A DNA stretch of 35,178 nt from Chloroflexota bacterium (GTDB taxonomy: Bacteria > Chloroflexota > Anaerolineae > J102). Numbering within the stretch: the stretch's first letter is position 1; each line of letters opens with the position of its first letter. The notes below the pieces were generated by a model, which was not told where the DNA came from, made no database searches, and worked only from the letters and a program-made list of their open reading frames with translations. Location of the stretch: positions 1 to 35,178 of the forward strand of contig JAAENG010000540.1 of assembly GCA_024224665.1 (NCBI GenBank), read 5' to 3'. Made by a program: the position numbers and the translations under genes. This document shows positions 1 through 35,178 of the stretch, piece after piece.

Positions 1-195
1 CAATCTCGCACCTAAATTGAGGTTGTCATCCCTGCAAAATTGCCGTATTTGGAATTGCTGCTTCAGCCGGGAGGCGGAAGACGAAAGGACGAATTACCCG
101 TAAAATAAGGGTTTACCTGCCGACTTTTGCGGTATTGCGTAAAAAGAATGTACACTCGCCGGCCACTATTGTCAAAATATCGGGTCGTATTTGCT

Positions 196-321
196 ATGAT
201 TGAAGAGTTCCCCCGCCTGCTCGACCAGGTCATCAATAGGCTGCGTCTTAAACAATACAGCTATCGCACCGAACAAACTTATTTGAACTGGATCAAACGC
301 CTAATTTATTGCCATATACTC
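196..321 (+). pseudogene. Truncated tyrosine recombinase / integron-type integrase N-terminal (SAM-like) fragment
   Basis: MIEEFPRLLDQVINRLRLKQYSYRTEQTYLNWIKRLIYCH resembles the N-terminal core-binding motif of integron/phage integrases (RLRxKxYSxRTEQxYxxWIKRFIxFH); similarity is lost afterwards and no catalytic domain follows. Confidence 0.6.
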
Positions 322-549
322 CAACAAGGGAGTTTTGGCATTGCTCATTCCGAGGCCGTCATTGCTTTGCAATTCTACAAGCTAGCAGCGTTGCCGTGCA
401 GTGGCATATCGTTAAGTAGCGTGTTGCATCCTGGCACAGTTCGGCGGCCCCGAAAAACCATTCCATTCTCTGCATCCACCAAAAGAAATCATTGACGAAT
501 TCCCACCCTGATGCTAAACTAGAGATAAATAAATCTATCATATGCTGAC

Positions 550-767
550 CGACGCGTGCGGGAGAGAGCCGACCTAAAAAGCAGGTCGGACGCCGAAGGT
601 GCAAGCTGATCTGTTACCGGACAGAGCAGCCAATCTCTCAGGCAAAAAGGATCGTTCGCCGACAGCACTCTGGAGAGTTGGGCGTTTCAGCGCTGAACGC
701 CCACACCGAAGGGGGAAAGCGATGGTGCCATCACCGTTGCCAAACTCTCAGGTTTCAGGACAGAGTA
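550..767 (+). ncRNA. Tandem glycine riboswitch (two aptamers)
   Basis: Two aptamer signatures: GGAGAG...CGCCGAAGGTGCAAGC...ATCTCTCAGGCAAAAAGGAT...ACTCTGGAGAG, then CACCGAAGGGGGAAAGC...AAACTCTCAGGTTTCAGGACAGAG; directly upstream of gcvT. Confidence 0.95.
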
Positions 768-806
768 GAGAGCCGGGTTTCTATAACCCATTGGCTCTCT
801 TTTTTT
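768..806 (+). terminator. Rho-independent terminator of the glycine riboswitch expression platform
   Basis: GAGAGCC-GGGTT-TCTAT-AACCC-ATT-GGCTCTC followed by TTTTTTT; 5' arm abuts the 3' P1 strand of aptamer 2. Confidence 0.9.
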
Positions 807-851
807 ATTTCCCCGAGCCACAAACCACAAGCTGCAAGTCGCAAGCTGAAA

Positions 852-879
852 TCCTCAATCCTCAATCCTCAATCCTCAA
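852..879. repeat. Short tandem heptamer repeat (TCCTCAA x4)
   Basis: TCCTCAATCCTCAATCCTCAATCCTCAA read directly between terminator and gcvT start. Confidence 0.95.
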
Positions 880-896
880 TTCCTTAGGACTCCCTC

Positions 897-2000
897 GTGA
901 ACCAACTCCAACAGACAGCTCTATACAATCGCCATGTAGCCATGGGCGGGCGCATGGTGTCTTTCGCCGGGTATGAATTGCCGGTGCAATATACAGCAGG
1001 CCCGCTGGTCGAGCACAATGCTGTGCGCACGGCAGCCGGATTATTCGATATCGACCACATGGGCCAATTTCGCCTTGTGGGGCCGGACGCCGAGATATTC
1101 TTGCAATATGTCCAGCCCCGTGACGTCAGCCAGATGGCTGTGTGGGACGCCGAATACAGTTTCTTGTGCTACAGTGATGGCACGATCATCGACGACATCT
1201 TCATTTACCGCCTGCCCGAGGAGTGGATGATCGTCGTCAATGCCGACAATAGGGAGAAAGACCTGTTTTGGCTGGATACCCATATCGTCAATTTCGATTG
1301 CGACCTGAGCGATATCTCCGATCCGACCTACATGCTGGCGCTGCAAGGGCCCATGGCGCAGACCGTTTTGCAGAAACTGACCGAGATCGATCTAGATCAG
1401 GTGGGGTTTCACAGCGCTGCCCGAGGTGAAGTGGCCGGAATAGAAACCCTGATCGGGGCTACAGGTTACACGGGTGAGTACGGCTATGAGCTGTTCTTTC
1501 CCGAAGTGAAGGCTGCCACCCTGTGGGAAATGCTGTTGGACGCGGGAAAAGAGCAAGGGCTGATGGCCTGCGGTCTCGCAGCCAGAGACTCCCTACGCTT
1601 CGAGGCCTGCTTGCCGCTCTACGGTCACGAGATTACGGCGCAAGTAGAACCGATTGGTGCGCGCCTGGGTTGGGTCTGCAACTGGGATAAGGGTCCCTGG
1701 ATAGGCCGGGAGGCTGTCCTCAAGAATAAACTCGAAAAGAACACACCCTTACTGGTTGGCCTCGAGATGATCGACCGCGGCGTAGCGCGCGAGCATTATC
1801 AGGTGGCAGCGGGGGATGAGATCGTCGGTTGGGTTACCACCGGCATGAAATCCCCCACGCTCGATTCTTTTCTGGCCATGGCTTACGTCCCCCGCCCTCA
1901 CAATCGTCTGGGCACTGAACTGGCCGTGATCATCCGCAACAAACCAAAAAAAGCGAAAGTGGTAAGTCGCCCCTTTTATACACCTGCCTACCGGCGCTGA
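897..2000 (+). CDS. gcvT: Glycine cleavage system T protein (aminomethyltransferase)
   Basis: GTG start; MNQLQQTALYNRHVAMGGRMVSFAGYELPVQY..., GYTGEYGYELF, LGWVCNWDKGPWIGREA; operon with gcvH/gcvP. Confidence 0.97.
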   Translation: MNQLQQTALYNRHVAMGGRMVSFAGYELPVQYTAGPLVEHNAVRTAAGLFDIDHMGQFRLVGPDAEIFLQYVQPRDVSQMAVWDAEYSFLCYSDGTIIDDIFIYRLPEEWMIVVNADNREKDLFWLDTHIVNFDCDLSDISDPTYMLALQGPMAQTVLQKLTEIDLDQVGFHSAARGEVAGIETLIGATGYTGEYGYELFFPEVKAATLWEMLLDAGKEQGLMACGLAARDSLRFEACLPLYGHEITAQVEPIGARLGWVCNWDKGPWIGREAVLKNKLEKNTPLLVGLEMIDRGVAREHYQVAAGDEIVGWVTTGMKSPTLDSFLAMAYVPRPHNRLGTELAVIIRNKPKKAKVVSRPFYTPAYRR

Positions 2001-2018
2001 ACATGCAAAGGCACAGCC

Positions 2019-2060
2019 GAGTAGACAAGGACTAAGTAGACAAGGATCAAGTAGACAAGT
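2019..2060. repeat. Imperfect ~15-bp tandem repeat (AAGTAGACAAGGATC x ~3)
   Basis: GAGTAGACAAGGACT AAGTAGACAAGGATC AAGTAGACAAG; followed at ~2076-2098 by CTTCAAT x3. Confidence 0.9.
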
Positions 2061-2213
2061 CGCAGTTTGGTTGAGCTTCAATCTTCAATCTTCAATCTCT
2101 ATTCCTGAGAACATCAATTTGTTAAGATGTTGTTCACTGATTCTGAACCACGCCCAAATTCGCAATCCAAAATCCCAAATTCCCGCCCCACCCCTCACAA
2201 CAGGAGCTATACA

Positions 2214-2609
2214 ATGGCATACGCCTTTGATGCAGGTGCACGTTACACAGATAACGACGAATGGGCTCGCCCAGAAGATGACCTGGTCGTGTGCGGTATC
2301 ACCGACTACGCCCAAGACCAATTATCAGATATCGTCTTCGTCGAACTCCCTGAAGTCGGCGCCACTGTCAGCGCCGGTGACGCCATCGCTGTAGTTGAGT
2401 CTGTCAAGGCTGCTGCCGATATATTTGCGGCCATCTCCGGTGAAATCGTCGCCATCAACGAAGCGCTGGAGGATACGCCCGAACATGTCAATGACGATCC
2501 CTTTGGTGAAGCCTGGCTCTTCAAAATCGCTCCCAGTGATCTGAGTGAATGGGAAGGTTTGATGGACACGGAGGCTTATCAGGCTTTCGTGGAAAGCAAG
2601 GAGGAATAG
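2214..2609 (+). CDS. gcvH: Glycine cleavage system H protein
   Basis: MAYAFDAGARYTDNDEWARPEDDLVVCGITDYAQDQLSDIVFVELPEVG...VVESVKAAADIFAAISGEIVAINE (lipoyl-lysine motif ESVKA). Confidence 0.97.
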   Translation: MAYAFDAGARYTDNDEWARPEDDLVVCGITDYAQDQLSDIVFVELPEVGATVSAGDAIAVVESVKAAADIFAAISGEIVAINEALEDTPEHVNDDPFGEAWLFKIAPSDLSEWEGLMDTEAYQAFVESKEE

Positions 2610-2610
2610 T

Positions 2611-3990
2611 ATGCGCTTTATCCCTCACACCGACACTGAACGTACGAGGATGATGGCGGCTATCGGTATAAATACAATCGACGACCTTTTTGCCGATATC
2701 CCCGAACAGTATCGATATCCCGACCTGCAACTCCCCGACCCTCTAACCGAAATGGAGGTCGTGCGCGAGCTGGAAGAGATCGCCGGTGAAAACGCCCATC
2801 TCGGACGCTTTGCCAACTTCCTGGGGGCGGGCGCCTACCGCCATTTCATTCCTTCGCTGGTCGATACCGTGATCAGCCGTAGCGAGTTTTATACCGCTTA
2901 CACACCTTATCAGCCGGAGATCAGCCAGGGCACCTTGCAGGCTACCTTTGAATATCAAAGCATGATCACAGCCCTGACCGGCATGGATGTCGCCAATGCT
3001 TCCCACTACGACGGCGCCACCGCCGTGGCCGAGGCCGCGATCATGGCCATCAACGTGCATCGCCTCAAGCGCAAAAAAATCATCGTTTCGCCAACATTGC
3101 ACCCGATGAGCCGTGAAGTATTGCGAACCTATACCCAGGGCATGGGTCTCAGCATCGTCGGGGATGAGGAACAGGATAACGATTTTCATGCTCTTCTCGG
3201 CCAATGCGATAAAGACACCTCGCTGGTCATCGTACAGAATCCTGATTTTTTGGGACAGTTGCACAGCCCAGAGGAGATGCAAGACCTGGCCGACGCCGTT
3301 CACGCTCAGGGTGCATTGCTTTGCGTGGCGACTGATCCCATCGCCTTGGGGTTATTTACACCCCCAGGCGATTATGGGGCCGACATCGTCACCGCCGAAG
3401 GGCAATGCCTGGGAAACAGTCTCAGTTTTGGCGGACCCTATCTTGGCATTTTCGCCTTTGGCAGTAAACTGGTGCGCAAGAGTTCGGGCCGGCTTGTCGG
3501 CGAAACCACCGATTCGACAGGATCCTGTGGTTACGTGCTCACCCTGAACACCCGAGAGCAACACATCCGCCGTGGCAAAGCGACGAGCAATATCTGCACC
3601 AATCAAGGGTTGAATGCTGTGGCGGCCGCCGCCTATCTTTCTGCCATGGGCAAGAATGGTCTCCGCAAAGTGGCAGAGTTGTGCTGGCACAAGGCTCACT
3701 ACGCCGCGTCAAGTATCGCAGAATTACATGGTTTCGACCTGTTGGATGAGCGGCCATTCTTCAAGGAATTTGTGGTTCGCTGTCCCCGTCCGGTCGAGGA
3801 AATCAACCAGTTCTTGTTAGAGGAATACGGTATCATCGGCGGCTACGATCTCGGCTCAGATTACCCCTACCTCGGCAATGTTATGCTGCTATGCGTGACT
3901 GAAATGAACACGCGGGCAGAGATCGAAGATCTGGTGAATGCCTTGCGCGAAGTGACTGAAGAGATCATCCCCCTGGAGGTGTCGCTGTGA
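2611..3990 (+). CDS. gcvPA: Glycine dehydrogenase (decarboxylating) subunit 1
   Basis: MRFIPHTDTERTRMMAAIGINTIDDLFADIPEQYR..., FLGAGAYRHFIPSLVD, YTPYQPEISQGTLQATFEYQSMI. Confidence 0.97.
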   Translation: MRFIPHTDTERTRMMAAIGINTIDDLFADIPEQYRYPDLQLPDPLTEMEVVRELEEIAGENAHLGRFANFLGAGAYRHFIPSLVDTVISRSEFYTAYTPYQPEISQGTLQATFEYQSMITALTGMDVANASHYDGATAVAEAAIMAINVHRLKRKKIIVSPTLHPMSREVLRTYTQGMGLSIVGDEEQDNDFHALLGQCDKDTSLVIVQNPDFLGQLHSPEEMQDLADAVHAQGALLCVATDPIALGLFTPPGDYGADIVTAEGQCLGNSLSFGGPYLGIFAFGSKLVRKSSGRLVGETTDSTGSCGYVLTLNTREQHIRRGKATSNICTNQGLNAVAAAAYLSAMGKNGLRKVAELCWHKAHYAASSIAELHGFDLLDERPFFKEFVVRCPRPVEEINQFLLEEYGIIGGYDLGSDYPYLGNVMLLCVTEMNTRAEIEDLVNALREVTEEIIPLEVSL

Positions 3991-5429
3991 GCGAAGCTTT
4001 TATTTACGAACTGAGTGCGCCAGGGCGTATCGGCGTAGAGATGCCGGCGCCTGATGTCCCTGAAACGGCCATACCTGAAGCCTATTTGCGTGCAGAACTG
4101 CCCCTGCCCGAGATCAGTGAGAACGAGGTTGTACGGCATTATGTGCGTTTGAGCCAGCAGAATTACGCCGTAGACATAGGTTTTTATCCGCTGGGATCCT
4201 GCACCATGAAGTACAATCCCAAGGTCAACGAACGCATGGCGCGCCTGCCCGGCTATACCGACATCCATCCCTTGCAAGACCCCCTCATCGTGCAGGGCGC
4301 CATGCAGGTGATGTATGACATGCAAGAGATGTTGGCTGAGATCGCCGGCTTCGACGCTGTCAGCTTGCAACCTGCCGCCGGCGCCCACGGCGAACTGACC
4401 GGTGTGCTGATTATGCGCGCAGTCCAGTGCCACCGTGGACAGAGTCATCGCAACAAAGTGTTGGTACCCGACTCAGCCCATGGCACCAACCCCGCCACAA
4501 CGACGATGAGCGGTCTCAAGGTCGTGGAGATCCCCAGCGCCGCGGATGGCAATGTCGACATGGAAGCGCTCAAGGCTGAGATCGACGACGACCTGGTGGG
4601 ATTGATGATCACCAACCCCAGCACTTTGGGTCTATTCGAGCAGAATATCGTCGAGATCTGCGATCTGGTGCATGAAGCGGGTGGCCTGGTTTATGGCGAC
4701 GGCGCCAATCTCAACGCCATCATGGGCATCACCCGACCGGGCGACCTCGGTATCGATGTCTTGCATTTCAATCTGCACAAGACCTTCAGCACACCACATG
4801 GCGGCGGTGGTCCCGGATCTGGCCCGGTGGGTGTGGTCGCCGAACTTGCGCCTTTCTTGCCAGGACCTGTGGTCGGGACAGATGTAGAGGGCGCTTTCGT
4901 CTGGCAATGGCCCGAACACAGCATTGGCAGGGTACGCAGTTTCCACGGTAATTTCGGTGTGATCATACGAGCATATACCTACATTCGCATGCATGGCGCC
5001 GAGGGTTTGCGCCAGATCAGCGAAGATGCTGTGCTCAATGCCAACTACATCCAGGCACGGCTGGCCGAAATGGGTGACTATCCGGTTTCTCATGGCAACC
5101 GCTACTGCATGCATGAAGTCATCATTCAGGGAAAACTCGAAGGCGCAGAAGATATCCATACGTTGGACATCGCCAAACGCCTGATCGATTACGGATTCCA
5201 TCCCCCTACCATCTACTTCCCCCTGATCGTGCCAGAAGCGATGATGATCGAGCCGACCGAGACCGAGTCTATCGAGACACTGGATTCGTTTATAGATGCG
5301 CTCGCCGACATTGCCGGCGAAGCGCGTACCGAATCGGAGTTGCTACACACGGCGCCGCACAAAGCGCCAATAGGGCGGTTGGATGAGGTGCAAGCGGCCA
5401 GAAAACTTGTGCTGGCACGCAGCGCTTGA
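3987..5429 (+). CDS. gcvPB: Glycine dehydrogenase (decarboxylating) subunit 2
   Basis: GTGA overlap with gcvPA; YPLGSCTMKYNPK, PDSAHGTNPATT, NLHKTFSTPHGGGGPGSGPVGV (PLP lysine). Confidence 0.97.
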   Translation: MSEAFIYELSAPGRIGVEMPAPDVPETAIPEAYLRAELPLPEISENEVVRHYVRLSQQNYAVDIGFYPLGSCTMKYNPKVNERMARLPGYTDIHPLQDPLIVQGAMQVMYDMQEMLAEIAGFDAVSLQPAAGAHGELTGVLIMRAVQCHRGQSHRNKVLVPDSAHGTNPATTTMSGLKVVEIPSAADGNVDMEALKAEIDDDLVGLMITNPSTLGLFEQNIVEICDLVHEAGGLVYGDGANLNAIMGITRPGDLGIDVLHFNLHKTFSTPHGGGGPGSGPVGVVAELAPFLPGPVVGTDVEGAFVWQWPEHSIGRVRSFHGNFGVIIRAYTYIRMHGAEGLRQISEDAVLNANYIQARLAEMGDYPVSHGNRYCMHEVIIQGKLEGAEDIHTLDIAKRLIDYGFHPPTIYFPLIVPEAMMIEPTETESIETLDSFIDALADIAGEARTESELLHTAPHKAPIGRLDEVQAARKLVLARSA

Positions 5430-6013
5430 CGATCAAACACCCGTGCCCTGTAAAAACCCCATATGAAGCGATCTGACAGCAGAATGGCGCCGAACAGACT
5501 TCGCTACGGGCACAATTAAGGGTACCGCGCATATTCGCACAAAAATGTGCAATAGGAAGCGATTCCAATCTCGCTAACCCATCTCGTCAGTGGATTGTCA
5601 CATCCATTCCTCCCCTTCTGGACTATATAACCTAAGCCCGGAAAGGGGGAGTGAAATACAAGCACTAATGCCTGCTATTCAGTAGCTTATTTGAGCAAAC
5701 GCCGTGTGGTACTCTGGGTTCGCTCAAATGTGACACCAAATCTAGAATTCGTCTTTTTTGACCGGCATTCGGTCCTCGCCAGGCAATTTATTGTCAACTT
5801 GCGTGATTTTTTGTCACTGAATTCACTCTGATGAACATCGCTTCACCCAGCGGTGAGAATCCACATCCTGTATATAGTAGCTTGATAATTCGATATGCAA
5901 TATGTAGTAGGTAAGAGAATCTAAGAAAGTCAAAAAATATGAGCGAAAGAACAGTGGTACAATGATCCTGTCGAATTGTGGCACTACATACCTTTTAAGG
6001 GTGAGCTTCTTTA

Positions 6014-6050
6014 GACGCTAGCGTCGGCAAAGATTGGTACGACGCTAGCG
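6014..6050. repeat. Perfect 12-bp palindrome GACGCTAGCGTC plus direct repeat GACGCTAGCG
   Basis: GACGCTAGCGTC at 6014-6025 and GACGCTAGCG at 6041-6050, flanked by direct repeats ACCTTTTAAGGGTGA (5990) / ACCTTTTAGGATGA (6059). Confidence 0.85.
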
Positions 6051-6102
6051 ATCGACTAACCTTTTAGGATGACATTGAACTTTATACTTAGGACGTAGGA
6101 GG

Positions 6103-6684
6103 ATGAAGATGTCAAGGTCTCTATCAGCGGTTTTGATAGCAATTTGTGGTATGTTCCTGCTGTTCTCTGGGGCTAGTCAAGCCCAGATATCGAGTACGGC
6201 TTCGGGCATGTCGGCAACCGATACGACCTTCACATATGTTGGTCTTTCCATCCTGCCAGCAACAATACAAATGCTTCCCGAAGATTCGACTTCCCTCTCA
6301 ATTCGGCTTGAAGATGCAATGGATGTCGGCGCATTCCAGATCGGCTTGGTATTTGCTCCAGATATTCTTGCCATCGAAGACGTGATATTAACGGAATTCC
6401 TAGGAAGTTCGGGCCGGACGGCCGGTGGACCATTTACCCATTATGAGACCGGATATGTAACCTTTGCTGCCTTGACGCTGGGCTCTCATCCAGGCGTCAG
6501 CGGTAACGGTGATTTAGCCATAGTTACCGTACGCGCAAAAGCGGTTGGTGAAACCAGTATCAGTTTCCAGCAAAGCCGAATTTTCGACACTGAATCAAGA
6601 CGGCTACTTCCTGGGAAATTAACGCCAAGTCACGTAAAAGTCGACGACTATCTATACCACTATTTGCCCATGCTTACACGCTGA
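6103..6684 (+). CDS. Secreted stand-alone cohesin-like domain protein
   Basis: N-terminal signal peptide (MKMSRSLSAVLIAICGMFLLFSGASQAQ) then one cohesin-like beta domain (LSIRLEDAMDVGAFQIGLVFAPDILAIEDVILTEFLGSSGR...GDLAIVTVRAKAVGETSISFQQSRIFD); C-term YLPMLTR. Confidence 0.65.
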   Translation: MKMSRSLSAVLIAICGMFLLFSGASQAQISSTASGMSATDTTFTYVGLSILPATIQMLPEDSTSLSIRLEDAMDVGAFQIGLVFAPDILAIEDVILTEFLGSSGRTAGGPFTHYETGYVTFAALTLGSHPGVSGNGDLAIVTVRAKAVGETSISFQQSRIFDTESRRLLPGKLTPSHVKVDDYLYHYLPMLTR

Positions 6685-6774
6685 GTGCATAACACCAGGT
6701 GCTTGGTTCGACGACACTTAAATGGTGTGTTTAAGTGTCGCCTGGTCCCTGTTGCACATTTCTGCGCAAATATG

Positions 6775-6975
6775 GACTTTGTTGGCGAAGTCTTGTGAGA
6801 GCTTTTCTAATCAGAAATCGCGGCTTAGCTCGCACTCGCTTGCAGCACATCGCCACAGCTTCGGCTATCAACTTACGGCGAATTGCTGCTTGGTTAATTG
6901 GTGACCGACCTGGTGCTACACGCATTTCGCCATTTGCGGCGCTGGCTGCGCCTTTATGACTTCGCCAACAAAGTC
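6775..6975. repeat. 18-bp perfect inverted repeat flanking transposase remnant
   Basis: GACTTTGTTGGCGAAGTC (6775-6792) and GACTTCGCCAACAAAGTC (6958-6975). Confidence 0.9.
6819..6959 (+). pseudogene. Transposase C-terminal remnant (IS1182-like DDE family)
   Basis: RGLARTRLQHIATASAINLRRIAAWLIGDRPGATRISPFAALA resembles the GLAKTHLQHVLTAAAINLxRLAAWL tail of IS1182-like transposases; no upstream catalytic domain. Confidence 0.6.
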
Positions 6976-7385
6976 GAATATGCGCGGTACCCTAATACTC
7001 TCTGTTGTCGTGCCCGTAGGATGTAAATACCTCGCCCAAGTTGATGGAGACAGCTCAGATACCAGTCGGGTTCGGGCATCAAGGTTCAACGAGTCGTCCA
7101 TCAGAGCGAATCGTCAGGCATATGCAGTCAGTACTCGAAGCCGAAGCGCCTTGAGAGGACCAATAAGCATTCATGAATCCGGTAGGGGCGCGAAGAACGA
7201 ACCGCAGTGACGGTCTGATGCTATACACTTGCCCCGCACATCCAATCAGGCCCATGGCAATGCCAAACCAATCGATGCTCTATCTGACTCGAATACTGCG
7301 TCGAAGGAGGAGACATACTTACTGTCATTGTCTCTAATCAAACAACGCAGATCTGTGACAGTCTTACGCTTATTCAGTGTCCACA

Positions 7386-7589
7386 TCATGTTTCTCGCCT
7401 GCTGCGTGATCCAGACGCTATCGGGTCTTTCTTGCTTGTCCTGACCACTTGATTGTGCTTGCGCTTCATCACATCCAATTGCATGCGCAGGATCAGGATC
7501 TCAAGGTCTTTGTCATCGCTGGACAGGTGGGCGATACGTAAGAGGTCGATAAGGATGGCGCATAGTTGTGCCAGAAGGGAGAAGATCAT
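7386..7589 (-). pseudogene. Truncated transposase/integrase N-terminal fragment
   Basis: LLAQLCAILIDLLRIAHLSSDDKDLEILILRMQLDVMKRKHNQVVR resembles the N-terminus of rve-type (IS3/IS481-like) transposases (LEILLLRQQLxVLxRKH); terminates early. Confidence 0.5.
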
Positions 7590-7761
7590 GGCGCCATTGT
7601 CGTGATGGACCTTGTTGTTGGCAAGATCGCGCCGGCTGTGAGGTCAATTCGGTTCGATTTCTGGCGTCAGATCGCTGCGGGTGAGGTTTTTACAGGGTAC
7701 GGGCGCCGCGACGCCGCGCCGGCAAGAAGTAACGCAGCACAGAGACTACGTTTCGACAAAA

Positions 7762-7792
7762 TACCGGTTTGTAGTAAGCGCTTTAGCACTGC
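7762..7792 (+). repeat. GTAG-type small hairpin repeat (REP-like), copy 1
   Basis: TACCGGTTTGTAGTAAGCGCTTTAGCACTGC; similar to 35070-35098 TACGGTTTGCAGTAGGCGATTCATCGTC. Confidence 0.5.
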
Positions 7793-7808
7793 ATTTAGAT
7801 GCCAACAG

Positions 7809-8183
7809 CTAGAAAAAGCCCAATTCATCCTTCGCTTCTTCACTCATCATATCTGGATTCCAGAACGGCGCCCAGACCAGATTCACATTCACATCCTTGA
7901 TCTCAGGATACTGCTGGGTAATCGCTCGGTGGACATCGCCGAGGATCTGAGGTCCCATGGGACAGCCCGGACTGGTCAGGGTCATATCGACATCCACTGT
8001 GCGGTCCTGGTTGAGCTTGACTTCATAAACTAAACCCAAATTGACGATGTCGAGCATCAATTCTGGATCTTTGACTGCTTTTAACGTTTCACGGATATCT
8101 TCAGAGCTGGGGCCACTACTAGCGGCCGGGATCTCCTGGATACCGGGGATTGATTCCGGGCTTTCATTTTGTTTCTCAGACAT
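7809..8183 (-). CDS. sufT: MIP18/DUF59 family Fe-S cluster assembly protein
   Basis: LKAVKDPELMLDIVNLGLVYEV...DVDMTLTSPGCPMGPQILGDV; start MSEKQ at 8183 preferred; downstream of suf genes. Confidence 0.88.
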   Translation of the reverse strand: MSEKQNESPESIPGIQEIPAASSGPSSEDIRETLKAVKDPELMLDIVNLGLVYEVKLNQDRTVDVDMTLTSPGCPMGPQILGDVHRAITQQYPEIKDVNVNLVWAPFWNPDMMSEEAKDELGFF

Positions 8184-8306
8184 GGGTATTAACTCCATCT
8201 TAAGGTGAAGCCACAATCTAGACCACCTTGCGAGCGCTGGCGGGTTCTTCTTTAAGTGATGCTATTTTGATGAGACCAAGCATGAATTAAGCTCAATAAC
8301 GGGTGG

Positions 8307-8510
8307 TTAACCGTTAAGGCCATACTCTTCTTTCAGTACTTCGAGGCCGACGGTCGGCTCCTCTTTTTCTGCGCGCTTTGCCGCTCGCAACATTTGGAGG
8401 TCATCGTGGTCAGCTAGCGTTTCCTGGATTTGCAAAAATTCGTCATAGGTGAACACTACAAATGCCTTTTTGCCATCTTGAATTAAGATTTGAGGGTTCA
8501 AATCTAACAC
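8307..8510 (-). CDS. Phd/YefM-like antitoxin
   Basis: 67 aa, MLDLNPQILIQDGKKAFVVFTYDEFLQIQETLADHDDL...; directly downstream of a RelE/ParE-like toxin. Confidence 0.7.
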   Translation of the reverse strand: MLDLNPQILIQDGKKAFVVFTYDEFLQIQETLADHDDLQMLRAAKRAEKEEPTVGLEVLKEEYGLNG

Positions 8511-8522
8511 TTTTGGTCCTCC

Positions 8523-8771
8523 TTATCGATAGGCATCTCTGCGATGCCGTACTCGATAAATAACAATAGATTCATCATCGATTTCAAATAGAACACGATA
8601 ATCGCCAACGCGAAGACGATATTCAGGTGTAAAATCTGTTAACCGCTTGATATCACCTTGTAGGTCATGAGACATGAGTTCAACTTTAATCAGGATTCGT
8701 CTCACCTGTTGGCGATCGATACTTCTGATATCTTTCACCGCCCCAGGTTTGAATTCGATGGAGTAATCCAT
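8523..8771 (-). CDS. RelE/ParE-superfamily toxin
   Basis: MDYSIEFKPGAVKDIRSIDRQQVRRILIKVE...LTDFTPEYRLRVGDYRVLFEIDDESIVIYRVRHRRDAYR (typical YRLRVGDYRVLFEID...HRRDAY). Confidence 0.92.
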   Translation of the reverse strand: MDYSIEFKPGAVKDIRSIDRQQVRRILIKVELMSHDLQGDIKRLTDFTPEYRLRVGDYRVLFEIDDESIVIYRVRHRRDAYR

Positions 8772-8803
8772 GACGTTGAAGGGACGAAGGCGAAGTTTTT
8801 AGC

Positions 8804-9184
8804 CTACTCCGGCCAATCCTCTAGACCCCAAGCACCTGCTTTGAGTACCTTGAGCGAAAGCAGGGCGCATTTCAAACGTACCGGGCCGATAGGAATGCCC
8901 AACATCTCCATAATATCATCTTTATCCATGGCCTTGACCTCATCCATGGTTTTGCCCATGATCTCCTCGGTGAGCATCGAGGCCGAGGCCTGGCTGATGG
9001 CACAGCCTTTACCGTCGAAGGCCACATCCACAATACGGTCGCCATCCAGCTTCAACTCCATGGTGATTTCATCACCACAGAAGGGATTGACATCGTGGTA
9101 GTGAATATCAGGTTCTTCGATATGCCCTTTGTTTCGAGGGGAACGATAGTGATCGATTATGTTTTCGCGGTAAAGATCGTCCAT
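8804..9184 (-). CDS. sufU: SUF system IscU/NifU-like scaffold protein
   Basis: MDDLYRENIIDHYRSPRNKGHIEEPDIHYHDVNPFCGDEITM...GKGCAISQASASMLTEEI. Confidence 0.95.
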   Translation of the reverse strand: MDDLYRENIIDHYRSPRNKGHIEEPDIHYHDVNPFCGDEITMELKLDGDRIVDVAFDGKGCAISQASASMLTEEIMGKTMDEVKAMDKDDIMEMLGIPIGPVRLKCALLSLKVLKAGAWGLEDWPE

Positions 9185-9252
9185 AAGGGGTTAAGTCGTT
9201 GGATCCTTCTCTCTTGTCGGTAGAAATTGAAGAAAAATACTTGTGGCTTAGG

Positions 9253-10512
9253 TTAAAATTCAAACAGGGCTTTAGCTTTGCTTAGGGCAGGAACAAGTCT
9301 ATCAACCTCTTCCTTCGTGTTATAAATGTAAAAGCTGGCCCGGCTGGTGGCTGAAATACAGTAGTGGTCATGAATCGGTTGGGCGCAGTGATGCCCGGCA
9401 CGTACGGCGATGCCTTCCATATCAAGTATCGCTGCTACATCGTGCGGGTGGACATCGCCCAGCACGAAGGAGAGGATCCCCCCACGCCGGTCGGGTCCGG
9501 GTCCCAGCACCCGCAGTCCCTCGACCTCGTGCAGTCGATTCCAAGCATAATCGGTGATCTCATGCTCATAACTCGATACCCAATCCATACCGATATCCTC
9601 CAGGTAGTCAACAGCTGCACCAAAACCAATGGCTTCGGCAATGGCGGGCGTGCCGGCCTCGAACTTGTAGGGCAAATCGTTCCAGCGGCTACCCTCCATT
9701 TTTACCTCACGGATCATATCGCCACCACCCATAAAGGGGGGCATGGCTTGCAACAGCGATCGCTTGCCGTAGAGGGCGCCGATACCGGTCGGGCCTAACA
9801 TTTTGTGGGCCGAGAACGCCAGAAAATCGATATCGAGATCCTGAACGTCGGTGGCGAGATGGGGCACGCTCTGTGCGCCATCGACCACGGTGATAGCACC
9901 CACCGCATGTGCTCTCTCTACCAATTGCTTTACGGGGTTGATCGTGCCCAATACATTGGACATGGCGGTAAAGGCGAAGAGCTTGGTACGCTCGCTCAGC
10001 AGCGTATCCAGCGCCTCGTCATCTAATTCGCCTTTGGGGGTGATCGGCACAAATTGCAACGTCGCCCCCGTTTGCTCGCAGATGATCTGCCAGGGCACGA
10101 TATTCGAGTGATGCTCCATCTCTGTGATCAGCACCTCATCGCCCGGGCCAAGGTTAGCTCTGCCCCAGCTATACGCCACCAGATTGAGACTCTCGGTGGC
10201 ATTACGTGTGAAGATCAGCTCTTTGGGGCTGGCTGCATTGATGAAGCGAGAGATGCGCAAGCGCGCGTTTTCATAAGCTGCCGTCGCTTCTTCACTGAGG
10301 GTATGAACGCCCCGGTGCACATTGGCGTGCGTCTGACGATAGTATTTATCCATCGCCTCAATGACTCGCAGCGGTTTTTGGGAACTGGCGGTGCTGTCCA
10401 GATAAGCCAGAGGATGGCCATGGATTTCGATATCTAGGATGGGGAAATCAGCGCGAATGTCGCTAACGGTGGGCATCGATAGAGTCGTTTCGGGTAAGGT
10501 AATTGCGCTCAT
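9253..10512 (-). CDS. sufS: Cysteine desulfurase
   Basis: IRADFPIL...AYLDSTASSQKP, THANVHRGVHTLSEEAT, DFLAFSAHKMLGPTGIGALYG, RAGHHCAQP; start MSAITLPE at 10512 preferred over ORF-track start 10554, which lies inside a hairpin. Confidence 0.93.
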   Translation of the reverse strand: MSAITLPETTLSMPTVSDIRADFPILDIEIHGHPLAYLDSTASSQKPLRVIEAMDKYYRQTHANVHRGVHTLSEEATAAYENARLRISRFINAASPKELIFTRNATESLNLVAYSWGRANLGPGDEVLITEMEHHSNIVPWQIICEQTGATLQFVPITPKGELDDEALDTLLSERTKLFAFTAMSNVLGTINPVKQLVERAHAVGAITVVDGAQSVPHLATDVQDLDIDFLAFSAHKMLGPTGIGALYGKRSLLQAMPPFMGGGDMIREVKMEGSRWNDLPYKFEAGTPAIAEAIGFGAAVDYLEDIGMDWVSSYEHEITDYAWNRLHEVEGLRVLGPGPDRRGGILSFVLGDVHPHDVAAILDMEGIAVRAGHHCAQPIHDHYCISATSRASFYIYNTKEEVDRLVPALSKAKALFEF

Positions 10513-10537
10513 GGTATCATAGTTCCCAGATGAACAA

Positions 10538-10570
10538 GAAAGCCCGGATGCCATGTGACGCCGGGCTTTC
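10538..10570. terminator. Intercistronic hairpin between sufD and sufS (possible attenuator/terminator)
   Basis: GAAAGCCCGG-ATGCCATGTGACG-CCGGGCTTTC, perfect 10-bp stem; minus-strand 3' side TTTCTTGTT is only weakly U-rich. Confidence 0.5.
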
Positions 10571-10655
10571 GTAACTGTCGTAAAATCAAAGACTGATGAT
10601 TGAAGATTGATGATTGATGTGAGCCTATTTTGAATCTTAAATCCTTAATCTCCGT

Positions 10656-11975
10656 TCATTCCAGCCCAACTCGTCTGGCGATCTCAGCTACCAGTTTTTC
10701 ACGGACACCGGAAACTGGTACTCGGTTGAGCACTTCTTCGAAAAAGCCTGAAACGATCATCCGTTTAGCCGTTCTGCGGCCGAGACCACGGGCCATAAGA
10801 TAGAACAAATACTCATCCTGGACTTTGGCGCTGGTAGCCCCATGCGTGCATCGGACATCGTCGGCTTCTATCTCCAGACCGGGGATAGAGTCTGCTCGAG
10901 CTCCCGAACTGAGAATGAGGTTATCGTTTTTTTGATAGGCGTCCGTTTTTTGAGCATCGGGCCAGACCCTGATGATGCCTTGATAAACGGAGCGGGTCCT
11001 ATCATCCAGCGCGCCCTTGAAGAGGAGATCACTGGTAGCACGTTCCCGTTTGTGATTCTGGTTGGTGTGATGATCGATATGCTGGCGGCCTTGCGGGAAA
11101 TAGAGCCCAAGTAATTCGCCATGACTGCCTGGCCCTTCCATGTTGAGATCGATCCAGACTTTGCTCAGACTGCTGCCCCAGGATGCCTGCAAGTGGCGAT
11201 AGAGTGCGTCCCTCTGGGCCGAGGAGCGCACGGTAGCGAAATTCCAGGCACTGGGATCCAGATTTTGCAGGCGCAGGTAATGCAGCCGGGCCGCGGCTTG
11301 CGGGTAGACTTCGGCGACGCTGTCGCTCATGCCGTTGGCTGCGCCCACATAGTCCTCGACAACAGTCAGTTCGCTGTTTTCATCGCCGATGAGTAGGCTG
11401 TGGTGAAATGCCACCGTTCCCTCGCTCAAGCTGATGATGACTTGAAGGGGTTTTTCGACAGTCAGGTTCTTGGGGACGTAGAGGAAGGTGCCATTCTGCC
11501 ACAAGGCATAGTGGAGGGCAGCGAATTTGTTTTCGCCGGCCGGTACCAATCCGCCAAGATGCGCCCGCACTAACTCGGCCTGTGTTGTCAAAGATGACCG
11601 CAAATCGCTGAACACCACGCCCTTTGCCGCCAGTTCGGCATCGAGTTCAGCATAGATCAGGCTGCCATCCAGGAAAATCAGAGCGCCGGCACTATCGATT
11701 TTATCGAGTGTGGCGACCAAGTCGTCGGGTAATTCCGCGCGCGAGCCATACTGATGGGTGGGTTCAGTTACCAATGAGAAGCTATCCACATCGAATCCGC
11801 TGAGACGGGTTCGGCGCCAGGTTTCTTCTTTGCCGCTAGGCCACGGCATTGATTCATAGGTGCGCCAGGCATTTTGGCGGGCCTGACGTAGCCATTCGGG
11901 TTCATTGTAACGGTCGCTGGTCGCCTGAGCGGCAGCGGCCGATAAACTATCTACTGTTAGTTCTTTAACGGTCAC
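10656..11975 (-). CDS. sufD: Fe-S cluster assembly protein SufD
   Basis: SufB/D-type beta-helix protein; GLYFPQGRQHIDHHTNQNHKRERATSDLLFKGALDDRTRSVYQGIIRV; adjacent to sufB. Confidence 0.95.
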   Translation of the reverse strand: MTVKELTVDSLSAAAAQATSDRYNEPEWLRQARQNAWRTYESMPWPSGKEETWRRTRLSGFDVDSFSLVTEPTHQYGSRAELPDDLVATLDKIDSAGALIFLDGSLIYAELDAELAAKGVVFSDLRSSLTTQAELVRAHLGGLVPAGENKFAALHYALWQNGTFLYVPKNLTVEKPLQVIISLSEGTVAFHHSLLIGDENSELTVVEDYVGAANGMSDSVAEVYPQAAARLHYLRLQNLDPSAWNFATVRSSAQRDALYRHLQASWGSSLSKVWIDLNMEGPGSHGELLGLYFPQGRQHIDHHTNQNHKRERATSDLLFKGALDDRTRSVYQGIIRVWPDAQKTDAYQKNDNLILSSGARADSIPGLEIEADDVRCTHGATSAKVQDEYLFYLMARGLGRRTAKRMIVSGFFEEVLNRVPVSGVREKLVAEIARRVGLE

Positions 11976-11985
11976 GTTCGTTCTC

Positions 11986-13401
11986 CTACCCTATGCTTCC
12001 TTCCATCTGAAGCTGGATCAAGCGATTCAATTCAACTGCATATTCCATCGGTAACTCTTTGACCAGTGGCTCGATAAAGCCACCGACGATCATGCTGGCG
12101 GCCTCATCTTCGCTGATTCCTCGGCTTTTCAGGTAGAAGAGCTGTTCTTCGCCGATTTTGCTAACCGATGCTTCGTGTCCAACTTCGACATCATCTTCGG
12201 CGATCTCGATGTAGGGGTAGGTATCAGAGCGTGATTCAGGATCGAGCAACAGAGCGTCACAGACGACCTGTGATTTGGAGTTGGTCGCACCTCTGCCGAC
12301 CTTGAGCAGGCCACGGTAAGAGGAGCGCCCACCATTTTTACTGATCGACTTGGAGATGATCTTGGATGAGGTGTTGGGCGCCGCGTGCACGACTTTGCCC
12401 CCGGCATCCATGTGCTGGCCCTTGCCCGCGAAGGCAACGGAGAGGATCTCGGCATGAGCGCCCGCGCCGAGCATAAAGACGGCGGGATACTTCATGGTGA
12501 TTTTCGAGCCAAGATTGCTGTCTACCCATTCCATGGTCGCACCTTCGTAAGCCAGCGCCCGCTGTGTGACCAGGTTATAGACATTGTTGGACCAGTTCTG
12601 AATGGTCGTGTAACGGCAGCGAGCATTTTTCTTGACGACAATCTCGATTACGCCGCTATGTAAGCTGTCCCGGGCGTAGGTGGGGGCGGTGCAGCCCTCG
12701 ATGTAGTGGAGACCGGCGCCTTCATCCACAATGATTATGGTGCGTTCGAACTGGCCGAGTGCTTCGGCGTTGATGCGGAAATAGGCCTGCAAGGGAATAT
12801 CCAGCACGACGCCGGGGGGCACGTAGATGAAGGACCCACCTGACCAAACGGCGCTATTAAGCGCTGCATATTTATTGTCTGTGGGAGGGATGATGGTGCC
12901 GAAGTACTCTTTGAACAGTTCCTCGTGGTGCTTCAAGCCATCTTCGATGCTTACGAAGATCACCCCAAGCTTCTCCCATTCCTCTTTCAAGGAGTGGTAG
13001 ACCATCTCCGATTCGTACTGGGCGCCGACGCCGGCCAGGAACTTACGCTCCGCTTCGGGGATGCCAAGTTTTTCAAATGTGTTCTTGATATCGTCGGGTA
13101 CGTCATCCCAGGTTTCGCCCGAATCTTGTGTGGGCTTGATGTAGTAATAGATGTCGTCATAATCAATGCCACTGAGATCCGCACCCCAGGTAGGGACAGG
13201 TTTGGACAGGTAGATGTCCAACGATTTGTGGCGGAATTCTCGCATCCAGTCCGGTTCACCTTTCATATCCGAGATCTGGTCGACGATATCGTGATCGAGC
13301 CCTTTGCGGGCTTTGAATGTATAGTCTTCGGGCTGACTCCACCCAAATTCATAATCGTCTTTAACGCCTTGTAGGGCCTGGCGATCAAGTTCAGTTGCCA
13401 T
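11986..13401 (-). CDS. sufB: Fe-S cluster assembly protein SufB
   Basis: [76 protein letters not shown]. Confidence 0.97.
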
Positions 13402-13459
13402 AAGTTTGCCTCTTTATCGAGTGTTGTTTCAGGAGTAAAGTTGAAAGAGTTAGACACTT

Positions 13460-13476
13460 GAGGACTGGTAGTCCTC
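13460..13476. other. Perfect intercistronic hairpin between sufC and sufB
   Basis: GAGGACT-GGT-AGTCCTC. Confidence 0.75.
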
Positions 13477-13490
13477 TGTACTCAACTCCC

Positions 13491-14312
13491 TTATGCAACC
13501 ACCTTCTCCGCCACTTCTTCTTCGACCCAGCTGTACCCCTTTTCTTCTAGCATGTGGGCAACTTCAGGGCCGCCGGTGAGTACAACTCGACCATTATAAA
13601 AAACGCTGACCTTGTCCGGTTTCACATAGTTCAGAATGCGCTGATAATGCGTGATCAACAGGGCGCCCATGCCGTCGGCAACCAGCTTGTTGATGCCATC
13701 CGATACGATGCGCAGGGCGTCGATATCCAAGCCGGAGTCACTCTCATCCAGAATGGTGATCTTGGGTTCGAGCATGGCCATCTGTAAAACTTCACCACGC
13801 TTTTTTTCGCCACCACTGAATCCATCGTTCAGGTAACGGCGGGCGAAGGATCTATCGACATTGAACCTGTCCATCTTGGTAAGCAATTCAGTGCGGAACT
13901 CGCGCATCGGCATCAATTCAGAGCCGATTACCTTGCTTTGCCCATCCTGCGCTGCTGCCTCTCTGGCACGATCTTTGTACCCACGCACGTTGCTAACGGC
14001 CGCGCGTAGGAAATTGGCGAAACTGACGCCGGGGATGGCGACAGGATATTGGAAAGCGAGGAAAATACCCAACTTGGCGCGCTCATCTGGATCGAGCTCT
14101 AACATGCTCTCGCCATTGAACAGGATGTCTCCACCTGTCACCTGGTAGTGGGGATGTCCGGCGACAGCGTAGGCCATGGTGCTCTTACCGGAGCCATTTG
14201 GCCCCATGAGAGCGTGGACTTCGCCCTGACGTAAGATGAGCGAAACGCCCTTCAAGATTTCGGTGTCTTCAACGCGGACGTGAAGGTCTCTAACTTCTAG
14301 AACTGCGGTCAT
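13491..14312 (-). CDS. sufC: Fe-S cluster assembly ATPase SufC
   Basis: ABC ATPase: MGPNGSGKSTMAYAVAGHPHY (Walker A), FSGGEKKRGEVLQMAMLEPKITILDESDSGLDIDAL. Confidence 0.97.
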   Translation of the reverse strand: MTAVLEVRDLHVRVEDTEILKGVSLILRQGEVHALMGPNGSGKSTMAYAVAGHPHYQVTGGDILFNGESMLELDPDERAKLGIFLAFQYPVAIPGVSFANFLRAAVSNVRGYKDRAREAAAQDGQSKVIGSELMPMREFRTELLTKMDRFNVDRSFARRYLNDGFSGGEKKRGEVLQMAMLEPKITILDESDSGLDIDALRIVSDGINKLVADGMGALLITHYQRILNYVKPDKVSVFYNGRVVLTGGPEVAHMLEEKGYSWVEEEVAEKVVA

Positions 14313-14408
14313 AATAAGATTTTGGGCTCCTCTGATTAAGGAAATTGGTTTCTGGTTTTTTGCTACATTCAGGTCGATAAAGATCGGCGCCTGCCCTTGT
14401 TGCAGACA

Positions 14409-15074
14409 CTAACTGATCTCCAGTATTCTAATCTCTTCTTTGGGACGCACTGTAAAGGCACAGTTGTTGCTGCCGTCCATCATACAATCTGTGAGTTTGA
14501 CATCTGCATTGAGAACCTGCGACATCATATCTTGTTCCATCTCACAGATCTCGCGATGGTTAGCAGCGATCTCGTGGTATGGGCAACTATACTCGTTAAG
14601 GATGATAAGATCGGCTTGTTGTGAGACATCTGACATAATGCCTTTTTCATCCAGCACCTGCGAAAAAGAGCGGACGCGCTCACGCAAAGCCTGACCTTTG
14701 ATCTGGTGCTGGTATTGCTTGGCCATGCGTTGGCCTACACGATCTAACAATCGCCCCACAACCGCTGGACCCTGATCCGCCAGGAGTTCGTTATAGAGGT
14801 TAAGAGCCAGGTCCTCGCAGTAACAAGCAAACAGATTGCGAGCATCCTCGCTAAGCTCATAAAGATGGCTCGGGCGACCGGGGCCGCTTCGTTCAGATGT
14901 CGTCGAGCGAATATATCCATCCGCTAATAGATAGCTAAGCTGCTGGCGCACGGCCGTATCACTGACGCCCAGTTCGTTTCGCAGATCTTTGATGCTGAGA
15001 GCGCCATGCCTCTGCATAAGTTTTATGATCTGCCCACGCGGCGAATCATCGAGTCGTAATAAGGTGGAAGCCAT
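14409..15074 (-). CDS. sufR: SufR-like Fe-S-sensing transcriptional regulator
   Basis: N-terminal winged HTH (MQRHGALSIKDLRNELGVSDTAVRQQLSYLLADGYI), C-terminal Cys cluster YSCPYHEIAANHREICEME...TDCMMDGSNNCAF; first gene of the suf operon. Confidence 0.85.
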   Translation of the reverse strand: MASTLLRLDDSPRGQIIKLMQRHGALSIKDLRNELGVSDTAVRQQLSYLLADGYIRSTTSERSGPGRPSHLYELSEDARNLFACYCEDLALNLYNELLADQGPAVVGRLLDRVGQRMAKQYQHQIKGQALRERVRSFSQVLDEKGIMSDVSQQADLIILNEYSCPYHEIAANHREICEMEQDMMSQVLNADVKLTDCMMDGSNNCAFTVRPKEEIRILEIS

Positions 15075-15154
15075 AGGAAAATGGTAGAATCACAGTGAGT
15101 GTGGAGGTCTGACCGGGATGCATTTTAGCAGGCCTGTTCGATTCTGTCAAATTA

Positions 15155-15170
15155 CACTATAAAAATAGTG
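15155..15170. promoter_or_regulatory. Candidate SufR operator (perfect inverted repeat)
   Basis: CACTAT-AAAA-ATAGTG about 80 bp upstream of the sufR start on the operon's minus strand. Confidence 0.45.
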
Positions 15171-15729
15171 AAAAATGTGAGAAGGGGCTGTGAGCCTGAT
15201 TCCGTTCGGGTTCTTCAGCTATTATGAACGCGCGATTTACGGGAATTTAACATTGTCATAATCAGATTTTTACGGCGGGCGCATAACATTCCGATCAAAG
15301 ATTGAAGATTCAGTAGCTCCGATTTTATGCGGTAAACCAGGAAACCTGGCAGATTGCACCTCCATGTTCGCTCTGAGGCCGCGTCCCGGTTTACAGGTCC
15401 ACAGGTCTACACGAGACCAAAGCCGAGCAGGTTCGGTCTGGACAATCAATGCACACGACGCACATTTTGCGGAGTAACCCTCTACCTACCCAGCGTAGTT
15501 CCGGCTCAAACCGCCAAGCGAGCGTTTGCTGGTAGTTAGCAAGTAATGACTTGGCTCGACAGGGGGATTATGGTATATATAGAGATAGCTTATCGAGATC
15601 ATCAAGGATATGATCCAAAGAGCAGTTTCAATGATCGTCTCGGTGCGCGGTGCGTGTTTTATGTGGTAAGACTCGAACGAAATACGCAACACGCAATATG
15701 ACTCTGCTGTCTCATCGATAGGATGTACC

Positions 15730-18231
15730 ATGTCTCCTATAAATATTACAATTATCAAGGGTATCGGGCCACAGTTTGCGCAGACGTTGCGCGAGAGTGA
15801 TATCAATAATCTAGCCGATCTTGCCATAAGTACGCCCGATCAGGTCGAACAAATCATCGCGGCGCCTGCTTGGCGCAGACCCGACTATGCCGAGTGGATT
15901 ACTCAAGCGCAGCAACTGCTTGATGCTGAATCGATCACGTACGTGGATGAATCTGTTCCTGCGCCGCTTGATGGCGAGATGGATACCAACGCGGTCGTCG
16001 ATCTTGGCACGGTTTCGAAACGCTCGATTGAGGATGAGACCCTTGTTTCAAATGGTGGAGTCATGATCAACGTGCTTGATTCCATATCTTTGCCAGCAGG
16101 CAATGACGCAGCTGTGGTTTCGGCGCAAACAGGGATCGATTTGAACGATCGCACACTGTATCTCAATCGGGAATTGACTTGGCTGGAATTCAACCACCGC
16201 GTGCTGGAAGAAGCGATGGACGAAAGCCATCCTTTGCTGGAGCGTGTCAAATTCCTATCGATTTTCAACAATAACCTGGATGAGTATTTTATGATCCGGG
16301 TGTCCGGTCTACGCCAACAGTTGCAGGTGGGCACTATCGAAGCCCCCCCCGATGGCATGACGCCGGCAGAACAATTGGTGAGGATAAGGCGCACGCTGGA
16401 ACCCGTGCTCGAACAGCTATTGTCCTGCTGGCGAGATGATGTCTTTCCCAAATTGAAACAGGAGGGTATTCGTATCCTCCGCTATGACGAACTCAAAGGC
16501 AAGCAACGGAAGCTTCTGCGCAAATATTTCAAGCAGGAACTTTTTCCTGCGCTCACACCTCTGGCATTTGATCCCGGCCATCCTTTCCCACATATCTCTA
16601 ATCTCAGCCTCAACCTGGCCGTTGTCATCAGGGACCCTGAGGGCGGGGAGCGTTTTGCTCGTCTCAAGGTACCGGGCCTTTTCCCCCGCCTGTTGCGCAT
16701 CCCCAGCGAAGAACGCGCTGATATTTTCGAAGGCCTAGAGACAGCTGAAGTGAAAGCCGACAACTTCGTGTGGATCGAGGAAGTTATCGCCAACAACCTG
16801 GATAGGCTGTTTTCCGGCTTGGAAGTCGTTGCAGCGTACCCGTTCCGGGTGACACGCGATGCTGATATCGAGATCGAGGAAGATGAAGCCGCCGACCTGC
16901 TGGCCGCCATCGAAGAGGGGGTGGGCTCGCGTTACTTCGGTAAAGTGGTTCGTCTGGAATTGGACAGCAGCATGCCGGCTCATGTGCGTGATATCCTGGT
17001 CGAGAATATGGGTTTGCAGCCCTACCAGGTCTACACTATCAATGGCCCTGTGGGCATGGCCGATCTGATGGGATTGATGAGAGTCGAACGATCTGATCTC
17101 AAAGACGTGCCCTTCTCGCCATCGCTGCCCCTCCCACTGACCACAGGTGAGGACATCTTTTCGGTAATTCGGCGCCGGGACATCTTGCTATATCATCCCT
17201 ACGACAGCTTCAATCCTGTGCTTGATTTTATGCACGCGGCCGCGAACGATCCCAACGTGCTGGCGATCAAACAGACGCTGTACCGTGTAGGAAAGAACGC
17301 ACCGGTCGTCAAGGCACTGATGAAAGCCCGCGAAAATGGCAAGCAGGTAGCTGTTCTTGTGGAGCTAAAGGCCCGGTTCGATGAGGAGAACAACATCGTC
17401 TGGGCGCGCGCGCTGGAACGGGCTGGCGTGCATGTCGTCTACGGTTTGTTAGGCTTGAAAACCCACTGCAAACTGCTCATGATCGTCAGGCGGGAACCCG
17501 ATGGCATTGTGCGCTATGTGCACATGAGCACCGGCAACTACAATGCTGTGACTGCACGCATCTACAGCGATATGAGCCTGTTTACGAGCGATTCTGATAT
17601 CGGCGCCGATGTAGCCGATCTCTTCAATTCGCTGACCGGTTATTCGCGCAAGTTGGAGTACCGCAAGCTATTGGTCGCACCCGGCACCATGCGCAAAGAG
17701 TTGATTAAACGCATCGACCGGGAGATCGAACAACACAAGAAACATGGCAATGGCTATCTCGCCTTTAAGATGAACCAACTGGCCGACAAAAAGTGTATCA
17801 AAGCTCTTTATCGAGCCTCCCAGGCCGGGGTCAAAGTGGATGTGCAAGTGCGAGGTATTTGTTGTCTGCGGCCCGGTCTATCCGGCGTTAGTGAGAATAT
17901 CGAGGTAACATCGGTGGTGGGACGATACCTGGAACATCCCCGCATCTACTATTTTTACAACAATGGCGATGAGGAGATCCTTATGGGCAGCGCCGACCTC
18001 ATGCCTCGCAATCTCGACCGTCGGGTAGAGCAGCTTTTCCCCATCAAAGACCCCGAGATCAAGGCCGCCCTCAAAAAAGTCATGGATGTGCACTTGCAGG
18101 ATAACGTCAAATCACGGCGAATGCTCGCGGATGGCAGCTACGAGCGAGTACAGCCCGGCAAGAAGGAAATGCCCCTTGATTCTCAGGATTGGATGAGCGA
18201 CAATCGTGGATTCTGGAATGTTGAGGACTGA
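15730..18231 (+). CDS. ppk1: Polyphosphate kinase PPK1 with additional N-terminal helix-hairpin-helix/DUF4332-like domain
   Basis: PPK1 core LYLNRELTWLEFNHRVLEEAMDESHPLLERVKFLSIFNNNLDEYFMIRVSGLRQQ ... HMSTGNYN; N-terminal ITIIKGIGPQFAQTLRESDINNLADLA. Confidence 0.95.
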   Translation: MSPINITIIKGIGPQFAQTLRESDINNLADLAISTPDQVEQIIAAPAWRRPDYAEWITQAQQLLDAESITYVDESVPAPLDGEMDTNAVVDLGTVSKRSIEDETLVSNGGVMINVLDSISLPAGNDAAVVSAQTGIDLNDRTLYLNRELTWLEFNHRVLEEAMDESHPLLERVKFLSIFNNNLDEYFMIRVSGLRQQLQVGTIEAPPDGMTPAEQLVRIRRTLEPVLEQLLSCWRDDVFPKLKQEGIRILRYDELKGKQRKLLRKYFKQELFPALTPLAFDPGHPFPHISNLSLNLAVVIRDPEGGERFARLKVPGLFPRLLRIPSEERADIFEGLETAEVKADNFVWIEEVIANNLDRLFSGLEVVAAYPFRVTRDADIEIEEDEAADLLAAIEEGVGSRYFGKVVRLELDSSMPAHVRDILVENMGLQPYQVYTINGPVGMADLMGLMRVERSDLKDVPFSPSLPLPLTTGEDIFSVIRRRDILLYHPYDSFNPVLDFMHAAANDPNVLAIKQTLYRVGKNAPVVKALMKARENGKQVAVLVELKARFDEENNIVWARALERAGVHVVYGLLGLKTHCKLLMIVRREPDGIVRYVHMSTGNYNAVTARIYSDMSLFTSDSDIGADVADLFNSLTGYSRKLEYRKLLVAPGTMRKELIKRIDREIEQHKKHGNGYLAFKMNQLADKKCIKALYRASQAGVKVDVQVRGICCLRPGLSGVSENIEVTSVVGRYLEHPRIYYFYNNGDEEILMGSADLMPRNLDRRVEQLFPIKDPEIKAALKKVMDVHLQDNVKSRRMLADGSYERVQPGKKEMPLDSQDWMSDNRGFWNVED

Positions 18232-18256
18232 CTCTCTGCATCCATATCGATTCAAA

Positions 18257-19369
18257 TTACCTTTTTGCTGCAACCATTTCCGCAAACACTCTATCATACA
18301 CGGGCGCCATAGTTTGCCAGCCATAAGCTAACACGACTTGGCGTAGATTGGTGGCTCGTACCGCGCCCGTATTGCCTGCCGCCCACCTCAATTTAGTGGC
18401 CAAATCGTCGTCATTCTGGTACAGATGGGCGGCGTGGTAGGGGACAGGAAGCAATTCGGGATAACTCAGGCGCCGGGGGAGTAGAGGATAGCAACCGCAG
18501 TAGAGCGCTTCGAGAATGCTGATGCCAAAGAATTCGTGATGAGCGGTGGATAGGACGACATCGGCCTGCCATAGTAAGCGGGCGTACTCCTCAAGACTCT
18601 CGGCGAAACCGAAATGGATGAGACGGCGCCCCAACCTGGATTCTGCCTCCTCGAATTCTTGGGGTCGCTGCCGAAAGTTCTCGCCGGCAACGATGACCTC
18701 GAAGGGCAGGTTCTGTGCATCCAGGCCGTAAAGAGCGTCGAAGAACTCGCGCGGGTTCTTGTCGTATTCCCAGCGTTGGTTCCAGAGGATGCGCAAGGGC
18801 GCGTTCGCCGGTTTCTCGATGGGTTGATAATTGTGCAAGCGTGCAAGATCCAACCCCACCGGCAGCACCTGGCTCTTGGCCAGCAGGTCGGGGATCAGTT
18901 CCAGATGGTTGTAGTCAGGAAAATGTTTGAGCAGGCGCGGCAGTTCGTCGAAAAAGGATGTCAGGTGATATTGACTGTTGAAGACGACTCTATCGGCACA
19001 GGCCATGCTCAGAGTGTTGATCATGCCATAGGTAAGATCTCGTTTTTCACCCGGGGGTGAGGGATAAGTGAGTTGGTTCTCGTGCATGTACAGCAGTATG
19101 GGTACATCATCCAGCCAGGGTCGGGCCAGGGCCAACAGGGCGGGGACATTGACCATGTCTGTGACCAACAAGGCATCCGCTTTTCCCACCTCTTTCGCTG
19201 TTTGCTCCAGTTGTTGTGCTAGCTCTAGCGCCCCGCCTTGCATGCGCCACTTCCAGAATCGCCCCGCCATACTCAACAGCGTGATTTCTTGTTGGCTATT
19301 CTTGACATAACCCTCAGACCAAGCTTTGTGCGAGCCGGTGTGATAAGGGGAGAGGAGGTATACGCGCAT
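18257..19369 (-). CDS. DUF3524-type glycosyltransferase, tRNA-queuosine alpha-mannosyltransferase (QTMAN/GTDC1)-like
   Basis: N-terminus MRVYLLSPYHTGSHKAWSEGYVKNSQQEITLLSMAGRFWKWRMQGGALELA matches the GTDC1/DUF3524 signature; GT4-like C-terminal half (DVVLSTAHHEFFGISILEALYCGCYPLLP). Confidence 0.8.
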   Translation of the reverse strand: MRVYLLSPYHTGSHKAWSEGYVKNSQQEITLLSMAGRFWKWRMQGGALELAQQLEQTAKEVGKADALLVTDMVNVPALLALARPWLDDVPILLYMHENQLTYPSPPGEKRDLTYGMINTLSMACADRVVFNSQYHLTSFFDELPRLLKHFPDYNHLELIPDLLAKSQVLPVGLDLARLHNYQPIEKPANAPLRILWNQRWEYDKNPREFFDALYGLDAQNLPFEVIVAGENFRQRPQEFEEAESRLGRRLIHFGFAESLEEYARLLWQADVVLSTAHHEFFGISILEALYCGCYPLLPRRLSYPELLPVPYHAAHLYQNDDDLATKLRWAAGNTGAVRATNLRQVVLAYGWQTMAPVYDRVFAEMVAAKR

Positions 19370-19503
19370 ATGGATCAGTACTCTTTTTCTGGTAGTGGAT
19401 CAGATTTAAGTGATGATGTGGAATCGATCACGCCTATCGTGAATCCCGAATCCGCTGCCTTTCTGTAACCCAGCAGACACAAAAACCGGGAACGGGGTGA
19501 TAC

Positions 19504-19606
19504 TCTACAGATCTACAGGTTTACCGGCCTACAGGTCTACAGGTTTACCGGCCTACAGGTTTACCGGCCTACAGGTTTACCGGCCTACCGACCTACCGAC
19601 CTACCT
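19504..19606. repeat. Short-unit tandem repeat array (CTACAGGTTTACCGGC / CTACCGAC units)
   Basis: Reiterated CTACAGGTYTACAGGTTTACCGGCCTACAGG..., decaying to CTACCGACCTACCGACCTACC inside the 3' end of mutY. Confidence 0.95.
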
Positions 19607-20670
19607 TGAAGCGCCTCGATAATCCGCCGGTCGGTCCTTGCAAAAGCAAACCCATCCAACTCGGGCAATGTCACCCAGCGCCAATCGTCGACACCGAGAC
19701 ATTGGGGTTCCCCGCCGATGTGCCGGACATGGTACGCATGCAAAGTGATACGAAAATGCGTGAAAGCGTGGTCGATATCGAGCAGGTGCTCGCCGACCTC
19801 GACCTCTATCGCTAGCTCCTCCTCTAGTTCTCGAACCAGAGCATTCACTGCATGCTCGCCCGGCTCTTGCTTGCCTCCTGGAAACTCCCACAAGCCACCC
19901 AACATCCCCTCTGCCGGACGCTGGGCAATCATGAAGCGCTCAGAATCGCCTGCATGCCAGATGATTCCCGCCACGACATCATAGTGTGGTACCTTTCGCC
20001 GCTGATTGCGTACAGGTCGCTCATACTGTGTGCCCCTGTCCTGTGCCAGGCAATGCTTTTGTACAGGGCATAACAAGCACAGCGGCTTCTGAGGCAGGCA
20101 GATCGTGGCGCCCAATTCCATGACTGCTTCATTGAAAACACCAGGTCGTTTCGGGTCAACCAATTCGGAGGCGCGCTGCCACAACTTCCGCTCCACAGGC
20201 CCGTTGTCGATATTCTCCTCGATATCATCCAGTCTTGTGATCACCCGCTTGACATTGCCATCCAGGATCGGAGCCGGTAGAGCAAAGGCGATAGAGCGGA
20301 TCGCCCCTGCCGTGTAGCGCCCAATACCCGGCAGCGCTAGCAATGCTTGTTCATCATCTGGCAATTCGCCACCATGCTCCGAAACAACGATCCCGGCAGC
20401 TTTGTGGAGATTGCGAGCCCGGCGGTAATAGCCCAACCCCTCCCAGGTTTTTAGTACATCATCCAAGGTGGCATCAGCCAGTACAGCGATGTACGGAAAT
20501 CGATTTATAAAGGCATTGTAGTAGGGAACGACCGTAGTAACCTGAGTCTGCTGCAGCATGGTCTCGCTGACCCAGGTATGGTAAGGACTGGGATCACGCC
20601 GCCACGGTAAGTCACGAGCATTCTCTTCAAACCAGATCAGCAGGTCACGGCGTAACGCCGGCATGCTCAT
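19585..20670 (-). CDS. mutY: A/G-specific adenine glycosylase MutY with C-terminal NUDIX (MutT-like) domain
   Basis: WFEENARDLPWRRDPSPYHTWVSETMLQQTQVTTVVPYY..., Cys cluster CLPQKPLCLLCPVQKHC, GGLWEFPGGKQEPGE...ELEEELAI. Start 20670 overlaps upstream stop (ATGA). Confidence 0.96.
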   Translation of the reverse strand: MSMPALRRDLLIWFEENARDLPWRRDPSPYHTWVSETMLQQTQVTTVVPYYNAFINRFPYIAVLADATLDDVLKTWEGLGYYRRARNLHKAAGIVVSEHGGELPDDEQALLALPGIGRYTAGAIRSIAFALPAPILDGNVKRVITRLDDIEENIDNGPVERKLWQRASELVDPKRPGVFNEAVMELGATICLPQKPLCLLCPVQKHCLAQDRGTQYERPVRNQRRKVPHYDVVAGIIWHAGDSERFMIAQRPAEGMLGGLWEFPGGKQEPGEHAVNALVRELEEELAIEVEVGEHLLDIDHAFTHFRITLHAYHVRHIGGEPQCLGVDDWRWVTLPELDGFAFARTDRRIIEALQGRSVGR

Positions 20671-20873
20671 TGGCCAAGTAACGGCCCCGCACATTGCGAG
20701 AGCATGGGGAACAGCAGCAAGATCGCAACCACGACCCACGCCCAGACCGGCAGGCCGAAGAGTTTGAGGTTTCTACGTTCTTTTTTTGGTTCTGGTATTG
20801 GTAGGTCGGTCTGGCAGCGCCAACAGACATGCTTGTCGTCGGGGTTCCAGGTGCCACAGTTGGGACAGTCCAT
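20667..20873 (-). CDS. Small zinc-ribbon membrane protein
   Basis: MDCPNCGTWNPDDKHVCWRCQTDLP...FGLPVWAWVVVAILLLFPMLSQC: CxxC-x11-CxxC plus one TM helix; ATGA overlap with mutY. Confidence 0.8.
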   Translation of the reverse strand: MDCPNCGTWNPDDKHVCWRCQTDLPIPEPKKERRNLKLFGLPVWAWVVVAILLLFPMLSQCAGPLLGQ

Positions 20874-20915
20874 AAGCTCGGTGTAACTGAAGAATGGTGA
20901 GTGGTAGATTGGCGA

Positions 20916-21983
20916 TTAGATTGGATCAGGTGGCGATTTAGGCGCTCGCAAACGCGTTTTCATTGCCTCGGGGACATTGCCAAGTGCCGAGAGTTGATCG
21001 ATCAAGTCATCGGGATCGATGGCCGCTTCAGGGATGGGTACTTCTTGGGGTGACGCCGGTGGGTGAGGGACGTTGGCCATTGCCGCTGCCGTTGGCGTTT
21101 CTGTCAGTGCCAGGAAAAGCGATTCAGGATCGGTGTAATATTGCTGGCAGCCTACGGTCTTTGGGGTATCAGGTCGGAGGAAACAGGGTTGTTCGGGGGT
21201 GAGATTTTGCGGATAGGGCGGCGAGATCAGCAACAGCGCGTTCGCCAATGCCTGCGCAAAGCTGCTTGCATGAGGTAGCATGGGATTGGCTTTACCCGCA
21301 GGTGGGGAATACTCGGGATCGAAAGGACTGAGCAGCAACACTCGACCTGCCTCAAGCTCCGCTCGAAGCGTGCCAGGGGGCTGATACTCTGCCAGGCCTC
21401 TTGGCAGGACAAGCAACAACGGAGCTTCCACTTGTAGCATTGCCTTGACGATATCCGTGTCAAGGCCGGCGCGAGCCACGGCCAGTGGCGCCGCACCCTC
21501 GCCCGCTAGTTCGAAAAGAGTCTGCACCGTCCAGGCGACGACCTCTTCCTTGGGAGCAGTGTCTGCACAAGCCATAATGGCTGGTAAATCTAACAATCCC
21601 GGCTCGCCCCGGTAACTGAGTAGGGCAGGCTGCTGTTCGAGACTTAGGTGCGAGCGAAGTGTGGGAGGATAACCGGGTTCATTCCAGCGCAGCAGCCCAA
21701 TCCCTTCAAGCTGCCAGCCCGCCAATTTGTCAACCACCACATCCAACCCCTGGTACTGTTTCTCTAACAGTGATATTTCCTCGGGCGACAAATCAAGCGC
21801 CGATCCCCAATACGTTGCTCCCATCACCAGTACTTCGTGTAGTGATTGGTTGCGCGTTGAAATCTGACCGGTTAGAATCGCCTTTGCGCGACGCAAACCC
21901 AGGCCGGAATCATGCGCTAGCCAGTACCAGGCGGCGGTCTCCAGTGGATTATATTCTTGCGTTGGCTTTGGCAGATATTCCAT
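20916..21983 (-). CDS. Divergent DprA/Smf-like Rossmann protein
   Basis: GIGLLRWNEPGYPPTLRSHLSLEQQPALLSYRGEPGLLDLPAIM... and LLLVLPRGLAEYQPPGTLRAELEAGRVLLLSPFDP align by eye to the DprA layout (LLxWxDPxYPxxLR...PPxLLYxRG; LPxGLDxxYPP...GxLLSE). Confidence 0.6.
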   Translation of the reverse strand: MEYLPKPTQEYNPLETAAWYWLAHDSGLGLRRAKAILTGQISTRNQSLHEVLVMGATYWGSALDLSPEEISLLEKQYQGLDVVVDKLAGWQLEGIGLLRWNEPGYPPTLRSHLSLEQQPALLSYRGEPGLLDLPAIMACADTAPKEEVVAWTVQTLFELAGEGAAPLAVARAGLDTDIVKAMLQVEAPLLLVLPRGLAEYQPPGTLRAELEAGRVLLLSPFDPEYSPPAGKANPMLPHASSFAQALANALLLISPPYPQNLTPEQPCFLRPDTPKTVGCQQYYTDPESLFLALTETPTAAAMANVPHPPASPQEVPIPEAAIDPDDLIDQLSALGNVPEAMKTRLRAPKSPPDPI

Positions 21984-22279
21984 GACACCTAGCTATCATC
22001 AAAATGGGAATAGAGGGCTACTGATGAGACGGATGGCAGTAACAGACGCCGATCTGAGCATAGCACAGCCAAAAGTGTGGAGCAACCCTTGTTGGCATAC
22101 AGATTTAGCCGTATAGCAAGATCACGTAAGCAATCCGGGAACGTTGATCGGTAAAAAAGTTGTGCAATCCCGCAAGTGTTGTACGGCTTACTGGGTCGAC
22201 ATCCACGATTTTTTGTCGACTTTGTATTGGCCATCAACACGTTAAACACTGGCTAGCATGTTGAGTAGGCCAGTAGGCC

Positions 22280-22337
22280 GTATCGAAGGGTGCAGGTTAG
22301 GATGTACGTGGTTTCGTTAACCCGCACCCTTCGATAC
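22280..22337. other. Large imperfect hairpin / inverted repeat
   Basis: GTATCGAAGGGTGCAGGTTAG ... GTTAACCCGCACCCTTCGATAC; one mismatch over ~20 paired bases, ~16-nt loop. Confidence 0.8.
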
Positions 22338-22653
22338 CCTACCCTTCGCTACTCAGGATGCTGATCTACGCAGTGAGACGGACTGAGTCATTTGCTCGAA
22401 ATGCCGTTGACTAATGCAATTATTTGTCGACTTGAGTGGCAAGCGGCAAGTTCAACCTTGTCTTTAACCGAACTCGAATCCGCGATCTGCTACTTGCTAC
22501 CTGTCCAAGATGGCCAGATTTTCTCAGCGCAGTCTGGTAATCTTTGCTGAATATCAGTTTGACTTGTCAGGCAGCGAAAGGGTCACAAATGTAGTATACT
22601 TTGCTTACAGGATATACTAATCGCAACATGCATGTATTGCAGTTAGGTCACAT

Positions 22654-22963
22654 ATGTCTGCATCGCCTTCTTTGAACCGACACGAGATAACCAAATACCT
22701 GCACCAACATGAGGATGAACTGAGTGGCCGTTATGGCGTTACTTCTTTGGCGTTGTTTGGTTCCGCTGCTCGCGATGAATTGAGTGAGAGCAGTGATATT
22801 GATATCGTTGTCAGATTTTCTACTCGAACCACATTTGACGCGTATTTCGATTAAAGTTCTTTTAGAAGATTTACTTGGGCGCGAAGTAGATTTAGCGACC
22901 GAACAGATGTTGAAGCCTCGCCTAAAGCAACGAATTCAGGGTGACTTGATATATGTCACGTGA
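22654..22963 (+). pseudogene. Frameshifted MNT-type nucleotidyltransferase (HEPN/MNT antitoxin-like) remnant
   Basis: GVTSLALFGSAARDELSESSDIDIVVRF...FDAYFD* then, in another frame, LKFLLEDLLGREVDLATEQMLKPRLKQRIQGDLIYVT; a 1-bp indel at ~22850 restores one continuous MNT protein. Confidence 0.8.
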
Positions 22964-23058
22964 TGTTGCCACAAATGAAATCCCAAGGCTGAAAGAGATT
23001 CTTGAACAGTTTAAAGATTCAGACTTGGACTGTTAATTAGGAAGTTCATATCAGACCA

Positions 23059-23676
23059 GTGTCGTCAAAATCTCGCTATCGAGTACCCGCATCACGACAC
23101 CGCGTAGGCGAAGAGATCAAGCGCAGTCGTTTTATCACTACCCTGGCCTATACCCCAACGGTGGAGGAGGCTAGGGCCTTTGTCGCCGAGATGAAGGCGG
23201 AATTCGCCAGCGCTTCTCATAATTGCTGGGCCTACCTGGTGGGCGCGCCCGCTGGCGCCAGCCAGATCGGGTACAGCGATGATGGCGAGCCGCATGGCAC
23301 GGCCGGCCGGCCCATGTTTACGGTCCTTCAGCACTGCGGCTTGGGTGATATCTCGGCGGTGGTGACCCGGTATTTTGGTGGGATCAAACTGGGGAAGGGT
23401 GGGTTGGTGAAAGCATACAGCGGCGGGGTGCAGTACGCGCTCGAGTCTCTAGCAACGGTCGAGTATGTGCCCACGGTCGATCTCGTGGTGGTGATCGATT
23501 ACACCAGCGTCACCCCTGTACAACGCATGCTGCCTGAATTCGAAGCATCGATCATCGATGAAACCTATGCCGCCGACGTCACCTACCGCATTCGCCTCCC
23601 CGAAGAGCAGGCCGAACCCTTTGAAGTCGCCCTGATAGGGTTGACCAACGGCATGGCGCTGATTGATTCCATCTGA
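23059..23676 (+). CDS. yigZ: YigZ/IMPACT family protein
   Basis: [24 protein letters not shown]...[11 protein letters not shown]...[50 protein letters not shown]. Confidence 0.93.
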
Positions 23677-23828
23677 AGTCGCAGTCCCTATTCGGTCCCG
23701 CAGTCTCATTCAGAATCGACGTGATCCAACGTGATATTGTGCCAGACTCCCTGACCTGCTATGATAATACGTGTAAATGAAAGTTAAGAAAATAACTCAG
23801 TAATGTAGCCTATGCGTTTGCGAGGCCC

Positions 23829-24009
23829 GCACCGGGATGAATTCCCGGTGCTACGTAACAGCGCCCCTTGAAAGGGGCTGATTTGACACCCAAAGTGTCA
23901 CAAAACGAGCCCATCGCCGAATTGATCCGGCGCTGTTTGCTAGCCGGGAGATTCACCCCCCGGCGGACCTGGCAAGAAAACATTACCGAAATAAATAATT
24001 AACCTTCAT
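23829..24009 (+). repeat. Five-hairpin structured element; terminal 50 bp repeated at window end in inverse orientation
   Basis: Stems GCACCGGGA/TCCCGGTGC (23829-23851), GCCCCT/AGGGGC (23863-23878), TGACAC/GTGTCA (23884-23900), CGCCG/CGGCG (23915-23932), GCCGGG/CCCGGC (23943-23964); 23960-24009 is the exact reverse complement of 35121-35170. Confidence 0.85.
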
Positions 24010-24036
24010 AAACACGTATTACTGAGAGGCCAACGT

Positions 24037-24267
24037 ATGCAGAAAAAATTGACGATTACTATTGATGAGGAAGTTTATAGAGGGTTGTATGACATCGTCG
24101 GCCCTCGCCGAATCAGCCGCTTCATTGAAGAGTTGATTCGGCCTTATGTTCTCTCTCCCGATCTGGATGCTGCTTATGAGCAGATGGCGCAAGAAGAGAA
24201 CAGAGAAGAGGAGGCTGTTGAATGGGTAGATGCACTTATTGGGGATGTAAAAAATGAAGCGTGGTGA
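24037..24267 (+). CDS. Antitoxin of MazEF-type module (ribbon-helix-helix-like)
   Basis: MQKKLTITIDEEVYRGLYDIVGPRRISRFIEELIRPYVL; overlaps the start of a MazF/PemK toxin. Confidence 0.85.
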   Translation: MQKKLTITIDEEVYRGLYDIVGPRRISRFIEELIRPYVLSPDLDAAYEQMAQEENREEEAVEWVDALIGDVKNEAW

Positions 24268-24586
24268 GATCTGGTGGGTCAACTTCGACCCATCCGTTGG
24301 CGGCGAAATCCAGAAGCAGAGACCGGCGGTAATTGTCAGCAATAACGCCTCAAACAGGCATCTTAATCGAGTTCAGGTTGTTCCACTGACATCGAACATT
24401 GGGCGCGTTTACCCTAGTGAGGCTCTTATCGAGTTTGATGGTCGAGAGGGCAAAGCCCTAGCTGATCAGTTGACCACCGCAAGTAAACGGCGGCTGGTTA
24501 ATCATGCCGGCAGAATTAGTCCAGATGAGATGCGGCGGATCGAGCAAGCAATACGCGTGCAACTTGGCCTCATTGCGAATCATTAA
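24254..24586 (+). CDS. mazF: MazF/PemK-family endoribonuclease toxin
   Basis: MKRGEIWWVNFDPSVGGEIQKQRPAVIVSNNASNRHLNRVQVVPLTSN. Confidence 0.93.
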   Translation: MKRGEIWWVNFDPSVGGEIQKQRPAVIVSNNASNRHLNRVQVVPLTSNIGRVYPSEALIEFDGREGKALADQLTTASKRRLVNHAGRISPDEMRRIEQAIRVQLGLIANH

Positions 24587-24604
24587 TACGTGGTATAACA
24601 CCAC

Positions 24605-26737
24605 CTATAAAACCATACTCAACCCGACCCGTCCCCGCTCCTCGTCCACGCTGATTACCCGAACATCCACCACATCCCCCACACCGACGATCTCGTAAGG
24701 ATTTCGCACATAACGGTCTGCCATTTTGCTCACGTGCACCAGGCCATCCTGCTTGAGTCCGATATCCACAAACGCCCCGAAATCGACGACATTACGTACC
24801 GTGCCTTTGAGCATCATACCCTCTCGTAGATCTGCCAGGTTTAGCACATCTTGACGCAACACCGGTTTTGGCAGATCCTGGCGTGGGTCCCGCCCCGGAC
24901 GGATAAGTGCATCGACAATGTCTTCTAACGTGGGCAAGCCGATGTCCAGCATCTCCGCGATCTCTGCCAAGTCGTTCTCCTGCTTAAATCGTTGCACACG
25001 ACCTGATAAATCGGTCATACGCAGATTCAATCCGGCAAGATCCAACAGTTCTTTGGCTGCAGGATATGATTCGGGATGGATGACGGTATTGTCCAGGCGG
25101 TTGCGGCCTTCGGGGATGCGCAAAAAACCGGCCGCTTGCTCGTAAGCCTTTGGCCCCAAACCTTTGACTTTTTTCAACTCGGTTCGCGCCTTATATGGAC
25201 TATTATCCTCTCGATAGGCAACGATATTTTTGGCCACGCCTTGACTCAGACCCGAAACATAGCTGAGCAGTGCTGCCGAGGCGGTGTTCACATCGACACC
25301 CACATAATTGACCACCGACTCGACCACAGCGTCCAAGGTCTTGGTCAGTTGCTTTTGGTCGACATCATGCTGGTAGAGGCCTACGCCTATCGATTTCGGA
25401 TCGATCTTAACCAGTTCGGCCAGGGGATCTTGTAAGCGCCTGGCTATAGAGACCGCCCCCCTTATCGACACATCCAATTCGGGGAATTCTTCGCGGGCCA
25501 GCGCTGAGGCAGAGTAGACAGAGGCTCCTGCTTCGTTGACGATGACATAGGCCAAACCCGGTTTTTCGCGCACCAATTCTGCCACAAGTGTCTCGGTCTC
25601 TCGGCTGGCTGTGCCGTTGCCAATGGCGATCACCGTGATTTTATCGGCGGCAACCAGTTTGCTCAAGGTCTCCAACGCCTGCGTACGCTGATTCTGTGGC
25701 GGGTGGGGATAGATTGTGATCGTGTGTAAGAGGCGGCCGTCAGGGCCGATAGTAGCGACTTTGCAGCCGGTGCGGTAGGCAGGATCAAGACCCATGACAG
25801 GGCGCTGTTTCAAGGGTGGCTGTAAGAGCAGGTTGCGCAAGTTAGTGGCAAACACCTGAATCGCGTGATCTCCGGCATCCTCACTGAGCCCGCCCCGGAT
25901 ATCTCGTTCCACCGCCGGTCTGATCAAACGATCATAACCATCGACAATCGCCATTTCCACATGCTCAGAAGCGTCATTGGCGCGAGCTACCAGATACAGA
26001 TTGGAGATATCGAAGATCACATCACCCTCCGGCGCTTCGATCTTCACTTTTAGGCTGCCATCTTGCTCTCCTCTGTGAAGTGCAAGCCATTGATGCGGGG
26101 CCATGGCTTTTACAGGCGCCCTGAACTCGTGATAAATGCGATAACGGCCTTCGAGATCGGCGTCTTTGGCGGCGAGTTTGCTCGCGACAATACCTTCCTC
26201 GAATGTGCGTCGCCGAGCCAGTTGTCGCACAACGGCATTATCGCTAACACGTTCGGCGATGATGTCTCGGGCGCCGGCCAGAGCAGCCTGTATATCAGCG
26301 ACTTCGTCGTTTAGATACTCTGCCGCCAGCAACTCGGGATTGAGATTCCTGTCCTGGGCCTGGATGGCGTCAGCCAACGGTTCCAGCCCGCGCTCCTTGG
26401 CCATGGTCGCTCGGGTCCGGCGTTTCGGTTTGTAAGGGAGATAAAGATCCTCCAGCTCCTGTAACGTTGTCGCTGCCTGGATCTGAGCCGCCAATTCGGG
26501 TGTGAGTTTGTCCTGTGAATCGATTCCAGCCAGAATCGTTTGTCTGCGCGCCTCCAACTTACGCAAGTACTCCAGACGTGTTTGGATCTGTCGCAATTGT
26601 TCTTCATCCAACCCAGCGGTGGCTTCCTTTCGGTAGCGAGCGATAAAGGGAATGGTGTTACCGTCATCCAGCAGATAGATGGCAGCGGCAACCTGACCTA
26701 GGGGTAAGTTGAGTTCTTTGGCGATGACTGCGTGCAT
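24605..26737 (-). CDS. tex: Tex family RNA-binding transcription accessory protein (YqgF + S1 domains)
   Basis: IPFIARYRKEATAGLDEEQLRQI, MGLDPAYRTGCKVATI, FLRIPEGRNRLDNTVIHPESY, S1 domain GTVRNVVDFGAFVDIGLKQDGLVHVSKMA. Confidence 0.97.
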   Translation of the reverse strand: MHAVIAKELNLPLGQVAAAIYLLDDGNTIPFIARYRKEATAGLDEEQLRQIQTRLEYLRKLEARRQTILAGIDSQDKLTPELAAQIQAATTLQELEDLYLPYKPKRRTRATMAKERGLEPLADAIQAQDRNLNPELLAAEYLNDEVADIQAALAGARDIIAERVSDNAVVRQLARRRTFEEGIVASKLAAKDADLEGRYRIYHEFRAPVKAMAPHQWLALHRGEQDGSLKVKIEAPEGDVIFDISNLYLVARANDASEHVEMAIVDGYDRLIRPAVERDIRGGLSEDAGDHAIQVFATNLRNLLLQPPLKQRPVMGLDPAYRTGCKVATIGPDGRLLHTITIYPHPPQNQRTQALETLSKLVAADKITVIAIGNGTASRETETLVAELVREKPGLAYVIVNEAGASVYSASALAREEFPELDVSIRGAVSIARRLQDPLAELVKIDPKSIGVGLYQHDVDQKQLTKTLDAVVESVVNYVGVDVNTASAALLSYVSGLSQGVAKNIVAYREDNSPYKARTELKKVKGLGPKAYEQAAGFLRIPEGRNRLDNTVIHPESYPAAKELLDLAGLNLRMTDLSGRVQRFKQENDLAEIAEMLDIGLPTLEDIVDALIRPGRDPRQDLPKPVLRQDVLNLADLREGMMLKGTVRNVVDFGAFVDIGLKQDGLVHVSKMADRYVRNPYEIVGVGDVVDVRVISVDEERGRVGLSMVL

Positions 26738-26914
26738 AGGAACGATTCTCTACGGGGGAATTGTATGAACTGGAGATCATGTGAGCGGGTTTGTAAATAA
26801 AGGGTCAACTCACTATACTGACCGTTAGCATTGTATGCTGGCCGCTTTATGGCGGCAAGCTCCCGACGCCTGTCGTGAATTGATGCATAGTTGGCGAAGC
26901 CAGGAGTGAAAAAT

Positions 26915-27856
26915 ATGACAAGAACGTTATCGCCAGAACTTTTTAGAATGGCACTCTCTGATTGTCTGGGAGAGGGATGGCCTGATCCACCGGCCTTGGA
27001 ACCGATCCTGGGCGAGGTCAGACGGAAGGAGGGCTATCGTCTGCAATCTGTATCCTATCTTTCCGAACCCGGCGATCGCATCCCGGCCTATGTTCTGATC
27101 CCTGACGGTGTCGATGCCAACAGCCCTGCCCCTGCCATCGCAGTCTGGCGCCAGCATAATGGCCAGTTTGATCTTGGCAAGAGTGAGCCAGCGGGTCTGG
27201 CCGGTGACCCCACCCAGCATGCCGGGGTAGCGTTAGCACGTGAGGGCTATGTCGTGATCTGCCCCGACGCGCTTTGTTTCGAAGAGCGCCAGGATGACAG
27301 ACTCGAAGGTGGGGCCTATGAGCGTTTTGCTTATCTGAAATATGTGGTCGAAGGTAGTAGTTTGGCCTGGAAAAATATCCTCGATATGTTCGCTGCCGTC
27401 GACTATCTTTGCATCCGACCGGAAGTTGACCTCGACCGTCTGGGCTGCTACGGCCATTCTCTTGGCTCGACCTTCACCTGGCTGGTCGGACCCTGGGAAA
27501 CCCGCCTGAAATGTCTGGTGGGAAATTGCTGCCTACCTACTTATGCCGCTGTCCATCGCCGTCACTTGTTACATTCTTTCTCCAACTTCATTCCCGGACT
27601 TTTGCCATTTGGAGACATTCCCGATGTCGCTGCCCTGATTGCACCCAGAGCGTTGCACCTTAATTTCGGAAGCGAGGATGCTTTGAGTCCCATCGAAGAA
27701 GTGCGTGAGGCGATGGTAACAATCGGCGACGCCTACGCGGAACTGGGAGCCGAAGCGAATTTCAGCTATTTCATCGAGGAGGGTATCGGACATGCCTGTA
27801 CACCCTCTATGTGGGAAGAAACGCTGAGAACTTTCCGTAAAAATCTACCACTCTAA
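26915..27856 (+). CDS. Alpha/beta hydrolase (dienelactone hydrolase/acetyl-xylan-esterase-like)
   Basis: GDRIPAYVLIPDGV..., GHSLGS nucleophile elbow, GSEDALSPIEEV, GIGHACTPSMW. Confidence 0.85.
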   Translation: MTRTLSPELFRMALSDCLGEGWPDPPALEPILGEVRRKEGYRLQSVSYLSEPGDRIPAYVLIPDGVDANSPAPAIAVWRQHNGQFDLGKSEPAGLAGDPTQHAGVALAREGYVVICPDALCFEERQDDRLEGGAYERFAYLKYVVEGSSLAWKNILDMFAAVDYLCIRPEVDLDRLGCYGHSLGSTFTWLVGPWETRLKCLVGNCCLPTYAAVHRRHLLHSFSNFIPGLLPFGDIPDVAALIAPRALHLNFGSEDALSPIEEVREAMVTIGDAYAELGAEANFSYFIEEGIGHACTPSMWEETLRTFRKNLPL

Positions 27857-27935
27857 GCGGACCGTCGAGGTGTACGTCAGTTTTTGGGGATGTGTTCAAG
27901 AGGTGGGAGTGCCCTGTCTCCCCGGACCATACCTT

Positions 27936-28259
27936 TCAACCAGGTGCGGGTGCGATCACCGTTAGAAAACTCAGAGGCTCGGTACCTTCGTTTTGCACAC
28001 CGTGCACGATACCGGCTGGAGCTAGCACCAGTTGGCCGGGACCACAAGACCGGCTCTCTTCCCCCACGGTAAAGAGTCCTTCCCCCGCCAAAACCTGGTA
28101 GAATTTATCTTGATCGGCGTGATCGTGAAGAGGTTGGGCCTGGCCGGGTAGCAACGTGTTGAGTCCTACCAGCAAGCGCTCACTGAGGAAAAAGGTTGTT
28201 TTGAAGGGCTTTTCAGCTCTGCCCTGGGCGTGGTCGAGCGGTGTTATAAATTGAGACAT
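27936..28259 (-). CDS. Cupin-domain protein
   Basis: LPGQAQPLHDHADQDKFYQVLAGEGLFTVGEE...GPGQLVLAPAGIVHGVQNEG. Confidence 0.88.
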   Translation of the reverse strand: MSQFITPLDHAQGRAEKPFKTTFFLSERLLVGLNTLLPGQAQPLHDHADQDKFYQVLAGEGLFTVGEESRSCGPGQLVLAPAGIVHGVQNEGTEPLSFLTVIAPAPG

Positions 28260-28296
28260 ACTAACTCCTCAGCCTACAGGGGATTGGTACTCGCGG

Positions 28297-28518
28297 TCAG
28301 GAGGAAACCCATTGCAGAGTGAGCTTGCGATGGGACATCATGCAGTCTTGCAGGTAGAGGTAGATGAGGCTTTGGTATGGAATTCCAGTCTCCTCCGCCA
28401 TTTCCTTGAAGTAGTCAATTACATCGGGGTTGACCCGAAGTGTTACTTGTTTTTTTAAGCGCTTTGCATAGGGATTGGGACGTGATTTCATTTGTGATAA
28501 ATCGTATTCTGTCTTCAT
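28297..28518 (-). CDS. Orphan BrnA-like antitoxin
   Basis: MKTEYDLSQMKSRPNPYAKRLKKQVTLRVNPDVIDYFKEMAEETGIPYQSLIYLYLQDC; no BrnT toxin adjacent. Confidence 0.75.
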   Translation of the reverse strand: MKTEYDLSQMKSRPNPYAKRLKKQVTLRVNPDVIDYFKEMAEETGIPYQSLIYLYLQDCMMSHRKLTLQWVSS

Positions 28519-28572
28519 GAGGTAAGTGGTGTTGGTATTGTCACGGCCCATACAGACTGCCCGCCATTAGGA

Positions 28573-29439
28573 CTATTCATTGAATGTAAACGTAGATTCT
28601 GCATAATAACGAATGGCATTGGCGGCCATACGCTCCATCAGCCAATCTGAAAACCAGGCGCGCTTCCGTTCCAACGGCCAGCCTGCCATCAAAATGCCGA
28701 TGGGGAAATTGACATTCAGGGCCCGAGCCGGGATCACATGGCGGGAGATACCGCTGGGGATTTTATGCTCGTTCTGTGCTGCAGCCATGATCTCTTGCGG
28801 AATCAGGCGAGGGAACACGACCAGGGCGGTGATCTCCGGATAGTAGGGTTTCTGGATCTCCCACACATCATTCGATGCCCGGAAGATATCGGCTCGTCCC
28901 TTGTAGGTATTTGCAACATCGTTGAGTAGTCGCATTGCCGGGACACCACTTCCGTCGCTCGCACAGACCATGCGGATGCCATCCTCACAGACGATGTAGG
29001 CAACGGCTTCAGTGGATAATAAGGCATTTCGGGCCTGCTCCTGAGTACATGCCACCAGCGTCAGGTCACTTAGGTTATCCAGCGACTTCTGAAAGTCGTG
29101 CGAGGGCATAGCCGAAACAACATGATACCAAGTATCCACCATCACTCCCGGGTCCTCATAGCTTACAACTTGTGCGATGATGTGAGGGATGCCCACATGT
29201 GCGAAAGCTGTGGTGCGGTTGGCCCCATCCAACACAACGAATCGATTCGTGTCTGGGATCGCCGCCACGATGGCAGGATTTTTGAGAATGCCATTTTCAA
29301 GAATCCTTCTGCTCAGGCGCTCGACCCGGCGGGGATCGGCGTTTTCGTGGGTTAGTAGGGCGGCTGTGGGCAAAACCCGCAGGTCGGGTAAGGCAGTACT
29401 ATCCTGCATACATGCTCCTGGAGATTGAATCAGAGACAA
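28573..29439 (-). CDS. ParB/Srx-fold protein, SerK/SbnI-like (possible free L-serine kinase)
   Basis: LPTAALLTHENADPRRVERLSRRILENGILKNPAIVAAIPDTNRFVVLDGANRTTAF...GVMVDTWYHVV and late ISRHVIPARALNVNFP parallel the HE, VDGxxR, TWY and RHVxP motifs of SerK/SbnI as remembered. Confidence 0.65.
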   Translation of the reverse strand: MSLIQSPGACMQDSTALPDLRVLPTAALLTHENADPRRVERLSRRILENGILKNPAIVAAIPDTNRFVVLDGANRTTAFAHVGIPHIIAQVVSYEDPGVMVDTWYHVVSAMPSHDFQKSLDNLSDLTLVACTQEQARNALLSTEAVAYIVCEDGIRMVCASDGSGVPAMRLLNDVANTYKGRADIFRASNDVWEIQKPYYPEITALVVFPRLIPQEIMAAAQNEHKIPSGISRHVIPARALNVNFPIGILMAGWPLERKRAWFSDWLMERMAANAIRYYAESTFTFNE

Positions 29440-29540
29440 CGTTTTGTTCGAGAAAGCAACTGGCCGTGATTGCTGGCTAGGTTGTACATCGCTGTACAGA
29501 AGCTGACAATGTCAGGTCGATCTGCAGGTGTGCAAACGTA

Positions 29541-30890
29541 TCAATGATAGACAAAATCCTTCCATAGCTTTTCGACCTTAAATCCAGCATCACGAAGCGC
29601 TTGCAGATAGGATTCAGAATCGGCGGGTTCGACAGAGTCCGAACCATCGTCCAGGAAGCTACGATTGATCTTCTTCAACTTCTTGAGGCCCACTTTCTTA
29701 ACAAGTTGGTTGATGAGCTTTGCAGACTTGGTATAACCAAATCCCGTCAGGTCATCTTCACTCTCTGTATCGATCTCCCTCAACCATATCCAATCGTCGA
29801 GGGGCAGATCCTCGGTCTCATAGTCAGATAACTTCGATCTCGCTTCCTCCGGTTTTAGCTTGGCGCGCCGTATCGCCTCGCGGGCGCTCCATTCGGCCCA
29901 GCCCTCAACAAGCCAGCGTTGTCCATAGGGCGAAGACCACATGTGGGCTGCTTCATGGACGATTGTATTGCGTGTGGCGCCATAGGTGAGGGTGATCTTG
30001 TTCTCGTCATCAAAGTAACGGCCACCGTAGCCAACTAGCTCCTGCTGTGATTTCTGTACAATCGTGAGTTTGCCCGGGCCTGTATAAGGGAAACCATTGA
30101 TCTTTTCCAACAAAGGTATTGTTTTTCGTAGTGTGGCAGCCACTTTTTGGGCCCACTCTCTTTCACCCTCCCGGTAAACGATCGTCAAGGTCAGCTCTTT
30201 TTCCTGTAAGGAAATGGGTTTGCTTGTCAGCACTTCGCTCGCAACCGATTTGACAGCCTCTAACGTAAAGGCGTAGGCAAAGGGATCCGTCATGTCTGGG
30301 CACCACACGCCCATACCTGATGGCTCTTCTAGTAACCGGCAATGGTAGCTGGATAGATCAACATCGTAGTTTGCACTCTCCGGAATCGAAGCACTCACGG
30401 TGCCTACATCTCCCAAAAGATAAGCTGTGAGCAGAACCGTATTTGCCGACACATAATCATGTGGTTGCGTGATCCCTTCAAGCTTGTAGCTGAGGTCTAT
30501 GTTCATTTCTTGCTTGTAATGCAAGCGCCTGCCAAAGTTGATAGTCAGGATATCAAAGCCCTTATTCGTCGCCTTGCGATTTGTACGTAGTTTTTTCCCA
30601 TTACCGCGGATGGCCTTTATGTTCTTGGCAGCGGGTGAAATCGGCACCCGAATGCTATTGTAAAAGAGCATGCGGCCGTTCGATTTCTTCCGGGTTTTGG
30701 GGTCCTGATTCACGAAATGTAAATTCGCCGTGATCTCGACAGGCCCTTCTTCATCGGGCAGAGCATAGTGAACTTTCGATTCAATGAGAAGAGGTTCAAC
30801 ATCTGACTGCGCCAGCATCTGACTGGGCATCAGTATGATGGCGATGGCTGCAATCAGGAGGATGCCAGACCACTGTAGAGTTTTAGACAT
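29541..30890 (-). CDS. Secreted gluzincin-like metallopeptidase (peptidase MA-like)
   Basis: Signal peptide MSKTLQWSGILLIAAIAIILMPSQMLAQ; TIVHEAAHMWSSPYGQRWLVEGWAEWSARE (HExxH and W-L-x-E-G). Confidence 0.75.
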   Translation of the reverse strand: MSKTLQWSGILLIAAIAIILMPSQMLAQSDVEPLLIESKVHYALPDEEGPVEITANLHFVNQDPKTRKKSNGRMLFYNSIRVPISPAAKNIKAIRGNGKKLRTNRKATNKGFDILTINFGRRLHYKQEMNIDLSYKLEGITQPHDYVSANTVLLTAYLLGDVGTVSASIPESANYDVDLSSYHCRLLEEPSGMGVWCPDMTDPFAYAFTLEAVKSVASEVLTSKPISLQEKELTLTIVYREGEREWAQKVAATLRKTIPLLEKINGFPYTGPGKLTIVQKSQQELVGYGGRYFDDENKITLTYGATRNTIVHEAAHMWSSPYGQRWLVEGWAEWSAREAIRRAKLKPEEARSKLSDYETEDLPLDDWIWLREIDTESEDDLTGFGYTKSAKLINQLVKKVGLKKLKKINRSFLDDGSDSVEPADSESYLQALRDAGFKVEKLWKDFVYH

Positions 30891-31032
30891 AATGATTCCT
30901 TCAGTTAGGAGTACGAGGCGAAAAGGCTACATGTGAAGACGCCGATTGCTGCAAAAAGATACTCGCTACGCACATAACCACACGTTATTGCCTACATTTG
31001 ACACCGTCCAGCGCCACTTCTATACTCGCAGT

Positions 31033-33990
31033 ATGCAATCACGCCATTGCCTCTCGTTGATTTTGGTTGGGCTCATTGTGCTGGCAACTGTTTTGCTGCC
31101 GGTCTCTACAGCATCTGCCCAAGAAGGGATCAGCCAAGCTGATCCGACTGAGGAGCAAATCGATGATCTGATACGGCAGATTATCGACAATATGACGGCA
31201 GAGCAACGGGTGGGGCAACTCTTCCTCGTTACTTTCGTCGGCAGCGACACGGGGCCAAATAGCGATATCGCCAGATTGATCCGGGATCAGCATGTCGGGG
31301 GTGTGGTGTTGTTGCCAGCCAACGAGAATTTTAGGAATGAGGGAGATACGCCGCAGACGGTTCTTCGACTCAACAACGACCTGCAGACCTACGCCTTCCG
31401 TGATCTGGATACGCCCCTTCTGTTACCCGATGGCGCTATTAACGATACCGTCACCACTTTGGGTACCATACCCGGCCTGCCCTTGCTCATAGCCATCGAC
31501 CATGAAGGAGATGGCTATCCCTATACGGGTCTGATAAAAGATTTCACACCCGTGCCCAATAATCTGGCGATTGGCGCCACCTATGATCCAGATCTGGCCG
31601 AACAAGTAGGTGAAATCGTCGGTCGAGAATTAGAGGCGGTAGGCATCAATCTGCTTCTTGGCCCATCGCTCGATGTCTTGGACAATCCTCGCCCTGAACT
31701 CAAAGGCTATCCTGGTTCCCGTACCTTTGGCGGTGATGCCTATTGGGTGGCTCAGATGGGGCAGGCTTACATCAGTGGTGTACACGAAGGGTCAGGGGAT
31801 AAAGTCGCTACAGTCGCCAAACATTTTCCCGGACAAGGGGGCAGTGATCGCCGGCCGGATCGTGAAGTGGCGACTGTGCAAAAGCCCTTATCAGCTTTGC
31901 AGCAGGTAGAGCTGGTGCCTTTCAAGGCTGTCACCGAACAAGCTGGTTCGAAAGCGGAAACCACCAACGCTCTGCTGACATCACATGTGCGCTACAAAGG
32001 TTTTCAGGAAAACCCCAGACAACTCACACCGCCGATCTCACTGGCGCCAGAATTGCAGACAATCATGGAGGGGTTCGATGACTGGCGTACGCAAGGAGGC
32101 ATTTTGGTGTCTGACGCCTTGGGTGTGCGTGCGCTCAAGCGCTATTATCAGGCTTACGAGCCCGATCGTTTCCCCACACGCCGCGTCACCCAAGAGGCTT
32201 TCTTGGCTGGGAACGATCTTCTGATCCTCTCTCAGTTTGATCGGGATGGGGTGTGGAGTACACAACTCGCAAATATGGAAGATGCCATCAATTTCTTCCG
32301 TCAGAAGTATGCTGAAGATCCTGCCTTTCGCGCTCGGGTGGATGAGTCATTAGAACGTATTATTCGGCTCAAGCTAAAGCTGTACCCTCAATTGGATTGG
32401 GGAGAGACGCAGCGATCTCCAGAGAACCTGGCCGGAACGCTCAACCAAGAGGCCGATGTGGTCACGCAGGTGGCAAGAGCGGCCAATACTCTCATTTTTC
32501 CCGGCGCGACCGAGATCGCCGACCGCCTGCCGAGCCCGCCCCTGCCAGATGAACGAGTGCTCATCTTTACCGACGCCCGACCTTTGGGTGATTGCTCTGC
32601 CTGTCCCAGTGTCCCAGCCATCCCGGCGGATGCCCTGGAGCAGATTGTCGAGCGTTTATATGGCCCGGCGGCTAGCGACCAAGTTCGGGCTGAATTGATC
32701 GCCAGCGCCAGTTTTGATGAACTGGACAGGCTGTTACGGCAGACTGAAAATCCTACCACCTTCCCGCCCGATCAGCAGCTCCCCCTTGAGCGATTTGAGC
32801 AGCTGAATGGTCTGATCAATGACTCTGACTGGATCGTCTTTGCCATGCTCGATGTAGATCAAGAGGCTTATCCCAGTTCGACCGCTCTCAAACGTTTCCT
32901 CGACCAAAGGGCTGATGTGCAACGAGATAAAAAGCTGATCGTTTTCGCGTTCAATGCACCCTATTTCTTAAGCGATACCGAGATCGGCAAACTAACCGCA
33001 TACTACGGCCTCTACAGCAAAGTCGAATCTTTTTTGGAAATGGCAGTACGTACGCTTTTTAGGGAATTGACACCATCCGGTTCTTTACCTGTCAGCGTGG
33101 CCGGTGTCAATTACGAACTCGACCGCCAACTAGAGCCCGATCCCGGTATTCCCTTTGCCCTGACTTTGTACACTCAGTCACAGGATCAGGAAGAACCGGT
33201 GGCGTTGCATTCAGGTAGCGAAAGCATTGACCTGGATGTTGGGTACCAGGTTATTTTACGGGCGGGGCCGGTGCTGGATCTGAACGGCCACGTCGTACCC
33301 GATGGCACACTGGTCGAATTCCGTTTCCTAGACCAGCAGGCAGGGGTTGAGCTACCTCGAAGGCAAGAGCCCACCACCGATGGTTTCGCCACCACCCAAA
33401 CAACCATCGAGCGTGCTGGCAGCCTGCAGCTTTCTGCCAGCGCCGGCGATGGTGCTGCTTCGGATGCACCTATCATTCTCACCATCGGTGGCGAGGCGGG
33501 CTCCTCTTTGGCGACGGCGACACCGACCTCGACACCCACATCAACCCCCAGCCCTTTACCTACTGACACCCCAACACTAACTCCGACCGCCACGACGACT
33601 GCCACGCCTACGCCCACACTTACACCAACACCTACGCCTATGGTAGCGGCCACTGAAACCAGTTCCGGTACGGGTGGACGGATCAGCTTGACCGTTTTTC
33701 TTCTGGTTCTAGTCGCCAATATGATTGCGGCATCTCTGCACTATCTGTTATCTAAAAGCGATCATCGATCCCGCCCGGTTGTTGTCAAAAACCTCTTGAT
33801 CTCGGTCATCGGTGCACAGGGCGCTTTTCTTCTTTACGCCTTAGGATGGCTTCCTGGCAGTGATTTTCTGCAAAATCAGATGGGAACGGCCGGCGCCCTG
33901 GTTGTTGCTTTCCTGGGCGGTTTGCTGCCATTTGTTACAGATCGAATCCTTCCTGAATCTCAGCCAGAACCCACTCGCTCTGTTTTGTGA
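31033..33990 (+). CDS. Secreted/membrane-anchored glycoside hydrolase family 3 protein (NagZ-like)
   Basis: Signal peptide; RVGQLFLVTFVGSD, GPSLDVLDNPRPELKGYPGSRTFGGDAYWVAQMGQAYISGVHEG, VATVAKHFPGQGGSD, GGILVSDALGVRAL; TP-rich linker then C-terminal TM segments. Confidence 0.88.
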   Translation: MQSRHCLSLILVGLIVLATVLLPVSTASAQEGISQADPTEEQIDDLIRQIIDNMTAEQRVGQLFLVTFVGSDTGPNSDIARLIRDQHVGGVVLLPANENFRNEGDTPQTVLRLNNDLQTYAFRDLDTPLLLPDGAINDTVTTLGTIPGLPLLIAIDHEGDGYPYTGLIKDFTPVPNNLAIGATYDPDLAEQVGEIVGRELEAVGINLLLGPSLDVLDNPRPELKGYPGSRTFGGDAYWVAQMGQAYISGVHEGSGDKVATVAKHFPGQGGSDRRPDREVATVQKPLSALQQVELVPFKAVTEQAGSKAETTNALLTSHVRYKGFQENPRQLTPPISLAPELQTIMEGFDDWRTQGGILVSDALGVRALKRYYQAYEPDRFPTRRVTQEAFLAGNDLLILSQFDRDGVWSTQLANMEDAINFFRQKYAEDPAFRARVDESLERIIRLKLKLYPQLDWGETQRSPENLAGTLNQEADVVTQVARAANTLIFPGATEIADRLPSPPLPDERVLIFTDARPLGDCSACPSVPAIPADALEQIVERLYGPAASDQVRAELIASASFDELDRLLRQTENPTTFPPDQQLPLERFEQLNGLINDSDWIVFAMLDVDQEAYPSSTALKRFLDQRADVQRDKKLIVFAFNAPYFLSDTEIGKLTAYYGLYSKVESFLEMAVRTLFRELTPSGSLPVSVAGVNYELDRQLEPDPGIPFALTLYTQSQDQEEPVALHSGSESIDLDVGYQVILRAGPVLDLNGHVVPDGTLVEFRFLDQQAGVELPRRQEPTTDGFATTQTTIERAGSLQLSASAGDGAASDAPIILTIGGEAGSSLATATPTSTPTSTPSPLPTDTPTLTPTATTTATPTPTLTPTPTPMVAATETSSGTGGRISLTVFLLVLVANMIAASLHYLLSKSDHRSRPVVVKNLLISVIGAQGAFLLYALGWLPGSDFLQNQMGTAGALVVAFLGGLLPFVTDRILPESQPEPTRSVL

Positions 33991-34034
33991 TGGTTGGGAA
34001 GCAGAGTCTACGCCCGGCCGACACATTCTGAATC

Positions 34035-35036
34035 ATGCCTACCCCTACACTCCCCTCCGGCTCTGTTTTGCGTGAGCGATACGAAGTGATTGATCTGATC
34101 GGCCAGGGTGGTATGGGTGCGGTCTATAAGGCAAGCGACAAGAGACTGACCGGCCGACTTTGCGCTGTCAAGGAGATCTTACCCGGCATGGTCGGTTTTC
34201 AAGATGAGCCGCAAGCCTATCAGGAACAGTTTTACCAGGAAGCGAGCATTCTTGCCCGCCTCGATCACCCCAACCTTCCCAAAGTCAGTGACTATTTTAC
34301 GCAGCATAGCCGAGAATATCTGGTCATGGATTTCGTGCCCGGCTTGGATTTGAAAGAGATTATCGACGAGGCAAGACGTCGAGACAGGTTCTTGCCAGAG
34401 AATCAAATCTTGGGGTGGGCCGACCAATTGTGTAGCGCACTTACCTATCTCCATAGCCGCAAACCCCCTGTTCTTCACCGAGATATCAAACCCTCAAATA
34501 TCAAACTGACCCCCACCGGCCATATCAAGCTCGTCGATTTCGGGCTTGTCAAACTCCTTCATGCCGACGATAGCCGTACGGTAACAGTCGTACAGGGCCG
34601 GGGCACGGTACAATACACGCCACTGGAACAATATGGTGGTGACACCGGGCATACCGATGCGCAGAGCGATATATACGGATTGGGCGCAACTCTGTATCAT
34701 CTGCTGACGCTTAAAGCCCCACCCGACGCCCGCCAGCGCTTTTTGCGCCCGGGTAGCCTTCCCCTTCCTCGCACCATCAACCCTGCCATCTCTACGAGTA
34801 CGGAACGAGCGGTCACCGCAGCGATGTCCATGCACCCGGATGACCGACCCGGTTCTATGGAGGACCTTTCAGATCTGCTTTTCAGTTCCCATGAGGTTGT
34901 GACGCCAGGGGGGATCTATCGTGTGGCCGATCCGACCTGGCTTGATGCCATACGTGAGAATACGACACTGCTGGCAATTGCGTCGATCCTTCTCGTGATC
35001 TCCCTGATCATCAGTCTGAGCAATTCCATCACCTGA
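34035..35036 (+). CDS. Membrane-anchored Hanks-type serine/threonine protein kinase
   Basis: Gly loop [34 protein letters not shown]-terminal [21 protein letters not shown]. Confidence 0.95.
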
Positions 35037-35069
35037 ACCCATACGAGTCTATTTCGGCGAAAGTAAATG

Positions 35070-35098
35070 TACGGTTTGCAGTAGGCGATTCATCGTCG
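35070..35098 (+). repeat. GTAG-type small hairpin repeat (REP-like), copy 2
   Basis: TACGGTTTGCAGTAGGCGATTCATCGTC, similar to 7762-7792. Confidence 0.5.
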
Positions 35099-35120
35099 TG
35101 ACCCCAGCGCAAAAGCGCTA

Positions 35121-35170
35121 ATGAAGGTTAATTATTTATTTCGGTAATGTTTTCTTGCCAGGTCCGCCGG
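35121..35170 (-). repeat. Inverted second copy of the 50-bp tail of the 23.83-24.01 kb element
   Basis: ATGAAGGTTAATTATTTATTTCGGTAATGTTTTCTTGCCAGGTCCGCCGG is the exact reverse complement of 23960-24009. Confidence 0.98.
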
Positions 35171-35178
35171 AGGATGAA

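What the first reader, a model, noticed from the sequence alone, without database searches (positions are those of the whole stretch)
23829..24009. Five consecutive hairpins forming an unassigned structured element
Seen directly: five stem-loops in ~136 nt (perfect stems of 9, 6, 6, 5 and 6 bp) followed by an AT-rich tail, in a non-coding gap between yigZ and a MazEF-type pair. No protein ORF or riboswitch class I know explains it. Density and order of stems suggest a mobile structured repeat (MITE/REP composite) or an ncRNA. It ends 27 bp before the mazE-like start codon, so it could also act as that operon's leader.
Basis: partly seen in the sequence, partly recalled or inferred. Interest (0 to 1): 0.72.

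Follow-up and report, generated by a model that had tools for sequence, protein, structure and literature searches.

The report
Palindrome-splitting mobile hairpin repeat
The five hairpins are the core of a 233-base mobile DNA repeat, present in about 40 copies in this Chloroflexota genome, that inserts without duplicating its target into the exact middle of other palindromes; here it has split the control region of a toxin-antitoxin gene pair.

Summary
The hairpins are the core of one copy of a 233-bp non-autonomous mobile element (23777-24009) with 11-bp inverted ends (ATGAAAGTTAA / TTAACCTTCAT). The genome holds about 80 such ends (88 hits against 7 in the control), 43 matches to this copy, and a related subfamily. 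Copies sit at the exact dyad centre of unrelated palindromes with no target duplication (47 of 70 flanking positions complementary, P about 1e-13). Most targets are a GTAG-type REP, found empty 31 times and filled 13 times. Here the target is the conserved promoter/operator palindrome of a MazEF-like pair: the element splits it and would become a structured 5' leader. The five-hairpin core is a REPIN-like REP doublet that recurs in 108 of 296 genomes of the class. It lies beside 13 of 14 IS200-like (Y1/HUH) transposase genes and 0 of 14 control loci, and its stems covary strongly. The best reading is a palindrome-seeking miniature element whose core belongs to a Y1 transposase. That this enzyme also cuts the outer ends is inferred, because no autonomous partner with these ends was found. 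The kind is known (REPINs, haloarchaeal SMR-A, REP dimers inside palindromes); the combination is a new variant.

The parts
23777..24009 (.). complete 233-bp mobile element copy
   Evidence: sharp common boundaries in copies from many contigs of the same genome
23777..23787 (+). left terminal inverted repeat ATGAAAGTTAA
   Evidence: 88 genome hits of ATGRARGTTMA versus 7 for the reversed control
23999..24009 (-). right terminal inverted repeat (TTAACCTTCAT)
23764..23776 (+). left half of the split target palindrome ATAATACGTGTAA (overlaps the -10-like part of the mazEF-type promoter)
24010..24021 (+). right half of the split target palindrome AAACACGTATTA
23800..23806 (+). subterminal stem GTAATGT, pairs with ACATTAC at 23980-23986
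   Evidence: folds; same position in type B and G014 copies
23817..23828 (+). outer core stem (TTGC..GG..), pairs with 23965-23975
   Evidence: folds
23827..23966 (+). REPIN-like core module (covariance model R1 match, 98.8 bits; only match in the 35-kb window)
23829..23851 (-). hairpin H1 (9 bp), an inverted REP with CTAC foot (GTAG on the minus strand)
23863..23878 (+). inner hairpin h2
23884..23900 (+). hairpin TGACAC/GTGTCA, in a variable insert found only in the 233-bp elements
23915..23932 (+). inner hairpin h3 (family consensus GCCGGATTGATCCGGC)
23943..23964 (+). hairpin H4, a REP with CTAG (GTAG in relatives) foot
24037..24267 (+). MazE-like antitoxin gene
   Evidence: NF050104 23.5 bits, below its cut-off; 14 other class genomes carry homologues
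24254..24586 (+). MazF/PemK-type toxin gene
   Evidence: PF02452 97.7 bits
23059..23676 (+). yigZ (IMPACT family), upstream neighbour
   Evidence: TIGR00257 197 bits
35121..35178 (-). second copy of the element, cut by the contig end
7769..7803 (+). copy of the REP-like target repeat (TTGTAGTAAGCGCTTTAGC...) without insertion

Best explanation
This is a non-autonomous, palindrome-seeking miniature mobile element. Its core is a REPIN-like doublet: two inverted REP hairpins (H1 with CTAC, H4 with TAG feet) around a stem AACAGCG/CGCTGTT that holds two or three small hairpins. The doublet is wrapped in further inverted arms that end in an 11-bp terminal repeat. Shown: it is repeated in the genome; its ends are precise; it inserts with no target duplication at the dyad centre of palindromes, including the loops of its own relatives; its core is the repeat that accompanies a subfamily of IS200-like Y1/HUH transposase genes, one of which is in the same genome. 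Inferred: the single strand of the element folds; the Y1 enzyme, acting in trans, processes the folded strand; and it is joined into the tip of a hairpin formed by a palindromic target, probably during lagging-strand synthesis. At this locus the target was the promoter/operator palindrome of a MazEF-like pair, so the two operator halves are now 233 bp apart and the operon would have a long structured leader. Weakening of autorepression and an effect on translation are inferences.
For: Copies: 43 genomic matches, several 95-99% identical over the full 233 bp, plus a 72% identical subfamily; about 80 terminal-repeat hits above background. No target duplication and exact centring: REP-like target GTAGTAAGCGCTT|TAGCGC found 44 times, 13 filled and 31 empty; L121 has both flanks and joins exactly to the empty sequence. 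Junction complementarity over 7 copies averages 6.7 of 10 at the junction and 1.7-3.3 when shifted, P = 1.4e-13; a copy in another genus with different ends (L074) scores 8 of 10. Nested insertions at the centre of hairpin loops of kin: L114, L118, L135, L136. Transposase link: core model beside 13 of 14 TnpA loci and 0 of 14 antitoxin loci of the same class (Fisher P 4e-7); all 19 genomes with a close TnpA are among the 108 of 296 that carry the core (P 1.6e-9); L158 in the same genome has the core on both sides of tnpA. TnpA is IS200/IS605 by NF033573 and by similarity to the IS608 and ISDra2 type structures. Stems: 11 pairs with compensatory changes, covariation score 0.246 against 0.095 shuffled. 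Operator: ACGTGT-N3-ACACGT-type palindrome with a TATAAT-like -10 box upstream of most related antitoxin genes.
Against: No copy or Y1 gene with both TnpA and the ATGAARGTTAA ends was found, so the enzyme that acts at the outer ends is not identified. In relatives G012/G014 the same core rides in a MITE with other ends (GGGTGYGTCC) and what looks like a 9-bp duplication, so the core can be cargo. Two of nine fully flanked copies (L016, L017) are centred one base off. The window's operator spacer is 4 where relatives have 3. Known IS200/IS605 enzymes choose a short target sequence, not a palindrome centre. No transposition was observed, and the assembly is fragmented exactly at these repeats.
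Confidence: 0.6

Rival explanations
1. The outer 11-bp inverted repeats are recognised by an undetected transposase of another class (a classic MITE or SMR system), and the REPIN-like core is only captured cargo.
For: Core and ends are separable: G012/G014 carry the core inside a MITE with different ends and an apparent 9-bp duplication. No Y1 gene is bounded by ATGAARGTTAA. Haloarchaeal SMR-A elements with similar behaviour also lack a known enzyme (PMC3119063).
Against: No such transposase was found in the genome, though it is about 92% complete and fragmented. Zero target duplication is unusual for DDE enzymes. Elements in at least two genera keep both TIR and core together.
Confidence: 0.3
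2. The region is mainly a regulatory RNA leader of the mazEF-like operon, selected as RNA.
For: Lies between promoter half and start codon in the same orientation; very stable fold; stems covary.
Against: The same 233 bp occurs at dozens of unrelated loci. None of the 14 other loci with the antitoxin carries it. Covariation is shared with copies that have no such neighbour. No Rfam family matches at threshold.
Confidence: 0.06
3. Chance cluster of hairpins.
For: Short GC-rich stems do arise by chance.
Against: Fold z-scores -5.2 and -6.8, multi-copy, covariation.
Confidence: 0.005

Closest known systems
REPINs / BIMEs (REP doublets mobilised by REP-associated tyrosine transposases; PMC3116915, PMC2817692)
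   Same: Two inverted GTAG/CTAG-footed REP hairpins with a spacer, the whole able to fold as one hairpin; multi-copy, extragenic, near Y1 transposase genes.
   Different: The associated enzyme is IS200-like, not a RAYT by NCBIfam. The doublet is wrapped in extra arms with a precise 11-bp TIR. Insertion at palindrome centres is explicit.
A-type small mobile repeats (SMR-A) of Haloquadratum walsbyi (PMC3119063)
   Same: Short, non-coding, inverted ends not tied to a known transposon, no target duplication, insert within palindromes of other mobile elements, mobilisation unexplained.
   Different: Archaeal, about 110 bp; no REPIN-like core or transposase link reported there; exact dyad-centre insertion was measured here. 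No sequence comparison with SMR-A was made.
GTAG REP dimers inside palindromes (Anabaena variabilis GTAG-15; Thermomicrobium roseum GTAG-23; PMC3733652)
   Same: REP dimers nested in palindromic sequence; T. roseum is also Chloroflexota and has many copies of the target palindrome.
   Different: Described in passing without ends, empty sites or transposase; sequences not shown to be related.
PATEs / IS200-IS605 end-only elements (PMC3119063, PMC7290912)
   Same: No target duplication, terminal palindromes, core shared with IS200-like transposase loci.
   Different: PATEs lack terminal inverted repeats; this element has them.
TIRtrons / TIR-associated tyrosine transposases (PMC3733652)
   Same: Combination of inverted repeats, degenerate REP units and Y1 transposases.
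   Different: Here no Y1 gene is bounded by the element's own TIR.

Membership tests
MITE (non-autonomous TIR element) | Multi-copy, short, non-coding, with terminal inverted repeats | tested here: met
   233 bp, 11-bp TIR, 43 matches and about 80 TIR ends
MITE (non-autonomous TIR element) | TIR shared with an autonomous transposon in the genome | tested here: not met
   No TIR pair at transposon spacing around a gene among the 88 TIR hits; the assembly is incomplete, so this is weak
MITE (non-autonomous TIR element) | Target duplication typical of the cognate transposase | tested here: not met
   Zero duplication against paralogous empty sites and L121
REPIN/BIME | Two inverted REPs with GTAG-type feet and a spacer | tested here: met
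   H1-CTAC and (G/C)TAG-H4 across 33 non-redundant modules
REPIN/BIME | Association with a RAYT (REP-associated tyrosine transposase) | tested here: not met
   Associated enzyme is Y1/HUH but hits NF033573 IS200/IS605, not the REP_Tyr family; the RAYT-like gene in the genome (L161) instead is flanked by the target repeat
SMR-A (Haloquadratum) | Short TIR element, no target duplication, inserted within palindromes | tested here: met
SMR-A (Haloquadratum) | Sequence relationship to the haloarchaeal families | not tested
   No SMR-A sequence was fetched for comparison
IS200/IS605-derived PATE | Absence of terminal inverted repeats | tested here: not met
   11-bp TIR present
Known RNA family (Rfam 15) | Match at gathering score | tested here: not met
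   No match for the element or its relatives; weak scan gave only one hit, E 3.5

The most novel reading that the evidence does not exclude
A Y1/HUH transposase of the IS200 kind moves folded single-stranded REPIN-like elements specifically into the tips of hairpins formed by palindromic DNA. This mode of target choice would explain zero-duplication dyad-centre insertion, nested palindromes, haloarchaeal SMR-A and REP dimers inside palindromes, and would make operators of toxin-antitoxin and other autoregulated genes natural targets.
Probability: 0.3. Interest if true: 0.75.

Novelty: new variant of a known kind. Interest (0 to 1): 0.5.

Why it matters
How small palindromic repeats such as REPINs and SMRs spread, and how they choose a site, is still poorly understood. 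This family gives precise ends, filled and empty sites, two subfamilies plus relatives with different ends, and a candidate enzyme in the same genome, so the question becomes testable in vitro. It also shows a route by which a mobile repeat splits the operator of a toxin-antitoxin operon at its symmetry axis, because palindromic operators are the kind of site it seeks.

Tried and rejected
Rfam at gathering and at permissive thresholds: nothing. A dispersed autonomous partner sought through the terminal repeat: none. L128 turned out to be a copy interrupted by an IS with IS4-like transposase sequence (recognised by eye, not by a family search), and L124/L136 copies interrupted by a different MITE. 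Group II intron, IS110 bridge RNA and integron attC were considered and dropped from memory of their end features: element ends fit none of them; these were not tested with models. A first alignment (A1) contained a placeholder sequence that I had typed in and not taken from data, and one altered base in another row; it was discarded and not used, and the alignment was rebuilt from verified loci. A G-T versus A-C count to separate RNA from DNA selection (55 versus 26) was not used because strands had been chosen by model score. The motif count (8 of 18 close TnpA loci, 0 of 12 distant) was superseded by the covariance model, which finds weaker modules near some distant Y1 genes too. Laying out contig neighbours was not possible because many contigs end inside the repeat.

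Full report
Observation. The five stems reported at 23829-23964 and the AT-rich tail to 24009 are present. The sequence folds much better than dinucleotide shuffles as RNA (z -6.8) or DNA (z -5.2). No ORF or Rfam family explains it.

Repeat and boundaries. Searching the host genome (5.77 Mb, 628 contigs) with 23800-24030 gave 43 matches, 95-99% identical for the main set. Aligning with longer flanks shows sharp common ends: the element is 23777-24009, 233 bp, beginning ATGAAAGTTAA and ending TTAACCTTCAT. Two copies, L041 and L043, have the same length but only about 72% identity. The terminal motif ATGRARGTTMA occurs 88 times against 7 for the reversed control, and reading those places shows subfamily A (the window's), subfamily B (233 or 254 bp) and a decayed relative, L119. 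Many contigs end inside the repeat, and a second copy cuts off the right end of the window at 35121-35178.

Insertion mode. Flanks of unrelated copies are inverted copies of one another, centred on the insertion point: GAGCGCTG|element|AAGCGCTC, GGCGACATG|..|AATGTAGCC, ATAATACGTGTAA|..|AAACACGTATTA (window). For seven copies with both flanks, 47 of 70 positions are complementary at the junction, with 1.7-3.3 of 10 at shifted positions. The favourite target is a REP-like repeat, GTAGTAAGCGCTTTAGCGCTT, of which 44 were read: 31 are uninterrupted and 13 are filled exactly between CTT and TAG. L121 has both flanks and joins exactly to that repeat, so nothing is duplicated or lost. Copies also sit in the middle of hairpins of their own kin: L118 and L135 split GCCGGATT|GATCCGGC at its centre (for these the far flank is inferred from the parent sequence, because the contig ends). 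A homologue in another genus (L074) with different ends (ATGAATGTT...AACATTCAT) splits GCCGGATTGC|CGAATCCGGC. L016 and L017 are centred one base off.

Target identity. The REP-like target lies on both sides of a RAYT-like gene in the same genome (L161; NF047646 at 73.8 bits, cut-off 80), as expected for a REP family. The mobile element thus lands in the REPs of a different Y1 system.

Core. The 116-position core (H1, CTAC, AACAGCG stem, h2, h3, CGCTGTT, TAG, H4) is more widespread than the element. A covariance model from 11 verified sequences finds it in 108 of 296 genomes of the class, often in tandem arrays of about 120 bp (L163, L176). On the sequence-only MAFFT alignment 94.7% of cells pair, 11 pairs have changes on both sides, and the covariation score is 0.246 against 0.095 in shuffles; sliding the partners destroys it. 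A larger fitted set gives 960 Watson-Crick cells against 721 +/- 9 shuffled. The fold is therefore conserved, but these data do not say whether as DNA or RNA.

Transposase link. Four Y1 genes were found in the genome. One, an IS200/IS605 TnpA (NF033573; similar to IS608 and ISDra2 type structures), has the core on both sides (L158). Among 14 loci found in named Chloroflexota records with this protein (some are the same places as), 13 carry the core nearby, while 14 antitoxin loci of the same class carry none (Fisher P 4e-7). All 19 genomes with a close TnpA are core-positive. Relatedness of genomes is not corrected for, several of these loci supplied sequences to the model, and the score cut for 'close' (about 150 bits) was set after seeing the list.

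This locus. In most of the 14 other genomes with a homologue of the antitoxin, a promoter-like TATAAT overlaps a palindrome of the ACGTGT-N3-ACACGT type just upstream of the ATG. The window has exactly those two halves, separated by the element. A transcript from the upstream half would begin near the element's left end and carry it as leader; this is inference. The spacer of the joined operator would be 4 here against 3 in relatives, which is unexplained. The local promoter match is weak and at background frequency.

Mechanism and limits. Zero duplication, hairpin-tip targeting, a single-strand-foldable body and linkage to a HUH transposase fit single-strand transposition in trans. What is missing is the enzyme for the outer ends: no TIR-bounded gene was found, and in G012/G014 the core also occurs in a MITE with different ends and an apparent 9-bp duplication. 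The cargo model therefore stays at about 0.3.

Known context. REPINs (PMC3116915), SMR-A of Haloquadratum (PMC3119063) and REP dimers inside palindromes in Anabaena variabilis and Thermomicrobium roseum (PMC3733652) are the nearest kinds. None is met on all tested features, so the element is filed as a new variant that works like them.

Noticed in passing
window 660-773: Glycine riboswitch (RF00504, 55.9 bits) upstream of the gcvT/gcvP-like genes.
   Followed up: no
L143-L157 and L124:2254-2310: A second, unrelated high-copy MITE (ends TGTATTAGG...CCAATACA) that seems to make unusually long target duplications of about 15 bp, and is itself found inserted in copies of the 233-bp element.
   Followed up: partly
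L069, L050, L075 (relatives G012/G014): The REPIN-like core rides inside a different MITE with GGGTGYGTCC ends and an apparent 9-bp target duplication.
   Followed up: partly
L121 compared with L041: Subfamily B exists in a 254-bp form that differs by a small extra palindrome (CGACCGC..GCGGTCG) in the loop of hairpin H4, so palindromes nest within palindromes.
   Followed up: partly
L128:1-331: A copy of the element interrupted by an insertion sequence with IS4-like transposase sequence; the same IS ends recur in L157 and L159.
   Followed up: no
window 22654-22963: A MNT-type nucleotidyltransferase reading frame that appears to be broken by a frameshift near 22850.
   Followed up: no
L039 (C173:1-343): Several truncated, nested pieces of the element next to one another, possibly a recombination or assembly product.
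   Followed up: no
window 23764-24021: The joined operator halves would have a 4-base spacer where the palindromes of related loci have 3.
   Followed up: partly
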